A program made the position numbers and the translations under genes. The notes beneath the pieces are model-generated. The model saw only the letters and a list, made by a program, of their open reading frames with translations, was not told the origin of the DNA and did not search any database. A DNA stretch of 64,000 nucleotides from Cognatiyoonia koreensis (GTDB lineage: Bacteria > Pseudomonadota > Alphaproteobacteria > Rhodobacterales > Rhodobacteraceae). Every line of letters begins with the position of its first letter. The stretch's first letter is position 1. The stretch is from positions 310,001 to 374,000 of the forward strand of contig NZ_FOIZ01000002.1 of the NCBI RefSeq assembly GCF_900109295.1, written 5' to 3'. Shown here piece after piece: positions 1-64,000 of the stretch.

Positions 1-1
1 G

Positions 2-1072
2 TGCAGCAGTGGCGCGCAGACTGTCGGTCGGGCAGCGCTATCCGCTGATCTACAACCACAACCCAACCCGGCCTATGACGCCTGGGTTGCGAATTTTCGC
101 AATCGTGTCAGCGGAATCTCTCCGGCGACGCTGAACGCGGCGTTTGCGAATGCAGGCTACCTGCCCGGGGTTATCACGCGCGACCGCAATCAGATCCAGA
201 CACGGCGAACCCTCGAAGACTACCTTTCTATCGCTGTGTCCGATGATCGGGTTGCCAAGGGGCGTTCGGCCTATGCGCGCTACGCAAATATCCTGTCAGC
301 GGTCCAATCACGGTATGGCGTTGACGCGCGGATTGTCTGCGCGATCTGGGGCGTAGAAAGCCAATATGGCGAGAAAAAAGGCGACATTCCCGTGATCTCC
401 GCCACCTCAACGCTGGCCTTCGACGGACGGCGTGGCGCATTCTATGAAGACCAGCTCCGCGCGGCCCTGCGCATTCTTGAAAATGGCGATACGTCTGCGG
501 ACCAGATGAAGGGCAGCTGGGCCGGAGCGATGGGACATACGCAATTCATCCCGACTTCGTATCAATCTTTTGCAGTCGATTTTACCGGCGACGGACGACG
601 CGACATCTGGAGCGATGATCCAAGTGACAGCCTCGCTTCGACAGCAGCCTATCTTTCGCGCAACGGCTGGCAGAACGGTCTCGCTTGGGGATCCGAGGAA
701 GGCACTGGCGGTCCAGCCGGGCGCATCGTCCAGCCGCAGGCAGGGGGCGCACGATTTGTGGTGACACGCAATTTCAACGTCATCAAAACCTATAACAACT
801 CCGATTTCTACGCGATCGGTGTCGGGCATCTGGCAGACAGGATTGGCGGGGCCGGCCCGTTACGAGGCAGCTTCCCGCCTGATGAAAACGGACTGACCAA
901 AGCTGACCGACAGGCACTGCAACGCGGTCTCGCGCGGCGCGGCTATGATGTCGGGTCAATCGACGGTGTGATTGGCGGCGGAACAGAACGGGCAATTCGC
1001 GCTTTCCAAACCCAACAGGGCCTGCCGATTACAGGTGTGCCATCGCGGGCATTGCTGGCAGCACTACAATAA
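2..1072 (+). CDS. Lytic murein transglycosylase (MltB family), 5' end cut by window
   Basis: Periplasmic peptidoglycan-cleaving enzyme (non-hydrolytic muramidase). The reading frame is open from base 2, so the gene runs off the left edge; the GTG at 236 is internal. The first codon seen is TGC followed by Ser-Ser-Gly, which could be the Cys of a lipobox or the residue just after a signal peptide. Family hallmarks are the upstream segment with AFANAGYLPGVI and DYLSIAVSDDRV, the catalytic Glu in WGVESQYG (codon 356-358), GAMGHTQFIPTSY and the YLSRNGW block. The last 60 residues form a PG_binding_1 domain (LQRGLARRGYDVGSIDG...). The missing part is probably only a signal peptide. It converges on clpB across a shared terminator. 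Confidence 0.93.
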   Translation, partial: CSSGAQTVGRAALSADLQPQPNPAYDAWVANFRNRVSGISPATLNAAFANAGYLPGVITRDRNQIQTRRTLEDYLSIAVSDDRVAKGRSAYARYANILSAVQSRYGVDARIVCAIWGVESQYGEKKGDIPVISATSTLAFDGRRGAFYEDQLRAALRILENGDTSADQMKGSWAGAMGHTQFIPTSYQSFAVDFTGDGRRDIWSDDPSDSLASTAAYLSRNGWQNGLAWGSEEGTGGPAGRIVQPQAGGARFVVTRNFNVIKTYNNSDFYAIGVGHLADRIGGAGPLRGSFPPDENGLTKADRQALQRGLARRGYDVGSIDGVIGGGTERAIRAFQTQQGLPITGVPSRALLAALQ

Positions 1073-1075
1073 GAA

Positions 1076-1098
1076 AAGGGGCCCGGTCCGGGCCCCTT
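1076..1098. terminator. Bidirectional rho-independent terminator
   Basis: Near-perfect hairpin with 11-nt arms AAGGGGCCCGG and CCGGGCCCCTT around a single T (the effective loop is larger), flanked by A-rich sequence on the left and T-rich on the right. It sits between the convergent transglycosylase and clpB stops, so it can serve both. Confidence 0.85.
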
Positions 1099-1106
1099 CC
1101 TTATTG

Positions 1107-3719
1107 TTAGTGGACGACAGCATCATCCGGCCTTGGCCGCTCTGACGTGGACAAACGATCCCCCACGATCAGACCATCCGCACCGGCACTGACAGGTACC
1201 GTGGCCCCATCAAGTACTTCGCCGGCAAGGATCATCTCGGCCAGTTGGTCCTGCAAAGCACGCTGGATAACACGCTTCAGCGGTCTGGCACCAAAGACTG
1301 GATCATAGCCCTCATCAGCCAGCCAGGCTTTCGCGCTGTCATCAAGTTCAAGCGTGATGTTGCGGCCCGCCAAACGTTTGGCCAGACGACGCAGCTGTAT
1401 TTCCACGATTCCCGCCATGTCTTCACGGGCGAGCCGGTCAAATATGACAGTCTCGTCCAGACGGTTCAGGAATTCAGGCCGGAAATGGGCGCGCACGGCA
1501 TCCATGACATCCCGTTTCGCGTCCGATGCATCAGCCCCGTCAGGCAGCTGGCTCAATGCTTGCGCCCCCAGGTTCGAGGTCAGGATGATAAGCGTCTGCT
1601 TGAAGTCCACGGTGCGACCCTGACCGTCGGTCAGCACACCATCATCAAGAACCTGCAGCAGCACGTTGAACACATCCGGATGAGCCTTCTCAACCTCGTC
1701 GAACAGGACAACCTGATAAGGGCGACGCCGAACAGCTTCGGTCAGAACGCCACCTTCATCATACCCAACATACCCCGGAGGTGCACCGATCAATCGGGCA
1801 ACCGCGTGTTTCTCCATGAACTCCGACATATCGACGCGAACCATCGCGTTGTCATCGTCAAAGAGGTACTCGGCGACAGCTTTGGTTAACTCTGTCTTAC
1901 CAACACCGGTTGGTCCAAGAAACAGGAACGATCCCAAAGGGCGGTTCTCGTCGTTTAGGCCGGCACGTGCACGGCGAACTGCATTGGCCACGGATTTGAC
2001 GGCGGTTTTCTGGCCGATAACCCGCTTGCCCAGCTCTTCTTCCATGCGCAGCAACTTTTCGCGCTCTCCTTCCAGCATCTTGGATGTCGGAATACCGGTC
2101 CAACGCTCGACGACTTCGGCAATCTGCTCGGGACGAACGGCCTCTTCGACCATCAGGTCTTCGTTGCCTTCTGTCTCGGCCAGCTTGCGTTCCAACTCGG
2201 GAATGACGCCATACGACAGCTCACCCGCCTTGGCGAGATTGCCTTCACGCTTTGCGATTTCCAGCTCGGCCCGGGCACGGTCCAACTGTTCCTTCAGATC
2301 ACGCGATCCTTCCAGCTTGTCGCGCTCCGCCTGCCATTTGGCAGCCATCTCGGTCGCGCGTTCCTGCAGATTGGCAAGCTCTTCTTCAAGCTTCGTCAAC
2401 CGGTCCTTGGACGCAGCATCGTCTTCCTTTTTCAAGGCTTCCTGTTCGATCTGCAGCTGCATGATCTGGCGATCCAAAGCGTCCAGCGCTTCTGGCTTTG
2501 AATCGACTTCCATGCGCAGACGCGAAGCCGCCTCGTCCATCAGGTCGATAGCCTTGTCGGGCAGGAAACGGTCCGTGATATAACGATGTGACAAGGTCGC
2601 AGCAGCCACAAGCGCGGCATCCGAAATGCGCACACCGTGATGAAGCTCGTACTTTTCCTTGATCCCGCGCAGGATCGAAATCGTATCGACGACGGTCGGC
2701 TCGTCCACAACCAGAGGCTGGAAACGACGGGCCAAGGCAGCGTCTTTTTCAACATACTTGCGATATTCATCCAGCGTGGTCGCACCGACGCAGTGCAATT
2801 CACCGCGAGCCAACGCAGGCTTGATCAAGTTGGCAGCATCCATTGCGCCATCCGTCTTACCGGCACCGACAAGCTGGTGCATTTCGTCGATGAACAGGAT
2901 GATCTCACCAGCAGCGGCTTCGATTTCCTTCAGGATGGCCTTCAAGCGCTCCTCGAACTCGCCCCGATATTTCGCACCGGCGATCAGGGCACCCATATCA
3001 AGCGCCATCAGCTTCTTGTTCTTCAGGCTCTCGGGCACGTCACCATTGACAATGCGCAAGGCTAGACCTTCAGCAATCGCAGTCTTACCAACGCCCGGCT
3101 CACCAATCAGAACGGGGTTGTTTTTTGTGCGACGCGACAAAACCTGCATCGCGCGGCGGATTTCCTCGTCGCGGCCGATAATCGGATCAATCTTGCCCTG
3201 CTCTGCCGCTTCGGTCAGGTCACGCGCGTATTTCTTCAAAGCATCATAGCCATCCTCGGCAGACGCACTGTCGGCAGTGCGGCCTTTGCGAATGTCATTG
3301 ATGGCAGCGTTCAATCCTTGTGCCGTGACTTTCCCGGCATCAAGGGCGTCTTTTGCTTTCGATTTCACGATTGCCAGCGCCGTCAAAATGCGTTCGACCG
3401 GCACGAAACTGTCACCTGCTTTACCGGCCAGCTTCTCTGCCTCGGCAATGACCTTACCGGTCAGATTGTCGAGATAGACTTGACCTGCATCACCGGTTAC
3501 CTGCGGAATCTTCGCAACGGCAGCATCAACCGCGGTGCGGACCGCAACAGGATCGCCAGCCGCTTTTGTGATCAAATTGGCCGCCATCCCTTCGGGATCG
3601 TCCATGATCGCTTTCAGCAAATGTTCAGGGGTCAGGCGTTGATGATTTTCGCGCATTGCGATGGTCTGGGCTGCCTGAAAAAAGCCGCGCGACCGCTCAG
3701 TGAACTTCTCAAGGTTCAT
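1107..3719 (-). CDS. clpB: Chaperone ClpB (protein disaggregase)
   Basis: Hexameric AAA+ disaggregase that works with DnaK to re-solubilise heat-aggregated proteins in the cytosol. At 870 aa it has the usual full length. In order: Clp N-terminal repeats (about 1-145), NBD1 with Walker A GEPGVGKT and Walker B LFIDEMH, a charged coiled-coil middle domain (about 400-525) that separates ClpB from ClpA/ClpC, then NBD2 with Walker A GPTGVGKT and the ClpB C-terminal domain. The start at 3719 is preceded by AAGGAGAG at good spacing. The gene is a single unit between terminators. A heat-shock-type promoter is proposed just upstream. Confidence 0.98.
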
Positions 3720-3797
3720 GACGTTCTCTCCTTACAAAGCACCCGCATGATGGATAGCGCCCGCTTGGCGGCACGCCCCTGATCGGGCCTCACATCT

Positions 3798-3827
3798 CAT
3801 ATGGGAAGAGAACACGCGCCGGACAAG
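3798..3827 (-). promoter_or_regulatory. Candidate RpoH-type promoter of clpB
   Basis: On the minus strand CTTGTC is followed after 16 nt by CCCATATG, resembling the RpoH pattern (CTTGAA, then CCCCATNT). It lies about 80 bp upstream of the clpB start. Heat-shock control of clpB is established for the family; the exact site is my inference from a loose match. The -35 element overlaps the terminator hairpin of the preceding gene. Confidence 0.35.
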
Positions 3828-3836
3828 ACCGGCGCG
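3815..3836 (-). terminator. Hairpin after the 151-aa membrane protein gene
   Basis: Perfect 8-bp stem CGCGCCGG/CCGGCGCG with a 6-nt loop, 9 bp past the stop at 3846 in the minus direction. The T-run after it is weak (TGTTCTCTT), so termination efficiency is uncertain. Confidence 0.55.
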
Positions 3837-3845
3837 CTAGGGTTT

Positions 3846-4301
3846 TTATTCAGTGGTGAACGGGTCTCCATCGCGGCCTTCAGGACCCGATACTGTGGGA
3901 TAAAAAGACCCCATGTCGCCCTCAGTAGTGCCACGCTGCTTTGCACCTTCATCTGGGTCGACGACTGGCTGCGGATCGACGCCAGCAGGGGTTTCGGTTT
4001 CCGCGCTGGTGTTCGTGTCCGATCCAGCGGGGATAGCGGTTGTGAACTCGTCAGTATCCGCCGGTGTGGCATTTCGGCCGCTGACAGGCTCGACAATGTC
4101 CGCGTTTTGCGGAATGTCGGCAGGCACTGTCGCCTCGATACTTGTTTGGGTTGGGGACTCAGCCACACCAACCTGTGATCCGCTCGGGCCTTCGGTCATG
4201 GCGATACCGATCGCAATCAGGATTGCGACACCGGCACCCATACCCACCACAAGTGTCAGTGGATTGCGTCCGCTTTCTTGTTCATGAGGCAAATCTGCCA
4301 T
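3846..4301 (-). CDS. Hypothetical single-pass membrane protein with acidic Pro/Thr-rich tail
   Basis: A 151-aa protein I do not recognise. Residues 1-14 are polar, about 15-35 form one hydrophobic helix (LVVGMGAGVAILIAIGIAM), and the remainder is low-complexity, rich in Thr, Pro, Asp and Glu and almost without hydrophobic stretches, so it should be a disordered tail, probably extracytoplasmic. AAAGG lies 7 nt upstream of the ATG. Clean spacing and a downstream hairpin suggest a monocistronic gene. No catalytic motif is visible. Confidence 0.7.
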   Translation of the reverse strand: MADLPHEQESGRNPLTLVVGMGAGVAILIAIGIAMTEGPSGSQVGVAESPTQTSIEATVPADIPQNADIVEPVSGRNATPADTDEFTTAIPAGSDTNTSAETETPAGVDPQPVVDPDEGAKQRGTTEGDMGSFYPTVSGPEGRDGDPFTTE

Positions 4302-4337
4302 TGGTCATACCTTTCTGCTTCAGTTACTCGAAAAACC

Positions 4338-4385
4338 AACAACACCCAAAGTTGTTCCCGATCCAGCATTCACAGCGTGTGAATG
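4338..4385. repeat. Two inverted repeats upstream of the membrane-protein gene
   Basis: AACAAC/GTTGTT (4338-4343 and 4351-4356) and CATTCACA-gcg-TGTGAATG (4367-4385, perfect 8-bp arms). They lie in the 145-bp gap between the minus-strand gene ending at 4301 and the small plus-strand ORF at 4447, where promoters or operators would sit. The role is unknown. Confidence 0.35.
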
Positions 4386-4446
4386 GGGGAAATTTTTACG
4401 AAACCTCCCAGATGTCTCGGACAGAAAGAATGGCCATATCAGGTGT

Positions 4447-4593
4447 ATGGAAACGAAAGACCAGTTTCAGGAACAGGACGCGCCAGAACGGCCCCTGTTC
4501 CCGCTTAGCCCGCAGGCGGTGCGCGAACTGCGCACCATGCCGCCACCGGTCCCCACCGACGCGGCACCCGGCGCGCAAACAGTTTACGAGTGA
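4447..4593 (+). CDS. Small proline-rich ORF (48 aa), possible gene
   Basis: Open frame METKDQ... ending in ...AQTVYE, with a composition typical of real coding sequence (charged N-terminus, then PLFPLSPQAVRELR and a PPPVPTDAAPGA segment). No strong ribosome-binding site precedes the ATG (only GAAAGAATGG further up). The frame is one of several open ones here, so it needs conservation evidence. The 135 bp between its stop and the lipoprotein start at 4729 holds only very short frames. Confidence 0.4.
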   Translation: METKDQFQEQDAPERPLFPLSPQAVRELRTMPPPVPTDAAPGAQTVYE

Positions 4594-4728
4594 ATCGTCT
4601 TCATCTTCGCGCACCAATGCGTGTCGTTCATCGCAGCCTGGCGCTGCGCAAACTCGCGCGGCCTGTCCCAGAACAGGTCGCGTTTTTTGCGCGTTGACGA
4701 CCTCATGCGCGCGGCGCACCATCAATGC

Positions 4729-5181
4729 ATGAAAGCTGCCATCCCCTGCCTGATCCTGCTGACTGCTTGCTCACCCCAGCCACCTGCAGACCCCGATGCA
4801 CATGGCACTATTGTCGTGCAAATAACCGGCGCTGACGGCGCGGCTTTTGGACAGATCGGTCAGGTGGTGCTTGGTCCGGATGGCAATATGACCTGCACAA
4901 TGACCTACCCGCCTGTCACTTTTGCATCCGAACCGGCGCTGACCACGCAAAGAGAATTCAGCGCACCGCGACTTTATTCCATTCTGGCCAATTACATCCG
5001 CGCAAACGACAGTCCCGGGCCTGCGACTTCGTTCGAGGACATTATCAAGCTTAACGATCCCGCCGACCCTGTCGCGATATTGCCGATTTCAGGTATTTTC
5101 GGACTGACCGACGCACGTGCGGGTGATGTTGTGGCACTCATCAACAACGCAACGAACGGCGAATGCCTGATTTACGGCTAG
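4729..5181 (+). CDS. Putative lipoprotein, unknown function
   Basis: A 150-aa protein beginning MKAAIPCLILLTACSPQ: charged n-region, short hydrophobic core and lipobox LTAC, so export and lipidation at the Cys near residue 14 are predicted. The rest is a soluble domain with several Gly/Asp turns and no motif I can name. The frame is open further upstream (an in-frame ATG at 4705), but the 4729 ATG gives the clean signal peptide. No good SD is seen for either start. It lies 54 bp before pyrF on the same strand and may share its transcript. Confidence 0.65.
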   Translation: MKAAIPCLILLTACSPQPPADPDAHGTIVVQITGADGAAFGQIGQVVLGPDGNMTCTMTYPPVTFASEPALTTQREFSAPRLYSILANYIRANDSPGPATSFEDIIKLNDPADPVAILPISGIFGLTDARAGDVVALINNATNGECLIYG

Positions 5182-5235
5182 GATTTTCGCGGCCGCACGG
5201 ATAGGAACACGCGACCCCGATGCAAAGGATATCCC

Positions 5236-5937
5236 ATGCTTGCCGATGACCGCCTGATCGTTGCTCTTGACGTGCCAAATGTGCTCGATGGTTTGGCGCT
5301 GGCCGAACAGCTTGGGGACAGCGTCAGTTTCTACAAGATCGGTCTTGGCATGTTGACGGGCGGCGGGCTTGCACTTGCAAACGAGCTGAAACAGGACCAC
5401 GGAAAGCGGATCTTCTTGGATATGAAGTTTTTCGACATCGCCAATACAGTCGAAGCGGCAGTGCGCGGGATTGCCCAATTCGATCTTGATTTTCTGACCG
5501 TTCACGGCGATCCGCACGTGGTGAAGGCCGCGAAAGAGGGTGCGGCGGGCACAAACCTCAAGATCCTGGCGGTCACGATCCTGACGTCACTGGACCGTGA
5601 TGATCTTGATGACGGCTGTATCAAGGCCGGAAATGTTACAGATTTGGTGCAGGAACGGGCAGGAAAAGCGTTTCAAGCCGGTGCCGACGGTGTGATCGCA
5701 AGCCCGCAGGAAGCAGCACTGATCCGCGCAATGCCAGAATCCGCACATCGCCTGATCGTCACACCGGGCGTGCGTCCGGCAGGGGCTGCGCTGGGCGATC
5801 AGAAACGGGTAATGACCCCGGCAGACGCCTTAAATAATGGCTCAGACTACCTTGTGGTCGGACGTCCGGTCTATCAAGCGGCGGACCCACGTGGCGTTGT
5901 TGAAAGCATGCTCGCCACATTTCCAACAGCGGCGTAA
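5236..5937 (+). CDS. pyrF: Orotidine-5'-phosphate decarboxylase
   Basis: Last step of de novo UMP synthesis: OMP decarboxylation to UMP. It has 233 aa, normal for the short bacterial class. The catalytic tetrad region is intact: K34 in YKIG, and D62-x-K64-x-x-D67 in LDMKFFDIAN. The phosphate-binding C-terminal segment VTPGVRP and the VVGRPVYQA loop are present. The start is supported by AAAGGAT 8 nt upstream. A small conserved-looking ORF follows on the same strand. Confidence 0.97.
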   Translation: MLADDRLIVALDVPNVLDGLALAEQLGDSVSFYKIGLGMLTGGGLALANELKQDHGKRIFLDMKFFDIANTVEAAVRGIAQFDLDFLTVHGDPHVVKAAKEGAAGTNLKILAVTILTSLDRDDLDDGCIKAGNVTDLVQERAGKAFQAGADGVIASPQEAALIRAMPESAHRLIVTPGVRPAGAALGDQKRVMTPADALNNGSDYLVVGRPVYQAADPRGVVESMLATFPTAA

Positions 5938-5938
5938 C

Positions 5939-5953
5939 GCTTTGTAACAAAGC
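5939..5953 (+). terminator. Weak hairpin after pyrF
   Basis: GCTTTG-taa-CAAAGC immediately after the pyrF stop, without a clear T-run. It is likely an mRNA 3'-end or stabilising hairpin rather than a strong terminator. Confidence 0.3.
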
Positions 5954-6059
5954 AGCTTCCTGCCGATTCACGTAACATCACACCGTTGCGAGGCCGCTTG
6001 TCCGGCGGGCCGATCACGCACACCTTTGTCTTATGGAAACCGTCACACGGAGACAGACA

Positions 6060-6248
6060 ATGCGTATTAACAACCTGCGTTACAACGGTCGGACTCACGC
6101 TTTCGAGGCCTCCGTCGACATCACACGCGACGGACGGACATTCCGCTATCCTTGCGAGGTATACGGCCCGGCAAGCATGGACCCGGCGCTCATCAGTGCA
6201 GGCCTGCGTGATCGCGCAATCCGGATGTCCGACACGCACCGGCGGTAG
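6060..6248 (+). CDS. Small hypothetical protein (62 aa)
   Basis: MRINNLRYNGRTHAFEASVDI... with a GGAGA site 7 nt before the ATG at 6060; an upstream in-frame ATG at 6033 lacks this. The first half reads as a beta-hairpin (NLRYNGRTHAFEASVDITRDG) and the second as a helix ending in ...DRAIRMSDTHRR. It is cytosolic, with no signal peptide. Its position behind pyrF suggests co-transcription, but function is unknown. Confidence 0.65.
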   Translation: MRINNLRYNGRTHAFEASVDITRDGRTFRYPCEVYGPASMDPALISAGLRDRAIRMSDTHRR

Positions 6249-6330
6249 CACGATCCGAAGATTTTTCTGGTCAAGCCGCGCAACGCTTCCTGTCCCTCAG
6301 CGTTGCTCTTCAAACCTGACTTGACCCAAC

Positions 6331-6359
6331 TGGCCCGATGCCTCCCCCGCACCGGGCCA
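6331..6359. terminator. Hairpin between convergent small genes
   Basis: TGGCCCG/CGGGCCA arms with a 15-nt loop, then TTTCTG on the plus strand. It is placed in the 247-bp gap between convergent genes (stops at 6248 and 6496). The remainder of this gap shows nothing else I recognise. Confidence 0.5.
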
Positions 6360-6495
6360 CTTTCTGTGCGGGTACGATCTCTGCATTTGGTCATCAGGTT
6401 ACGGGACAGACCTACGGACTTCACTGAATCGCCATCTGTGAACGCAAACGCAGCGTTGAATTTCAGCGCCACCAAAGGGCGCGCGTTACTGATCT

Positions 6496-6777
6496 CTAGA
6501 AATCATCGAACTCTGGCACATCGCCTAGCCTCACAAGGAAACGAGGCGATCCGACTTCGCCGGTGGCCGGGTCTTCGATGACCATATAGGCATCCGCACC
6601 GGCGCATTCCTCTGATTCCGCTTCACGCTCGGCCCTGTTTTCTGCCGCCGACGCAGTGGTGTACTGGAACTGCTTGGCAATTTTTAGGTTTGCCTGTCCG
6701 TCACGGCCCGGTTTCTGCGCGACATAGGTCTGGCAGATGTAGTGAATTTTTTCTGCGTCTTGGTCCGAATGCGTCAT
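6496..6777 (-). CDS. Small hypothetical cytosolic protein (93 aa)
   Basis: Acidic soluble protein. The first half (HYICQTYVAQKP, LKIAKQFQYTTASAAENRAERE) suggests a helix that starts with a signal-like phrase but has no membrane segment. The second half ends AYMVIEDPATGEVGSPRFLVRLGDVPEFDDF. Two Cys are present. I recognise this as the type of short conserved hypothetical found in roseobacters but cannot name a family. The gene stands alone: 105 bp separate it from the next minus-strand gene. Confidence 0.6.
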   Translation of the reverse strand: MTHSDQDAEKIHYICQTYVAQKPGRDGQANLKIAKQFQYTTASAAENRAEREAESEECAGADAYMVIEDPATGEVGSPRFLVRLGDVPEFDDF

Positions 6778-6882
6778 GAAGGCGTCCTGTCAGGGTAAGT
6801 GGACTTGCGGACGTCCGGTCAAACTGCGAACCGAAATATTGTCCAATATGTTCCTGGTCACTCAGAACAGAAACGGATGGTC

Positions 6883-7098
6883 TTACGACCGCTTTTTGGC
6901 GGGTTTTGTCGGGCTAGCTTCAGCCGGGGTGTTCGCTTCTCTTTCCAGCCGCGCATTGCGAAGACGCTCGACCTTTGCATGGCGCAGCTCGGCCTCGTCG
7001 TCGACAATCTTGCGCACCACGCGCGTTGTTTTGTCCATCGGCGTTTCCGCTTTGGGAGCTTGCGCCTTGAACGCAGTTGTCTTTGTCAATTTTGCCAT
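6883..7098 (-). CDS. Small basic hypothetical protein (71 aa)
   Basis: Lys/Arg/Ala-rich protein (MAKLTKTTAFKAQ... ending TKPAKKRS) with a central predicted helix TTRVVRKIVDDEAELRHAKVE. The charge pattern suggests a nucleic-acid- or ribosome-associated helix, which is inference only. The start is firm: CAGGAGAATGACAG precedes the ATG with good spacing. It is 50 bp downstream of the racemase gene start region's far end and read in the same direction, but a separate promoter is possible. Confidence 0.65.
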   Translation of the reverse strand: MAKLTKTTAFKAQAPKAETPMDKTTRVVRKIVDDEAELRHAKVERLRNARLEREANTPAEASPTKPAKKRS

Positions 7099-7147
7099 CT
7101 GTCATTCTCCTGAGTAGATTCTTGCAGGCATCCACACCATTTGCGGT

Positions 7148-8254
7148 TCAATGCATTGCATGTTTGGCATCTGGAATTTGGGTGTCGTGGGCGGGTTGAT
7201 TGTGAAGAAACGTTGTAGAAACGTCGGGGGCAGCCATCGCGCGCATCAACGCACTATAGTTTATGTCAAACCGCACTTCCGATCCGACCGAATGCACGGA
7301 CTTCTCGGCGCTCATGACAAGATGATCGCTTGTTGCACCAACAAGTCTGTATCCCGTCGGCATCGTAAGACCGCGAACATCAGTGTCCTGATGCCCAATA
7401 GCAAGGATTAAACGACAGTTGTGATCAACGCGCGGCACAGGCCGTAGCATCGCGATAGGTTGATCGGTATCGATTTGTATGACCGGCTTCGTGTCCGTCT
7501 CGATAACGTCTGCGACGATGGAAAAGGTATCCTGAAACAATCCGCTGATCCGATCCCCGGTGACGGGATCAACACCACACAGGATGGCCTCACCAAGCCG
7601 TAGATCATTGACGCGTCCAGTCTGGTTGTCTTCAAATGCCCAGCGCAAGTTCGCGGAATTTCCGCCGGACACCGTCTGAAGGACGAAACCAATCCGTTTC
7701 TCGGTGTCATACGCAAGGGCAGACAGGTCATTCATATTCGCGACAGTCGGGGCAACCCCATTGAGGCAGGCAAAATTCGCCCCGATACCTGTCAACGTGA
7801 CGCCTGGCATTTTGACAACATTCGCAGCAATCGCGCCAAGGTCGTCTGGCAGGATCCCTTCGCGCAGATCGCCCATCTCGACCATCAGAATAACACCATG
7901 ATTCCTGTCTTGCTGGATGGCCGCCGCAGCAAGGGCGCGGATAACGATGGTCTCTGTGTTGTAGCTTTGCTCACACAATTGCACGACTTCAGACGCCTGA
8001 CGCATCATTGGCGTCCGGATCAAAGTGATAGCGCTCTTCACCCCGGCGTTGCGTAGCGTCCGCACATTGCTCAGACGCGCTTCGGCAAGGCCGACGGCAC
8101 CACCGTTAAGCATGGCCTGCGCAATGGCCGGCTGCCCGCAAACAGCTTTGGTAACTCCGCTCACAGCGATGCCACGTGTTTTCAGTCGGTCCACGAGCGT
8201 TTGCGTATTGTGGCGTATCTTGTACAGATTCACCTCTATGCGCGGGCTGTTCAT
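7148..8254 (-). CDS. PLP-dependent amino acid racemase, alanine/ornithine racemase family
   Basis: Fold-type III PLP enzyme (368 aa) of the Orr/YhfX-type branch of alanine racemases, which interconvert L- and D- forms of amino acids. The N-terminal barrel shows the PLP lysine K36 in VSGVTKAVCG, followed by the family landmarks GLAEARLSN, LIRTPMM and the E-T-I-V segment. C-terminally GYRLVGATSDHLVM and the RFDINYSALMRAM block are also typical. The start codon overlaps the end of the DUF1611 gene by 4 bp (ATGA), so the two are translationally coupled. Substrate is not deducible; ornithine or glutamate-type substrates are plausible from family knowledge. Confidence 0.85.
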   Translation of the reverse strand: MNSPRIEVNLYKIRHNTQTLVDRLKTRGIAVSGVTKAVCGQPAIAQAMLNGGAVGLAEARLSNVRTLRNAGVKSAITLIRTPMMRQASEVVQLCEQSYNTETIVIRALAAAAIQQDRNHGVILMVEMGDLREGILPDDLGAIAANVVKMPGVTLTGIGANFACLNGVAPTVANMNDLSALAYDTEKRIGFVLQTVSGGNSANLRWAFEDNQTGRVNDLRLGEAILCGVDPVTGDRISGLFQDTFSIVADVIETDTKPVIQIDTDQPIAMLRPVPRVDHNCRLILAIGHQDTDVRGLTMPTGYRLVGATSDHLVMSAEKSVHSVGSEVRFDINYSALMRAMAAPDVSTTFLHNQPAHDTQIPDAKHAMH

Positions 8255-9450
8255 ATCGCAGCCACAGGCCTTGTTTCTTGCAGGCCGGGATAGGCGGCCA
8301 TCATCATGTCAAGAAGATGCTCAGCCGGGCGGCTAAGGGCATCGGTCACAGGCAGTCCAAGCGCATCCGACTGGACCGCGATTGCATTGGTAATCTCTGT
8401 ATCGGACATCTGTTCGTGGTTAAGCGTGACCCCAATGACCTTTGTATCCGCGAAGGCCTCGATCAAGGCGATCTCGCTCGCAAGAGTCGGCATCGGCATG
8501 TCTGGAAAGTCACAGCGATGTTCCCGTTTCGGAGCATGCTGAAGAATTACCGCATCGGGTTGGCTACCACGCAAGATGAATGCTGACGTACAGAATGCCG
8601 GATGACTAAGTGCACCCTGACCTTCAATCAAAATGACGTCAGGCTGCTCCGCGTCGGCGGCTTCAAGAATCGCGCCTTCCAGTTCGCCACAGCAGAATTG
8701 GGGCGGAACGGCATCCATCGCAACGCCATACTTTGCACCTTGCATCAGACCAGTCTGGCCTGTGCCAACAAGAACAGTTTTGATTCCCTTCGCATTCAGG
8801 ATTTGCGCCAATACCGTCGCGGTTGTCCGCTTGCCAATAGCGCAGTCCGTGCCGAGAACTGCAATGCGCAATGCATTGACCCCGGCCACGCTCCCATCAA
8901 AAAGGCGCATGTCCTTACTGGCCTTTGGCTTGCGCATGTCGCGAATGGTGACACCATTGGCCAATGCCGCCTGAGAAAACGCGGGGTCATCACTCAGATA
9001 TTCATGCAATCCGCTGACGACATTCATGCCGAGGGCAATAGCGTCCAAAACCACTTGACGATCTGAAGGGGACAGCTTGCCAGATGACGGTGCCATCCCA
9101 TAGATCAGGGTATCCGGGATCATCGGTTCATGGATTACGGCGGATTCAAGATCCGCAAAAACCGGAATATCATTATACTGTTCATCAAGAACCAGACCGC
9201 TGTCTTTGCCTTCATGTAAGCTGTCGATGACAGACAGGATGCGAAACGCTTTTGAATGCCGGATCAGCCCGTTGGCCGTCTTTCCATCCACCCGTGCGAA
9301 ATTGCCTTCACAATAGACGATCGCGGTGGGGACATCCGTCAACCGGGAAACGTCGGCAGCATTGCGGCGTGTATTCGCAATGAGAGGCGGCGCTGCTGAC
9401 TGACCCAGATTCGGGCGGGTCACATCAGCGGGTTTGATATCGATTTCCAT
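8251..9450 (-). CDS. DUF1611 P-loop protein (DgcN/amino-acid N-acyltransferase-like)
   Basis: A 399-aa two-domain protein. The N-terminal Rossmann-like half (about 40-190) carries TAIVYCEGN and YGMAPSSGKL; the C-terminal half begins with a Walker A loop G200-TDCAIGKRT and later VILIEGQGALSHP. This matches DUF1611, some members of which (DgcN) have been described as D-glutamate N-acetyltransferases. Linkage to a racemase by a 4-bp overlap supports a role in D-amino-acid metabolism here. GAAAGGAAT lies before the ATG. The true substrate is unknown. Confidence 0.85.
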   Translation of the reverse strand: MEIDIKPADVTRPNLGQSAAPPLIANTRRNAADVSRLTDVPTAIVYCEGNFARVDGKTANGLIRHSKAFRILSVIDSLHEGKDSGLVLDEQYNDIPVFADLESAVIHEPMIPDTLIYGMAPSSGKLSPSDRQVVLDAIALGMNVVSGLHEYLSDDPAFSQAALANGVTIRDMRKPKASKDMRLFDGSVAGVNALRIAVLGTDCAIGKRTTATVLAQILNAKGIKTVLVGTGQTGLMQGAKYGVAMDAVPPQFCCGELEGAILEAADAEQPDVILIEGQGALSHPAFCTSAFILRGSQPDAVILQHAPKREHRCDFPDMPMPTLASEIALIEAFADTKVIGVTLNHEQMSDTEITNAIAVQSDALGLPVTDALSRPAEHLLDMMMAAYPGLQETRPVAAI

Positions 9451-9531
9451 GCGTATTCCTTTCGGGGTGTCGGCGCGAAAGCTGATGCTTTCACGCTCAT
9501 ATCGGCCGAAGCCGTCGCAATTGCGTTCATG

Positions 9532-10371
9532 CTAGTTATTGAGGACACAAAGGCCTTGGGATTCGCGGAAGTTCCTATCGCACTGCCAGCGGTTTCCGGA
9601 TCGATCCAGATGGGCGTTCTCTGGCACGTCAATGCGCGCGCAAGTCTGACCCGCTTCAAGATATCCGCGTTCACACTTCCAGCCACTGCCGTATTTGGAG
9701 GCGTCGAAATAGGCATTTTCAGGGATCAGGATTGCCTCGCACTGACCGTCCCGCGCAACAAATCCACGGTCACACAACCACGGTTCACCATAGCCAGCCG
9801 CATTCAGATACGCGTTGGCAGGCACCAGGATTGCGACACAAGTGCCATCAACCGCTTCAAAACCGCGGTCGCAGACCCAGGCAGAACCATAGGTCGTATC
9901 TGTCAGATACCCGTTTTCAGGCACAACGATTTCCAGACAGGTATCGCCTTGCTTCAGATAACCGCGACCACATTGCCAGCGCTCGCCAGAGGCTTCCAGA
10001 AAACCGCCCTCGGGAACGACGACGGCAATGCAGGTCGCCGCATTGCTCTTGCGAAAACCATGCAGACATTCCCAGCCCGACCCATAGGTCCGGTTGGTCT
10101 CGTAGGCGTTTTCCGGAACAAGAACCGGGGTGCAGGCATCGTCGCTAAGCCTATAACCAAGATCGCATTTCCAGCCGTCGCTATAGCTGTTCGATGTCGC
10201 ATTTTCAGGAAGCGCTTGTGATGCGGACTGCCCAAAGGCGGACGTAGCCAGCAAGAGCAATGCGCAAATAGGAACGAAAAACAGCGTGGCGATGAATCTC
10301 GCTTTCGAATTTTCATGTCGCCCGCAAATTGCATTGCAGGGCAAATGCTTAACCGCTGACCTATGATCCAT
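9532..10371 (-). CDS. Secreted Cys-repeat protein (seven approx. 32-aa repeats)
   Basis: A 279-aa protein with a somewhat long n-region, a hydrophobic core (residues about 26-46) and likely cleavage after AFG, followed from residue 54 to the end by seven imperfect repeats. Each repeat follows the pattern VPENAY-x5-YGSGW-x-C-x-RGF-x6-C-x-I, with exactly two Cys, one invariant Trp and a Pro-Glu pair. The even Cys count suggests one disulfide per unit in an extracytoplasmic protein. I do not recognise a named family; function is unknown. It is the last gene before a 665-bp gap. Confidence 0.8.
   Translation of the reverse strand: MDHRSAVKHLPCNAICGRHENSKARFIATLFFVPICALLLLATSAFGQSASQALPENATSNSYSDGWKCDLGYRLSDDACTPVLVPENAYETNRTYGSGWECLHGFRKSNAATCIAVVVPEGGFLEASGERWQCGRGYLKQGDTCLEIVVPENGYLTDTTYGSAWVCDRGFEAVDGTCVAILVPANAYLNAAGYGEPWLCDRGFVARDGQCEAILIPENAYFDASKYGSGWKCERGYLEAGQTCARIDVPENAHLDRSGNRWQCDRNFRESQGLCVLNN
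9535..10212 (-). repeat. Protein-coding tandem repeats, about 96 bp per unit, seven copies
   Basis: The repeats of the preceding CDS seen at DNA level. Copies have diverged in nucleotide sequence (for example YGSGW, YGSAW, YGEPW, GERW), so this is an old duplication kept by protein selection rather than a recent microsatellite-like expansion. Confidence 0.75.
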
Positions 10372-10601
10372 TCAATTCAAGCCCCGCGATACAAGCGTCC
10401 GCAAGGGCGCGGTTTGGGGTATCCATGCCAGGAAAAGTCATTATTTGGTTCCTCTGACGGGGAAAGCGCCGCCTCGCTATACGCGGTCTGCCTTACGCAT
10501 AACCGGTCATGTCGGGGCCTGTCACAAACCCAAGAGAGTGCGCAGGCTGTCCACTATTCTCGCAGATGTTGGATCAGTTCGTCCGTTGGAACGGGCGAAC
10601 G

Positions 10602-10617
10602 CACCGCACGTGCGGTG
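10602..10617. repeat. Perfect 16-bp palindrome with CACGTG core
   Basis: CACCGCACGTGCGGTG is fully self-complementary with no loop, more like a dimeric protein-binding site than an RNA hairpin. It is about 230 bp upstream of the Cys-repeat gene. No regulator is known to me for it. Confidence 0.4.
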
Positions 10618-10785
10618 TGGTCGTGCGCGAGATTGTCGGCAACTTTCCCAAACGTCAGATCCTTGCTGCGGGATATGACAGTTGAATTGTGTTGATAGCA
10701 GATTGCAGTTCGCTTTTGCAGGCGATGGGCCTGAATAGCAGAAAAGCACAATCTTTGTACTTCCTACATAAGCTCTTGGTGATAA

Positions 10786-11004
10786 ATTTGCAATGAGTGC
10801 GAAGCGCGCCCAATTCGCGACGCGCTCATTACTTCAAGCCAAGGAAAGGGGCGCGAAACCGCTACCGGCATCAACAACGGTGCGACTTTCCTCTTCGGGA
10901 AACGCGCGGGACTTACCAAACCTGCCCCGACGCCAAACACGCATGATCTTTCCACGCTGACGGACTACAAAGCCTTTGGCGATCTAAAGCGACGCCTGGA
11001 ATAA
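10786..11004 (+). pseudogene. Possible 3' remnant of a gene
   Basis: A 72-codon open frame that begins right after a TAA and has no ATG, GTG or TTG start with an SD. Its translation looks protein-like: RDALITSSQGKGRETATG, then INNGATFLFGKRAGL, then HDLSTLTDYKAFGDLKRRLE and a stop. This suggests the C-terminal end of a lost gene. I cannot assign a family. Confidence 0.3.
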
Positions 11005-11036
11005 CCCAGAGGCCTCATCATCATGTCGGTCTGACA

Positions 11037-11618
11037 TCATTCCAAGGGCTCTATTTCCAACGCGATCGCCGCAAACCAGTCGGCAAGCCTCCGGATATCG
11101 TCGTCGGCCAGATCCGCTGAGACGGAAGACATGATCTCGTGCACGCGTTTGCCCTCACGATAGGCTTTCAACTGCGTTGCGATGTAAATGTTCGTCTCGC
11201 CCGCAAGGTTAGGAACGCCGTCCACAAGCGCAATCCCGTCGGTGCCATGGCATCCGATACAGGCTTCCGGGGCATCCGCAGGATCGGCAGATAATGTCGC
11301 GATAGCCTCGTGTTGGCTGTACCATGCAGCGACATCTGCAATGTCCTGATCGGCCATGCCGCGCGTTACAACTGTCATCATCTCATGTTCGCGCGTCCCA
11401 TCGCGAAACGCCCGCAGCTGCCCCACAAGATATGTCTCAGACTCTCCGCCGATGTGGGGTGCGATAGGAATTTGCGCATACCCGTCAAGACCATGACAGG
11501 TCCGGCACTGCCCTGCGACCTTGCGGCCCGCGTCCGGATCACCCGGTGGCAAATCCTGCGCAAAAGCTGCCCCGGCGAACGCAAGTCCGCCGAGACAAAA
11601 GAGGTATCGCCCGATCAT
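11037..11618 (-). CDS. Diheme cytochrome c (c4-like)
   Basis: Periplasmic electron carrier of 193 aa. A signal peptide (MIGRYLFCLGGLAFAGAAFA) is followed by two homologous class I cytochrome domains: heme motifs C38-R-T-C41-H42 and C120-I-G-C123-H124, each followed by the helix-MM/IM-S axial-Met region. The start overlaps the stop of the preceding sorbosone-dehydrogenase-like gene by 4 bp (ATGA), so it is translated with it. By position it should accept electrons from the GMC or propeller dehydrogenase and pass them to the respiratory chain. Confidence 0.92.
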   Translation of the reverse strand: MIGRYLFCLGGLAFAGAAFAQDLPPGDPDAGRKVAGQCRTCHGLDGYAQIPIAPHIGGESETYLVGQLRAFRDGTREHEMMTVVTRGMADQDIADVAAWYSQHEAIATLSADPADAPEACIGCHGTDGIALVDGVPNLAGETNIYIATQLKAYREGKRVHEIMSSVSADLADDDIRRLADWFAAIALEIEPLE

Positions 11619-12874
11619 TCGCCGTAGCTGATCCGGTAAAGCGCACCAGCGAGATCGTCAGACACAATGATCGACCCGTCCCGCAATTGCGCGACGTCCA
11701 TGGGGCGGCCAAGGTACTCTCCGTTTGCATCCAGCCAGCCTTCGGCGAAGGGCTCCATCGTTGCATTTCCCTCCTCGTCGATGAAGGTCACCATGACGCG
11801 TGCGCCGACAGGTTCAGTGCGGTTCCATGATCCGTGTTGGGCCGAAAAGATGGCGTTCTTGTACTTGGCTGGGAACATGTCGCCGGTGTAAAAACTCATC
11901 CCCAGATCGGCAGCATGGGCGACAGTTTCAACAACCGGCATCACGACATCGACGGGTACTTCCATCTTGTCATAGCCGTGATCGCTGACACGGATGTCAC
12001 CGCCGCCGTACCAAGGTGCCCCAAAGTGCTGGCCCATAGCCGTTTGGCGGTTCAACTCTCCCGGCGGAATGTCGTCACCCATCCCGTCAACCTGGTTGTC
12101 AGTCCACCAAAGCTCACCCGTTACAGGATGAAAATCGTGCCCGACCGAGTTGCGCACACCGTAGGTATAGACCTCGCGCCCTGTCCCATCCCGGTTCAAA
12201 CGGATGATCCCGCCAATGCCATATTCGGCATACATGTCCAGCTTTTCGGGTGGGGCCACGTTGAACGGCTGACCAAGCGAAATATAGACCTTGTCGTCCG
12301 GCCCGACCCGGCAAACGCGGGCAGAGTGGTTAAAACTTTCTTCTTCCGGCGGAATTAAATCCCCCTGCGCGATCAGATTGAACGCGGCCACATCGGGACT
12401 TTCATAGAAAAACTCTGCGGCCGGAAACAGTAAAACACGGTTCTGTTCGGCGATATACAGGAACCCGTCCTTGGAAAAACACGGCCCATTCGGGATCGAA
12501 AAGGTCAGCGAAGGTGCAAAGTCCTTTACCTCATCTGCGATGCGATCCTTATTGCGATCCGTGACCGACCAAACCTTGTCCTTGCGGGTCCCCACAAATG
12601 TCACGATGCCTTGCGGACCGACGGCGATGCTGCGGGCATCGGGGACGACGGCATATAGCTCGATCTTGAAGCCATCCGGCAAGGAGATCTGTTCGAGCGT
12701 GGCCTTGATCCCGTCAGCGTATTCGCCGGTTTGCTCGATAAAGGTGAACTCCGTCACCCCTGTGGATTGAAAGTTCGATAATTTTTCAAGGTTGTCTGGC
12801 ACATCTGCGGTCTGCGCAAATGTACTGCTGGACACCAATGTTGCAACTGCAACGGAACTGAGAAATTTTTGCAT
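11615..12874 (-). CDS. PQQ-type sugar dehydrogenase / L-sorbosone dehydrogenase-like beta-propeller
   Basis: A 419-aa exported protein: signal peptide MQKFLSSVAVATLVSSSTFAQ, then a six-bladed propeller of the soluble glucose/sorbosone dehydrogenase family. Recognisable points are LPDGFKIELYA, SIAVGPQGIVTFVGTR, FSIPNGPCF, the HSARVCRVGPDDKVYISLGQ loop, GVRNSVGHDFHPVTGELWWTDN and the final ALYRISYGE. Members oxidise aldoses or aldehydes, often with PQQ; cofactor use here is not shown. Downstream gene: cytochrome c (4-bp overlap). Upstream gene: GMC oxidoreductase, 56 bp away behind a hairpin. Confidence 0.85.
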   Translation of the reverse strand: MQKFLSSVAVATLVSSSTFAQTADVPDNLEKLSNFQSTGVTEFTFIEQTGEYADGIKATLEQISLPDGFKIELYAVVPDARSIAVGPQGIVTFVGTRKDKVWSVTDRNKDRIADEVKDFAPSLTFSIPNGPCFSKDGFLYIAEQNRVLLFPAAEFFYESPDVAAFNLIAQGDLIPPEEESFNHSARVCRVGPDDKVYISLGQPFNVAPPEKLDMYAEYGIGGIIRLNRDGTGREVYTYGVRNSVGHDFHPVTGELWWTDNQVDGMGDDIPPGELNRQTAMGQHFGAPWYGGGDIRVSDHGYDKMEVPVDVVMPVVETVAHAADLGMSFYTGDMFPAKYKNAIFSAQHGSWNRTEPVGARVMVTFIDEEGNATMEPFAEGWLDANGEYLGRPMDVAQLRDGSIIVSDDLAGALYRISYGE

Positions 12875-12896
12875 TAATCATCCTCCCAATTGAAAT

Positions 12897-12922
12897 GCCG
12901 CACCCCAAGACAGGGATGCGGC
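12897..12922 (-). terminator. Hairpin between GMC and propeller genes
   Basis: GCCGCACCCC/GGGATGCGGC arms (one mismatch, 6-nt loop) directly downstream of the GMC gene and just before the propeller gene's ribosome-binding site. There is no clear T-run, so partial termination or mRNA processing is more likely than a hard stop. Confidence 0.45.
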
Positions 12923-12930
12923 GGTCGCTC

Positions 12931-14502
12931 TTAGATATTTCCGCGCGACAGTTCGCCCGCAATGAAATCCGCCTGACGGATAGCCAGCGCGACGATCGTC
13001 AAGGTCGGGTTTTCGGCAGCGCCCGTCGTGAATTGCGATCCGTCAGAGATAAACAAGTTCGCAATATCGTGGGTCTGCCCATGTGCGTTGACCACGCCAT
13101 CGCGTGCATTGGCAGACATCCGGTTGGTGCCGAGGTTATGCGTAGAGGGATAAGGCGGCGTCGGGAATACCCGCGTCGCGCCGACCGCTTCGTAAACCGC
13201 GATACCTTGTTGGTATGCATGGTTACGCATTGCAACATCATTGGGGTGGTCACTGAAGTGAACGTTCGCAACCGGCAGCCCATGCTGGTCGGTCACATCA
13301 TGATTTAGCGTCACACGGTTGGTTTCCTGTGGCATGTCTTCCCCCACGATCCACATGCCGGCCATGTTTTCATAGGAATCCAAGGCAGAGGTAAACTCCC
13401 GTCCCCATGCACCGGGATCAAGGAAAGCCGCCATGAACGGCAGGCCCAAAGCGAGCGTTTCCAACTCGTACCCACCAACGAAACCGCGACTTGGATCGTG
13501 ACGGGCCTCGTCCTGAATGATCCCGGCCATCGTTGTGCCACGCCACATCTTCACTGGCTGTTCGAAGGTGGCATAGACCGACCCGGTCATGTGGCGCATG
13601 TAGTTACGCCCCACCTGGCCGGATGAGTTGGCGAGCCCGTCAGGGAACATTGAGGAGGCTGAATTGAGCAACATGCGCGGGCTTTCAAAGGAATTCCCAG
13701 CCACGCAGACCACCTTGGCCTTTTGCATCTGCAGGTTTCCGTCCGCATCGAAGTATTCGACGCCTGTGACCTTGCCCGCTTCGTTATGCTGGATACGGGC
13801 CACATGTGACAGCTCTCTCACTTCCAGATTGCCAGTTGCCTCGCCTTCAGGAATGTCGGTGTAGGCAGCAGACCATTTCGCGCCCCATTTGCAACCCTGA
13901 AAGCAGAACCCGGTCTGCTGGCACATTTGCCGATCACGGTTGTTGTCCGAATTGATCGCCATGCGACCGGTATGAACTTCGGTGTAACCCAGCGCCTTGG
14001 CCCCGGCTTCGAACACCTTGTAATTGTTGTTCCCCGGAAGTCCCGGACGATCGCCGGTGCGTGTCACGCCCAACTTATCTTCGGCCTTGGTATAATAGTC
14101 ATCCATCTCGCGCGGATCGATGGGCCAGTCGAGCAGGTTCGCGCCCTGCACGTCACCATAGGTCGTGGCAGCCTTCCACTCGTGGTCCTGAAAGCGCAAC
14201 GAAGCACCGGCCCAGTGGGTCGTGGTGCCGCCCACAGCCTTGACGATCCAGGCAGGCAAACCACTGAAATCCTTGGCCACGCGCCAATCGCCGGATGTGG
14301 TGCGCGCATCGGTCCAGGCCAACTGGCCAAAACTTTCCCATTCGTCGTTGACGTAATCCTGCGGCAGATACCGGCCGCCTGCTTCCAAAGCGACAACGCT
14401 GACGCCTTTCTGGGCTAGTTCGTTGGCTAGGACGCCACCGCCTGCGCCAGTGCCGATGATGACGACGACAGAGTCATCGTTCAGATCAAAAGGTGCTGTC
14501 AT
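12931..14502 (-). CDS. GMC family oxidoreductase, large dehydrogenase subunit
   Basis: A 523-aa FAD flavoprotein of the glucose-methanol-choline family, in the branch containing gluconate 2-dehydrogenase and FAD sorbitol/glucose dehydrogenase large subunits. The dinucleotide-binding motif GTGAGGGVLANELA sits at residues about 17-30 with ALEAGGRY following. The catalytic C-terminal part has THNLGTNRMS, LFISDGSQF and NPTLTIVALA. There is no signal peptide; such subunits are exported with a Tat-signal partner, here the gene 14 bp upstream. GAGGGGAT precedes the ATG. Substrate is probably a polyol, sugar or alcohol. Confidence 0.9.
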   Translation of the reverse strand: MTAPFDLNDDSVVVIIGTGAGGGVLANELAQKGVSVVALEAGGRYLPQDYVNDEWESFGQLAWTDARTTSGDWRVAKDFSGLPAWIVKAVGGTTTHWAGASLRFQDHEWKAATTYGDVQGANLLDWPIDPREMDDYYTKAEDKLGVTRTGDRPGLPGNNNYKVFEAGAKALGYTEVHTGRMAINSDNNRDRQMCQQTGFCFQGCKWGAKWSAAYTDIPEGEATGNLEVRELSHVARIQHNEAGKVTGVEYFDADGNLQMQKAKVVCVAGNSFESPRMLLNSASSMFPDGLANSSGQVGRNYMRHMTGSVYATFEQPVKMWRGTTMAGIIQDEARHDPSRGFVGGYELETLALGLPFMAAFLDPGAWGREFTSALDSYENMAGMWIVGEDMPQETNRVTLNHDVTDQHGLPVANVHFSDHPNDVAMRNHAYQQGIAVYEAVGATRVFPTPPYPSTHNLGTNRMSANARDGVVNAHGQTHDIANLFISDGSQFTTGAAENPTLTIVALAIRQADFIAGELSRGNI

Positions 14503-14516
14503 GATACGATCCCCCT

Positions 14517-15041
14517 CTACAGCCAGTTGATGTCGTCAAAGCCGCGGTCGATGTAACCACCAAGCTCGAAAGACGCGCCTTCATAGCCAAAGATCGGCCA
14601 GACGGCTTTTTGGTTATAAAGACCGGTGACAAGACCGCCGCGGATTTGCTGAAAGAACGCGCTGTCTTCCATGCCACGCAGGATATCAACGCGGTCACGC
14701 TCCCAACCGACGGCAAGATAATTGTCAAAGCCTTTGCCTTGGGCGGCACCGTTCAGTGCGGCAATCCCGGCCTCAATTCCGTCGGCGGCGTCTTCGCTGT
14801 CATAGCCTTTCACGGCGGCGACGTAGAATTCATCGCCAACCTTGTCGTGCGGATAAATATCGCGGGCCATTTGAACGAGGGTTGCGAATGTTTCGGGCGT
14901 CAGCGCGGTTGTTTCCACGGCCCAGGCCGCGTTCGGCGCAGCTAGAAAACCAGCCCCAACCACGAATGATGCCCCAGCCGCTGTCGCGCGCGACAGCAAT
15001 TGGCGGCGGGTCAGCCCCTTGGGGCCAAGTGTCGTTACCAT
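14517..15041 (-). CDS. Tat-exported gluconate 2-dehydrogenase subunit 3-like protein
   Basis: Small subunit (174 aa) partnering the GMC flavoprotein. The N-terminus has a twin-arginine signal, LTRRQLLSRA, followed by a hydrophobic stretch and cleavage near AAWA. The mature part includes LTPETFATLVQMARDIYPHDKVGDEFY and a helix-rich middle, as in the family. I chose the ATG at 15041 because GGGAGGAAAG stands 4-5 nt before it; an in-frame ATG at 15062 overlaps the previous stop codon and lacks an SD. It should carry the large subunit across the membrane, folded with FAD. Confidence 0.85.
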   Translation of the reverse strand: MVTTLGPKGLTRRQLLSRATAAGASFVVGAGFLAAPNAAWAVETTALTPETFATLVQMARDIYPHDKVGDEFYVAAVKGYDSEDAADGIEAGIAALNGAAQGKGFDNYLAVGWERDRVDILRGMEDSAFFQQIRGGLVTGLYNQKAVWPIFGYEGASFELGGYIDRGFDDINWL

Positions 15042-15061
15042 GATCTTTCCTCCCTTGATCA

Positions 15062-15463
15062 TTACTGAAAGCGCCCCGACCGTTCGAGCACTTCGATCTG
15101 ATAGCCGTCCGGGTCGGCCACAAAGAAAAAGCGGCCCACCAGTTCTCCGGCAGGTGCAAATTCCACAAGTTTGCGTGGGGCGAGGCCCTCGGTCTCGAAC
15201 CGGGCATGCTCGGCATCAAGATCATCGACGGACACAGCCAGATGGCCGTAGCCATCACCAAGGTCATAAGGTTCTGTGCGATCCTTGTTGACGGTCAGTT
15301 CAAGTTCAAACCAACTGTCCGCATTGCTGAGATAGATCAGCGTGAAATCAGGGAAATCAAGCCGGTCTGCGACGGTCAGGCCAAACGCCTTTTCGTAGAA
15401 CGCGACAGAGCGTGCCTCGTCCAGAACGCGGATCATGGAATGTATCGTCTTGGCCACTGCCAC
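15062..15463 (-). CDS. Glyoxalase-I-like VOC-fold protein
   Basis: A 133-aa metal-dependent lyase/dioxygenase-fold protein closest to lactoylglutathione lyases. The sequence contains IHSMIRVLDEARSVAFYEKAFGL (first ligand His and family helix), WFELELTVN (Glu), GYGHLAVSVDD (His) and DPDGYQIEVLE (Glu), so all four metal ligands are in place. It is the first gene of the minus-strand oxidation cluster, which could mean that it detoxifies or processes a reactive aldehyde product, though this link is inferred from position only. Confidence 0.88.
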   Translation of the reverse strand: MAVAKTIHSMIRVLDEARSVAFYEKAFGLTVADRLDFPDFTLIYLSNADSWFELELTVNKDRTEPYDLGDGYGHLAVSVDDLDAEHARFETEGLAPRKLVEFAPAGELVGRFFFVADPDGYQIEVLERSGRFQ

Positions 15464-15564
15464 CTCACTTGTTGGTTACAAGTCGAGGTTAAGGAGCGGT
15501 GGTTTCTCGCGGGTAGTATGACGTTACTACCCTGCTTTTTTCAGATTATGCGAGGCTTGGAAGA

Positions 15565-15858
15565 CTATTCAGCGGCAATAACCAATGGCTTTTGGGCCGG
15601 GGAGATTTCCATGAATTTCAAACACGCACACCGCAGCAAAGATGTAAAATTCACCGGTTCCCCGCGTTGCTCCAGCACCTCGGAATGGAGCTTCGAGATA
15701 AACATCGGCGTGGTCATGTCATCGTTTTTCGCAATATTATCAATTACTTGCCAAAATGCATTTTCCAGCCGGATACTGGTACTTTGACCGTTCAGGCGCA
15801 AGCGCCGCGTGTGGCTTTCATAACGGTTCGGATCTTGTCCGGCAAAAACTCGGCACAT
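15565..15858 (-). CDS. Ribbon-helix-helix domain protein (COG4321 type)
   Basis: A 97-aa predicted DNA-binding protein. It begins MCRVFAGQDPNRYESHTRRLRLNGQSTSIRLENAFW, the characteristic start of this alphaproteobacterial RHH_4 family, with the beta-strand RLNGQSTSIRL supplying the antiparallel ribbon and the following segment the two helices. The start is firm (GGGAGGAAAC before the ATG). It is divergent from the GntR regulator, with their shared upstream region holding a GTATAC-centred operator candidate. Targets are unknown. Confidence 0.87.
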   Translation of the reverse strand: MCRVFAGQDPNRYESHTRRLRLNGQSTSIRLENAFWQVIDNIAKNDDMTTPMFISKLHSEVLEQRGEPVNFTSLLRCACLKFMEISPAQKPLVIAAE

Positions 15859-15924
15859 CTTGTTTCCTCCCAGAAATGGACCGTCACCCGCGATACCCGC
15901 AGACCCAGCAATGAGTCGTCAGCC

Positions 15925-15952
15925 CAAATTTCGTATACCAAATACGAATTTG
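15925..15952. promoter_or_regulatory. Candidate GntR/FCD operator
   Basis: Imperfect inverted repeat CAAATTTCGTAT ... ATACGAATTTG (one-base bulge) whose left half contains TTCGTATACCAA. FadR-type GntR proteins often bind GTATAC-centred palindromes. It lies 64 bp before the GntR start, between divergent regulators, so autoregulation is the simplest reading. Confidence 0.45.
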
Positions 15953-16015
15953 AGTCTATTCAGTGAAACCAAAGGTGATAGACTTGCACAAACAGCAGAA
16001 CGGCAGGACCGATCA

Positions 16016-16675
16016 ATGGACGCGGTAAAACCGAAAAAGACATTGGTCGAAGAAACCTACGACATTCTGACAGATGCGATCTGCACGGGCGAATTTGCCC
16101 CGGGTGAAAGGCTGAATCAGGACGAAATCGCCGCAAAGCTGAACGTGTCACGCCAGCCAGTGAACAGCGCCATCTCCATCCTCAAAGCCAACGGTCTGGT
16201 CGAGGATACAGGGCGCCGATCGGTCGTTGTCACGCGCTTTGATCGTGATCTGTTTCGCGCGATCTATGACTACCGCACTGTGATCGAACCCTTCGCTGTC
16301 AAACTTGCCGGTCAGCATCTGACCAGCGCTGATCGAAAGCTCGCTGACAAGGTCCTGCGCGCCGGAGAAAAAGCGCTCACCAGCAACAAGCTCGGCCAGC
16401 TTGTGCGCGCCGATATGATGTTTCACGAAATGATCTATGCCTGGAGCCGCAATCAGGTCATCGAAACATCCATGCGTAATAATTGGCACCACATCAGGCG
16501 CTCCATGGCAGAAGTGCTACGCGACCCAAGCGCGATCGTCCCGGTGTGGCAGCAACACCGAGAGATCGTCGAAGCGCTCTTCGACAACCGCCCCGACGAG
16601 GCGGCCAGGATCATGCAAAGCCATATCGGGAGTTCGTATGAATCAATCATCAGCGCGATGGAAAACCCGCACTGA
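16016..16675 (+). CDS. GntR family regulator, FadR/FCD subfamily
   Basis: A 219-aa transcription factor. Residues about 8-75 are the winged helix-turn-helix (LVEETYDILTDAICTGEFAPGERLNQDEIAAKLNVSRQPVNSAIS...LVEDTGRRSVVV). The rest is the FCD ligand-binding domain, with FRAIYDYRTVIEPFAVKLA, MMFHEMIYAW and HREIVEALFDNRPDEAARIMQSHI giving the acidic/His metal-site pattern. The frame is open to 15860, but the ATG at 16016 has AGGA 7 nt upstream and gives the family's usual length. It faces the peptide ABC operon tail-to-tail and may sense an amino acid or organic acid. Confidence 0.9.
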   Translation: MDAVKPKKTLVEETYDILTDAICTGEFAPGERLNQDEIAAKLNVSRQPVNSAISILKANGLVEDTGRRSVVVTRFDRDLFRAIYDYRTVIEPFAVKLAGQHLTSADRKLADKVLRAGEKALTSNKLGQLVRADMMFHEMIYAWSRNQVIETSMRNNWHHIRRSMAEVLRDPSAIVPVWQQHREIVEALFDNRPDEAARIMQSHIGSSYESIISAMENPH

Positions 16676-16845
16676 CGGTTATGCGGCTCTGTCGCTGATC
16701 TGAACTGCGGCCATCGCAGCAATGGTGCAAGGCAGGACCCCGTTTGTTGTCCCGAAACGCCAATCAATTTGATCGCCGGTAGCAGTTCAAACAAGGCTTC
16801 ACTCACAGCTATGCGCGCTAATCAGTTCAAAGGATCAACGGCCCG

Positions 16846-17817
16846 TCAAGGCTCAAGCGACGCGAAATGGCAGGCAGCGCGTGCGTTGCCATGTTGCTTC
16901 ATCTCAGGGCGTTCGTGCTTGCAGATGTCTTGTGCAATCGGGCAGCGCGGATGAAAGGCGCAGCCTGTGGGCGGGTTGATCGGATCTGGAATCTCGCCTT
17001 CGGGCGGCGCTACCTCGCGCCCGAACCCGTCCATGCGCGGTGCCGCCTCCAGCAACATCTGGGTGTACGGATGCTTGGGCGCTTCAAATAGGTCGCGCGG
17101 GCTGGCTTCTTCGACCAAACGGCCCAGATAAAGTACGCCGATACGGTCCGCCATATGACGTACGACCGTCAGATCGTGGCTGATGAAAACATACGTCAGC
17201 CCGAAATCATCCTTGAGATCGCTCATCAGGTTCAGAACTTGCGCCTGAACTGACACATCAAGGGCTGATGTCGGTTCGTCACAGACGATCAGCCGCGGTT
17301 CAGAAGCAAGCGCGCGCGCGATACAAATACGCTGCCGCTGCCCGCCGGAAAACTCGTGTGGAAACTTGCCCGCATCCAATGCAGACAAGCCGACCTGTTC
17401 CAGCAGCCTCGCTGCCAGCCCATCCGTGTTTCCGCCGCGCGCGGCGACAGGCTCCACGATAATATCGCGAACCCGCCAGCGCGGATTGAGCGAAGCATAC
17501 GGATCCTGAAAAATCATCTGAATGTCAGAGCGGATAAGATCGACTTTCGCCGCGTCGGTTTCATTGGCCAGATCGACCCCGTCGATTTCCACGTTACCTG
17601 CCGTCGGCCTTAACAACCCCACCAGCATCCGACCAATTGTCGACTTCCCCGACCCGCTTTCCCCGACCAGCGCATAGGTACTGCGCTCGGCGATGTCGAA
17701 ATCGACATCTGAAACTGCGGTCAGATACGCCTTTGCGCGCCGTTCGATCACGCGGTTCAGCCAAGGCTTGGACACATCAAAAACGCGGGTGAGGTTGCGA
17801 ACACGGACAAGCGCCAT
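16846..17817 (-). CDS. Peptide ABC transporter ATP-binding protein, DppF/OppF type
   Basis: Cytosolic ATPase subunit of a Dpp/Opp-type importer (323 aa from the ATG at 17817). Walker A GESGSGKST, Q-loop FQDPYASLNP, signature FSGGQRQRI, Walker B LIVCDEPTSALD and H-loop ISHD are intact; the C-terminal oligopeptide-transporter extension with CAFHPRCPIAQDIC carries the expected Cys pattern of an Fe-S site. The upstream frame extension is rejected: the ATG overlaps the stop of the preceding ATPase (TGATG), showing tight coupling. Last gene of the operon. Confidence 0.94.
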   Translation of the reverse strand: MALVRVRNLTRVFDVSKPWLNRVIERRAKAYLTAVSDVDFDIAERSTYALVGESGSGKSTIGRMLVGLLRPTAGNVEIDGVDLANETDAAKVDLIRSDIQMIFQDPYASLNPRWRVRDIIVEPVAARGGNTDGLAARLLEQVGLSALDAGKFPHEFSGGQRQRICIARALASEPRLIVCDEPTSALDVSVQAQVLNLMSDLKDDFGLTYVFISHDLTVVRHMADRIGVLYLGRLVEEASPRDLFEAPKHPYTQMLLEAAPRMDGFGREVAPPEGEIPDPINPPTGCAFHPRCPIAQDICKHERPEMKQHGNARAACHFASLEP

Positions 17818-18791
17818 CAGGACACAGCCTCCTGCACGAGCGGAAACCAACAAGCAGCGGCGTCGTCTTCCACGCGCGGGCGGGGTTCCACGCGGCAGCG
17901 ATCCGCCGCATAGGGGCAACGGGGATGAAATGCACATCCATCCGGAACGGCATCAAGACGTGGCATCGCGCCGGGAATCTGATGCAGCCGATCCTTTCCC
18001 GCCGATGCCAGCGGTGTCGAGGCCATCAATCCGTGGGTGTAAGGGTGCCGTGGATGGGTCAGCACGCTTTCGACCGGTCCGATTTCCGCCAGACGCCCCG
18101 CATACATCACGCCCACGCGGTCCGTGGCTTCGGCGATCACACCCATGTCATGGGTAATCAGCATCACGGCTGTCCCACGCTCCCGGCACAAGCGCCGCAG
18201 CAGCGCGATGATCTGCGCCTGCACTGACACATCCAGAGCGGTCGTCGGCTCGTCGGCGATAATCAGCGACGGTTCGGCACAAAGCGCCAGTGCAATCACA
18301 ACCCTTTGACGCATACCGCCTGAAAACTCGTGCGGGTAACTGTCAACCCGTTCTGCGGCACCCGGAATCCCGACTTCGTCAAGTGCGGCGATGGCGCGCT
18401 TTTCTGCTTCGGACTGGCTGATATCAATATGGGTGCGCATGGTTTCAACCAGCTGGTCCCCGATCCGCAGCAACGGGTTGAGCGAAGTCAGCGGATCCTG
18501 AAAGACCATACCGATATGCTTGCCGCGCAACCGCCGCATGGCCTCTCCGGTCAATTGGTCGATCCTCTCGCCATTCAGCCAGATCTCACCAGAAGCGATA
18601 TGCGCCGGAGGGCTGAGAAGGCCGATCACCGCGTTTCCGGCCATGGATTTGCCAGCACCACTTTCGCCAACAATGCCCAAAATCTCACCCGGCGCGATGT
18701 CATAGCTGACCCCATCCACAGGCTTCACGATCCCGTGGCGCGTGGGGATTTCGACAGACAGATTGCGGATGGACAGAACCGGCCCGGCCAT
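17817..18791 (-). CDS. Peptide ABC transporter ATP-binding protein, DppD/OppD type
   Basis: The 324-aa partner ATPase. Walker A GESGAGKSM, FQDPLTSLNP, FSGGMRQRV, LIIADEPTTALD and ITHDMG are all present, followed by the C-terminal CAFHPRCPYAADRC extension. Its start codon is joined to the end of the second permease gene with a 1-bp overlap, and its stop is joined to the DppF-type gene, so the four transport genes form one translational chain. Confidence 0.94.
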   Translation of the reverse strand: MAGPVLSIRNLSVEIPTRHGIVKPVDGVSYDIAPGEILGIVGESGAGKSMAGNAVIGLLSPPAHIASGEIWLNGERIDQLTGEAMRRLRGKHIGMVFQDPLTSLNPLLRIGDQLVETMRTHIDISQSEAEKRAIAALDEVGIPGAAERVDSYPHEFSGGMRQRVVIALALCAEPSLIIADEPTTALDVSVQAQIIALLRRLCRERGTAVMLITHDMGVIAEATDRVGVMYAGRLAEIGPVESVLTHPRHPYTHGLMASTPLASAGKDRLHQIPGAMPRLDAVPDGCAFHPRCPYAADRCRVEPRPRVEDDAAACWFPLVQEAVS

Positions 18792-19735
18792 CAGCGCAAC
18801 CTCGGATTAAGTGCATCGCGCAGCCAGTCACCAAGCAGGTTCACTGACAAGGCCAGCGCCAGCAACGTGACCGCGGGAAAGAACAGGATCCACCACTCGC
18901 CCGAGAACAAGAACCCCTGCCCGATGCGGATCAAAGTTCCAAGGCTCGGCTGCGTGGGCGGTGCGCCGACACCGAGGAAGGAAAGCGTAGCCTCTGCGAT
19001 AATCGCCAAGGCAAGCGAGATCGTCGCGATCACCAGCACAGGCGACAGCACATTTGGCAGAATATGCCACAACATGATCGCACCGGGCTTGCGCCCGATC
19101 AGCCGCGCGGCCTGCACGTATTCCTTGTTCTTCTCGACCAGCGTTGCACCACGCACCACGCGGGCGAACTGAACCCAATCGGACAAACCGATAGCAAGGA
19201 TCAACACCCAGATCGCCATCTGGTCACGATATTCAACAGGGGTCACGCCTTTGGCGATGCCAAAGATGAGCATGGCCACAAGGATCGACGGAAAGGTAAG
19301 CTGCACATCGGCGATGCGCATAATAACGGTTTCGGTCCAGCCACCGACATAGCCGGAAAGCAAGCCCAGCGTGATACCAAGAACCATTGCAAACCCGACC
19401 GCTGCGACACCCACGAACAGCGAAATGCGCATGCCATAAAGGATCGTTGAAAAGACATCGCGACCCTGATCATCTGTACCAAGCAGAAATGTCTCTCCGG
19501 TGAACGCGTTCGGCGCAGAAGGCGGCGTGAAGCCGTTCATCAGGTTCAGGCTTGCAGGGTCAAAGGGGTTCGTCGGTGCGATCAAGGGCGCAAAAAGCGC
19601 CGAAAAGACAAGGATCATCACAACGACGGCTGAAACAATTGCAACCGGAGAGCGGCGGAAAGAATAGAAAACATCGCTTTCCAGCGCCAATGCCAGTCTC
19701 GACTTTACGCGCGGTGTGGTGTCAGGGCTCGACAT
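18791..19735 (-). CDS. Peptide ABC transporter permease, DppC/OppC type
   Basis: Inner-membrane permease of 314 aa. An N-terminal cytosolic segment and TM helix (FRRSPVAIVSAVVVMILVFSALFAPL) precede a periplasmic loop with LLGTDDQGRDVFSTILYGMRISL, the family signature of C-type permeases, then five further helices and the EAA loop. A much longer upstream frame exists, but it is a shadow of the neighbouring permease; the ATG at 19735 overlaps that gene's stop (TGATG) and gives the normal length. Confidence 0.93.
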   Translation of the reverse strand: MSSPDTTPRVKSRLALALESDVFYSFRRSPVAIVSAVVVMILVFSALFAPLIAPTNPFDPASLNLMNGFTPPSAPNAFTGETFLLGTDDQGRDVFSTILYGMRISLFVGVAAVGFAMVLGITLGLLSGYVGGWTETVIMRIADVQLTFPSILVAMLIFGIAKGVTPVEYRDQMAIWVLILAIGLSDWVQFARVVRGATLVEKNKEYVQAARLIGRKPGAIMLWHILPNVLSPVLVIATISLALAIIAEATLSFLGVGAPPTQPSLGTLIRIGQGFLFSGEWWILFFPAVTLLALALSVNLLGDWLRDALNPRLR

Positions 19736-20715
19736 CAATGGCCTCCCGCCCGATCCGCCCGCAAGCGCGGGTCGATGAAAAAGTAGAGCAGATCGACAAT
19801 CAAGTTGATCGCGACGAACAGAACGGAAATCAGCATCAGGTACGCCGCCATGACCGGAATATCGACAAACTGGATTGCATTGATGAACAGCAACCCAACA
19901 CCCGGCCACTGGAACACGGTTTCGGTAATGATGGCAAAAGCAATGATCGCGCCCAGTTGCAATCCGATCACCGTGATAACCGGCACCATCGTGTTTTTCA
20001 AAGCATGGCGGAAATTGACCACACGGCTGCGCAAGCCGCGCGCACGGGCGAAGCGAATGTAGTCCTGTCGCAAGACCTCCAGCATCTCGGATCGGACCAG
20101 CCGCATGATCAACGTCATCTGATAAAGTCCCAACGTGATCGAGGGCAGGATCAGCGCCTTCAGCCCGCTTTCGGTCAGAAATCCTGTCTTCCAACCACCA
20201 ATGTCCACGGTTTCGCCCCGTCCGAAGCTGGGCAACCAGCCAAGTTCAACCGAAAAGACATAAATCAGCAGAATGCCGATCAGAAATGTCGGCAATGACA
20301 CCCCGACCAGTGACGCCGACATGATGAAATTGGCCAACCAGCCATCACGCCGGATCGCGGTAAACACGCCCAGGGCGATACCGAATACGATGGCTAGAAC
20401 ACCGGACACTGCGGCAAGCTCCAAGGTCGCGGGCGCGCGCTCCAGCAGGATATCTGCAACCGGGCGGCCCTGCCTGTAACTCACACCGAAATTACCTTCC
20501 AGCGCGCCCTGCAGAAACTTGAAGTATTGCACCGGAAACGGCTGATCGAGACCAAGCTGCACGCGCAACCGCTCGATATCCTCTGCCGTGCGCTCCTGCC
20601 CCAGCATGTTGTCGATCGGATCACCCACGAAGGTGAACATCGAAAAGGCGACAAGGCCCACGATCAGCAGAACAAGGATCGACTGTCCGACGCGTCGGAT
20701 AATATAAGCAAGCAT
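19735..20715 (-). CDS. Peptide ABC transporter permease, DppB/OppB type
   Basis: Inner-membrane permease of 326 aa: MLAYIIRRVGQSILVLLIVGLVAFSMF is the typical first helix, followed by the periplasmic loop, FGVSYRQGRPV, and the EAA-type loop RLVRSEMLEVLRQDYIRFARARG that docks on the ATPase. The next helices include PVITVIGLQLGAIIAFAIITETVF. It is 16 bp downstream of a substrate-binding protein gene. Confidence 0.94.
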   Translation of the reverse strand: MLAYIIRRVGQSILVLLIVGLVAFSMFTFVGDPIDNMLGQERTAEDIERLRVQLGLDQPFPVQYFKFLQGALEGNFGVSYRQGRPVADILLERAPATLELAAVSGVLAIVFGIALGVFTAIRRDGWLANFIMSASLVGVSLPTFLIGILLIYVFSVELGWLPSFGRGETVDIGGWKTGFLTESGLKALILPSITLGLYQMTLIMRLVRSEMLEVLRQDYIRFARARGLRSRVVNFRHALKNTMVPVITVIGLQLGAIIAFAIITETVFQWPGVGLLFINAIQFVDIPVMAAYLMLISVLFVAINLIVDLLYFFIDPRLRADRAGGH

Positions 20716-20731
20716 ACGCTGTGGCTTTCGT

Positions 20732-22294
20732 TCAGTTCACCGTCACCCAGCGCAGAAGCAAGAAGTCGTCCGGACGCTGCGTCAGTGACACGTTGCTCCG
20801 GGTTCCCCAGACAAGAGGCTGAACGTAAAGCGGAACATATGCCATCTCGTCGAAAAGGATCTGTGCAGTTTCGTCAAGCATGGCCTGACGGGCTGTGTCG
20901 TCAATCTCCGACTGGATTTGCGGCAATAACTCGTCGACCCGCGCGTTCGAGAAATCCCCGAAATTCCAGCTGCCCAACTTCTTCTCTTCATTGGGAGTCG
21001 CAGCAAGGAAACGGATCGGATGTTCGGCATCAAACGTGCCGGGCGACCAGCCCAGCAGATACATATCGTAGTTATCCTCGCGCAGTTCGGGCCAGTAATT
21101 CTGTACGGGCATCGCGTCCAAGGTCGCGCGCATGCCAACCTGCGCCAGCATCCCTGTGATCGCCTGACATACAGCTTCATCGTTCAAATATCGGTCGTTC
21201 GGGCACTTCAAACCAAAGGAAAAACCGTCGGCATAGCCCGCCTCGGCCAACAGTGAGCGGGCCGCATCCGGGTCGTAAGCCGTTTCGCCAAGTCCTGCGG
21301 TGTAGCCGCGCATCGCTGGACTGACCAGCTGATTGGCCGGCTCTGCATTGCCGCGCATGATAGTTTGCAGGATCGCCGGTACGTTAACTGCATGTGCCAC
21401 AGCGCGGCGCACGCGCACGTCCGCGAAAGGGTTGGCATCCGTCGTCTCTGAAGAATACTTCAGCGCATCGGCTTGATGCGGAAATCCCAACATGATGACC
21501 CGCGCTTCAATCCCCTGAATGACCTGAACATCCGGATCACTCTGCAGTCGGGCGACATCCTGAACGGGGACAGGATTGATAAAGTCCACATCTCCGGACA
21601 GTAGGGCGGCCAGTGCGGTCGCCGGATTCTGGATCGGTGTCAATTCGGCCCGCGTGATGTTGTGTTCAGCATCACCCCACCAGCCAGCATAAGGTTCCAG
21701 CACAGTGCTCAACCCCGGTTCGCGTGCGGTGATCTGGAACGCGCCTGTGCCATTGGCATTCAGGGTCGCAAAGTTCCCGCTTTCCTTGTCAGGGCGCGTG
21801 GCACTGTTCGCCTCGGCCCAGTCGCTGTCCATGATCATCCAGTTGGCAATGCTGTCGGGAAAAATCGGATTGGGCGCGGTCGTCATGAAATCGACCGTGA
21901 AGTCATCGACGACAACCACATCAGAAACAGGGGCGAACCAGCTGCGTGTATCGGCCTCTTCACTGGATGCACGCTGATAGGAAAACAAAACATCCTCGGC
22001 ATCAAATGCGCTGCCGTCCTGAAAGGTGACGCCTTCGCGCAAATTGAACCGCCAGCCCTCGCCATCGCCAATCGGCTCCCAGCTCGTGGCAAGCGCGGGC
22101 TCGACGCTCATGTCCTTACCGCGACGCACAAGGCCCTCGTAGACATTGTTGAGAAAACCCAGAACAGGGGCCGAGTTCACGGCATGCGGGTCCATCGTCT
22201 GCGGGTCAGTCGTGACAGCCCAGCGGAACTCTTCCGCCTGAACTGCCGGAGCAAAGACCATCGCCAAAGCGGCCAGTAGAAGGGAACGTGTCAT
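20732..22294 (-). CDS. Peptide ABC transporter substrate-binding protein (second copy)
   Basis: Periplasmic SBP_bac_5 (DppA/OppA-like) protein of 520 aa with signal peptide MTRSLLLAALAMVFAPAVQA. Typical blocks: TTDPQTMDPHAVNSAPV, LVRRGKDMSVEPALATSW, FNLREGVTFQDGSAFDAEDVLFSYQ and RVRRAVAHAVN. GAGGAC stands before the ATG. It lies directly downstream of a paralogue (22413-23993) and of a terminator-like hairpin, and directly upstream of the permease genes, so the system has two receptors that probably share one channel or bind different peptides. Confidence 0.92.
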   Translation of the reverse strand: MTRSLLLAALAMVFAPAVQAEEFRWAVTTDPQTMDPHAVNSAPVLGFLNNVYEGLVRRGKDMSVEPALATSWEPIGDGEGWRFNLREGVTFQDGSAFDAEDVLFSYQRASSEEADTRSWFAPVSDVVVVDDFTVDFMTTAPNPIFPDSIANWMIMDSDWAEANSATRPDKESGNFATLNANGTGAFQITAREPGLSTVLEPYAGWWGDAEHNITRAELTPIQNPATALAALLSGDVDFINPVPVQDVARLQSDPDVQVIQGIEARVIMLGFPHQADALKYSSETTDANPFADVRVRRAVAHAVNVPAILQTIMRGNAEPANQLVSPAMRGYTAGLGETAYDPDAARSLLAEAGYADGFSFGLKCPNDRYLNDEAVCQAITGMLAQVGMRATLDAMPVQNYWPELREDNYDMYLLGWSPGTFDAEHPIRFLAATPNEEKKLGSWNFGDFSNARVDELLPQIQSEIDDTARQAMLDETAQILFDEMAYVPLYVQPLVWGTRSNVSLTQRPDDFLLLRWVTVN

Positions 22295-22368
22295 GTTATG
22301 TCCTCATATTTGCATGCAGGTGGCAGATCGTCCGGAAAAACGCGCAGTCTTCGGATTGACGCATTCGG

Positions 22369-22406
22369 AAAAAACGTCGCGGCGCGCTGCAGGACAACGC
22401 GCCGCG
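22369..22406 (-). terminator. Intra-operon rho-independent terminator between the two binding-protein genes
   Basis: On the minus strand a perfect 9-bp stem CGCGGCGCG/CGCGCCGCG with an 11-nt loop is followed by ACGTTTTTTCC, a classic intrinsic terminator 7 bp past the first binding-protein stop. It would let the first binding protein be made in excess while readthrough supplies the rest of the operon. Confidence 0.8.
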
Positions 22407-22412
22407 AACAGA

Positions 22413-23993
22413 TCAGTTCATCGTGAAATACTTGACCTTGGGCTGGTCTTCGGGATCAACCTCGATACCGACTCTTTCGGACATGCCCCAGTTCAGTACC
22501 TGATGGTGAATCGGGATGTACAGCACTTCGTCCTGTACCACCCGCCAGATGTCGGCGATGTCAGCATTCCGCGCTTCCAGATCGGTGTTGGAAGCCAAAG
22601 ATTTGATCTTCGCATCCAGCTCGTCATTGTCAAAGCCCGTGCCATTCCACGTCCCGATATCGGCTTCCCGCCCATGGACAAGGAAGTTGAAGATATATTC
22701 AGAATCGTAGGTCGGAACGCCCCAGCCCAGCATGTAGAAATCGGTCTGGCCATCGGTAATCAGCGGAAAGTGCTGGGCCTTTGGCTTGGCGTCCAGATTG
22801 ACCGTGACACCGATCTGGCCAAGCATACCCACGGCAGCCTGACAGATACCCTCGTCATTCACATAGCGGTCATTGGGGCAGTCCAGACGAATGGAAAAAC
22901 CATCCGCATAGCCCGCTTCGGCCATCAGCGCCTTCGCGGCCTCAACGTCGGTGCTGGATTCAGCATCCATTTCCGCAGTCCAGCCATTGACGAAAGGCGG
23001 CGCGACCATGCCTGCGGGCTCTGACTGGCCGCGCATCACAACCTGCTGGATCGCATCACGATTGATCGCCATGGACATCGCCTTGCGCACGCGCACGTCC
23101 GCAAGAGGATTCTTGCCATCGACATTGTCCGCTTCGATATCGTCAGCACCTTGGTTCATGCCGAAAAAGATCACACGGTTCTGCGGTGCCTGTTTGACGA
23201 CAAGCCCGTCAGTGGCATTGACCCGTTCAAGATCCTGTACGGGCATATCCTGCAAAAAGTCGATTTCGCCCGACAGCATCGCTGCGACGCGGGTCGCCTC
23301 GTTCTGGATCGGGGTATAAACAATCTCGGTGACTTCCATCGGGAACTGGTCGATGCCCCAGTAGTTGTCGTTCCGGACCATCACCGTTTTAACGTCTGGC
23401 TCCCGACTTTGTAGGACATAAGGGCCGGTACCGTTTGCGTTGGTTGTGGCAAACGTGATTTCACCACCCTCGAAGTCCTGAACGTTGACGGTATTGTTCG
23501 CCTCGGTCCAACCCTTATCCATGATGAAAAGGTTCGTCAGGTTTGACGGCAGAATCGGGTTTGGCCCGTCGGTCACGATCTCGACGGTGTAATCATCCAC
23601 GGCCCGTACTTCAGTGATCGAACCGATCAGCTCTTTCATGTCGGAATTTGGCTGCTTGGCACGTTCAAAGCTGAAGACCACGTCTTCTGCGGTGAAATCA
23701 GCGCCGTCATGGAATGTGACGCCTTCACGCAGGTTGAACACCCAGACATTGGGATCATCGGCTGAAGGTGCCCAATCGGTCGCAAGCGCCGGTTCAAATG
23801 CACCTGTGACATCACGGATAATCAGCGGTTCGTACATTTGATGGCGAACAGTATGCGTCGGGCCCTCGTTCTGCGCATGCGGATCAAGCGTCAGCGCATC
23901 ACCGGAGCGTGCCCAGCGGAGCGTTTCCGCCGCCAGCGGCGCGGTCGTCAGCATCAGCGCGCCAACCATCGAGATTGCGATTTTCACGTTCAT
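22413..23993 (-). CDS. Peptide ABC transporter substrate-binding protein (first copy)
   Basis: First gene of the importer operon, 526 aa, SBP_bac_5 family with signal peptide ending ...LTTAPLAAE. It shares the paralogue's blocks (SGDALTLDPHAQNEGPT, FNLREGVTFHDGADFTAEDVVFSFERA, VRVRKAMSMAINRDAIQQVVMRGQSEPAG, and the CPNDRYVNDEGICQA segment, which is nearly identical to CPNDRYLNDEAVCQA in the second copy). The start has a GGGGGAAA site. The 187 bp upstream (23994-24180) should hold the operon promoter; I see no GTATAC site there, so control by the neighbouring GntR protein is not evident. Confidence 0.92.
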   Translation of the reverse strand: MNVKIAISMVGALMLTTAPLAAETLRWARSGDALTLDPHAQNEGPTHTVRHQMYEPLIIRDVTGAFEPALATDWAPSADDPNVWVFNLREGVTFHDGADFTAEDVVFSFERAKQPNSDMKELIGSITEVRAVDDYTVEIVTDGPNPILPSNLTNLFIMDKGWTEANNTVNVQDFEGGEITFATTNANGTGPYVLQSREPDVKTVMVRNDNYWGIDQFPMEVTEIVYTPIQNEATRVAAMLSGEIDFLQDMPVQDLERVNATDGLVVKQAPQNRVIFFGMNQGADDIEADNVDGKNPLADVRVRKAMSMAINRDAIQQVVMRGQSEPAGMVAPPFVNGWTAEMDAESSTDVEAAKALMAEAGYADGFSIRLDCPNDRYVNDEGICQAAVGMLGQIGVTVNLDAKPKAQHFPLITDGQTDFYMLGWGVPTYDSEYIFNFLVHGREADIGTWNGTGFDNDELDAKIKSLASNTDLEARNADIADIWRVVQDEVLYIPIHHQVLNWGMSERVGIEVDPEDQPKVKYFTMN

Positions 23994-24180
23994 TGGATTT
24001 CCCCCAGTTGTTCTTTTTGTGGTTCATTCAGTCATCTACGCAGTCTTTGCGACCGCAAGACGAATAACAAGACCCAACTTGGCCTAAATCTCATTCGCAG
24101 GCAAAATGCCGTTTGATGGGACCAAGTATCCTGGCAGAACTACACGTGGTTCTGACCTATGCACTGCGATCTCAAGCCTA

Positions 24181-24822
24181 TCAGACTTCCAGCTTGGTTT
24201 CATGCGGGAAAACACCGTTGGCTATGTAAACCATTTCTTCGGGCGTTGAACTGCGCCCCAGAATGTCATTGCGATGGCTATGTCGCCCGAATTGGGCGAT
24301 CACAGCCCTGTGTTTTCTTGGTTGGGCAGCCGCGAATGCGTACACCTCTTTCAGGTTTTCAGGGGCGTCTTCGTGAATTTGATCCGCAATCGCGATGACG
24401 CGGTCAAGGTTCGCCAGATGATCCGGGCATTCACAGTGTTCCATGGGCAATTTGAAAACCGACTTGAACCACACATTGTCAAGCGCGTCGAAGTGGCCGT
24501 TCTCAAGACCCTCAAGGCAAAGGGCCAGCGCCTTCTGGTCTTGCGCATAGGCCTTTGCCGTTCCGGCCCACACAGTTCGTGAAAACTGGTCGAGTAAAAT
24601 AATCAGAGCGAGCCGGCCAATCGGATCCTTCGCCCAATCGTCGAACGCGCCTTGCGCCGCACGTGCGGTGGCATCCACGTATTTCGCGTTTATCTCGTCG
24701 TTTGCCCCGCCCCTCATTCGCCATGCCCACAAATCCAGGTGGGCCTTTGGTTCCGGGCGTGGTCCATCCGGAAACCAGAAGTCGATGATCTCTTGGGCCG
24801 TGACATCAGATTGATCTGGCAT
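24181..24822 (-). CDS. DUF924 family protein
   Basis: A 213-aa cytosolic, mostly helical protein of unknown biochemical role (DUF924; remote TPR-like fold in known members). Landmarks are EIIDFWFPDGPRP, DPIGRLALIILLDQFSRTVWAGTAKAYAQD, KLPMEHCE and the terminal FGRHSHRNDILGRSSTPEEMVYI, all characteristic. The ATG at 24822 has GGGAGG upstream; a longer frame to 24894 lacks this. Confidence 0.9.
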   Translation of the reverse strand: MPDQSDVTAQEIIDFWFPDGPRPEPKAHLDLWAWRMRGGANDEINAKYVDATARAAQGAFDDWAKDPIGRLALIILLDQFSRTVWAGTAKAYAQDQKALALCLEGLENGHFDALDNVWFKSVFKLPMEHCECPDHLANLDRVIAIADQIHEDAPENLKEVYAFAAAQPRKHRAVIAQFGRHSHRNDILGRSSTPEEMVYIANGVFPHETKLEV

Positions 24823-25104
24823 TGCAGCCTCCCAAAACCATAAGGTCCCCCTGACGTTGAAGGCAAACCCCTCCCATTGCCAATGAAATTTCAAGACAGC
24901 ATGCCTTCAACGCGAAGCTATTCAGCACACCCGCCGAAATCCAAAACGCTGAACTGGAGGTGTTATTTGACGCTTCAAAGTTGCAAATGGCACAGGCGCA
25001 GAATGCTTGAGATCGCCTGAACACAGTCTCTTTGATTTATCTCAATGCGCCTGTTGCCCATGACCCTTAGCCATAAGCAAGCAGAAGCACAGAGGTCTTT
25101 GGCA

Positions 25105-25968
25105 ATGAGTGAATGGATCACGATTTCCGGGAAATTTCTGTTCCTGATTGTCGCCGTCATCGCAGGTGCGTGGCTTTGGGCCAACGCCCGATATCGAAAC
25201 GGCATGGCCGACGCGGAAACAGCATGGGCTGACATTGCCAGCCGTCAAACCGAAACTGCGGATCGCTACACACCGGAAATGGTTCGTGACCTGCCAGAGG
25301 TTGCCCAGCGTTACCTGAACCATGCCATTGCGCCAGGCACTCCGCTGCTGCGCAAAGCAGAGTTGGAGATGGCGGGCGAATTCCTTCTGGGAGAGCCCGG
25401 CGCGCAGAAAACCTTTGCTATGCTGGCGCGGCAAGTCCTCGCGCCGCCGCATGAGTTCGTCTGGATTGCGCGGATGTCATCAGGCCCCGTCCGGATCAGC
25501 GGCAGTGACGGGCTGCATCATCGTCATGGCTGGACCCGTTTCTGGATGTTGCACAGCCTGCCGCTGGTCCAACTTGCAGCAACAGCTGATCTTGATCGTG
25601 CGGCCGCGGCCCGCCCCGCGATCGAGGCTATTTGGGCTCCCGCCACGATGTTGCCCGCCAATGGCGCGTCGTGGGTGCAGACCGGCCCAGATACCGCGGA
25701 TGTCACGTTTGGCACGGAGGCAGAGGCGATAACGATCACCCTTCGGATCAATGCAGATGGTGCTCTGAAAGAAATCTGGACCATGCGATGGAGCGACTCG
25801 AACGTCGAAAAGACGTACAAAATCCAGCCCTTTGGCGCGACGATCCAGGCCGAAGACAACTACAATGGTTTCACGATTCCAAGTCGCGTCACCGTGGGAA
25901 ATCACTTTGGCACCGACCACTTCCTTCCGTTCTTCATCGCACGCCTGACACACGTACGCCACTTCTGA
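25105..25968 (+). CDS. DUF6544 family membrane-anchored protein
   Basis: A 287-aa protein with one N-terminal membrane helix (FLFLIVAVIAGAWLWANARY) followed by a soluble domain. Phrases such as LPEVAQRYLNHAIAPGTP, the central FVWIARMSSGPVRISGSDG and the GFTIPSRVTVGNHFGTDHFLPFFIARLTHVRHF end match the DUF6544 (DUF6920) pattern as I recall it; function is unknown. The frame is open from 25045, but GAGG lies 9 nt before the ATG at 25105. The M23 protein gene begins 12 bp after its stop, so they form an operon. Confidence 0.7.
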   Translation: MSEWITISGKFLFLIVAVIAGAWLWANARYRNGMADAETAWADIASRQTETADRYTPEMVRDLPEVAQRYLNHAIAPGTPLLRKAELEMAGEFLLGEPGAQKTFAMLARQVLAPPHEFVWIARMSSGPVRISGSDGLHHRHGWTRFWMLHSLPLVQLAATADLDRAAAARPAIEAIWAPATMLPANGASWVQTGPDTADVTFGTEAEAITITLRINADGALKEIWTMRWSDSNVEKTYKIQPFGATIQAEDNYNGFTIPSRVTVGNHFGTDHFLPFFIARLTHVRHF

Positions 25969-25980
25969 AAAGGGAAAACG

Positions 25981-26922
25981 ATGAACACTGTGATCATTGG
26001 TTTGGGTTTCACGCAGGTGTTGCTACCGATTGCACTTATCGCCGCAAACACCTTGATACCAAGTGCGTCACGTTTTGGTCTGGGGTTGCGAAGTGGGGCA
26101 CTCTTTCTGCTTCTGATTTATGCTGCGTTGGCAGGTCTATGGCTGTTTCCACCATGGTGGACGCCCTATCTTTTCATGGGTTTGCTCATGATTGGTGCGA
26201 TCTTCCGATATGGCCGGATTAGGCATGCGACACACCGTTGGATCAGACGAACAGAACAGACCGCAGCCGCCCTTGCCCTTGTCGGTGCTGCGCTCGTCCT
26301 CGTTCCAGCCTTGCAAGGTCGCAGTGCTCCGGACGATACTGTCGATCTGGCGATGCCGGTCGGACCGGGGCGCTATCTCGTTCTCAACGGCGGGACAACA
26401 GACCCAATCAACGCACATCTTTTCACACTGACCGCCGAAACCGCGCGCGCCTACCGCGGACAAAGCTATGCGATCGACATTATCGGCATTGATCGATTTG
26501 GCCTGCGCGCCGACGGGATTTCGCCAGTCGATCCGACAGCATACCAAATCTACGGCACGCCCGTGCGGGCACCCTGTACAGGCACCATCGTGCAGCGGAT
26601 TGACGGCGTTGCAGATATGCCAGTCCCAGTGATGGACAGAGAGAACATGACCGGTAATTCGGTGATGATCGATTGCGATGGGTACGTCGTGCTTCTGGCG
26701 CATCTGGCCGCCAACAGCATCGCGGTGGAACTAGGCCAGTCCGTGCAGACCGGCACGCTTATCGGACAGGTCGGGAATAGCGGCAACACGGGCGAACCGC
26801 ATCTGCACATCCACGTTCAAAGTGCGCTGCCAGATGACGATCCGATCTCGGCAAACCCGCTTTGGTTCACTCTCGACGGCCAGTTTTTCGTGCGCAATGA
26901 CCGGTTCACGGTGGACGAGTAG
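25981..26922 (+). CDS. Membrane protein with C-terminal M23 (LytM) peptidase domain
   Basis: A 313-aa protein: four or so N-terminal transmembrane helices (about 4-110) and then an M23-type domain (about 130-310). The metal-site segments are NAHLFTL..., QSYAIDIIGID and the closing HLHIHVQ; the usual HxGxD motif is replaced by SYAID, so the first ligand is probably the His in NAHLF, as in the QxYAID subgroup of M23 proteins. Activity on peptidoglycan is likely but unproven. It is preceded closely by the DUF6544 gene, with a GAAAAGGGAAAACG site before the ATG. Confidence 0.82.
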   Translation: MNTVIIGLGFTQVLLPIALIAANTLIPSASRFGLGLRSGALFLLLIYAALAGLWLFPPWWTPYLFMGLLMIGAIFRYGRIRHATHRWIRRTEQTAAALALVGAALVLVPALQGRSAPDDTVDLAMPVGPGRYLVLNGGTTDPINAHLFTLTAETARAYRGQSYAIDIIGIDRFGLRADGISPVDPTAYQIYGTPVRAPCTGTIVQRIDGVADMPVPVMDRENMTGNSVMIDCDGYVVLLAHLAANSIAVELGQSVQTGTLIGQVGNSGNTGEPHLHIHVQSALPDDDPISANPLWFTLDGQFFVRNDRFTVDE

Positions 26923-26984
26923 ACAATGGATAAGAGGCGAATTCGCGGATCCAGTGTCATTGACCGGTCTCGTATGGCCGCGCC

Positions 26985-27644
26985 TTAACGCTCGGTACTT
27001 TGCGCCATGTAAACCTCTTCGCCCAATTCAGCACGGCAAAGCCGCGGGATGAACCCGCTTTCCGAAAAATCCCTCGGGCAATAGCTCGTGGCGGAAGGCG
27101 TGTCGGGCAAAAGGCCTCCGGCCTGATAGGTCGCGGCAATCAACTCACTACAAAAGAAACTGCCCTCGTCGCGCGCCGTCAAGTAACGCTCGCGAAAGTA
27201 ATACCACATCAGATGGCTGGTTTCCGGATAAGTGGAGTCACGAATTTCCGGATCATTGATAAAGGCCGCCATGGCCGTGCGCATCTCTTGCGTGCGTTCT
27301 ACGTGCAGGTAACGGGCGGACAGCAGGTAATAGCCCCACTTTTCAAAGTAATCCTCCAACCGCTTCTCAAGATCGACAAGCATCGGCCCGGTATCGGGAA
27401 ACCGGTGTCCCGGTTTGATGTCGAACCCGCCAATGGTGGTGGATTCCCAAAGATAAAGCCCGGAATGGATCGTTTCGGGATCAATATCCCGCGGCTCAAC
27501 CACCATGGCAACATGCGACCAGACACCGCCCGTCACCATTTCGATCACGCGCGATTGCCAGCCACGACCACGAAAAAAGATAAGATCACCGGTTTGCAGC
27601 GTGGGGATGATTTTACGCCAGGGGGCAAGAGGTCTGCGAAACAT
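26985..27644 (-). CDS. YiiX/YebB-like NlpC/P60-type cysteine hydrolase
   Basis: A 219-aa protein of the circularly permuted papain-like group. TGDLIFFRGRG and the catalytic His44 in VWSHVAMVVE come first, and the catalytic Cys in GSFFCSELIAATYQAGG lies near residue 170, the order expected for permuted members. There is no signal peptide. Substrate (amide or lipid) is unknown. It is the last of the minus-strand genes behind the histidine kinase, 34 bp downstream of it. Confidence 0.8.
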   Translation of the reverse strand: MFRRPLAPWRKIIPTLQTGDLIFFRGRGWQSRVIEMVTGGVWSHVAMVVEPRDIDPETIHSGLYLWESTTIGGFDIKPGHRFPDTGPMLVDLEKRLEDYFEKWGYYLLSARYLHVERTQEMRTAMAAFINDPEIRDSTYPETSHLMWYYFRERYLTARDEGSFFCSELIAATYQAGGLLPDTPSATSYCPRDFSESGFIPRLCRAELGEEVYMAQSTER

Positions 27645-27678
27645 CTGGAAAAGCCTTTATGAATTCTGAGAGGGACCG

Positions 27679-29622
27679 TCACTGAACGCGGGGAAGGATG
27701 ATCTTGAAAACAGTGCCCTGCCCCGGCAAAGAGCTGATCGCGGTTTGGATGCCGTTCTCGTCACAAAGTTGCCGCACGATACTAAGTCCCAGCCCATGCC
27801 CTTCATAATCACCACCGCGCACGTGACGGCGTTGGTACTGAGCAAGTTCATCGTCCGATAACCCCCGTCCGGTGTCATAGATATTCAGGCTCCAGTGCAT
27901 CCCGCTTGGACGACACCCCACCAATACCCCGCCGACATCAGTGTTCCTTATCGCGTTCGAAACAAGGTTCGAAGCAACGCGCATAAGAACAAACGCATTT
28001 GTTCTTGTGCGCGCGGTTGATGGAACGACGCGAAACCTTAATCCCTTTGCGGCAGCTTCGGCCGCGAACATGGCATCAAGGTTGTTGAGGATCAGCGAAA
28101 TGTCGAATTCCTCGATGTCACCGTCTGAGCCTCGCGCGACATGGCCTTCGTCACCATTCGCCTCGGCAATTTGCCTGCGCACGATGTCATCAAGATAGTC
28201 GATGGCAGTGCCAAGATCCCGGCGACCCGTCCCGTCGCTGTCATTGCCTGCAAGGGCAAGCCGCATGGACGACAACGGTTGTTGAATATCATGTGCTGCG
28301 GCCGCCATTCGCCTGGAGATATCAAGCTTCTCTTCGGCCAACCGCAACTCGGATACGAGAGAGCGTTCCCGCTGCTTCTTGATCTCGTTGATTTGGGCGA
28401 ACATCGCTCCGGACAGCGCGACAGATTCAAACGCGAGGCCGTAGATAAAAACCGTCGCCGCGTCTTGATAGGTGTAATACCCGGTCAGGAAATCGCTCAG
28501 ATTCAGCGGCACCAACATAAAGGCAAGCACCACGCAACCTGCCGCAAAAAACCAACGGCCTGTGACTCGCCGAACCACGCCAATCACCGCGTTAACGATG
28601 ACAATCGCAACGCAAACGAACCCCCATCGGACCGATGCGGCAAACGGTATTCCAAAAATATCAACGGAAGAGGTCACGATCAGCATCGTCAACGCAGCAA
28701 TCAGCACGATCCGTTTGTGCCATTTTCCGATTTGCAGATGCCCTGACAGAAACGCCCGCTGGAACATCAGGTAGAAAACAATCGCCAATGTCGCCCACCA
28801 AAACCGCATACCCGGGTAAACGACCTCTGTCAGAAATGGCACGAAAGGGAACAGATTAAGCACATAGCAGTAATGCATTGCGGCACTTAAAATGTAGGCC
28901 ACGTAATAAACTGAAATCCACCGGTGCAGCACCCCGATCAAGCTGGTCGTGATCAAGGTGACACCGAAAATCAGTCCAAGGATGATGTAGTTTTGCAGTT
29001 CCTTCAAAAAGCGCCGGTCACGATAGTCTTCTGGCACTTCGATACTCATTGGGGCGGATGATGATACGTTGGCATAAGAAACGAATAGCGTAGCGACCGA
29101 CTGGGCGGGCATGGTGAAGGTCGCGTAATGAAACCGGTCAGGGTCCGTCCATGGCGCGTCATCGGGAAAGACAAGGATTGGCGCAGTCGGCGGGGGCTGT
29201 CCTTCCAACACAAGATTGACCTCGCGCTTGCCCCAGGGGATCTGATTGAATGCCAATACCCAATCCTGCCGCTGGTCTGTGTCATTCCTCAATTCGGTGC
29301 GCACATGGATGACTGCGCTATTCCATCCAAACCCGATTTGTGGCGTCGTGATGGGCTCAAAGACCGTTTCCGGCAACGCAAGCAGTTCAGGCAGGGTCAG
29401 TCGGGCGTCCCAATCTGCTTCCGTCACATCGTGTTCAATAATTACACTGCTATAAGGCGCGAGGCGAAACAGCGCCTCAATCGGATCAAGACTGATCTCC
29501 CGACGCTCTTGCGCGTTGGAAACACTGGACACCCCAAGCGATAAGAAACAGATGCAGCAAATCAGGACAACGTGCCGAACGATTGTCATCGCTGCGCTTG
29601 ATTTTGCCTTGCGAAATTTCAT
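27679..29622 (-). CDS. Sensor histidine kinase with 7TMR-DISM module
   Basis: A 647-aa inner-membrane kinase. An N-terminal membrane/signal segment is followed by a periplasmic 7TMR-DISM extracellular domain (about 40-185), then seven transmembrane helices (about 190-395), a short coiled coil (EIKKQRERSLVSELRLAEEKLDISRRM), the H-box AAAHDIQQPLSSMRL and an HATPase domain with SNLVSNAIRN, YDTGRGLSDDEL and GHGLGLSIVRQL. All kinase residues are intact. Its cognate regulator is probably the LuxR-type protein at 30600, with a lipoprotein gene between; the DISM module should read a small carbohydrate-like or surface ligand. Confidence 0.92.
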   Translation of the reverse strand: MKFRKAKSSAAMTIVRHVVLICCICFLSLGVSSVSNAQERREISLDPIEALFRLAPYSSVIIEHDVTEADWDARLTLPELLALPETVFEPITTPQIGFGWNSAVIHVRTELRNDTDQRQDWVLAFNQIPWGKREVNLVLEGQPPPTAPILVFPDDAPWTDPDRFHYATFTMPAQSVATLFVSYANVSSSAPMSIEVPEDYRDRRFLKELQNYIILGLIFGVTLITTSLIGVLHRWISVYYVAYILSAAMHYCYVLNLFPFVPFLTEVVYPGMRFWWATLAIVFYLMFQRAFLSGHLQIGKWHKRIVLIAALTMLIVTSSVDIFGIPFAASVRWGFVCVAIVIVNAVIGVVRRVTGRWFFAAGCVVLAFMLVPLNLSDFLTGYYTYQDAATVFIYGLAFESVALSGAMFAQINEIKKQRERSLVSELRLAEEKLDISRRMAAAAHDIQQPLSSMRLALAGNDSDGTGRRDLGTAIDYLDDIVRRQIAEANGDEGHVARGSDGDIEEFDISLILNNLDAMFAAEAAAKGLRFRVVPSTARTRTNAFVLMRVASNLVSNAIRNTDVGGVLVGCRPSGMHWSLNIYDTGRGLSDDELAQYQRRHVRGGDYEGHGLGLSIVRQLCDENGIQTAISSLPGQGTVFKIILPRVQ

Positions 29623-29817
29623 CTGGCGGCGTGCCTTGCTTCTATCGAAATGCCCGTAACTGCGAACCCACGGGGGCGAAATTGCACGGCGATATCAAAT
29701 AAACGCACGAAAATGCAGCTGAGCCAAGAAATTACTCACGTCTCAACACGGTACTGTTTCTCCGCCCAATCCAAAGCAGGCGAAGAAACCGCAATTGGGA
29801 AAGTGCTCGACAGACGT

Positions 29818-30504
29818 TCAGTTGTTATCTCTGTCCGCCCGGAACTGACCCGTCGTGATGTCGATACCGCCGCCGCCAGTGACAAAGGATGCATCCCCGG
29901 TCGTGCGACCGGTTACGGTCGATCCGTTGTTGCCAAAGCCAGAGCGGTTGCGCATCTCGCCAGTGACATCCGCATCAATCTCGACGGATCGCGCGCTGTC
30001 ACCACCAAAGAAACCTGTCAGCGTGCCGTCAAAGGTCGTTCCTTCGAACTCCTTATCAAGTCCGCCGATCTGGCCCGAAATAGCAAGGCTTCCGTCCAAC
30101 GCTTCCAGACCCTCATTGCCATTGACGGTATTAAAGTTCGTGATCGTCCCAGAGACGGGATACTTCCCGCCACCCACATCAATCACCATCCGCACATCGC
30201 CAAACATTGCGTTGATGTCCGGCTCACCATTCACGGTAAGGCCAGTGGCCCAATGGCCCTGATAAGTCGCCGCACCGTTCCGAACACCGGCAATTGGGCC
30301 AGTTTCGTCAAGACGAAAGCCGCCGTTGATAAAGTTGCGCTGTTCCTGGACCTCTGCGGCACTTGAAAATGTGGTTGGGTTGGGCTCTGGGCCGTCTTTG
30401 TCACCTGGCTTGTCACCCGGTGGTTTTTCAATTGAAGTGCCGCCACAGGCCACCAGAAGGGTGACACCAAGCGCGCCAAAGATATGATTTGAATATTTAA
30501 ACAT
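29818..30504 (-). CDS. Surface lipoprotein with TbpB-like beta-barrel
   Basis: A 228-aa lipoprotein: MFKYSNHIFGALGVTLLVACGG gives a lipobox LVAC. The mature part has a charged low-complexity linker, then a Gly-rich all-beta domain (YQGHWATGLTVNG, MVIDVGGGKYPVSGTITNF, LDGSLAISGQIGG, FDGTLTGFFGGDSARSVEIDADV) resembling the C-terminal barrel of transferrin-binding/Slam-type lipoproteins. The ATG at 30504 is chosen over 30519 because of GAGGGAA before it. It sits between response regulator and kinase genes. A gene of similar design is at 55023. Confidence 0.75.
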   Translation of the reverse strand: MFKYSNHIFGALGVTLLVACGGTSIEKPPGDKPGDKDGPEPNPTTFSSAAEVQEQRNFINGGFRLDETGPIAGVRNGAATYQGHWATGLTVNGEPDINAMFGDVRMVIDVGGGKYPVSGTITNFNTVNGNEGLEALDGSLAISGQIGGLDKEFEGTTFDGTLTGFFGGDSARSVEIDADVTGEMRNRSGFGNNGSTVTGRTTGDASFVTGGGGIDITTGQFRADRDNN

Positions 30505-30599
30505 CGTTCCCTCATTCACTTTTTAGAGTGGGCTGAGGGTGTGCGAAGCGGGGATGTCAGACCATAGGGGTAACTCCCCATATTGTCGGGCAGCCGGTC

Positions 30600-31241
30600 C
30601 TATAGCTGGCTCTGGACGTCGAACAGCCCTTCGCGGACAGCATAGGCCAGTAATTCTGCCATAGATTGGACACCCAATTTGGACATGATACTGGAGCGAT
30701 GATTTTCGACGGTCTTCGGGCTTATGCCCAGACGTTTGGCAATTGCTTTGGTCGTCAATCCGCTGGCAATCTTGCTGATGATCTGCCGCTCGCGCTTTGT
30801 CAGCGCAGCAGTTTCCGTGCCTTTCGCAATGATCTCTGCCGCGTCTGACGAAACGATCTTGCCGCCTTCAAGAAGGATTGGGATCGCCTGTTCGAATTCA
30901 CTGATCGCGCCGCGTTTTGTGAAAATGCCATCGGCACCCGCGTCCTGCAACTCCCTGAGCAGCGCGCTCGAGGTGATGCCGGAAAACACCGCCACACGGG
31001 TGTCAGGCGACCAGCGCTTCACTTCGACCAGAACAGAAATGCCCTGCGCGAACGGCATCGCAATATCCAGGGTCAACAGGTCCGGCTGGTGGCGTTTGGT
31101 CAGGGCAACCGCGCTTAAACCGTCGCTGGCGTGGGCAACAACACGGATGTTGCCCTGCTCTTCCAGAATATTGGCAATGCCGTGACGCAAAAGCTCGTGG
31201 TCGTCAGCAACAATAGCGGAATAGTTTGCCTGCGCTTTCAT
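30600..31241 (-). CDS. LuxR/NarL-type response regulator
   Basis: A 213-aa DNA-binding response regulator. The receiver has the acidic pocket D13-D14, phospho-acceptor D59 in LLTLDIAMP, and a conserved Thr/Ser and Lys further on. The C-terminal GerE helix-turn-helix contains LTKRERQIISKIASGLTTKAIAKRLGISPKTVENHRSSIMSKLGV. It is 96 bp upstream of the lipoprotein and about 1 kb upstream of the DISM kinase, all on the same strand, so it is the likely partner of that kinase. Confidence 0.94.
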   Translation of the reverse strand: MKAQANYSAIVADDHELLRHGIANILEEQGNIRVVAHASDGLSAVALTKRHQPDLLTLDIAMPFAQGISVLVEVKRWSPDTRVAVFSGITSSALLRELQDAGADGIFTKRGAISEFEQAIPILLEGGKIVSSDAAEIIAKGTETAALTKRERQIISKIASGLTTKAIAKRLGISPKTVENHRSSIMSKLGVQSMAELLAYAVREGLFDVQSQL

Positions 31242-31413
31242 CAGGCGACATTGGACTAATAATTATGCCTCGGGAAGTGCGGAAATTAATCCAAAAGAAC
31301 CGCAGGGCAGCAGCATTCTGCGCGCCAACCTGCAGATTGGATTAACTGTGGCGAAGACAAAATCTATCGCAGTCAACCGGCACATAGCTTTGGTATGTTG
31401 CACGCCAGATAAT

Positions 31414-32793
31414 CTAGGATGGTAGGAATATTGCCTTCGTGTTGACGAATTCCTTCATACCAAACCCGCCATGTTCACGCCCGTATCCGGAATCCTTCAC
31501 ACCGCCAAATGGCATGTTCGGGTCAGCCGCTCCGAAGGAATTGATGCGGACCATGCCGGTGTCGAAATGATCGCGCGCCAGCCGCAGGGCGTGGTCTTCA
31601 TCTTTGCAAAAGATACCCCCTCCCAAACCATAGCGGCTTTCATTTGCAATGCGCATCGCCTCTTCGTCGTCCTTGGCGCGGATGATTGATGCGACGGGAC
31701 CAAAAATCTCGTCGTCATATGCAGGCATGCCAGGCGCAAGTTCTGCCAAAACCGTCGCAGGATAATAGGCACCCGGACCGTCAGGCGCGGTGCCACCACA
31801 AAGGACCTTCGCACCTTTCTTGACGCTCTCATCCACTTGATCTTTAACTGTATCAAACTGGTCATGGCTGGACAGCGGACCAAGCTGGGTGTCTTCCTTC
31901 GTCGGATCGCCCATGATGACATCTTTCATCTGCGCAACAAAGGCATCGACAAAGGCATCATGGACCTTATCCGTGACAATGAACCGCTTGGCGGACACGC
32001 ATGTTTCGCCGTTGTTATAAAGCCGCCCCATCACTGAATACTTCACAGCCGTTTCGATGTCGGCATCTTCAAGAACAAGATACGCATCGTTCGATCCCAA
32101 CTCCAATACGGTCTTTTTCAGCGCCTTCGCGGCCGCTGCACCAACGTGCTTTCCGGCCCCGTCGCTGCCGGTCAGGGTCACGCCACGAACCTTTGGATGC
32201 TCGATCAGTTTATCGCTTGTATCATGATCGATAAGGACAACCTGAAACAGGTCCTCCGGCAGGCCCGCTTCGATGCACAGTTCGCGCAGGCGTAGGCCCG
32301 AGCCCGTACAAATGCTCGCGTGCTTGAGAACGCACCCGTTGCCAGTCATCAGATTTGCAGCCAGCACACGGACCGGCTGGTAAAGTGGAAAGTTCCACGG
32401 CTGGATCGAATAGATCACACCAAGCGGCTGATAGCTGATCAAGCCACGCTTCCCATCCTTCCCGTGCGTCCGTTCCTCATCAGCCAGTTCGTCAGGACCA
32501 TGCTTGGCAGTGTACTCAAAGATCGCGGCGCAAAGCTCGACCTCCGTCTGGCCGTCTTTCAACAGCTTACCGGTTTCACGGGTCATGAGTTCCGCCAACT
32601 CATCAGCGTTTTCGCGCAGTTTCTCTGCGATCTTCGTCAGATAGGGCGCGCGTTCTTGATGCGACAGCTTGCGCCACTCCAGAAACGCCGCGTGACAGGC
32701 CTCAAGCCGGTCAGTCGCTTCCTTCTCGGTCATCAAGTCATAGGTTTGAATGTCTTCGCCAGTCGCGGGGTTGATGGTTGTGATCTTGGACAT
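31414..32793 (-). CDS. NAD(P)-dependent aldehyde dehydrogenase, YneI/Sad (succinate-semialdehyde) type
   Basis: A 459-aa ALDH superfamily enzyme of the short succinate-semialdehyde dehydrogenase group. General base E231 in LELGSNDAYLVLEDAD and nucleophile C265 in NNGETCVSAKR are in place, as are IQPWNFPLYQP and the terminal SGYGREHGGFGMKEFVNTK. The ATG at 32793 has AGAGGAG upstream; a 31-codon extension is rejected. Oxidation of a C4 semialdehyde is the expected reaction. The gene is divergent from the Gfo/Idh oxidoreductase across a 198-bp gap. Confidence 0.92.
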   Translation of the reverse strand: MSKITTINPATGEDIQTYDLMTEKEATDRLEACHAAFLEWRKLSHQERAPYLTKIAEKLRENADELAELMTRETGKLLKDGQTEVELCAAIFEYTAKHGPDELADEERTHGKDGKRGLISYQPLGVIYSIQPWNFPLYQPVRVLAANLMTGNGCVLKHASICTGSGLRLRELCIEAGLPEDLFQVVLIDHDTSDKLIEHPKVRGVTLTGSDGAGKHVGAAAAKALKKTVLELGSNDAYLVLEDADIETAVKYSVMGRLYNNGETCVSAKRFIVTDKVHDAFVDAFVAQMKDVIMGDPTKEDTQLGPLSSHDQFDTVKDQVDESVKKGAKVLCGGTAPDGPGAYYPATVLAELAPGMPAYDDEIFGPVASIIRAKDDEEAMRIANESRYGLGGGIFCKDEDHALRLARDHFDTGMVRINSFGAADPNMPFGGVKDSGYGREHGGFGMKEFVNTKAIFLPS

Positions 32794-32991
32794 GGGAACT
32801 CCTCTTGGGCTTGGGTGAACAACTATTCTGCTGCCCTTTAGTTCCTGCCGGTCAAACCAACGGCTGCGATGACATACCCCCGCCATGGCCTGAAAGCTTT
32901 TTGCGGATCAAAGGTGCCGGCATTGACCTTCAAATCGTTTCACTCCTAACCTTCACCGGTCTGAATGAGCAGCACGAAACTGGAAAGACCT

Positions 32992-34032
32992 ATGAGCCGA
33001 AACAAACAGGGCGCACTCATCGGTTGCGGGTTCTTCGCCGACAACCACATGCATGCCTGGAAAACGCTTGAAGGTGCCGAGATTGGTGCGGTCTGTGATC
33101 TTGACCGCGCAAAAGCCACGGCCATGGCGACCAAATTCGGAATCGCACGGATCTATGACGACCCGGCAAAAATGTTCGATCACGAAAATCTCGACTTCGT
33201 CGATGTCGCAACCACCGTTGAATCGCACCTTCCCTTGGTAAGGCTGGCGTCCACGCACGCAAAGACCGTCATCTGTCAAAAGCCATTTGCCGAAAATATG
33301 AAAGATGCGCATGCGATGGTCGCCGCAGCAAAGAACGCCGGTTCAAACCTATTGATCCACGAAAACTTTCGCTGGCAGAAACCGTTCTTAACCATGAAAA
33401 AGCTGGTCGACGACGGTACTATCGGTACCCCGCATTTCGCGCATTTCAGTTTCCGGCATGGCTATGACAACTACGTCAACCAACCGTATCTGGCCAAGAT
33501 CGATCGCTTTGCCATCATGGATGTCGGGCTCCACCTGTTCGATCTGGCGCGCCTTTTCATGGGCGAAGTGGCTCACCTGTCGTGCACCAAGCAAAGCCTC
33601 AATCCCATCGTGCAGGGCGAAGATGCGTTCACAGCCCTTTTGAACATGGAAAACGGCGGAACCTGCATTTGCGATTGTTCTTTCTACAGCAAATTCAGCC
33701 CTGAACCCTTTCCAAATACCGCCGCAGTGATCGAGGGCGACAAAGGCACGGTTCATCTGGATCGATGGAATCGATTGACTGTTCACACAGCCTCGGGTGC
33801 CGAGACCAGCAACGTCGATCCAGCGGTACCGTTGTGGGGTGCGAAACCATGGCATTGCGTTCAGGACAGCGTGACGAACTTTCAGGCACACGCCATTGAT
33901 GTGATGCATGGTCGTACAAATCCGCGCCCGTCAGGCGAGGATAACCTCAGGACCATGGCGTTGGCCTTGGCGGCATATGACGCAGCAGAGCAGGCCAGTT
34001 CCATGAATATGGCGCAATGGTCAGAAGACTGA
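32992..34032 (+). CDS. Gfo/Idh/MocA family oxidoreductase
   Basis: A 346-aa NAD(P)-dependent sugar or polyol oxidoreductase. The Rossmann motif is GALIGCGFFADNHMHAW; the EKP-type segment appears as TVICQKPFAENM; catalytic-region residues are in FAIMDVGLHLFDLARLF. The ATG at 32992 has GGAAAG before it; another at 32965 has none. Substrate unknown; it is a single gene followed by a 178-bp gap without a clear terminator. Confidence 0.88.
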   Translation: MSRNKQGALIGCGFFADNHMHAWKTLEGAEIGAVCDLDRAKATAMATKFGIARIYDDPAKMFDHENLDFVDVATTVESHLPLVRLASTHAKTVICQKPFAENMKDAHAMVAAAKNAGSNLLIHENFRWQKPFLTMKKLVDDGTIGTPHFAHFSFRHGYDNYVNQPYLAKIDRFAIMDVGLHLFDLARLFMGEVAHLSCTKQSLNPIVQGEDAFTALLNMENGGTCICDCSFYSKFSPEPFPNTAAVIEGDKGTVHLDRWNRLTVHTASGAETSNVDPAVPLWGAKPWHCVQDSVTNFQAHAIDVMHGRTNPRPSGEDNLRTMALALAAYDAAEQASSMNMAQWSED

Positions 34033-34210
34033 ACGGGGGCCGCATTCCCCTGTCATCGCAGCGAAACATACCGGCCCGATGCCTGTGCGATGGTGCGCCT
34101 TTGCATCAGGCAACGATGTTATGTGTCTAAGGGTGACAACCCCACATCGTCACGTTGCGCTTTTTAACCCTGCGCACACCACACGTATGAAACCACCGTG
34201 TCGGCTTGCT

Positions 34211-34483
34211 TCATTCGTTGATATCACGATCCCAATGCTTCACCTGGCCTTTGGGCAGGGCAAAGAAATAGCGCATCCCGATATAGGCGATCAGGGACAA
34301 GACTGCGAAAATCAGCAGTGTAATCGGCAGTGAAAACGACAGCCCCAGCAACATCAGCGTGCCAAGCACCAGTGCGCCGATAGCAAAGCCAAGCGAAATG
34401 AAACCGGGAACAAGGACCTCCAGCGTGGCAAGCGCCAGCGCGGCGGACATCCAGAACCACCATTCAGTCCAAAGCGACATCAC
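34211..34483 (-). CDS. NfeD-family membrane protein (short)
   Basis: A 90-aa protein with two to three helices (WFWMSAALALATLEVLVPGFISLGFAIGALVLGTLMLLGL and ITLLIFAVLSLIAYIGMRYFF). It has no room for the C-terminal OB domain or the N-terminal ClpP-like domain of larger NfeD proteins. Its start overlaps the SPFH gene's stop by 4 bp. Pairing with SPFH proteins in membrane microdomains is well known for the family. Confidence 0.87.
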   Translation of the reverse strand: MMSLWTEWWFWMSAALALATLEVLVPGFISLGFAIGALVLGTLMLLGLSFSLPITLLIFAVLSLIAYIGMRYFFALPKGQVKHWDRDINE

Positions 34484-35373
34484 GATTTTCCTTTCAGCAT
34501 ATTGAAGGCATTGCCAAAGGCTTCAAGCGCGTTTGCTGGCAACACGATCGTCTGCTTGCCTTCGCCAGCGCCAAGCGCATTCAAGGCTTCGACCTGTTTC
34601 AAGGCAACCTGATACTGTGCAGCTTCCAGACCGTTTTCGGCAATCGCAACAGCGACGACCTGCGTGGCGTAGGCTTCGGCGTCCGCAGACACGCGGCGGG
34701 CCTTGGCTTCCTGTTCGGCAGAATAAAGATCTGCGTCGGCCTGAAGCTCGACTGCACGTTTCTTGCCCTCGGCCTCGGTCACCAGCGCGCGACGGGCGCG
34801 TTCGGCGTTCAACTGCTGCAACATCGCAGAACGGGTCGCGGCATCCAGATTGACGTCCAGAATTTCGGCACGGGTGACTTCGATCCCCCAGTCATCGACC
34901 TGTTGGGCCACCTGTTCGCGCACGGCAGCAATCAAACTCGAGCGATTGGCCTGTACCTGATCAAGTTCCATACGACCGATTTCAGAACGAACGATACCTG
35001 CCACGGTCGTCGAAATAGCTCCATCGACGTCGCGAATCCGGTACACCGTCTTTTCCGGCTCGATGATGCGGTAAAAGACCGAAGTTTCGACCTGCACCAG
35101 CACGTTGTCCGATGTGATCGCATCTTGGGTCATGTTCGGCAACTGACGCTCAAGGATGGACACCTTGTGGCGTACCTTGTCCAGAAACGGGACGATAAAG
35201 TTGATTCCCGGCCCAAGCACCGACTTCAACCGGCCAAGCCGTTCCACCACGTATTTTTCCGACTGCGGCACGATGCGGACACCGGCCATGATACAGATAA
35301 TGATAAAGGCCGCGAGCAACAGATAAACGATGTTCGGGCCGACAAACTCAGCAAAAATAGTCTGTAAATCCAT
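34480..35373 (-). CDS. SPFH/Band 7 (stomatin-like, slipin) protein
   Basis: A 297-aa membrane scaffold protein. One N-terminal helix (VYLLLAAFIIICIMAGV) is followed by the Band 7 domain (RIVPQSEKYVVERLGRLKSVLGPGINFIVPFLDKV) and a long Ala/Glu-rich coiled coil (ATRSAMLQQLNAERARRALVTEAEGKKRAVELQADAD). AGGAG precedes the ATG. It is coupled to the NfeD-like gene, the standard pair. A role in membrane organisation or protease regulation is inferred from homologues. Confidence 0.93.
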   Translation of the reverse strand: MDLQTIFAEFVGPNIVYLLLAAFIIICIMAGVRIVPQSEKYVVERLGRLKSVLGPGINFIVPFLDKVRHKVSILERQLPNMTQDAITSDNVLVQVETSVFYRIIEPEKTVYRIRDVDGAISTTVAGIVRSEIGRMELDQVQANRSSLIAAVREQVAQQVDDWGIEVTRAEILDVNLDAATRSAMLQQLNAERARRALVTEAEGKKRAVELQADADLYSAEQEAKARRVSADAEAYATQVVAVAIAENGLEAAQYQVALKQVEALNALGAGEGKQTIVLPANALEAFGNAFNMLKGKS

Positions 35374-35415
35374 GGGGTGTAATCTCCTGTCCCTTACACC
35401 CCATGTAGGTAAAGC

Positions 35416-36666
35416 TTATGCCTCCTGCAACGCTGGCTTGTGGATCAGGGGGTGGCTGTTGCTTTGAAAACGCGCTGTCATGGTATGGGCAATCGCGTCT
35501 GCTGTGGCTGGGCTCAGGGTCCAGCCAAGGTGGCCGTGACCCGTGTTATAGAACACCCGATCCGACTTACCCTGCCCGACACGGGGCATCATGTTTGGCA
35601 TCATCGGACGCAAACCGGCCCAAGGCACGCAATTTTCTGTCGAAACCTCTGGAAAATGCGTTTCCACCCACTTGATCAGGGGGCGTACACGGCGATCCAG
35701 AATATCGCGGTTTTCACCGTTGAATTCGGCCGTGCCCGCTACGCGGAACCGGGACTTGCCAAGGCGCGAACAAACGATCTTGGCCTTGTCGTCCAGCAGC
35801 GAAACAGTCGGGGCGGCCGCCTGGCTTTCGGCGTCATCAAGATTGACGGTGATCGAATAGCCCTTCACGGGGTAAATGTTGACGCTGTCCCCCAAAAGCT
35901 GGGCGAATTTGCGGCTCGCGACACCGGCAGAAACAACTACCCCGTCATAACGTTCTTCATGGTTACATTCGATGTAAACGCCGTCCTTGCGCACATGCAG
36001 GTCGGTGACCGGCGCACCAAGCTTGAAAGTCACGCCTTGCGTTATCAGCCACTTGGCCAGACCCATCGTGAATTTATGGATGTCGCCAGTGCTGTCGCTC
36101 TCGGTCCAGAACCCGCCAATGACGTCACCGCGCAGTGTGGGCTCTTTCGCCAGCACTTCGTCAGCAGTCAACTCATGGCGTTCCAGTCCGCCCTGTTCCA
36201 GCAAACCGTTCACCATCCGCGCATGCTTTAGATCTTTTTCAGCCATGTAAAAATGCAGGATACCGGCAGGGCTGAAATCGAAATCGACGCCGGACCGGTC
36301 TGCCATTTCGGCCAGACCTGCGCGCGCGGCCACGGCCATACCTGCGGTTTTGATCGTATTCGTCTTGTAACGGGGGATGTTGGCAAGAAACTGCGCCATC
36401 CAGCTGACCTTGTGCCAGCCGGGGCGCGGATTGACGGACAATGGCGCATCGCCCTGCATCATCCACTTGATACCCTTGATGACAGTCGACCACTGGTTCC
36501 AGACTTCGGCGTTCGATGCAGACAACTGCCCGCCATTGGCAAAACTGGTTTCCATTCCGGCATAACGCTGGCGGTCATAAACCGTCACGTCAAAACCGCG
36601 CTGCTGTAGGGAATAAGCCGTCGTAACGCCGGTAATTCCGGCACCGAGGATCGCGATATGAGGCAT
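35416..36666 (-). CDS. dadA: D-amino acid dehydrogenase family FAD enzyme (DadA-like), glycine-riboswitch controlled
   Basis: A 416-aa membrane-associated flavoprotein of the DadA/DAO family, which oxidises D-amino acids (or glycine/sarcosine in relatives) to 2-oxo acids, passing electrons to quinone. FAD motif HIAILGAGITGVTTAYSLQQRGFDVTVYDR at the N-terminus; SFANGGQLSASNAEVWN, VVVSAGVASRKFAQLLG, YPVKGYSITV and FYNTGHGHLGWTLSPATADAI follow the DadA pattern. The ATG at 36666 has AGGAGA 8 nt before it. A tandem glycine riboswitch fills the leader, so expression answers to glycine; the natural substrate may therefore be glycine or a related amino acid rather than D-Ala. Confidence 0.92.
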   Translation of the reverse strand: MPHIAILGAGITGVTTAYSLQQRGFDVTVYDRQRYAGMETSFANGGQLSASNAEVWNQWSTVIKGIKWMMQGDAPLSVNPRPGWHKVSWMAQFLANIPRYKTNTIKTAGMAVAARAGLAEMADRSGVDFDFSPAGILHFYMAEKDLKHARMVNGLLEQGGLERHELTADEVLAKEPTLRGDVIGGFWTESDSTGDIHKFTMGLAKWLITQGVTFKLGAPVTDLHVRKDGVYIECNHEERYDGVVVSAGVASRKFAQLLGDSVNIYPVKGYSITVNLDDAESQAAAPTVSLLDDKAKIVCSRLGKSRFRVAGTAEFNGENRDILDRRVRPLIKWVETHFPEVSTENCVPWAGLRPMMPNMMPRVGQGKSDRVFYNTGHGHLGWTLSPATADAIAHTMTARFQSNSHPLIHKPALQEA

Positions 36667-36685
36667 GGTACGTCTCCTGTAACCA

Positions 36686-36852
36686 CTGCCCCCACCGTCT
36701 TTGAACCTGAGAGATTCACCCGGTTTCGCGGGCTTGCTCCTTCGGCGGACCAATCAAGGCCTCTCTTCGGCGTTTTATACCCCCACCGGTCCTTTTGCCT
36801 GAGAGTGACCGGGGCGGTTGCTCCTTCGGCGCTGACCTTGCCAGACTCTCCC
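36686..36852 (-). promoter_or_regulatory. Tandem glycine riboswitch upstream of dadA
   Basis: Read on the minus strand, two consecutive aptamers show the family's core: GGGAGAG (36846-36852), CGCCGAAGGAGCAA (36818-36831) and CTCTCAGGCAAAAGGACCG (36787-36805) for aptamer 1; GAGAGG (36760-36765), CGCCGAAGGAGCAA (36734-36747) and CTCTCAGGTTCAAAGACGG (36695-36713) for aptamer 2. The linker is about 15 nt. Aptamer 2 ends about 10 nt before the dadA SD, so translational control is likely. I see no terminator hairpin with T-run between them. Confidence 0.93.
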
Positions 36853-36940
36853 GGCGGACGCGTTTACTGTGGCCAGCCCATATGCCTGCAATTGATTCCG
36901 TGCAAATGATTTCTGCGGGCAAAAGCGGTTTATGGCCCGT

Positions 36941-37396
36941 TCAGATGCCATCCGTTCTGCGCCCCGTCGCCGCGATCCAGTCGCGCAGCCGTTGCGCGTA
37001 GGACGGAACGACATGCGGCATGCCCAGAAAGCCCTGCAAGGTTACAAAGGCCCAGCCTTGTCCCTCATGACCAAAAACAACCTGCCGCGCCATGTCTGGC
37101 GCAATTTGACCGACAAAGAACCAGACCTGCGCATCCGCCTCGTCGGTGTCGCGCAGATACTCTGCGGCGTAGCGCCGTTTCCAGATCAGTGCATTTTGTG
37201 GAACGACCAGTCCGACTTCTTCGCGCACCTCGCGCAAAACCGTCTGTTCAGGTGTTTCGCCGGGTTCGCGCCCGCCGCCTGGGAAATCCCATAGACCGGG
37301 ATAGGGAATGTCGGGCTTGTCGTCGCGCAGCGTGATCAGCAGGCGATCACCCACGAACAACGCCACTTTTGCCCCGACGAAATCCTGTTCTGTCAT
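36941..37396 (-). CDS. Nudix hydrolase (MutT-like)
   Basis: A 151-aa pyrophosphohydrolase. A complete Nudix box is present: G41-x5-E47-x7-R55-E56-V57-x-E59-E60-x-G62-L63, inside WDFPGGGREPGETPEQTVLREVREEVGL split over residues 36-63. Substrate (oxidised nucleotide or other NDP-X) cannot be read. It is divergent from dinB (35 bp between start codons), which fits a loose nucleotide-damage theme but may be coincidence. Confidence 0.92.
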   Translation of the reverse strand: MTEQDFVGAKVALFVGDRLLITLRDDKPDIPYPGLWDFPGGGREPGETPEQTVLREVREEVGLVVPQNALIWKRRYAAEYLRDTDEADAQVWFFVGQIAPDMARQVVFGHEGQGWAFVTLQGFLGMPHVVPSYAQRLRDWIAATGRRTDGI

Positions 37397-37431
37397 TGTT
37401 CCCCTGCCTCCGGAGGCGTATCCTGATCCAC

Positions 37432-38685
37432 ATGCAAGCCCTTTGCCGCGACTGCCTGACCACCTTTGAAGGCGCTGGACGTTGTCCGCAGTGTCGCAGC
37501 CCCCGTGTGACTCGTCACCCCGAATTGTTCGACCTGTCGATCGCGCACATGGATTGCGATGCGTTTTATGCCTCGGTCGAAAAACGCGACAACCCGGAAC
37601 TGGCGGACAAACCCGTCATCATCGGCGGCGGGCGGCGCGGCGTTGTGTCGACCGCATGCTATGTCGCACGGATCAAAGGCGTGAAATCCGCGATGCCGAT
37701 GTTTCAGGCGCTAAAGCTTTGCCCCGATGCGGTGGTCGTGCGCCCGCGATTTGACGCATATGTAACAGCGTCCAAGGCGATCCGCGCACTGATGGACGAA
37801 TTGACACCTGTCGTGGAACCCCTGTCGCTGGACGAGGCGTTCATGGACCTGACTGGCACGGCCCGCCTGCACGGGCATCCGCCAGCCGTCATGCTCGCCC
37901 GCCTTGTCAAACGCATGAAAGTCGAAATCGGGCTATCGGGCTCGATCGGACTGAGCCACAACAAGTTTCTGGCCAAAGTCGCATCCGATCTCGACAAACC
38001 GCGCGGCTTTTCGATTATCGGCAAGGCCGAAACGACCGAATTCCTGCGGCCCAAGCCGGTGCGCCTGATCTGGGGCATCGGGGCCGTTGCGCAGGAAAAC
38101 CTCGCCAGCGCTGGCATTCGTACCTTCGACGATCTGCTGCGCTGGGACAGGCGCGACTTGCACGACCGCTTCGGCGGCATGGGAGAGCGGCTCTATGCGC
38201 TGGCCCGCGGCGAAGATGGCCGGCGCATTTCATCGCACACACCCGTCAAAGGGTTAAGCAACGAAACAACGTTTCACGAAGATACAAATGATCCCGACAT
38301 CCTGGACGGGCATCTGTGGCGCATGTCTGAAAAAGTGTCGTCGCGCGCCAAAGCCACGGACAAGGCCGGGCGGGTCGTGACGCTGAAACTGAAGTCATCC
38401 AAGTTCAAACTGATTACAAAGCGACAGTCGCTCTACCACCCCACGCAACTGGCCGATGTCATCTATCGCACCGCACGCGGGCTGTTCGATCAGGTCGGGG
38501 ACAAGGGACCGTATCGCCTGCTGGGCGTCGGGATCAGCGACCTTGCCTCAGCCGCCGAAGCCGACCGCGAAGGTGATCTGCTTGACCCGGATGCAGGCAA
38601 ACGTGCCAAAGCCGAACAGGCCGCCGACAAAATCCGCGAGAAATTCGGGCAGGAAGCAATCATCAAGGGCCGCGCCCTGCGCTAA
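37432..38685 (+). CDS. dinB: DNA polymerase IV with N-terminal zinc-ribbon
   Basis: Y-family translesion polymerase of 417 aa. Catalytic D41 in HMDCDAFYASVE, the second acidic site in LSLDEAFMDLT, the SGSIGLSHNKFLAKVASDLDKPRG helix-hairpin region and the little-finger domain (about 290-380) are complete. Before the palm is an extra motif C5-x2-C8-x9-C18-x2-C21, a likely zinc ribbon that E. coli DinB lacks but that I associate with alphaproteobacterial Pol IV proteins. It lacks the usual beta-clamp QLxLGL end; the C-terminus is instead a charged helix. The ATG at 37432 lies within reach of a CGGAGG SD (37411). Confidence 0.94.
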   Translation: MQALCRDCLTTFEGAGRCPQCRSPRVTRHPELFDLSIAHMDCDAFYASVEKRDNPELADKPVIIGGGRRGVVSTACYVARIKGVKSAMPMFQALKLCPDAVVVRPRFDAYVTASKAIRALMDELTPVVEPLSLDEAFMDLTGTARLHGHPPAVMLARLVKRMKVEIGLSGSIGLSHNKFLAKVASDLDKPRGFSIIGKAETTEFLRPKPVRLIWGIGAVAQENLASAGIRTFDDLLRWDRRDLHDRFGGMGERLYALARGEDGRRISSHTPVKGLSNETTFHEDTNDPDILDGHLWRMSEKVSSRAKATDKAGRVVTLKLKSSKFKLITKRQSLYHPTQLADVIYRTARGLFDQVGDKGPYRLLGVGISDLASAAEADREGDLLDPDAGKRAKAEQAADKIREKFGQEAIIKGRALR

Positions 38686-38902
38686 TTGGCGCGGAGGTCT
38701 TGACCCGACGCCACGTTCGAAAATACCCTTGGCCTATCGCAACACTAACCTGACAGGAGGGCACAAGCTGAGCATGCGTATCATCCGCCGACTTCAGCAT
38801 GGTCCCCGTTCCGCCCTGTAAATCCGTTTGCAGGGCTGACCAGAACCCGGTCTGCCTGTTCCCGCGCCAAAGCGCGCACGCCTTGTTGCGAAAGACCAAT
38901 CT

Positions 38903-40420
38903 ATGTCCGTGATCAATCTTAACGCCGTCAGCCTTGTGCTGGGCGACCCGCTTTTCACCGATCTGAATCTGACCCTGTCCAAAGGCGACCGACTTGGCCT
39001 TGTCGCGGCCAACGGACGCGGCAAATCGTCTTTGCTTGCCCTGATGCATGGCACCGAAGACCCCACCACCGGGGATATCACGCGCGGGCGCGGCCTGCGG
39101 GTGGGTCACGTGCGCCAGCATTTGCCCGACGGCGATTTGAACCGCACCCTCTACGACTACGTTCGCGCCGCGCTGCCGCAAGATCAGGCCGACTACGAAA
39201 GCTGGCGTGTCGATGTGGCACTCGATGATCTGTCGGTGCCTTACGAGACCCAGCGAACCGCGCTGAACGCATTGTCCGGCGGCTGGCAGCGAACGGCAAT
39301 GCTGGCAGCAGCCTGGATCACGGAACCCGATGTGCTCCTCCTCGACGAACCGACGAACCACCTTGATCTGCAGCGGATCGGCCTGTTGCAGAACTGGCTG
39401 GCGCGCTTGCCACAAGATGTGCCAGTGGTCGTCACCTCACATGACCGCGCCTTTCTGGACGCCACCACGAACCGGACGCTGTTTTTGCGGGCCGAACGAT
39501 CCCGCGATTTCGCGCTGCCCTTCAGCCGCGCCCGCGCCGCTCTTGCCGAAGCGGACGAGGCCGACAACCGTCGCTTTGCCAACGACCTCAACAAGGCGAG
39601 CCAGCTGCGCAAACAGGCGGCCAAACTCAAGAACATCGGGATCAACTCCGGTTCCGATCTGCTTATCACCAAGACCAAGCAATTGACCGAACGCGCCGCA
39701 AAAATCGAAGCCGCCGCAAAACCGGCCCATCAGGAAAAGGGGGCTGGTGATATCCGGCTGACCAATTCCGGCACCCACGCCAAGGCGCTGGTCAGCTTTG
39801 ACGATGTGATGGTCCAAACGCCGGACGGGCGCGACCTTTATCGGACAGGCAAGCTTTGGATCACGCCCGGCGACAGGATCGTACTGCTGGGCGCGAACGG
39901 GACGGGCAAGACCCAACTGGTCAAAGCCGTGCATCGCGCATTGCAGGGCGGCGCGGATGGGATCCGGACCGCACCGACCGTCACGCTCGGTTATTCCGAC
40001 CAACACCTGACGCAATTGAAAGACAGCGACACACCGATGACCGCCGTGGCCGGTCAATTCGATGTCGGGGATCAGCGCGCGCGCGGGCTGCTGGCCGGTG
40101 CGGGCGTGATGATCCAGATGCAGGACACCCCCATCGGCAAGCTGTCCGGCGGGCAAAAGGCGCGGCTGGCCATGCTGGTCCTGCGGTTGACACAACCGAA
40201 TTTCTACCTGCTAGACGAACCGACGAACCACCTTGATATCGAAGGGCAAGAGGCGCTGGAGGAAGAGCTTTGCGCGCACGGTGCCGCCTGCCTGCTGGTC
40301 AGTCATGACCGATCTTTCGTGCGCAATGTGGGAAACCGGTTCTGGCAGATCAATCGCAAGCGTCTGGAAGAAGTGGCGGACCCCGAGGCCTTTTTCAACG
40401 CCGAGATGGCATCAGCGTAA
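38903..40420 (+). CDS. ABC-F family ATPase (ribosome-associated type)
   Basis: A 505-aa soluble protein with two ABC domains and no membrane segments. Domain 1: AANGRGKSS (the usual first Gly of Walker A is Ala), LSGGWQR, LLLDEPTNHLDL. A linker rich in Lys/Arg/Glu (about 205-290) follows. Domain 2: GANGTGKTQ, LSGGQKARL, YLLDEPTNHLDI, VSHDRSF. ABC-F members act on the ribosome during stalled translation; specificity here is unknown. The 217 bp upstream (38686-38902) holds no feature I recognise. Confidence 0.93.
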   Translation: MSVINLNAVSLVLGDPLFTDLNLTLSKGDRLGLVAANGRGKSSLLALMHGTEDPTTGDITRGRGLRVGHVRQHLPDGDLNRTLYDYVRAALPQDQADYESWRVDVALDDLSVPYETQRTALNALSGGWQRTAMLAAAWITEPDVLLLDEPTNHLDLQRIGLLQNWLARLPQDVPVVVTSHDRAFLDATTNRTLFLRAERSRDFALPFSRARAALAEADEADNRRFANDLNKASQLRKQAAKLKNIGINSGSDLLITKTKQLTERAAKIEAAAKPAHQEKGAGDIRLTNSGTHAKALVSFDDVMVQTPDGRDLYRTGKLWITPGDRIVLLGANGTGKTQLVKAVHRALQGGADGIRTAPTVTLGYSDQHLTQLKDSDTPMTAVAGQFDVGDQRARGLLAGAGVMIQMQDTPIGKLSGGQKARLAMLVLRLTQPNFYLLDEPTNHLDIEGQEALEEELCAHGAACLLVSHDRSFVRNVGNRFWQINRKRLEEVADPEAFFNAEMASA

Positions 40421-40421
40421 C

Positions 40422-40437
40422 GTTTCGCACGCGAAAC
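40422..40437. terminator. Hairpin after the ABC-F gene
   Basis: GTTTCGC-ac-GCGAAAC, 7-bp arms, one base past the stop and between convergent genes; T-poor downstream, so a weak terminator. Confidence 0.4.
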
Positions 40438-40490
40438 AATTAACTGTTCGTTATCAATGGTTTAGATTGAATTGAGGGTGCGTGCGCCGG

Positions 40491-41354
40491 TCACTCTGCC
40501 GCGACGCGCGCGTCTTCGGGACGCCCCATCAGGGCCAGATCGCGGATGACGCCTTGCAACAACGCCTTGAACGTTGCGAAATCTGCGTTCGGCTCCAGCG
40601 TCCGTTCATCCATATAAAGCGCGCGGTCAATTTCGATCTGCACCGCGTGCTGCTGACGCGACGGGCGCCCGTATTGCTGGGTGATGAACGCGCCGGCAAA
40701 GGGCATGTTGCGGGCAACGCGCAGGCCAGCACTGGCGAATGCGGCTTCGACCTGTTCCATCACGGATCCAGCAGCGGCGGCCCCGAACCTGTCACCCAGA
40801 ACCACGTCAGGGCGCGGCGCGCCCGGCGGCCCGACATTTTCCAACGCTTCGTGCGGCATGGAATGACAATCGATCAGGATCGCCTCGCCAAAGGTGCGCT
40901 GGCTTTCGTCCAATAGGGTTTGCAGGATATCGTGATAGGGTCGCCAATACGTCGTGATCCGCTGATGCGCCTCGTGCAATGACAGCTTGCCTCGGTATAT
41001 GGCCCGCCCGTTGGACACAACGCGGGGGATGACACCCAGCCCGCTGGCCACACGCGGATTGTGCGATGCACGCCGCACGCCGTCCACAAGCGCAGGGTCA
41101 AGCTCTTCAGGGGCGCGATTGAGATCGAGAAAGGCCCGCGGTGCCTTCGCGGTCAGTAATGGCGCACCGAAATCGGGGACAGAGGCGAACAATTCATCCA
41201 CGAACGCATCTTCTGACGATCGGATTTCGCGTTCGTTCAGCACGGTCCGCTGCAAGAATGCATCAGGATAGTCCCGCCCGGAATGGGGCGATGCAAAGAC
41301 AACACTGGTGTTGCGCGTCTTTGGCCGATGAAGTTCGTAGGCGTTTTGCGTCAT
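40491..41354 (-). CDS. N-formylglutamate amidohydrolase family protein
   Basis: A 287-aa zinc hydrolase of the HutG/N-formylglutamate deformylase family. Metal/active-site segments: VVFASPHSGRDYPD, the SSEDAFVDELF acidic segment, ILIDCHSMPHEAL and QIEIDRALYMDE. It is not next to other hut genes, so a general N-formyl or N-acyl amino acid hydrolase role is as likely as histidine breakdown. Confidence 0.9.
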   Translation of the reverse strand: MTQNAYELHRPKTRNTSVVFASPHSGRDYPDAFLQRTVLNEREIRSSEDAFVDELFASVPDFGAPLLTAKAPRAFLDLNRAPEELDPALVDGVRRASHNPRVASGLGVIPRVVSNGRAIYRGKLSLHEAHQRITTYWRPYHDILQTLLDESQRTFGEAILIDCHSMPHEALENVGPPGAPRPDVVLGDRFGAAAAGSVMEQVEAAFASAGLRVARNMPFAGAFITQQYGRPSRQQHAVQIEIDRALYMDERTLEPNADFATFKALLQGVIRDLALMGRPEDARVAAE

Positions 41355-41507
41355 TCCGCTTCCCTTGTTGCCCTAAGATAGCGCGGAAAGACATTTAGCA
41401 AAAGCTCTTGATCCCCTCACCGACTCCTTTTATAGCACCCGAACCAGACGCGGTTCGCCCCGCGTCCTGTTTCGTTATGGGACATTGGGCGAATCAAGTT
41501 TGCACGT

Positions 41508-41582
41508 GGATGATTAGCTCAGCGGTAGAGCACTTCGTTGACATCGAAGGGGTCACTGGTTCGATCCCAGTATCGTCCACCA
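41508..41582 (+). tRNA. tRNA-Val (anticodon GAC)
   Basis: Full cloverleaf of 75 nt including encoded CCA. Acceptor GGATGAT (41508-41514) pairs with ATCGTCC (41572-41578) with one G-U; D-arm GCTC/GAGC; anticodon stem CTTCG/CGAAG with loop TTGACAT, anticodon GAC at 41540-41542; T-arm with GGTTCGATCCC. It reads GUC and GUU codons. A hairpin follows 12 nt later. Confidence 0.97.
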
Positions 41583-41594
41583 CGAGATTCACTG

Positions 41595-41613
41595 TCCCGG
41601 ACTTCATCCGGGA
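41595..41613 (+). terminator. Hairpin between tRNA-Val and rpmJ
   Basis: TCCCGGA-cttca-TCCGGGA, perfect 7-bp stem, followed by TAAACG. Without a T-run it is a processing or attenuation hairpin rather than a strong terminator. Confidence 0.5.
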
Positions 41614-41663
41614 TAAACGCAACTTCGGCGCATCGCAGCGCCGCGACAACGAAGGAAACGACC

Positions 41664-41789
41664 ATGAAGGTACGTAACTCCCTCCGCTCGCTCAAGCAGC
41701 GTCATCGCGATTGCCGCGTCGTGCGCCGTAAGGGCCGCGTCTATGTAATCAACAAGACGCAGCGTCGGTTCAAGGCCCGCCAGGGTTAA
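41664..41789 (+). CDS. rpmJ: 50S ribosomal protein L36, C-minus (non-zinc) form
   Basis: A 41-aa basic protein [41 protein letters not shown] split here only for reading: it is the complete L36. It lacks the CxxC zinc ligands of the C-plus form (only one Cys), the usual state in alphaproteobacteria. GAAGGAAACGACC precedes the ATG. A good terminator follows. Confidence 0.97.
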
Positions 41790-41814
41790 GTTCCGAACGG
41801 CAGATATTGGAATT

Positions 41815-41840
41815 GGGTCGCCCTTTGGGCGGCCCTTTTT
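41815..41840 (+). terminator. Rho-independent terminator of rpmJ
   Basis: GGGTCGCCC-ttt-GGGCGGCCC with one mismatch, followed by five T. It lies between rpmJ and the convergent membrane protein gene. Confidence 0.85.
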
Positions 41841-41863
41841 CGTTGGTGCAGGATGGATCACGG

Positions 41864-42262
41864 TCAGCGGGACCCGCGCAGGGATCGCAGGAAAAGCCCC
41901 AGACCACCGACAAACAGCGTAAGAATGACAAGCAGGTCAAAGGCGCTCATCGCCGCAAGCTGCAGGTTGATGTTGGCGATCACACCAAACACCAAAGCCG
42001 CGACCGACCCCAGCGCCAGAAGCCAGCCAAGCCAGTTACGTGCGTTGTAAAATATCATGCCAACGCCGAACATGAACGGGATCAGGACCATGCCGCTGGT
42101 CACCGGAAATCCGCCCAACGTAAAGGCGACCATGCCCAGCCCGAACCGTGGCCGCACGATGATGCCGTTCAACAACAGATAGCCACCGGCAATCATCATC
42201 ACGAGGCCGACCAGAAACGTGCCTGTGCCACCGTCCGTTCCGCCTGCGCCGCGCCGTGCCAT
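41864..42262 (-). CDS. Hypothetical multi-pass membrane protein (132 aa)
   Basis: Three to four hydrophobic helices (FLVGLVMMIAGGYLLLNGIIV, MVLIPFMFGVGMIFY, WLGWLLALGSVAALVFGVIANI, LLVILTLFVGGLGLFL) joined by short loops, with a Gly-rich basic N-terminus and Arg-rich C-terminus. I know no function. It stands alone between L36 and the secreted protein gene, divergent from the latter across 222 bp that should contain both promoters. Confidence 0.75.
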   Translation of the reverse strand: MARRGAGGTDGGTGTFLVGLVMMIAGGYLLLNGIIVRPRFGLGMVAFTLGGFPVTSGMVLIPFMFGVGMIFYNARNWLGWLLALGSVAALVFGVIANINLQLAAMSAFDLLVILTLFVGGLGLFLRSLRGSR

Positions 42263-42484
42263 TTCGATCTCCGTTTGCCTGTCTTTGCCCTAGCTAAGCA
42301 GATCGGGGCTGCCTTTCCAGATTTTCCGGGCGCGCGGGGCAACGAACAGCGCGGTTGTGCTTTCAATGACCCGGTCGCGCACCTTCTGTTTTCCGATGGC
42401 CTTCGTCAAAGCGCTGGCATTGCAACGCGACTTCGGACTAGGCTTTCTGCGAACGTACAAGACAACATCAAGGTATTTGTTCCC

Positions 42485-43717
42485 ATGGATTTCATCGCGC
42501 CCAAGCCCCTCGCACTTTCCGTTGCCCTGATCGGGGTGGCCATGCCCGCCGTCGCGCAAGAGGCCTGCGGCGGCCTTGGCGCGAACGGTCAATGGATCGG
42601 CGGGAACGAGTCCGCGTCCGACATCACGACATCTGACAACTACCGCGAACAGATGGCGTTGGTGCTGTCGGGCAACCAGTATGTATCGCTCTTTTCCGTC
42701 AGCGCACCGACAGCTGTCAGGATCGAGGCGGCAGGACGCGGGGCCGGTGATCCGCTGATCGACGTAATCGACCCGGATGGAAACATCATTCTGTCCGACG
42801 ACGACTCGGGCGGCAACAGCGCGGCCCGCGCCGAGGTCGAACTTGATCCCGGAACGTACTGCATGTCGTTGTCGAGCTTTGACGGCGCACCGATGACCGC
42901 ATTCGTGCGGATCGGTCGCCCCGAACAGGAGCCGTTGACCGAAGGTGTGTCCGTCACATCCAATACCGGTAGCGAAGATATCATGCCAGTGAACGAGGAT
43001 GGCAGTTGTCGCGATGCGACAGCACTCGGCGCGCTGTCGGGGGCATTGACAGCGACCGCGTCGGTCGACACGACCCCTTACTGGTCCTTCACGCTGGAAA
43101 CACCGACAGCTGTCAGCATCACGGCAAGCAATGAAGATGCCGATCCGGTGGTCACCCTTTATGACGCGGACGAAAACTACATCACCGAAAACGACGACTA
43201 CGACGGTCTGAATTCGCGCATCGACCAAAGCGAACCACTGGCTGCGGGCGATTATTGCGTTCAGGTCGCGGCATTGAACGATACCAGCCTGCCGATTGAC
43301 CTGGAAATCACGGAATATGACCCGGATGCCGCGCTCGCCGCCCTTTACGACCGTGGCGAAGTCGCGCCTCCCCTCGACGGATCGGTTGCGATTGAAAACC
43401 TCGGCACACTGGAAAATCGCCTGCGCAAGGATGCGCAGATCAGCACATCAGCCACGTGGTACAGCATCGATCTGTCCCAGGGTGGGTTGCTTTTGGTCGA
43501 AGCCATCGCCGCCGGCAGTGACGGTGACCCATGGGTCGCGGTGTTTGATGATCTTGGCCGGCAAGTCGCGATGAATGACGATTACGGCGACGGGCTGGAC
43601 TCGCTTGTCACTGCGCGCGTCAACAGCGGCACATATCTTGTCGCGGTCAAGCAAGTCGGCGGATCAAGCCAGGGCCTGATCCGCATGGTGTTTGAACGCT
43701 ATATCCCGGCACCCTGA
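42485..43717 (+). CDS. Secreted protein with repeated PPC-like beta domains
   Basis: A 410-aa exported protein: signal peptide ending ...AMPAVAQ, then three related modules of about 110 residues, each ending in a phrase like LDPGTYCMSLSSF, LAAGDYCVQVAAL, or VNSGTYLVAVKQV and containing an acidic turn (DPDGNIILSDDDSGG, DADENYITENDDYDG, DDLGRQVAMNDDYGDG). This resembles bacterial pre-peptidase C-terminal (PPC) domains, which bind Ca2+ via such acidic turns. There is no enzyme domain. A much longer upstream frame is a shadow and was cut at the signal-peptide ATG. It converges on the next gene. Confidence 0.8.
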   Translation: MDFIAPKPLALSVALIGVAMPAVAQEACGGLGANGQWIGGNESASDITTSDNYREQMALVLSGNQYVSLFSVSAPTAVRIEAAGRGAGDPLIDVIDPDGNIILSDDDSGGNSAARAEVELDPGTYCMSLSSFDGAPMTAFVRIGRPEQEPLTEGVSVTSNTGSEDIMPVNEDGSCRDATALGALSGALTATASVDTTPYWSFTLETPTAVSITASNEDADPVVTLYDADENYITENDDYDGLNSRIDQSEPLAAGDYCVQVAALNDTSLPIDLEITEYDPDAALAALYDRGEVAPPLDGSVAIENLGTLENRLRKDAQISTSATWYSIDLSQGGLLLVEAIAAGSDGDPWVAVFDDLGRQVAMNDDYGDGLDSLVTARVNSGTYLVAVKQVGGSSQGLIRMVFERYIPAP

Positions 43718-43734
43718 GTGACGTCAGGCGCACC

Positions 43735-45384
43735 TTAGCGAGTGATGTTCCCGATCGTATCGGCAAGCAGTTGCGACACGGTGCCCCGATCCAGAAATCC
43801 GCTTGTCGGCAATCCACGGTCACGCTGGTAAAGCCGTAGCGCGCGGCGGGTTTCGTCTGTGAATTCACCGTCTGCTGGCCCCGGATCAAGTCCAAGTGAC
43901 GCAAGTTTCCCTTCGATCAGCCGCGCAGTGATCGGATCAACATTCAGTTCGACCTCGGCAGCTTCGGCATCTTCGCTGGCCTCGGCGCTATTCGCCGCAC
44001 GCCGGATTTCCTTGATGCGGTCGCGGGCAGCGCGGCGGAACGCACCATCTTCAAAGGCGGCCAGATAATCGCGGTAACCGGGGATGGTGTCGATCGCGCG
44101 GGCGCGGTCCCAGCCTGCCTTGTCCTGCGTTTCAGCGGCCGCCAGCTTATCGGCCTCAATCGCATCCAAGCGATTGCGCGCCTCGCCCGCAAACAGCCCG
44201 TCAGGGAAGCGGTCCAGATAGGCACGATAGCCCGGCTCGTCACCGGCAGCGCCGGTTTCCTGCCAGAACGCACGGTCACGGCGTTCTTCTTCAGCCCGCG
44301 CACGGGCGGCTTCGGCCTCGATCTCGGCGGAACGACGGGCGGCCTGCGCATCAAGCTGGTTGATCTGGTCGGCAGTCAGATAGCTGGTCTGGGCAAAGCC
44401 CGTCTGCTGCTGCCAGTTGGTAATCGCCTGCCGGGTGCCGGGGCCAAAAATGCCGTCAATCCCACGGGTGTTATAGTTCAGCACAGTCAGATCGCGCTGG
44501 ATATCGCGGCGCTGGTTTCGGGTCAGGGCAAGCGACTCCTCCGCCAGGCGGTCCTGCCGGTTCGGCTCACGATTGATCGCGCTGATACGCTCCTGCGCCT
44601 CGTCAACATACTGGCCAGCAGGGTATTTGCTCAGGTAATCAAGATAGGCCTCGGCGGTGTCGAGCGCCTGCGCACCTTCCCACATCGCATCTTCGGCAGC
44701 GGTATCGACCGTCTGCGGTGCGGCCGGGGTTTCCGTCGCATCTTCCGGCACCAGAACAAGCCGATCCGGGACGAACCCGCCCAGCAGAAGACGACGATTG
44801 CTTTTGGCAAGCGCGATGGCATCCGCACCCGGCGATGCGATGACCTGCAGATAATCAGCCGCATCATCAGGTTCGCCAATAACGACGGTTACACCCTGCG
44901 GGATGTCCAGATCACCCAGACCGGTGCGCAACAGATCGTCATACGTCCTGCCACGGTCCGGATTCTGGCCAATCACCAGAATGGACTGACCTGCCGCCGC
45001 GCCCATCACCGAAAGCAGGCTGTCGATGCCCAACGCGTCTTGCCCGACAGTGAACAAACCCGGTTCGTCGGTATCCGCCCCCAGCAGCCAAGTGGTGATG
45101 CCGTCCGTTGCAAAACGTCCCGAAAGGCCGACAATCATGCGATCCGCCGTGCCGCGGCTGTCGGCAAAGCGTGTGGCAAGTTCCTGCATCTGTGCACCGG
45201 TCGGATCGGCGCCCACCTGTGTTTCAAAGCCAAGGCGCGCCAGTGGGCCCGCCGCTTCTGCGATGTCTGTGCCGTTGCGCAATCTGTCCAATTCGCTGTA
45301 GCGGTCCACGCCCAACAGCAACGCGGCATCCTGCGCAAAAGCGGGACCGGCAAGAAGGGTGGTCAAAAGTAACAGGCGGTGCAT
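43735..45384 (-). CDS. Exported pseudo-caspase / peptidoglycan-binding protein
   Basis: A 549-aa exported protein. After a signal peptide (MHRLLLLTTLLAGPAFA) comes a region like the caspase-type peptidase C14 fold: AALLLGVDRYSELDRLRNGTDIAEAAGPLARLGFET. The expected GHG and DACR catalytic motifs are replaced by GLSGR and IGQNPDRG, so protease activity is unlikely. Then follow a PG_binding_1 domain (RRDIQRDLTVLNYNTRGIDGIFGPGTRQAI), a helical linker with YLDYLSKYPAGQY/YRAYLDRFPDGLF/YRDYLAAFEDGAF repeats, and a second PG_binding_1 at the C-terminus. The ATG at 45384 is chosen because AGGAG would otherwise touch the GTG at 45390. Confidence 0.82.
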   Translation of the reverse strand: MHRLLLLTTLLAGPAFAQDAALLLGVDRYSELDRLRNGTDIAEAAGPLARLGFETQVGADPTGAQMQELATRFADSRGTADRMIVGLSGRFATDGITTWLLGADTDEPGLFTVGQDALGIDSLLSVMGAAAGQSILVIGQNPDRGRTYDDLLRTGLGDLDIPQGVTVVIGEPDDAADYLQVIASPGADAIALAKSNRRLLLGGFVPDRLVLVPEDATETPAAPQTVDTAAEDAMWEGAQALDTAEAYLDYLSKYPAGQYVDEAQERISAINREPNRQDRLAEESLALTRNQRRDIQRDLTVLNYNTRGIDGIFGPGTRQAITNWQQQTGFAQTSYLTADQINQLDAQAARRSAEIEAEAARARAEEERRDRAFWQETGAAGDEPGYRAYLDRFPDGLFAGEARNRLDAIEADKLAAAETQDKAGWDRARAIDTIPGYRDYLAAFEDGAFRRAARDRIKEIRRAANSAEASEDAEAAEVELNVDPITARLIEGKLASLGLDPGPADGEFTDETRRALRLYQRDRGLPTSGFLDRGTVSQLLADTIGNITR

Positions 45385-45396
45385 CGGCACTCCTTT

Positions 45397-46599
45397 CTAG
45401 GTGTCGTAGGTCCGTCGATCTTCGATCACGATACCGTCGCGGGGAAGCGCGCCGGGATCACAAAGCGTGACGGTTCCTTTCAATTTCAAAATGTCGCTGA
45501 CGGCGGCGATGATCGCTTCAGCGTCAAGCCCGGTGCCTTCGCAGCGGACTTCCATCGTATCAGCCTCGCCTGCGCGGTCGGCGATGACCCGTGCACGCGC
45601 CAACCCGTCGAATCGGGCAACAAGGGCGGCGACCTGTTCAGGACGCACAAACATGCCTTTGATCTTGGTGGTCTGGTCGGCACGTCCCATCCAACCCTTG
45701 ATCCGGGTGTTGGTGCGCCCGCAAGGGCTGTCGCCTTCCATGATGGCCGAAAGATCACCGGTCGCGAACCGGATCAGCGGATAGTCAGGGTTCAGTGTGG
45801 TGACGACCACCTCGCCCACTTCGCCCGGCGCGACAGGTTCGCCGGTGCCGGGTGTCACGATCTCGACGATGACGCCTTCGTCCACGATAAGGCCATCGCC
45901 AGGCGTGGTTTCATAAGCGATATTGCCAAGATCGGCGGTCGCATAGGCTTGCAGACAGGTGATGCCCCGGCCAGTGTAATAATCGCGCAAGGATGGAAAC
46001 AGCGCTCCGCCGGACACCGCAGCCTTGGTGATGCGCAGCGCGACGCCCAGCGTATCGGCCTTCTCAAGCATGATCTTCAGATAATCTGGCGTCCCTGCGT
46101 AGGCGGTAACACCGACCGCAGCGGCGGCCTGAACCTGCAGTTCCGTCTGCCCCGTTCCCGCTGGCAAAACACGCGCGCCGACAGCCCGGGCCCCGTTTTC
46201 AAAGATGCTGCCAGCCGGGGTCAGGTGATAGCCGAAACAGTTCTGCACCGTATCATCCGGGCCGATGCCGCAGGCATGCAGGAACCGGCCCAGCCGCCAC
46301 CAGTCATGGCTCGACCCGCCCGGTTCATAGATCGGACCTGGCGATTGAAAGACGTGGGTAATATTGCTGACAGGGATGCCGCCAAACGGCGGATTTTCGG
46401 TCTGCCATTGGACCAGATCGGACTTGCGCAGCACTGGCAGGTGGCGCAGGTCTGCAAGACACTGCACCCTGTCGCCACCTGTCAGGCCAGAGTTTTCCGC
46501 CGCCGCAATCCTTTTGATCTGCGCCAGCAAACCCTGCAGCTGCGCTGTCTCCCGGTCAGCGTGGCTCCGGGTTTCCAGATCGTCGTAAAAGATGGGCAT
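45397..46599 (-). CDS. Phenylacetate-CoA ligase-like (PaaK family) AMP-forming enzyme
   Basis: A 400-aa acyl-CoA synthetase of the PaaK/CapK type, which activates carboxylic acids to CoA thioesters with ATP. SPGPIYEPGGSSHD is the phosphate-binding loop region; FGYHLTPAGSIFENGARAVGARVLPAGTGQT, GTPDYL, AVSGGALFP, QAYATADLGNIAYE and YPLIRFATGDLSAI follow. AGGAGA is before the ATG. Last gene of the Liv/ligase operon; activates the imported compound or a derivative by inference from linkage. Confidence 0.9.
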   Translation of the reverse strand: MPIFYDDLETRSHADRETAQLQGLLAQIKRIAAAENSGLTGGDRVQCLADLRHLPVLRKSDLVQWQTENPPFGGIPVSNITHVFQSPGPIYEPGGSSHDWWRLGRFLHACGIGPDDTVQNCFGYHLTPAGSIFENGARAVGARVLPAGTGQTELQVQAAAAVGVTAYAGTPDYLKIMLEKADTLGVALRITKAAVSGGALFPSLRDYYTGRGITCLQAYATADLGNIAYETTPGDGLIVDEGVIVEIVTPGTGEPVAPGEVGEVVVTTLNPDYPLIRFATGDLSAIMEGDSPCGRTNTRIKGWMGRADQTTKIKGMFVRPEQVAALVARFDGLARARVIADRAGEADTMEVRCEGTGLDAEAIIAAVSDILKLKGTVTLCDPGALPRDGIVIEDRRTYDT

Positions 46600-46670
46600 G
46601 GCGGGTCTCCTGTTGTCGGGTGTTGGCCCAACACGACGAAGCTATGTATCTGTCGTGTTGCTATTCAATA

Positions 46671-47378
46671 TCACTCAGGCGCAGGGCAGTTTTGCAAACG
46701 ATAGGCGTGAAGATCCTGCAAGATGGCATCGCGCAGATCGCCACGCAACGTCAGAACGAAATCGACATCGATCAGACCATAGGGTTCGTAATACCGGCCG
46801 GTCAGCGGGGTTTCACCTTCGGCAATCCCGACGTTGCGCTGCAGTAGCGGGCCGAATGCCCCCGTGCGGCGTTGATCGACAAGGTCGGCAAGCATCTCTG
46901 CGGCTTCGATGTCGGCGGTCGGATCACGCCAGAGCCAATCAAAGAACCCTGTTCCGTGATCCTCCACCGCCGCCAGAGCATCCTGATACCGCGCGATATC
47001 AGCGGAAAAACGCTGTGCGATCTCGGTGCGCAGCGGAAAGAATACTTGCGACGTCACCCATGTTTCACCACTGTCCGCTGTGGTTTGGCTGTCGATCATC
47101 AACCGCGCCGGGTCGGTTTCGAAATCAGCCAGATACCAGCTGATATCGCGCGCGCCATTGCGCTCGTTGGGTTGGGATTGCCGCCAATGCAGCGTGCAAC
47201 CGTCAAGGTGGACGTCAAACCGCAGATCAGGCGACACGGCACGTTCCGCCGCCGCGATCCTTTCCGCCAGATCAAACCCGTCCGCCAGCGGTGCTGTCGC
47301 GAGACAGGCCACCAGGCAGGACGCGAAGACCCCCAGCTTACGCAAGCCAGCGTTTGCGGCGACGATAGCTGCGCACAT
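46671..47378 (-). CDS. Hypothetical exported protein (about 235 aa)
   Basis: Signal-like start with a basic segment and hydrophobic core (KLGVFASCLVACLATAPLADG), then a soluble domain with two Cys (HLDGCTLHWR and the terminal LQNCPAPE), possibly one disulfide. No motif I can name. The frame is open from 47402, overlapping the end of livF; I prefer the ATG at 47378, still inside that gene, but a start closer to the signal core is possible. Between LivF and the PaaK-like gene, so probably same transcript. Confidence 0.6.
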   Translation of the reverse strand: MCAAIVAANAGLRKLGVFASCLVACLATAPLADGFDLAERIAAAERAVSPDLRFDVHLDGCTLHWRQSQPNERNGARDISWYLADFETDPARLMIDSQTTADSGETWVTSQVFFPLRTEIAQRFSADIARYQDALAAVEDHGTGFFDWLWRDPTADIEAAEMLADLVDQRRTGAFGPLLQRNVGIAEGETPLTGRYYEPYGLIDVDFVLTLRGDLRDAILQDLHAYRLQNCPAPE

Positions 47379-48171
47379 CCCGGAACGATTTGCGCCCTTC
47401 ATCCGACACGCCCAGATAGAATTCCTTCACATCCGGGTTCTCGCGCAACTCGGCGGCAGGGCCCTCCATCACGACACGGCCGCTTTCCAGAATATAGCCG
47501 TGATGTGCAAAGCGCAGTGCGACGTTGGTGTTCTGCTCGGCCAACAGAAAGGACACGCCTTCCTGTTCGTTGAGGTTCTTCACGATCGTGAAAATCTCCT
47601 CCACCAGCTGCGGGGCAAGGCCCATCGACGGCTCATCCAGCAGGATCGTCTCGGGGCGGGACATTAAGGCGCGGCCAATGGCGCACATCTGCTGTTCGCC
47701 GCCGGAAGTATAGCCAGCCTGACTCTTGCGCCGCTCTTTGAGGCGCGGAAAATAGGTATAAACAAGATCCAGATCCTGCGCGACCTTCGCTCCGCCGTCG
47801 CGGCGGGTATAGGCACCGGTCATCAGGTTTTCCTCGATTGTCAGATGCTCAAAGCAGTGACGGCCTTCCATTACCTGGATCACGCCACGCTTGACCAAAT
47901 CGGAAGGCGACAGATCCTGCACACGATCACCGCGATAGGTGATGGCACCTTTGGTCACTTCGCCGCGTTCGGAATGCAGCAGATTGGAAATCGCCTTCAG
48001 CGTCGTGGTCTTGCCCGCACCGTTGCCGCCCAAAAGGGCAGTAATCCCGCCTTTGGGCACAGTCAGGGACACGCCTTTCAACACAAGGATCACGTGGTTG
48101 TAGATCACCTCGATGTTGTTGACCTCCAAAAGGGTGTCAACCTCGGTTTCAGCGGCATCAAGCATGTTCAT
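47338..48171 (-). CDS. livF: Branched-chain-type ABC transporter ATPase (LivF)
   Basis: A 277-aa ATPase of the HAAT (hydrophobic amino acid) importers. Walker A GGNGAGKTT, signature SGGEQQMCAIGRAL, Walker B ILLDEPSMGL and EQNTNVAL H-loop region identify LivF as opposed to LivG. It has an unusual C-terminal extension (YLGVSDEGRKSFRDVRSYRRRKRWLA), rich in Arg. It follows the binding protein gene after a terminator and a repeat element. Confidence 0.93.
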   Translation of the reverse strand: MNMLDAAETEVDTLLEVNNIEVIYNHVILVLKGVSLTVPKGGITALLGGNGAGKTTTLKAISNLLHSERGEVTKGAITYRGDRVQDLSPSDLVKRGVIQVMEGRHCFEHLTIEENLMTGAYTRRDGGAKVAQDLDLVYTYFPRLKERRKSQAGYTSGGEQQMCAIGRALMSRPETILLDEPSMGLAPQLVEEIFTIVKNLNEQEGVSFLLAEQNTNVALRFAHHGYILESGRVVMEGPAAELRENPDVKEFYLGVSDEGRKSFRDVRSYRRRKRWLA

Positions 48172-48221
48172 ATCCCGTCAAGGTTAACGCGCCCGGCAAT
48201 CGGACAGGGCAACAGCCCTCA

Positions 48222-48241
48222 TCATCTTGCCAAAAATACTC
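48222..48241 (-). repeat. Rhodobacteraceae intergenic element, copy A
   Basis: On the minus strand GAGTATTTTTGGCAAGATGA, sitting between the binding-protein terminator and livF. Related to copies at 50716 and 52755 (GAGTTTTT..GGCCAGATGA). Family-typical intergenic element by my recollection. Confidence 0.6.
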
Positions 48242-48276
48242 AAAAAACGGCGGACGGCCCGCAAAGGGCCGCCCGC
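48242..48276 (-). terminator. Terminator of the binding-protein gene
   Basis: Minus-strand stem GCGGGCGGCCC/GGGCCGTCCGC (one mismatch, 5-nt loop) then CGTTTTTTG. It lies 7 bp past the binding-protein stop and separates it from livF, so livF needs readthrough or its own promoter. Confidence 0.85.
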
Positions 48277-48283
48277 GCATGCA

Positions 48284-49570
48284 TCAAAGACAGCCTGCCT
48301 CGATCCCGGATTCGGATGCAAAGGCAGCCGAGTCCTCGTCGATCAGCGGTTGAATGACGCTCATATCGGACTCGATATAGTCGGTCAGCGCAACCCACTT
48401 GCCGTCAGCCGCGTTCCACTGCTGGACGATACCCAGACCGGATCCACCGTGGTTTTCACAAGACACGCCGAATTCCGGCCCGATCTGCGACATGCCAAGT
48501 TCGGCCATCCGGGCTTCGGTAATTTCCAGCGCTTCCATCCCGTCACGCATCATCGCCGGTGTAATCGCTGAAACACCATGGATATCCTGCGCCTTGGCAA
48601 TGGCCTCGGAAGCCAGCATCGCCGCGTACATACCGCGGGTATAAAGCACCGAACCGACGTGCGATCCGTCACCGGCTGCATTGCCCGCATCGTGGACAAG
48701 CGAACGGATTTCATCAAAGACGGGCAGTTCCGCATCGACACGGTTCATGTTCAGGGATTTGTAACCGTCAGCCGCCGCACCCGCAGGTGTCACGTCATGT
48801 TCGGCACCGGCCCACCAGTTGCCGATGAAATTCTCCATCGGGAAATTGATGTTCGCAGCTTCCTGCACAGCGACCTGGTTCATGACACCCCAGCCCCACA
48901 TCAGGACATAGTCGGGACGCTCGCGGCGGATCTGCAGCCACTGTGATTTCTGCTCCTGGCCCGGATGATCGACAGCCAGCTGGGTCAGCTCGAAGCCATG
49001 CATCGCAGACAGTTCTTCCAGCGTGCGGATTGGCTCCTTGCCATAGGCAGAGTTGTGATAGATCAGGGCGATCTTCTTGCCATCCAGCGACCCGCCGTTC
49101 TCTTCCAGCAGGTAGTTCACCATGACAGAGGCGGCGTTCCAGTAGTTCGCAGGATAGTTGAAGACCCAGTTGAAAACTTCGCCATTCGCGGCAGAGGTCC
49201 GGCCATAGCCCATCGTGTGGATGGGAATACCGTCAGCCGTGGCCTTGGGAATAATCTGATAGGTGATACCTGTGGACAGGGGTTGATAGACAAGCGCGCC
49301 CTCGCCCTTGGTAGACTCATAGCATTCCACACCTTTCTCGGTGTTATAGCCGGTTTCGCATTCGACGATACGGACCATCTCGCCGCCAATGCCGCCATCA
49401 CGGGCATTGAGCAGGTTGAAATAGTCCTGATAGCCATCCGAAAACGGCGTCCCGCCCGCCGCGTAAGGGCCGGTGCGATAGCTGAGGTCGGGAATGACAA
49501 GCTCGGCCAGTGCCGGGCCGCTGGCAAGCACGCCCGCAAGGGCCGCTGCTGCTAGGGTCTTCATTTTCAT
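48284..49570 (-). CDS. Liv-type ABC transporter substrate-binding protein
   Basis: A 428-aa periplasmic receptor (type I, Leu/Ile/Val-like fold) with signal peptide MKMKTLAAAALAGVLASGPALA. Typical segments: YRTGPYAAGGTPFSDGYQDYFNLLNARDGGIGG, VECETGYNTEKGVECYES, GKKIALIYHNSAYGKEPI. It is longer than classic LivJ/K (about 345-370 mature), placing it in the group often linked to acyl-CoA ligases. GGAGGAAA precedes the ATG at 49570. Ligand unknown; an aromatic or other organic acid is suggested by the neighbouring ligases. Confidence 0.92.
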   Translation of the reverse strand: MKMKTLAAAALAGVLASGPALAELVIPDLSYRTGPYAAGGTPFSDGYQDYFNLLNARDGGIGGEMVRIVECETGYNTEKGVECYESTKGEGALVYQPLSTGITYQIIPKATADGIPIHTMGYGRTSAANGEVFNWVFNYPANYWNAASVMVNYLLEENGGSLDGKKIALIYHNSAYGKEPIRTLEELSAMHGFELTQLAVDHPGQEQKSQWLQIRRERPDYVLMWGWGVMNQVAVQEAANINFPMENFIGNWWAGAEHDVTPAGAAADGYKSLNMNRVDAELPVFDEIRSLVHDAGNAAGDGSHVGSVLYTRGMYAAMLASEAIAKAQDIHGVSAITPAMMRDGMEALEITEARMAELGMSQIGPEFGVSCENHGGSGLGIVQQWNAADGKWVALTDYIESDMSVIQPLIDEDSAAFASESGIEAGCL

Positions 49571-49626
49571 CGGTGTTTCCTCCCATGGTTTTCCGATTTG
49601 TTGTCCCCTCTTCAGGGGTCGTTCGC

Positions 49627-50709
49627 TTAATATGGAAACGGCCAAAGCCGCAGTTTTTCTTTCGCCAGCCGCCAAAGCTGCGCCAGACCATGCGGTTCCT
49701 TGATCAGGAAGAACATGATCAACGCCCCGACGATAACAAGTTGGAAATGCGCGACAAGGTCTGTCGGCCAGCCAAGCAGATCCACACCGATCAACTTCAG
49801 AACGACCGGTAGGATCACCAGAAACGCCGCCCCGGCAAAGCTGCCAAAAATCGATCCAAGCCCGCCAATGATGATCATGAACAGCACCAGAAACGATTTC
49901 TGAATGCCAAAGGCCTCACCGACCTCAACCGCACCCAGATAGACGGCGAAGAACAGCGCCCCCGAAATGCCGACAAAAAAGGACGACACGGCAAAAGCCG
50001 TCAGTTTGGCCTTCAACGGGTTCACGCCGATGATCTCGGCCGCAATATCCATGTCACGAATGCCCATCCACGTCCGCCCGATGGTGCCGCGCGTCAGGTT
50101 GCGCGCAATCAGGGCACAGACGGTCACAAAGACCAGACAGATCAGATACTGCGCCCAGGCTTCGGTGTTCGGACCAGTCACAGGCACGCCAAAAACAAGA
50201 CGCTCTGGTGCCGTGATCTGGCCGGATGCGGAATCATTGTAGAACCACGATACCTTGTTGAACAACCAGACCAGAAAGAACTGCGCAGCCAACGTCGCGA
50301 CCGCCAGATAGAAGCCTTTGATGCGCAAGGATGGCAACCCGAATGCCGCACCCACCGCCGCGGTAATCCCGCCCGAAAGGATGATGTGGATCACGATATT
50401 CACATCCGGAAACGCGGTCATCAGCTTGTAGCAGGCATAAGCGCCCACAGCCATGAACCCGCCGGTGCCAAGCGACACCTGTCCGCAATAACCCGTCAGG
50501 ATGTTTAGCCCGATCGCTGCAATCGCATAGATCAGGAAGGGGACGAAAATAGCGCTGGCCCAATAGTCGTTGATAAAAAACGGTACGACCAGAAAGGCCA
50601 CCGCCATCGTCACCCAGAAGCCGATCCGGTCAAATTTGATCGGAAAGGTCTGGCTGTCAGCAGCATAGGAGGTCTTGAAATCACCGGCTTCACGATAAAG
50701 CATGACCAC
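49627..50709 (-). CDS. livM: Branched-chain-type ABC transporter permease LivM
   Basis: A 360-aa multi-pass permease. LNILTGYCGQVSLGTGGFMAVGAYACY is the family landmark; GRTWMGIRDMDIAAEIIGVNPLKAKLTAFAVSSFFVGISGAL contains the EAA-like ATPase contact; IIGGLGSIFGSFAGAAFLVILPVVL is the last conserved block. An unusual N-terminal extension (about 28 residues) precedes the first helix. Confidence 0.94.
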   Translation of the reverse strand: MVMLYREAGDFKTSYAADSQTFPIKFDRIGFWVTMAVAFLVVPFFINDYWASAIFVPFLIYAIAAIGLNILTGYCGQVSLGTGGFMAVGAYACYKLMTAFPDVNIVIHIILSGGITAAVGAAFGLPSLRIKGFYLAVATLAAQFFLVWLFNKVSWFYNDSASGQITAPERLVFGVPVTGPNTEAWAQYLICLVFVTVCALIARNLTRGTIGRTWMGIRDMDIAAEIIGVNPLKAKLTAFAVSSFFVGISGALFFAVYLGAVEVGEAFGIQKSFLVLFMIIIGGLGSIFGSFAGAAFLVILPVVLKLIGVDLLGWPTDLVAHFQLVIVGALIMFFLIKEPHGLAQLWRLAKEKLRLWPFPY

Positions 50710-50715
50710 CCTCCT

Positions 50716-50746
50716 TCATCTGGCCCCAAAAACTCCCGCCGGAGGC
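50716..50746 (-). repeat. Rhodobacteraceae intergenic element, copy B
   Basis: Minus-strand GCCTCCGGCGGGAGTTTTTG followed by GGGCCAGATGA, ending just before the livM ribosome-binding site. Nearly identical to copy C (52755-52785), shorter relative at 48222. Confidence 0.65.
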
Positions 50747-50770
50747 CCCAATGGCCGGGTGGGCGGGCGT

Positions 50771-50789
50771 CGTGAGCCAAAGGCTCACG
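50771..50789 (-). other. Stem-loop between livH and livM
   Basis: CGTGAGCC-aaa-GGCTCACG, perfect 8-bp stem with 3-nt loop, no T-run. Likely an mRNA-stabilising or processing hairpin in the livH-livM spacer. Confidence 0.5.
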
Positions 50790-50810
50790 CGGTTGGCCGC
50801 ACGGACATCA

Positions 50811-51806
50811 TCAAACCCGTTCAATGATCTTCTCCCCGAACAGACCCTGCGGGCGAAACACAAGAAAGATCAGCGCAAGAACATAGGCAAACCAGTTCTC
50901 CGTGGCACCGCCAACCATCGGACCGATCATGAATTCGAACAGTTTCTCACCGACACCAATGATCAACCCGCCCACAATGGCACCGGGAATTGACGTGAAC
51001 CCGCCCAGCATCAACACAGGCAAGGCCTTCAACGCAATCAGCGACAGCGAAAACTGCACGCCGGATTTCGCGCCCCACATGACACCGGCAACCAAGGCCA
51101 CAAGTCCCGCAAGCGACCAGACCAGCACCCAGATGTAGTTCAACGAAATCCCGACAGACAAAGCGGCCTGATGGTCATCCGCCACAGCGCGCATCGCACG
51201 GCCCTGTTTGGTGTACTGGGCAAACACGATCAGGCTGATGACCAGCACTGCCGCCACGACAGTGGCCACCATATCCAGCTTGTCGATGAAGAAGCCGTAG
51301 AAATCCTCTCCGCCAAGACCCCGCGTGGCTTGCTCGACCCACATCGACCCACCCTGCGGCAGACCCAAAGCAAGGGTTTTGATGTCCGACCCCCACATCA
51401 GATCGCCCACACCCTCTAGGAAATAGGCCAACCCGATGGTTGCCATGAACAGGATGATCGGTTCCTGCCCGACCAGATGGCGAAAGACGAACTGCTGAAC
51501 CATCCATGCGAAGGCAACCATGACCAGCAAGGTAAAAGCAATCGCCAGCAATGCAGGAACAGTCCAGCCGAAATGATGCACTTCGGTCCCGAAAATCGCA
51601 TTGATCAGATGGGCAAACGGCACCTGCCCCTCCATGATCCCCACCAATGTGAGGGCGGCAAACAGCGCCATGACCCCTTGGGCGTAGTTGAAGATGCCAG
51701 AGGCCTTGAAGATCAGCACAAAGCCCAGCGCCACAAGCGCGTAAAGAACGCCTGCCATCAGGCCATTGATGATAACTTCGATGCCATAGAGGAAATCAGC
51801 TGACAT
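50811..51806 (-). CDS. livH: Branched-chain-type ABC transporter permease LivH
   Basis: A 331-aa inner-membrane permease. NGLMAGVLYALVALGFVLIFKASGIFNYAQGVMALFAAL is the hallmark start; RAMRAVADDHQAALSVGISLNYIWVLVWSLAG is the ATPase-contact loop; GLFGEKIIERV closes. The ATG at 51806 has GGAGG at 5 nt; an 8-residue longer frame is less likely. Confidence 0.94.
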   Translation of the reverse strand: MSADFLYGIEVIINGLMAGVLYALVALGFVLIFKASGIFNYAQGVMALFAALTLVGIMEGQVPFAHLINAIFGTEVHHFGWTVPALLAIAFTLLVMVAFAWMVQQFVFRHLVGQEPIILFMATIGLAYFLEGVGDLMWGSDIKTLALGLPQGGSMWVEQATRGLGGEDFYGFFIDKLDMVATVVAAVLVISLIVFAQYTKQGRAMRAVADDHQAALSVGISLNYIWVLVWSLAGLVALVAGVMWGAKSGVQFSLSLIALKALPVLMLGGFTSIPGAIVGGLIIGVGEKLFEFMIGPMVGGATENWFAYVLALIFLVFRPQGLFGEKIIERV

Positions 51807-51923
51807 GAATGCCTCCGGTCTTACGATCAAAATTCAAGGTTCGTATCCTCCACGTCTACGGACACCCAAGCGCCATCATCATACGGGACAAGAACGACAT
51901 CCAAGCGCGGTGCACAGCCAATG

Positions 51924-52742
51924 TCAGTCATGCGCCACCCCCAAATACGCATCAATCACCTCCTGATTGCCACGGACCTCATCCGGCGTGCCGTCCCCGA
52001 TCTTGCGGCCATAATCCATGACAACGACACGATCAGACAGGTCCATGACGACACCCATATCATGCTCGATCAAGGCGATGGTCGTGCCGAATTCATCATT
52101 CACATCAAGGATAAAACGGCTCATATCCTCTTTTTCCTCGACGTTCATGCCGGCCATCGGTTCATCAAGCAGCAAAAGCTTCGGTTCAGCCGCCAACGCA
52201 CGGGCCAATTCGACGCGCTTTTTCAACCCGTAGGGCAAACGGCCGACCGGCGTTTTGCGAATGGCCTGAATCTCCAGAAAATCGATGATGCGCTCGACAG
52301 CCGCGCGGTTTTCTGTCTCTTCGCGCTCCGCCTTCCCGAACCACAGCGCCTGCGCCAACATGCCGGCCCGCATGTGATTGAGCCGTCCCGTCATCACGTT
52401 GTCCAGAACAGACATGCCCTCGAACAAGGCGATATTCTGGAACGTGCGGGCAATACCAAGGCGGGCGACCTGATAGGGTTTCATCGGCGGGCGTTTCTTG
52501 CCGCGAAACCAGACCTCGCCTTCCTGCGGATTGTAAAAGCCGGAAATGACGTTAAGCATCGAGGACTTGCCAGCCCCGTTCGGCCCGATGATCGCGCGAA
52601 TCTCGCCCTCGCGGATATCAAAGGAAATATCCTTGATCGCTTCAACCCCGCCAAAACGCAGTGTGATGTTGCGCATGTCCATCAAAACACCACCGATCTG
52701 GCGACCGTCGGCAGTGACATATGGCGTGGCGGAATCCTTCAC
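51924..52742 (-). CDS. livG: Branched-chain-type ABC transporter ATPase LivG
   Basis: A 272-aa ATPase: Walker A GPNGAGKSS, EGEVWFRGKKRPPMKPYQVARLGIARTFQNIALF (LivG signature region), LPYGLKKRVELARALAAEPKLLLLDEPMAGMN and IEHDMGVVMDLSDRVVVMDYG. It starts with GTG preceded by AAAGGGA. It lies downstream of the acyl-CoA ligase gene, separated by repeat copy C. Confidence 0.94.
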   Translation of the reverse strand: MKDSATPYVTADGRQIGGVLMDMRNITLRFGGVEAIKDISFDIREGEIRAIIGPNGAGKSSMLNVISGFYNPQEGEVWFRGKKRPPMKPYQVARLGIARTFQNIALFEGMSVLDNVMTGRLNHMRAGMLAQALWFGKAEREETENRAAVERIIDFLEIQAIRKTPVGRLPYGLKKRVELARALAAEPKLLLLDEPMAGMNVEEKEDMSRFILDVNDEFGTTIALIEHDMGVVMDLSDRVVVMDYGRKIGDGTPDEVRGNQEVIDAYLGVAHD

Positions 52743-52754
52743 GCAAATTCCCTT

Positions 52755-52785
52755 TCATCTGGCCAAAAAAACTCCCGCCGGAGGC
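52755..52785 (-). repeat. Rhodobacteraceae intergenic element, copy C
   Basis: Minus-strand GCCTCCGGCGGGAGTTTTTT then TGGCCAGATGA, ending a few bases before the livG SD, the same placement as copy B before livM. Confidence 0.65.
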
Positions 52786-52830
52786 GATGGGATGGCGGGC
52801 GGGGCGATGCCGCAGGCGAGCGACGATCCG

Positions 52831-54786
52831 TCATGCCGCCACCTGCTGATGCGCCACGACAGCTGCATCGCGGATGTCCAGCGTCGCCTTGATCTTGCCC
52901 TTGCGGCCATCTTCATAGGTGACTTCGGTTTCGGTATAGATTTCCGCAGCATCGCTCTCCAACGCGGCAATCAGATCGGCGAATTTTTCGCCGATCACGG
53001 CGCGGCGTACTTTGCGGGTGCGGGTCATCTCGCCGTCATCGGCATCCAGTTCCTTGTGTAGGACCAGAAAACGGTGCACCTGACAGCCCGCCAACATCGG
53101 GTCTGCCGCGACAGATTTGTTGACCTCGTTCACATGGCCCTCGATCATGTCCAGCACGCGGGGATGTTGTGACAGCTCCTGATAGGATGAATAGGCGATG
53201 TTGTTGCGCTCCGCCCAGTTCCCGACAGCAGAGAGGTCGATATTGATGAAGGCGGTGCAGCGCGCTTTGCCAGCGCCAAAGACCACAGCCTCCAATATAT
53301 TGGGATAGAACTTCAACTTGTTCTCGACGTACTTCGGCGCGAACAGCGACCCATCCGCCATTTTGCCGACGTCCTTGGCGCGGTCGATGATCCGCAAATG
53401 CCCCGACCCTTCTTCAATAAAGCCGGCATCGCCCGTTGCCACCCAGCCTTCTGCATCCTTGGTCGACGCAGTGCTGTCGGCATTCTTGTAATATTCTACA
53501 AAAACACCGGGGGACCGGTAATAGACCTCTCCGCTTTCTGCGATTTTCAACTCCACACCCGGTGATGGCACGCCCACCGTGTCCGATCGCACCTCGCCGT
53601 CGGGTTGCTGCGTGATGAAAACGGTGGCTTCGGTCTGGCCATACAGCTGTTTGAGGTTGATCCCGAGCGAGCGGTAGAAGTCGAAAATCTCCGGCCCGAT
53701 CGCTTCACCGGCGGTATAGCCGACACGCACGCGGCTCAGACCCAGCGTGTTCTTCAGCGGGCCGTAAACCAGCAGGTTCCCGATCGCATAGGACAGCCGG
53801 TCACCGAAGCTGACAGTCTTGCCATCCAGCAACGCCGGGCCGACACGGTTCGCCACTTTCATAAAGCGATCAAACAGCCATTTCTTGAAACGGCTCGCGT
53901 CCTCCATGCGGATCATCACCGTTGTCAGTTGTGTTTCGAACACGCGCGGCGGGGCAAAGAAATAGGTGGGGCCGATTTCTCGCAGATCGGTCATCATCGT
54001 ATGTTCGGATTCCGGACAGTTCACACAGAACCCCGTCCACATCGCCTGCCCGACCGAAAAGATGAAATCCCCGACCCAGGCCATCGGCAGATAGGCAAGG
54101 ATTTCGTCATCCGTGCGCAGATGATCGAACTCCGCCGAGTTCTTTGCCGTTTCAATGACGTTCCGATTGGACAGTACCACGCCTTTGGGCCGCCCCGTTG
54201 TGCCGGACGTGTAAAGCATGACGCAGGTGGTCTCATAGGTGATCGCCGCGATCCGCTCTGCCAGTTGCGTCGCCGTATCCCCGTCGCGCCCTTTGGCCTG
54301 CACGTCGGCGTAGGATGTCATGTGGCTGTGGTCGTATTTGCGCAAGCCCCGCCCATCAAGGTAGATCACGTGCTCAAGCGCGCCCAGACCTTCACGCACG
54401 TCGGCAATCTTGTCGACCTGCTCCTGGTCACCCACAACGGCAAAGCGTGCCCCGCAATGATCCAGCGCATAGGCGATCTCTTCGGCGGCGGCATCCTGAT
54501 AAAGCGGCACAGGAACGCAGCCCACCATCTGTGCCGCAACCATAGCCCAGTAAAGATGGGGGCGGTTGTGCCCGATGATCGCGATATGATCACCATGGTT
54601 GGCACCAAGCGCCATCAGCCCTTGCGCAAAGGCCTTGATCTCGGACTCTGTTTCGGACCAGGTCCAGCTCTGCCATATCCCGAATTCCTTTTCGCGATAG
54701 GCTGGCTTGCTGCCGAACTGTGCCACATTGCGTGCCAGCAGGTGCGGAATCGAAACCGGTACGGGTGTCGGTGTTCGCGAAATCAT
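52831..54786 (-). CDS. Long-chain acyl-CoA synthetase-type AMP-binding ligase
   Basis: A 651-aa ANL-superfamily ligase, first gene of the Liv operon. P-loop YTSGTTGRPKGVVLSNRN, A5-like QLYGQTEATVFI, EGWVATGDAGF and the RAKDVGKMADGSLFAPKYVENKLKF hinge region (K in place at the end). It belongs to the long form with an extra segment between A3 and A5 (about 270-350). It activates a carboxylic acid to its CoA ester. GGGAGG precedes the ATG at 54786. With the PaaK-like ligase at the operon's far end, two activation steps or two related substrates are implied. Confidence 0.92.
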   Translation of the reverse strand: MISRTPTPVPVSIPHLLARNVAQFGSKPAYREKEFGIWQSWTWSETESEIKAFAQGLMALGANHGDHIAIIGHNRPHLYWAMVAAQMVGCVPVPLYQDAAAEEIAYALDHCGARFAVVGDQEQVDKIADVREGLGALEHVIYLDGRGLRKYDHSHMTSYADVQAKGRDGDTATQLAERIAAITYETTCVMLYTSGTTGRPKGVVLSNRNVIETAKNSAEFDHLRTDDEILAYLPMAWVGDFIFSVGQAMWTGFCVNCPESEHTMMTDLREIGPTYFFAPPRVFETQLTTVMIRMEDASRFKKWLFDRFMKVANRVGPALLDGKTVSFGDRLSYAIGNLLVYGPLKNTLGLSRVRVGYTAGEAIGPEIFDFYRSLGINLKQLYGQTEATVFITQQPDGEVRSDTVGVPSPGVELKIAESGEVYYRSPGVFVEYYKNADSTASTKDAEGWVATGDAGFIEEGSGHLRIIDRAKDVGKMADGSLFAPKYVENKLKFYPNILEAVVFGAGKARCTAFINIDLSAVGNWAERNNIAYSSYQELSQHPRVLDMIEGHVNEVNKSVAADPMLAGCQVHRFLVLHKELDADDGEMTRTRKVRRAVIGEKFADLIAALESDAAEIYTETEVTYEDGRKGKIKATLDIRDAAVVAHQQVAA

Positions 54787-54894
54787 GCAGTTGCCTCCCA
54801 AGCGGGCCGTCAGGCCCCGGGGGTGCAACGCCTCCTACATCACATCCCCGACGCCATACTGTGACGGAGGCGGCGATTCCGTCAAATGGTTTTT

Positions 54895-54908
54895 TGAACA
54901 AGCGTTCA
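54895..54908. promoter_or_regulatory. TetR-type operator candidate upstream of the ligase/Liv operon
   Basis: TGAAC-aagc-GTTCA palindrome, 108 bp before the ligase start, in a 236-bp divergent intergenic region. GAAC/GTTC palindromes of this kind are typical of TetR regulators of acyl-CoA metabolism. No TetR gene is in the window. Confidence 0.35.
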
Positions 54909-54994
54909 GTTAATTTGAAATCACACAGCAGGCGCGGTTTTGTGCCAAGGAAACGCTTTATGGTTGTATCAACGACAGCGACGCCGCACGATCT

Positions 54995-55013
54995 CCCTGA
55001 CTGAAATCAGGGG
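54995..55013 (+). promoter_or_regulatory. Hairpin covering the ribosome-binding site of the lipoprotein gene
   Basis: CCCTGA-ctgaaa-TCAGGG(G): the only SD-like bases (AGGGG) lie in the 3' arm, 9 nt before the ATG at 55023, so folding would hide the SD. Confidence 0.4.
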
Positions 55014-55022
55014 CAACTCGAC

Positions 55023-55628
55023 ATGCAACGCACCCATATCTTTCTCTGCGCCCCCATCGTCGTGCTTGCCGCCTGCAGTTCGTCTTCGCAAAGCACGACG
55101 TCAGGCTTTCTTGCCCCCGACGCCAACAACGTCATTGACGGCGACATTGATGAGGCGACACGCGTCGGAAACCAGCGCCAGATCCCCGAAACCCGCAACG
55201 GTTTCGTCTATACCGCAGGCCAACTGGACGACAGCGGCGCTTACGTTGCCTACGCGGGTCAAAAGCTCAACAACGCCGTTGACGACCGTCCCGCCAGTGG
55301 CGGCGCGACCACATTTGTGGGAACATACGCCATCGCAGAGGTCACTGGCATTTCAACCGACAGCGCCACGCCAAACACCGAAATCGCGGACATCTCGTTC
55401 GAGGTCGATTTCGACACCCTGACCCTCACCGGCGAAAGCGATAACGGCAAGCTGTCGGTTGATGGGCAGCTCACAGGGACGCAAGGCCTGACGGGTTCCG
55501 TCGCTTATCAAGAGACGGCAGGTGCGCTAGACGGATTGGTCAGCGGCGACGAAGCGATCGGAGTCTTCCACGGCAGCAATGACGACACGGTTTTTGCAGG
55601 CGGTTTCGTCGGTGTGCCCGAGGATTGA
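55023..55628 (+). CDS. Putative surface lipoprotein with TbpB-like barrel
   Basis: A 201-aa lipoprotein (MQRTHIFLCAPIVVLAACSSSS; lipobox LAAC). The mature part reads as beta-strands with Gly/Asp turns: GGATTFVGTYAIAEVTG, IADISFEVDFDTLTLTGESDNGKLSVDGQLTG, GEAIGVFHGSNDDTVFAGGFVG style ends. The overall plan is that of the lipoprotein at 29818, and both resemble small TbpB/Slam-dependent surface lipoproteins; sequence identity between them is not obvious by eye. Confidence 0.72.
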   Translation: MQRTHIFLCAPIVVLAACSSSSQSTTSGFLAPDANNVIDGDIDEATRVGNQRQIPETRNGFVYTAGQLDDSGAYVAYAGQKLNNAVDDRPASGGATTFVGTYAIAEVTGISTDSATPNTEIADISFEVDFDTLTLTGESDNGKLSVDGQLTGTQGLTGSVAYQETAGALDGLVSGDEAIGVFHGSNDDTVFAGGFVGVPED

Positions 55629-55691
55629 ACCAATAATGCTGCCGGCACAGAACAACGCGACATGTCGCGGTTTCTGCGATATACTGCCCCT

Positions 55692-55853
55692 ATGGATGTG
55701 ATCGCCCTTGCATTTTATGCGTGTGTTTGTGGGCTGCTCAGCGCTTTTGCACCGCAGCTCAGCACGTTCTATGTGCGCCTTGGCGTTGGGGCTGTGGTCG
55801 GTATCGTCGCCGCGACGGTTCTGCCGCTCATCAAGGTCGCGATGGGCAATTAG
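55692..55853 (+). CDS. Small membrane protein (53 aa)
   Basis: Two predicted helices (VIALAFYACVCGLLSAFAP and LGVGAVVGIVAATVLPLIKV) joined by a short loop, i.e. a small hairpin membrane protein. The ATG at 55692 gives this compact form; a 10-residue longer frame from 55662 (MSRFLRYTAP) is possible. It converges with the formate dehydrogenase gene (5 bp between stops). Function unknown. Confidence 0.6.
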   Translation: MDVIALAFYACVCGLLSAFAPQLSTFYVRLGVGAVVGIVAATVLPLIKVAMGN

Positions 55854-55858
55854 CTCAC

Positions 55859-58624
55859 CTATTCGGCTGCGACCGCTGCATCTGCTTTTTCCACCTTCAC
55901 CGCAGCGAACTTGAACTCCGGGATCTTGCCGTAGGGGTCGACGGCCGGGTTCGTCAGGATATTCGCTGCCGCCTCGACAAAGGCAAAAGGCAGGAACACC
56001 ATGTCCGGTGCGACGGCGCGGTCTTCGCGGGCCATGATCGTGATCGACCCGCGCCGCGTCGTCAGCCGCACCAGACCGCCGGGAACAACGTCCAACTTGC
56101 GCAATGTTGACGGATGCAGCGAACAGTTGGCTTCGGGCTCGACGGCGTCCAGCACTTTGGACCGACGGGTCATCGACCCTGTGTGCCAGTGTTCCAACTG
56201 GCGGCCAGTGGTCAGGATCATCGGATAATCCGCATCCGGGCTTTCATCCGGCGCGATGACGTTGGCGGGTGTGAAACGGGCACGGCCATCGGGGCGCGGA
56301 AAACCGTCTGCAAACACGATGGGCTGGCCCGGATCGTCGGCAGAAAGCGACGGATAGGTCACGGCGTTCTCCGCCTCAAGCCTATCCCAAGTGATGTTGG
56401 CAAGGGACTTCATGGATTTGCCCATCTCAGCGAAAACTTCGGACGGGTGCGTATAATCCCAACCAACACCGATGCGCTTTGCCAGTTCGACAGTAATCCA
56501 CCAATCCTCTTTCGCGTCGCCGGGTGGGGTCACGGCGGGACGGCCCATTTGAACCTGCCGGTTCGTGTTCGTCACCGTGCCGGTTTTTTCCGCGAATGCA
56601 GAGGCAGGCAGGATAACATCGGCGTAGTTCGCCGTTTCGGTGATGAAGATATCCTGCACGACCAGATGTTTCAGCTTGGCGAGCGCGTCGCGGGCATGTT
56701 CGACATCTGGATCGGACATCGCCGGATTTTCGCCAAGGATATACATGCCGTGAATGTCGCCCGCATGAACGGCATCAAGAATTTCGGTTACGGTCAGGCC
56801 GCGGTTCGGATCAATCGTTCCTTCCTGCCAGATTTCCTGAAACGCGTTGCGCACGCCTTCGTCCCCGACCGGCTGGTAATCCGGCAGGAACATCGGGATC
56901 AATCCGGCGTCCGACGCGCCTTGCACGTTGTTCTGTCCGCGCAGAGGGTGCAAACCGGCACCCGGGCGGCCAACCTGCCCTGTCATCAGCGCAAGGCTGA
57001 TAAGGCAGCGCGAATTGTCGGTGCCATGAATGTGCTGGCTGACCCCCATCCCCCAGAAAATCATCCCCGCCTTCGCACCGGCAAATGTGCGGGCCACATC
57101 GCGCAGCATCTCTGCGTCAATGCCGCAGATCTTTGACATCCGTTCAGGGCTGAAATCGGCAAGGTGACGTTTCTCAGCTTCCCAGTTTTCGGTGTAGGCG
57201 TCGATATACTGCTGGTCGTAAAGCTTTTCCTCGACGATCACATGCATGATCGCGTTCAGCATCGACACATCCGCACCCGGGCGGAATTGGAGCATGTGCG
57301 ACGCAAAGCGTTTGAGTGCCTGTCCGCGCGGGTCCATGACAATCAACTTGCCGCCACGCTTGGTGAACTGCTTGAAGTAGGTCGCCGCAACCGGGTGGTT
57401 TTCAACCGGGTTGGCCCCGATGACGATGGCGACATCCGCGTTTTCGATTTCGTTGAACGTCGCGGTGACGGCACCAGAGCCGACGTTTTCCATCAACGCC
57501 GCAACAGATGACGCATGACACAGCCGCGTGCAGTGATCGACGTTGTTGTGACCAAAACCCTGACGGATAAATTTCTGAAAAAGATACGCCTCTTCATTGG
57601 TGCATTTGGCCGACCCAAAACCCGCGACACCTTTGCCGCCGATGTCTTTCAGCCCGTTGGCTGCAGCATCAAGCGCTTCGTCCCATGTTGCTTCGCGAAA
57701 CACCTCGCCCCATTTGCCGGGATCGACGTTCAAACCCTTGGGCGGCGCGTCTTCGCGGCGGATAAGCGGCTTGGTAAGCCGGTGTTCATGGTGAATGTAG
57801 TCGAACCCGAACCGTCCCTTGACGCACAGGCGGCCTTCGTTCGCGGGACCATTGATGCCTTCGACGAATTTGACCTTGTTGTCCTTGACCTTGAGCGACA
57901 CCTGACAGCCGACACCGCAGAACGGGCAGACAGAGTTGACTTCGCTGTCGTAATCCTTGCTGTCGCCGATCTGCTGCGCATCCGTCACCGTCGCGGGCAT
58001 CAATGCACCTGTAGGGCACGCCTGCACACATTCGCCGCAAGCCACACAAGAGGACGCACCCATCGGATCGTCGAAATCAAAGACCGGATAGGCATTGTGG
58101 CCCCGACCGGCCATGCCGATGACGTCATTGACCTGTACCTCGCGGCAGGCGCGCACGCACAACCCGCATTGGATACAGGCATCAAGGTTGACTGACATTG
58201 CGACGTGGCTGTCATCCAGCAGCGGAATAGTGGCGGCGTCCATCGTCGGAAAGCGGCTTTCGTGCACGCCCTGCTGTTCGGCCATATCCCAAAGATGGGA
58301 TGACTTGTCGTGTGCGACCGGCTTTTCTGGCTGATCCGCCACCAGCATTTCCATCACCATGCGGCGGGCCTGCACTTCGCGCGGTTGGTTCGTGGTGACG
58401 ACCATACCTTCGGACGGCTCACGGATACAGGATGCGGCCAGCGTGCGTTCGCCTTCGATGGCGACCATGCAGGCGCGGCAGTTGCCATCGCTGCGATACC
58501 CCGGTGCCGGTTTATAGCAAAGGTGCGGAATCACAAGGCCGCGGCCATGCGCGACCTCCCAGATTGTCTGGCCCGGTTCTGCGGTGACGTCCTTGCCATC
58601 AAGGGTAAAGGTGATCGCGGTCAT
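55859..58624 (-). CDS. Formate dehydrogenase alpha subunit (FdsA/FdhF type, Cys form)
   Basis: A 921-aa molybdopterin oxidoreductase. In order: an N-terminal 2Fe-2S domain (HLCYKPAPGYRSDGNCRACM... about 1-80), the His/Cys cluster region, two 4Fe-4S ferredoxin motifs (CIQCGLCVRAC and CVACGECVQACPTGA, about 150-210), the 4Fe-4S/Mo-domain start VCPFCGVGC, catalytic VDHCTRLCHASS (Cys, not Sec) and the C-terminal molybdopterin-binding domain (LTTGRQLEHWHTGSMTRRS). It oxidises formate to CO2. The beta/gamma diaphorase subunits and FdhD are not in the window. GAGGGAGAC precedes the ATG. Confidence 0.93.
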   Translation of the reverse strand: MTAITFTLDGKDVTAEPGQTIWEVAHGRGLVIPHLCYKPAPGYRSDGNCRACMVAIEGERTLAASCIREPSEGMVVTTNQPREVQARRMVMEMLVADQPEKPVAHDKSSHLWDMAEQQGVHESRFPTMDAATIPLLDDSHVAMSVNLDACIQCGLCVRACREVQVNDVIGMAGRGHNAYPVFDFDDPMGASSCVACGECVQACPTGALMPATVTDAQQIGDSKDYDSEVNSVCPFCGVGCQVSLKVKDNKVKFVEGINGPANEGRLCVKGRFGFDYIHHEHRLTKPLIRREDAPPKGLNVDPGKWGEVFREATWDEALDAAANGLKDIGGKGVAGFGSAKCTNEEAYLFQKFIRQGFGHNNVDHCTRLCHASSVAALMENVGSGAVTATFNEIENADVAIVIGANPVENHPVAATYFKQFTKRGGKLIVMDPRGQALKRFASHMLQFRPGADVSMLNAIMHVIVEEKLYDQQYIDAYTENWEAEKRHLADFSPERMSKICGIDAEMLRDVARTFAGAKAGMIFWGMGVSQHIHGTDNSRCLISLALMTGQVGRPGAGLHPLRGQNNVQGASDAGLIPMFLPDYQPVGDEGVRNAFQEIWQEGTIDPNRGLTVTEILDAVHAGDIHGMYILGENPAMSDPDVEHARDALAKLKHLVVQDIFITETANYADVILPASAFAEKTGTVTNTNRQVQMGRPAVTPPGDAKEDWWITVELAKRIGVGWDYTHPSEVFAEMGKSMKSLANITWDRLEAENAVTYPSLSADDPGQPIVFADGFPRPDGRARFTPANVIAPDESPDADYPMILTTGRQLEHWHTGSMTRRSKVLDAVEPEANCSLHPSTLRKLDVVPGGLVRLTTRRGSITIMAREDRAVAPDMVFLPFAFVEAAANILTNPAVDPYGKIPEFKFAAVKVEKADAAVAAE

Positions 58625-58748
58625 GGGTGTCTCCCTCTCTCCGAAGAAGACTAGACCATACCAACCCCATGCCTGTCAGCCCATGCACGACGCCCGCCCG
58701 CGATTTTGCGCCATCGCGCTGACGCGGATCGGAAACCCGCGCCGCGGA

Positions 58749-59036
58749 TCAGAAGAAGAAGGACTGGTTCTGGATCAGGATGATGCGGATGATTTCGATC
58801 CCGATCAGCGCGACAATCGGCGAAAGATCGATCCCCCCAAGGTCAGGCATGAAACGGCGGATCGGGCGATATACCGGATCAAGGATGCGTTGCAGCGCGT
58901 ACCAGACCTGCGCGACGAATTGCTGGTTGATATTGAGCACATTGAACGAGATGAGCCAGCTCATGATGAAGTGGACGAAGATAAGTGTCCGGGCGACGCC
59001 CAGAAGAAACATCAAAATCAGAAAAATCGAGCCCAT
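58749..59036 (-). CDS. YggT family membrane protein
   Basis: A 95-aa protein with two hydrophobic regions (FLILMFLLGVARTLIFVHFIMSWL and IVALIGIEIIRIILI) and the conserved ILDPVYRPIRRFMPDLGGIDLSPI loop, which identifies YggT. Role is thought to involve the membrane or cell division neighbourhood in other bacteria, not established here. Confidence 0.92.
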   Translation of the reverse strand: MGSIFLILMFLLGVARTLIFVHFIMSWLISFNVLNINQQFVAQVWYALQRILDPVYRPIRRFMPDLGGIDLSPIVALIGIEIIRIILIQNQSFFF

Positions 59037-59115
59037 GCGTCATTCCTTTTGCAACGTCCTATCAGGTAGGCGGTGAAGCACGAACACACAAGCCCCACTT
59101 GCCGCAAGGTCAAAG

Positions 59116-59131
59116 TTGACGTTAACGTCAA
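59116..59131. promoter_or_regulatory. Perfect palindrome resembling a MerR/LiuR-type operator
   Basis: TTGACGTTAACGTCAA is fully palindromic and sits 40 bp before the thioesterase start, between divergent genes. The ACGT-NN-ACGT core resembles sites of MerR-family LiuR regulators of branched-chain acyl-CoA degradation. The match is from memory and untested. Confidence 0.45.
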
Positions 59132-59171
59132 TCACCTTACTGTCAGATATGACTTTCTGTAAGGACTTCAG

Positions 59172-59714
59172 ATGTATCCCTTTATTCGGCTGGCCAAGGA
59201 GCTTGTCCTGCACCGCAAGGCAGGCGATCTGCCCACACTTGGCACACATGTTTCCCACCACCGCTGCTGGCCGCAGGATATCGATGTCTTCATGGAAATG
59301 AACAACGGGCGCATCCTGACGATCCTCGACCTTGGCCGCACCGTATTGGCCAAACGCGTGGGCCTGCTGCGCGCGTTAAGTGAAAATCGTTGGGGGCTGA
59401 CCATGGCAGGTGTGTCCGTTCGCTATCGCCGCCGCATCCGCCCTTTCGTGAAATTCCGCGTTGTCAGCCGCGCCGTTGGCTGGGATGCGCGGTTTTTCTA
59501 TCTCGACCAGTCGATCTGGATCGGCGAGCATTGCGCGGCGCAGGCGCTTTACCGCTCTGCCGTGACGGACAAAAACGGGATCGTGGCACCCGAGCGTGTT
59601 TTTGCAGCCATGGGATACACCGAAGCGTCGCCCGCCCTGCCCGACTGGATCCAGAACTGGGTCGATGCAGAGGCAACGCGACCCTGGCCACCCGAACATG
59701 GAGCCGATTTGTAA
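59172..59714 (+). CDS. Acyl-CoA thioesterase-like hotdog-fold protein
   Basis: A 180-aa protein of the thioesterase/THEM6-like hotdog group. The helix-and-strand core is CWPQDIDVFMEMNNGRILTILDLGR, with D and the central helix typical of the 4HBT superfamily, then GVSVRYRRRIRPFVKFRVVSRAVGWDARFFYLDQSIW. AAGGA stands 7 nt before the ATG. The palindrome upstream suggests regulation by an acyl-CoA-related signal. Substrate unknown. Confidence 0.85.
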   Translation: MYPFIRLAKELVLHRKAGDLPTLGTHVSHHRCWPQDIDVFMEMNNGRILTILDLGRTVLAKRVGLLRALSENRWGLTMAGVSVRYRRRIRPFVKFRVVSRAVGWDARFFYLDQSIWIGEHCAAQALYRSAVTDKNGIVAPERVFAAMGYTEASPALPDWIQNWVDAEATRPWPPEHGADL

Positions 59715-59778
59715 ACCAAGGGTTGCAAGGTATCGCCTTCGCAGTGTCTAGTGCCAAAAAACGGGGACGGGGACGGGC

Positions 59779-61167
59779 ATGACTACTGCAGTGACAGGCG
59801 TGGCGACGGCGGTGCCGAAACGGCGCATCTGGGGCTGGATCTCATTCGACTGGGCCAGCCAGCCTTACTACACCTTGGGGCTGACGTTCATCTTTGGTCC
59901 CTATTTCGCCGTCGTGGCGACAGACTATTACACATCCATCGGGGCCGAAGACGCCAAGGCCAATGCGCAAAGCATCTGGTCCTTCGCGCAAGGCTGTGCG
60001 GGGATCATCATCGCGCTGACGGCACCGTTCCTTGGGGCGTTTGCCGACAACACGGGGCGCAAGCGGCCGTGGATTGCCTTGTTTTCCGCGCTTTACGTCA
60101 TCGGGGCTGCGTCGCTGTGGTTTCTGACACCCGACAGCAGCGCGCTGACGCTGTTTCTGATCCTGTTCTACGTCGGTTTCATCGCCGCTGAATCCGCGCT
60201 GAACTTCGTAAACGCCTACCTGCCCTCACTTGGGACCGAAAAACAAGTCGGGCGCATTTCTGGTCTTGGGGCGTCGATCGGCTATTGGGGCGGGCTTGTC
60301 GCGCTGATCATCATGCTGGTTTTCTTTGCAGAAAGCGGGGACACAGGTAAAACGATCGTAGGGTTCATTCCGGCCTTGGGACTTGATGCTGCAGTCAAGG
60401 AAGGCACGCGGTTCGTCGGGCCGTTCATGGCCGTCTGGTATGCGCTTTTCATCCTGCCGTTCTTTCTGTTCGTCAAAGACGATCCGTCGATTTCGCGCCC
60501 AATCCCCAAGATGTCACAAGTCTGGGCAGAGCTGGTCGCGACCGTCAAATCGGTCTGGAAACGCAAAAGCGCCGCGAACTTCCTGATCGGGTCGATGTTC
60601 TATCGCGACGCGCTGAACGCACTTTATGCATTCGGGGGGGTCTATGCTACGCTGGTGCTGGACTGGACCGTGCTACAGCTGGGGCCATTCGGGATCATCA
60701 GTGTGATTACAGCGGCTGTGTTCACCTATGTCGGCGGGGTCTGTGACGGCAAGTTCGGACCCAAGCCGGTCATCATCTTCTGCATCCTCAGCCTGATGTT
60801 GGTCAGCGCCACGATCATCGGCATGTCACGCGAATACCTGTTCGGGGTGCCTCTGCCGGAAGGTTCGCGCATCCCTGATGCGGTGCTGTTCATCTGCGGG
60901 TCCATCATCGGTGGTGCAGGCGGTGCGCTTTATGCCGCGTCACGGTCCATGATGGTGCGCCACACTGACCCGGAACGGCCAACCGAAGCGTTCGGATTGT
61001 TCGCCCTTTCGGGCAAGGCAACGGCGTTTCTGGCCCCGATGCTGATCTCGCTCTTTGCGTTGCTGACAGGAAGCGTCCAATTAAGTTTTCTTCCCGTCAT
61101 CTTCCTCTTCCTTATCGGGCTCTACTTGCTAAAGTGGGTCAACCCAGAGGGAGACAGAGGCCTATGA
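59779..61167 (+). CDS. MFS transporter, UMF1 family
   Basis: A 462-aa twelve-helix permease. The start WGWISFDWASQPYYTLGLTFIFGPYFA and the segment GVCDGKFGPKPVIIFC are characteristic of the UMF1 (Atg22-like) subfamily of the major facilitators. Ligand unknown. Its last bases overlap the mepA start by 4 bp (ATGA), and the next two genes follow without gaps, so it heads an operon. Confidence 0.92.
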   Translation: MTTAVTGVATAVPKRRIWGWISFDWASQPYYTLGLTFIFGPYFAVVATDYYTSIGAEDAKANAQSIWSFAQGCAGIIIALTAPFLGAFADNTGRKRPWIALFSALYVIGAASLWFLTPDSSALTLFLILFYVGFIAAESALNFVNAYLPSLGTEKQVGRISGLGASIGYWGGLVALIIMLVFFAESGDTGKTIVGFIPALGLDAAVKEGTRFVGPFMAVWYALFILPFFLFVKDDPSISRPIPKMSQVWAELVATVKSVWKRKSAANFLIGSMFYRDALNALYAFGGVYATLVLDWTVLQLGPFGIISVITAAVFTYVGGVCDGKFGPKPVIIFCILSLMLVSATIIGMSREYLFGVPLPEGSRIPDAVLFICGSIIGGAGGALYAASRSMMVRHTDPERPTEAFGLFALSGKATAFLAPMLISLFALLTGSVQLSFLPVIFLFLIGLYLLKWVNPEGDRGL

Positions 61168-62066
61168 CCCGCATCGCGCTGGTACTTTCACTGATACTTG
61201 GCCTTGCGGCCTGCCAGAATGAAACCGCGTCCACAGCGGCCGTTTCAACCCAGAACGCCGGCGACAACCGAGTCGCCAAGACGTTGTTCGGGGCAGCACA
61301 GGTCGCATCCGCACAAAGTCCGCAATCTTATGGCGGCTACGCACGCGGCTGTCAGGCAGGGGCGGTGCAACTGCCCGAAACAGGACCGACATGGCAAGCG
61401 ATGCGCCTGTCGCGCAACCGCAACTGGGCGCAGCCGGAAACGATCAGTTTTGTTCAGGATCTCAGCGCCTTTGCAGCAACCCAACCGGGGTGGAGCGGGC
61501 TTTACATCGGCGACATGAGCCAGCCGCGTGGCGGGCCGATGTTGACCGGACACCGCAGTCACCAGACCGGTCTTGATATCGACGTCTGGATGCTGCCACC
61601 CAAGCGGCTTGACCTCACGCGGCAGGAACGGGAAAACATCTCTTCGATCTCGATGCGCCGCGCCAGCGGGGCCTACACGAACAGCAGCTGGACACCACAA
61701 CACGAAGCCATTCTGCGCCGCGCGGCCTCTGACCCGCGGGTTGCACGCATCTTTGTCTTTCCGGGTGCAAAAGTCGCCATGTGCAACAATGCAACCGGCG
61801 ACCGGTCGTGGCTGCGCAAAGTGCGCCCGTGGTGGGGACACCACTATCATTTCCATGTCAGGCTGAACTGCCCGGCAGGGGATCGTGGCTGCGAGGATCA
61901 GGCTCCACCACCAGCCGGTGACGGCTGTGCAGACGCGGACCGCTGGGTTGCGAATATCCTGAACCCACCGCCGCCAGATCCCAACGCGCCACCCGCCCCG
62001 CCACGGCGCGAGCTGACGATGGCAAGCCTGCCCGGCCAGTGCCTCGGGGTTCTGAACGCCCAGTAA
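61164..62066 (+). CDS. mepA: Penicillin-insensitive murein endopeptidase (MepA-like), lipoprotein
   Basis: A 300-aa D-Ala-mDAP endopeptidase acting on peptidoglycan cross-links. Lipobox LGLAAC in the signal peptide (E. coli MepA is not lipidated). Zinc-site segments HRSHQTGLDIDVWM and WWGHHYHFHVRLNCP are intact. A proline-rich tail follows (NPPPPDPNAPPAPPRR). The ATG at 61164 is chosen by overlap with the MFS stop. Confidence 0.93.
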   Translation: MTRIALVLSLILGLAACQNETASTAAVSTQNAGDNRVAKTLFGAAQVASAQSPQSYGGYARGCQAGAVQLPETGPTWQAMRLSRNRNWAQPETISFVQDLSAFAATQPGWSGLYIGDMSQPRGGPMLTGHRSHQTGLDIDVWMLPPKRLDLTRQERENISSISMRRASGAYTNSSWTPQHEAILRRAASDPRVARIFVFPGAKVAMCNNATGDRSWLRKVRPWWGHHYHFHVRLNCPAGDRGCEDQAPPPAGDGCADADRWVANILNPPPPDPNAPPAPPRRELTMASLPGQCLGVLNAQ

Positions 62067-62921
62067 ATGCGCATCTTAGCGGTGATCATTGCCACATGGG
62101 TCTGTGGCCCATCGGCTGCGGCTGATGTGCGCTACCTCGGCACTTTCGTGTGGGAAAGCAGCGCGCGCGGTTTCGGCGGCATGTCAGGTCTGCATATCGC
62201 AGATGGGGGCACCAGCTTTACCGCGTTAAGCGATAAGGGCCTGATCACATCCGGCACAATCACACGAGATGGTGACAGGATTATCGCCCTCACGCATGAC
62301 CGCATGACACGCCTGCGCATATCCGACGGCACCAAGGTCGAAGGCGACACATCAGACGCCGAAGGGCTGGCAATCAGCCCTGACGGCACCATCTATGTAT
62401 CCTTCGAGGCACTGGCGCGGGTCGCCGCCTATGTTGACATTAACGGTCCGGCAACGCGAATTCCGCGCGCGGCAGATTTCCAGCGGATGCAGGAAAACGC
62501 ATCGCTCGAGGCTCTTGCAATTGGCCCTGACGGCGCGCTCTACACGCTGCCCGAACGCAGCGGACGGCAAACGCGGCCCTTTCCTGTTTACCGGTTCAAG
62601 GACGGCGCATGGGATGTCCCCTTTTCAGTCCCGCGGCGGGACGCACATCTGGTGGTCGGGGCAGATATCGGTCCGGACAACCGGCTTTATCTGTTGGAAC
62701 GGGATTTCACCGGTTTCGGTTTCCGGTCTCGCGTGCGCCGCTTCGCACTTGATGGAACAGGCGAGGAACTGCTGATCGACACGGGCAACGCCACACATGA
62801 CAACCTTGAAGGGATCAGTGTTTGGGATGACGGGACGGGACTGCGGATCACAATGATCGCAGATGACAACTACAAGTTCTTCCAACAGACCGAGATCGTG
62901 GAATATCGCGTAACAGATTGA
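62067..62921 (+). CDS. Phytase-like esterase propeller protein (exported)
   Basis: A 284-aa exported protein (signal peptide [19 protein letters not shown]) with the "esterase-like activity of phytase" propeller fold: [68 protein letters not shown] and [15 protein letters not shown]. Its ATG follows the mepA stop directly (TAAATG). Likely hydrolyses phosphate or other esters in the periplasm. Confidence 0.87.
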
Positions 62922-63009
62922 CGGCACGCGCTGGCAGGGGTAGAGCGCGGCGTCCGCGCGGATTAACCGGCGGGCCAAGTGCCGCACCCTTGTCAAAACG
63001 GAACATCAC

Positions 63010-63645
63010 ATGACCCGCATTCTTCCCGGCGTTCTTGCCATGGCGACGATCGTCGTCGCATCCAACATCCTTGTGCAATTCTTTATCGGTGACTGGCTCA
63101 CCTGGGGGGCGTTCACCTATCCGTTCGCGTTCCTTGTGACGGACCTGATGAACCGCATCCACGGCAAAGAGGCCGCGCGCAAGGTTGTTTTCTTCGGCTT
63201 TATCGTCGGGATCATCTGTTCGTTCATAGGCACGCGGGTGTCGGTCGAAATCGCCCCCGACTTCATCGCTCCCGCCGTCACGCTGCGCGTCGCGATCGGA
63301 TCGGCAACGGCATTTCTGGTGGCACAACTGGTGGACGTCGCAATCTTTGACCGTCTACGGTCCGGTGCCTGGTGGCGCGCACCGCTCGCCTCGACTTTAG
63401 TGGGGTCCACCCTGGACACGGCACTCTTCTTCTTCATCGCGTTCTCGGCGCCCGCGTCGGGGATCCTTGGCACCGATCACAACACGGACTTCTTCAACGA
63501 AATCGTCGCCACCCCCTTCGGCACCGACCTCACCCGCTGGATCGGCACAGCGGGCGTTGACTGGTGCGTAAAAGTGGCGCTGGCGCTGGTCGCTTTGGTC
63601 CCGTTTCGCCTGATTGTTGGGCGTCGGGCCGCACCTGTCAACTAA
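63010..63645 (+). CDS. Queuosine precursor transporter (VUT family, YhhQ-like)
   Basis: A 211-aa membrane protein with about six helices. AFTYPFAFLVTDLMNRIHGKEAARKVVFFGFIVG is the VUT hallmark; SATAFLVAQLVDVAIFDRLR and WWRAPLASTLVGSTLDTALFFFIAFS are also typical. It imports preQ0/preQ1-type precursors for tRNA queuosine. I looked for a preQ1 riboswitch in the 88-bp leader and saw none. Confidence 0.9.
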   Translation: MTRILPGVLAMATIVVASNILVQFFIGDWLTWGAFTYPFAFLVTDLMNRIHGKEAARKVVFFGFIVGIICSFIGTRVSVEIAPDFIAPAVTLRVAIGSATAFLVAQLVDVAIFDRLRSGAWWRAPLASTLVGSTLDTALFFFIAFSAPASGILGTDHNTDFFNEIVATPFGTDLTRWIGTAGVDWCVKVALALVALVPFRLIVGRRAAPVN

Positions 63646-63656
63646 ACGCGAGCGGT

Positions 63657-63681
63657 GGTATATTTTTACTTGAAATATACC
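63657..63681. repeat. AT-rich 9-bp inverted repeat
   Basis: GGTATATTT-ttacttg-AAATATACC, perfect arms, 12 bp past the transporter stop. AT-rich and without a T-tail, so an operator for the following transcript is more likely than a terminator. Confidence 0.4.
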
Positions 63682-63734
63682 AAATCTGTGCCAACCTTCT
63701 GGATAGGCGAAACATTTTGAAAGGAGGTGATCCA

Positions 63735-63791
63735 GTGCATCATGAGGTATTGGAGAAGGCAGTCGGGACAACTTATGGGGGTCGCAGCTAG
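63735..63791 (+). CDS. 18-codon mini-ORF with perfect Shine-Dalgarno
   Basis: GTG start 7 nt after GGAGG, encoding (V/M)HHEVLEKAVGTTYGGRS. An alternative ATG at 63742 opens a 21-codon frame (MRYWRRQSGQ...ALG) ending at 63807, but its spacing (14 nt) is poor. The peptide resembles no protein I know. Within the RNA above, translation could control the downstream stem choice. Confidence 0.45.
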   Translation: MHHEVLEKAVGTTYGGRS

Positions 63792-63857
63792 GGCAGCCCT
63801 TGGCTGAGAGAACCATAAGGTGGGAAACCTAACCGACCCACCTCCGAAAATTCAGGG

Positions 63858-63890
63858 AAGGGCCACCCCAACGCCGGGGCGGCCCTTTTT
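63858..63890 (+). terminator. Rho-independent terminator
   Basis: AAGGGCCACCCC/GGGGCGGCCCTT (one mismatch, 6-nt loop) followed by TTT at the end; strong GC stem plus T-run. Confidence 0.85.
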
Positions 63891-63903
63891 CCATTTTCGG
63901 GCT

Positions 63904-63942
63904 GTGCACACCGCGTGCACTGGACGTACACCGGGCGTGCAC
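63904..63942. repeat. Four GTGCAC-type palindromes at exact 11-bp period
   Basis: GTGCAC at 63904, 63915 and 63937 and a GTACAC variant at 63926, i.e. spaced exactly 11 bp (one helical turn), with a further TGCAC at 63950. This is between the terminator and the window edge, where the next gene's promoter should lie. The last 60 bp hold no assignable gene; an ATG at 63978 has no SD. Confidence 0.6.
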
Positions 63943-64000
63943 CGCAAAATGCACGACAAACACAAGCGGCGATCAAGATGAAAGTGAACGACCAGATCAC

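Follow-up and report, generated by a model that had tools for sequence, protein, structure and literature searches.

The closest described relative of the small RNA unit at the end of the window, by which we mean the whole 64,000-nucleotide stretch of DNA analysed here, is the Rfam family RF01867, the Caulobacter sRNA CC2171. An earlier sequence-only reading of this DNA knew of no described family with such a layout. This turned out to be wrong, since an Rfam search matched RF01867 end to end (model positions 1-159 of 159, window 63711-63886) with 40.4 bits and an E-value of 3e-7, below the gathering cut-off of 75. The gathering score is exceeded by one of 101 relatives, and at E <= 0.001 the family was matched in 61 of 101 sampled genomes and, among 14 control genomes, in Caulobacter vibrioides only. 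A second match, on the minus strand over the terminator of the window RNA, reached 29.2 bits, so part of the RF01867 scores stems from the terminator. We take the window RNA to be a divergent relative of RF01867 and not a formal member. Both share an identical head, GAAAGGAGGTGATCCAGTG, and a terminator in the same position, and in our own reading the RF01867 consensus can also be read as a GUG frame of 22 codons running to UAA. The structure line of RF01867 pairs CAUUGUC of codons 3-5 with GACAAUG ahead of the terminator. In the window RNA the partners lie elsewhere, with the Shine-Dalgarno sequence (SD) facing CACCTCC and codons 10-11 facing CCGAC, which is the same topology in another register. 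In contrast, the middle of the two RNAs is unrelated in sequence, and in the window RNA, unlike in RF01867, the closing helix includes the SD itself and a hairpin encloses the start codon.

Our literature search returned no paper linking CC2171, Caulobacter and sRNA, and the layout is not described in the titles and abstracts searched, a set outside which the original Caulobacter sRNA paper (Landt 2008) falls. The available parts of PMC4117421, PMC4809877, PMC5107571, PMC11005374 and PMC5082802 do not mention the layout either. By comparison with the window, a family so far classed as a Caulobacter sRNA thus seems to combine complementarity of its SD to the entire 16S tail with a self-made lid and a conserved frame, the peptide of which appears to be of little importance.

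Leader-peptide attenuators of the trpL kind resemble the window RNA as well, combining a strong SD, a short frame, alternative pairings and a terminator. However, the gene downstream of the window RNA is inconstant among relatives, and its candidate antiterminator lacks covariation. In type I toxin mRNAs (tisB, timP and others), the SD is masked by cotranscriptional folding, according to the available part of PMC11295053. Such masking by the RNA's own fold, typical of these mRNAs, is shared by the window RNA, which might be pictured as the SD-masked mRNA of a toxic peptide accompanied by an antisense RNA. In contrast to such loci, the window RNA shows little sign of selection on its peptide, which is not hydrophobic by eye, a consensus scan saw no sigma-70-like site on the minus strand of 63719-63890, and most family genomes hold a single copy; a toxin-like locus is hardly credible here. 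For Staphylococcus aureus, the available part of PMC13009471 describes an extended SD in which bases after the canonical SD lengthen the helix with the anti-SD. There, two extra pairs are formed on ordinary mRNAs, whereas in the window the complementarity runs up to the start codon and belongs to a dedicated small RNA.

Transcription unit, distribution and neighbourhood

As read from the sequence, the end of the window (63670-63890, + strand) is a complete small transcription unit with its own predicted promoter and terminator and a predicted RNA of about 185 nt. It sits between a queuosine precursor transporter gene and arfB:

63010-63645, + strand: upstream neighbour, queuosine precursor transporter (Vut_1; PF02592, TIGR00697), outside the RNA
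63670-63697, + strand: predicted promoter, -35 TTGAAA (63670-63675), spacer of 16 nt, -10 CAACCT (63692-63697)
63857-63890, + strand: predicted intrinsic terminator, hairpin 63857-63888 followed by a T run, -24.2 kcal/mol
63978-64000, + strand: start of arfB (alternative ribosome rescue factor; NF006718, above cut-off), running past the window end, outside the RNA

Transcription would start at about 63704, giving a transcript of about 63704-63890. In a best-site scan that allowed spacers of 16-17 nt only and whose counts come without a shuffled control, the -35 was exactly TTGACA in 88 of 160 distinct family loci and matched at five of six positions in 39 more, and 130 of the 160 combine a 16-nt spacer with a -35 that begins 62-66 nt ahead of the start codon. 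Of the 160 distinct loci, 158 have a hairpin scored as terminator-like; the list of a simple terminator scan lacks the hairpin 63857-63888. Between -35 and -10, 12 of 40 upstream regions of relatives (e.g. that of locus L067) carry a CACA-N3-6-TGTG inverted repeat, perhaps a regulator site. In the gap between terminator and arfB (63904-63942), three GTGCAC and one GTACAC follow each other about 11 bp apart, and triple arrays resembling this one occur at seven other places in the genome. One of them lies shortly before a frame which, by its N-terminus, we take to resemble dihydrolipoamide dehydrogenase. A possible role of the GTGCAC array is that of a regulator site.

With a covariance model (R1) built from 14 relatives, 338 of 394 genomes of the family, taken as Rhodobacteraceae from named contigs, gave a match and the other 56 gave none; one match is listed per genome, except for one genome (G569) with two. 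The stretches listed for those named contigs (the first 80 of at least 119) include Ruegeria, Roseobacter, Roseovarius, Paracoccus, Gemmobacter, Tabrizicola, Cereibacter and Sulfitobacter. DNA similarity gave matches in 42 of 101 genomes, two of them (G096, G098) by the terminator alone. Across the class, the head GAAAGGAGGTGATCCANTGTC was present with at most two mismatches in 91 of 385 sampled genomes, and the reversed control pattern in one. With regard to a mobile origin, plasmid and phage collections held no match to the RNA.

The neighbourhood bears on another reading, in which the RNA would be an attenuator coupled to translation and would control the gene behind it, mostly arfB; the sequence-only reading had offered a peptide-leader attenuator of the gene beyond the window. 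The transporter lies upstream in 139 of 149 family loci, and arfB follows in the same orientation in 107 of 145. The arfB start is found at a median of 46 nt past the terminator hairpin (quartiles 31 and 74, 117 loci; the range of -91 to 511 includes a few misjudged starts or hairpins), and most arfB genes, that of the window included, lack a leaderless-type TANNNT -10, all of which fits an attenuator. However, arfB is missing downstream in 38 of 145 loci, and 24 scored loci of this arfB-less kind reached 48.5-123.6 bits on the model. In at least two of the arfB-less loci (L070, L073) the first recognisable gene beyond the RNA lies on the other strand, presumably deacetylase-like in the former and LysR-type in the latter, and in one relative (G006) neither transporter nor arfB occurs within 10 kb. 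In the class-wide loci looked at, the neighbours varied and the RNA was unlinked to arfB. Moreover, in 23 of 117 loci a TANNNT precedes the arfB start by 6-7 nt, as in a leaderless promoter, against a mean of 6.0 and a maximum of 15 in 500 shuffles; in 17 further arfB loci it stands at 9-11 nt, where the start call may be one codon late. A candidate antiterminator, in which the 3' strand GCCCTT of hairpin P3 (see below) would pair with AAGGGC of the terminator, seemed persuasive from the window sequence and was rejected, as 62 of 100 swaps were as good (118 loci); the swap test of this one candidate thus found no terminator switch. With a predicted promoter of its own, persistence where arfB is absent and no covarying antiterminator, the RNA is very unlikely to be an attenuator of the next gene. 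The other suggestion of the sequence-only reading, an RNA onto which ribosomes load strongly, stays conceivable.

Extended SD and mini-ORF

Two features define the initiation region:

63719-63735, + strand: extended SD GAAAGGAGGTGATCCAG, 17 nt of exact complementarity to the 16S 3' tail
63735-63791, + strand: mini-ORF (MHHEVLEKAVGTTYGGRS), GTG plus 17 codons = 18 codons, stop TAG at 63789-63791

The perfect 17-nt complementarity to 16S rRNA, already pointed out from the sequence, is exact at these positions and occurs elsewhere in the genome only at the 16S gene. The exact complement CTGGATCACCTCCTTTC has two sites in the 3.65-Mb genome, namely the RNA locus and G000:C2:303186, which we took as the 16S 3' end, and one additional site at two mismatches; the 11-mer AAGGAGGTGAT is confined to the 16S site and the RNA locus. 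In relatives from the Rhodobacteraceae, the TCCAG part of the extension also pairs within the start-codon hairpin, so 16S pairing need not explain why all 17 nt are kept. Class-wide, GATCC follows GGAGGTG in 34 of 42 loci, most of which were found by that motif.

Such complementarity might simply serve as a passive sponge, a duplex of 15-17 nt that titrates 30S subunits or traps them non-productively, with the frame only preventing ribosomes from tangling. This would fit the 16S-tail match, the longest perfect one that the genome yielded, and the GATCC kept across the class (34 of 42), and the full pairing, as it reaches the start codon, would be expected to compete with initiation. A sponge with one match per genome would, however, require very high expression, and it needs neither a kept stop codon nor a lid on its own SD. 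We consider it improbable.

The 18-codon frame, proposed earlier from the window, has correct coordinates and proved to be conserved: of 165 family loci offered, three could not be parsed, and 155 of the remaining 162 comprise exactly 18 codons. Among 137 distinct 18-codon frames the start codon is GTG in 134 and ATG in three. Codon 19 (n=158) is TAG in 62, TGA in 60, TAA in 30 and another codon in six cases, and never TGG, while independent variation of the two purines would predict about 24 TGG among 152 (own arithmetic, ignoring relatedness). Since the stop is kept in changing forms and TGG never occurs, the end of translation seems to outweigh residue identity. Similar variation at the three codon positions of codons 2-18 (entropy 0.826, 0.868 and 0.829) suggests at most weak selection on the peptide. 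The third position is somewhat more variable within codons 2-12 (0.464, 0.546, 0.653), as coding predicts, whereas within codons 13-18 it is less so (1.489, 1.458, 1.152). A second frame in the window (ATG at 63743, 21 codons) was discarded, its ATG being present in the window and loci L010-L012 only, of 39 aligned.

Outside the family the frame is kept as well, with lengths of 18 to 58 codons. An in-frame stop precedes the terminator in all 39 distinct class-wide loci, compared to 31 and 30 in the other frames; these loci, all with a scored terminator, remained of 44 offered after two were unmatched and three were duplicates, and they include two outliers of the window's own family (L209, L211). 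The GC content by codon position (0.629, 0.577, 0.693) forms a weak coding-like pattern, so a functional peptide remains conceivable there. In the family f51, the same head is followed in two of four genomes (L218/G111 and L221/G407) by a frame of 56-58 codons that includes a hydrophobic stretch, as though the mini-ORF had been extended into a small membrane or exported protein.

These data would also suit an ordinary small mRNA whose product is the encoded peptide: 18 codons are retained in nearly all family loci, a stop precedes the terminator throughout the class-wide set, several residues are conserved within the family, and the long f51 frames exist. The even variation over codons 2-18 speaks against it, however, as do conserved residues such as VGT that are encoded in paired RNA and peptides that are unlike between families except for the common MS start. 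A small mRNA of this kind is thus quite unlikely.

Fold and closing helix

The region 63719-63850 is predicted to fold with -54.9 kcal/mol (z -4.85), and 0 of 200 dinucleotide shuffles were as stable. Its elements are:

63723-63729, + strand: P0 5' arm, SD core GGAGGTG, pairing with 63839-63845
63731-63754, + strand: Pi, start-codon hairpin, 63731-63738 with 63747-63754; two-sided changes in 2 of 7 modelled pairs
63762-63766, + strand: P1 5' arm GTCGG (codons 10-11), pairing with CCGAC at 63833-63837; two-sided changes in 5 of 5 pairs
63772-63819, + strand: P2, CTTATGG (63772-63778) with CCATAAG (63813-63819); two-sided changes in 10 of 10 modelled pairs, 87.4% of cells paired
63785-63806, + strand: P3, hairpin holding the stop codon; the covariation model covered its two inner pairs only
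63818-63843, + strand: P4, weak alternative hairpin, AGGTGGG (63818-63824) with CCCACCT (63837-63843)
63839-63845, + strand: P0 3' arm, anti-SD CACCTCC, pairing with the SD core at 63723-63729

In several rows of an initial mafft alignment (A1) the anti-SD is out of register by one column, and RNAalifold run on it missed P0 and P2. Consequently, a hand-picked seed of 14 sequences (A4) and the covariance model R1 derived from it were used; the resulting alignment (A5, 100 of 165 family loci) is fitted to the structure and hence leans towards it. Covariation in this alignment supports the predicted fold. Among its 97 distinct sequences, 94.3% of cells are paired, against 34.9-54.2% with slid partners, and two-sided changes occur in 18 of 31 pairs, mostly in P1 and P2, a number that 0 of 500 shuffles reached. 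The match of CACCTCC to the SD core had been placed correctly by the sequence-only reading, and it is conserved, with 99.5% of cells paired over the 97 distinct sequences. Here changes fall on the anti-SD side only, never on both, with the SD itself fixed; support for P0 thus consists of one-sided changes, and a swap test is uninformative on it. The competing hairpin AGGTGGG/CCCACCT (P4), suggested in the same context, lies where it was said to lie and is weakly supported: the own partner yields -8.21 and swapped ones -7.54 kcal/mol, and none of 100 swaps did as well, in a test that ignored relatedness and used 118 of 160 distinct loci, the other 42 being unparsed.

Minimum-energy folds of 39 relatives contain P0 in 37, Pi in 36, P2 in 37, P3 in 37 and P1 in 25 cases. 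P1 is missing from the remaining 14 folds, and in L031 and L034 P0 is missing as well. L031 has GTCGT and ACGAC where the window has GTCGG and CCGAC. These folds bear on the reading as a conventional trans-acting sRNA, in which a free 3' arm with CACCTCC would mask the SDs of target mRNAs and the frame would be secondary. Promoter, size, fold and terminator fit an sRNA gene, the Rfam relative RF01867 is typed as sRNA, and the anti-SD copy is kept. In 37 of the 39 relatives, however, the predicted fold pairs this anti-SD to the RNA's own SD, and we regard the trans-acting alternative as unlikely.

Folding of the 39 sequences further indicates that the SD core is 57% unpaired within the first 100 nt compared to 6% in the full RNA. 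Opening it costs 6.3 kcal/mol on average (range 1.6-15.2), while pairing with 16S rRNA yields between -12.6 (7 nt) and -26.9 kcal/mol (15 nt).

A comparable lid is predicted class-wide. Codons 2-11 paired with the 32 nt before the terminator at -24.15 kcal/mol on average, against -17.2 kcal/mol (sd 0.71) when partners were swapped, and 0 of 5000 swaps were as low; the true partner ranked best or second best in 13 of the 30 loci. The set offered comprised 31 loci, namely 29 genome loci of 25 families, four of them represented twice, and two viral-labelled contigs; two of the genome loci came from the window's own family, and one of the two contigs (L251), which was without a scored terminator, was dropped. 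The pairings include CATTGTC with GACAATG as well as ATGAGATT with AATCTCAT. Ensemble folds contain a lid of at least 5 bp in 19 of 27 class-wide loci. In these models the lid is placed over the SD in Rhodobacteraceae and over the region just past the start codon in most other families, where the SD is mostly unlocked (46% unpaired in the complete RNA). The difference between nascent and complete RNA is small class-wide, with unpaired fractions of 0.41 and 0.46 for the SD and of 0.42 and 0.32 for codons 2-11. Thus a model in which the RNA is first open and then locked is best supported in Rhodobacteraceae, and outside the family a gate may act after SD binding and not on the SD.

A proposed ribosome-gated riboregulator

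Tentatively, and with somewhat less than an even chance of being right, we propose that the locus is a stand-alone RNA gene of about 185 nt, a divergent relative of CC2171 (RF01867), which would work as a ribosome-gated riboregulator. The anatomy behind this proposal can be read from the sequence itself: promoter, terminator, an SD matching the whole 16S tail, a kept short frame whose peptide shows little sign of selection, and a closing helix, in which the last segment before the terminator pairs with the region of initiation, namely the SD and codons 10-11 in Rhodobacteraceae and early codons in other families. From it we infer transcription, loading, gating and any downstream effect. As the closing arm is transcribed last, the nascent RNA would be open, and 30S subunits could load and translate the mini-ORF, while the completed RNA would lock through that arm. 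The SD is predicted to be open early and 16S pairing to yield more than opening costs, which suggests early loading of 30S subunits and a later forcing of the lock by the long 16S complement. Ribosome supply would then decide between a loaded and open state, with the 3' arm and its anti-SD copy free and the fate of the RNA altered, and a locked one.

A further step would be to regard the RNA as a sensor of ribosome availability across much of Alphaproteobacteria, one that uses full 16S-tail pairing to probe for free 30S subunits during transcription and otherwise locks, with the peptide as a by-product. We find this broader version doubtful. If the RNA does sense ribosome supply, it would gauge translation capacity directly; even at a minimum, it offers a simple model of how one small RNA could read a cell-wide resource.

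Some minor observations concern variants of the RNA and the rest of the window. One genome (G072) carries two differing copies of the RNA (L197, L198) with differing frames. The head pattern also occurs on six viral-labelled contigs, which are perhaps host DNA, once as the SD of a 71-codon frame (L253) and five times with frames of 14-33 codons. Three of these contigs (L249, L250, L252) share a frame of 14-16 codons, MSY(P/S)KRCHLA.., with CACCTC inside the frame, where it can pair with the SD locally; by sequence this is a third layout. Far upstream in the window (36777-36863, - strand), a glycine riboswitch aptamer (RF00504) was matched with 63 bits.
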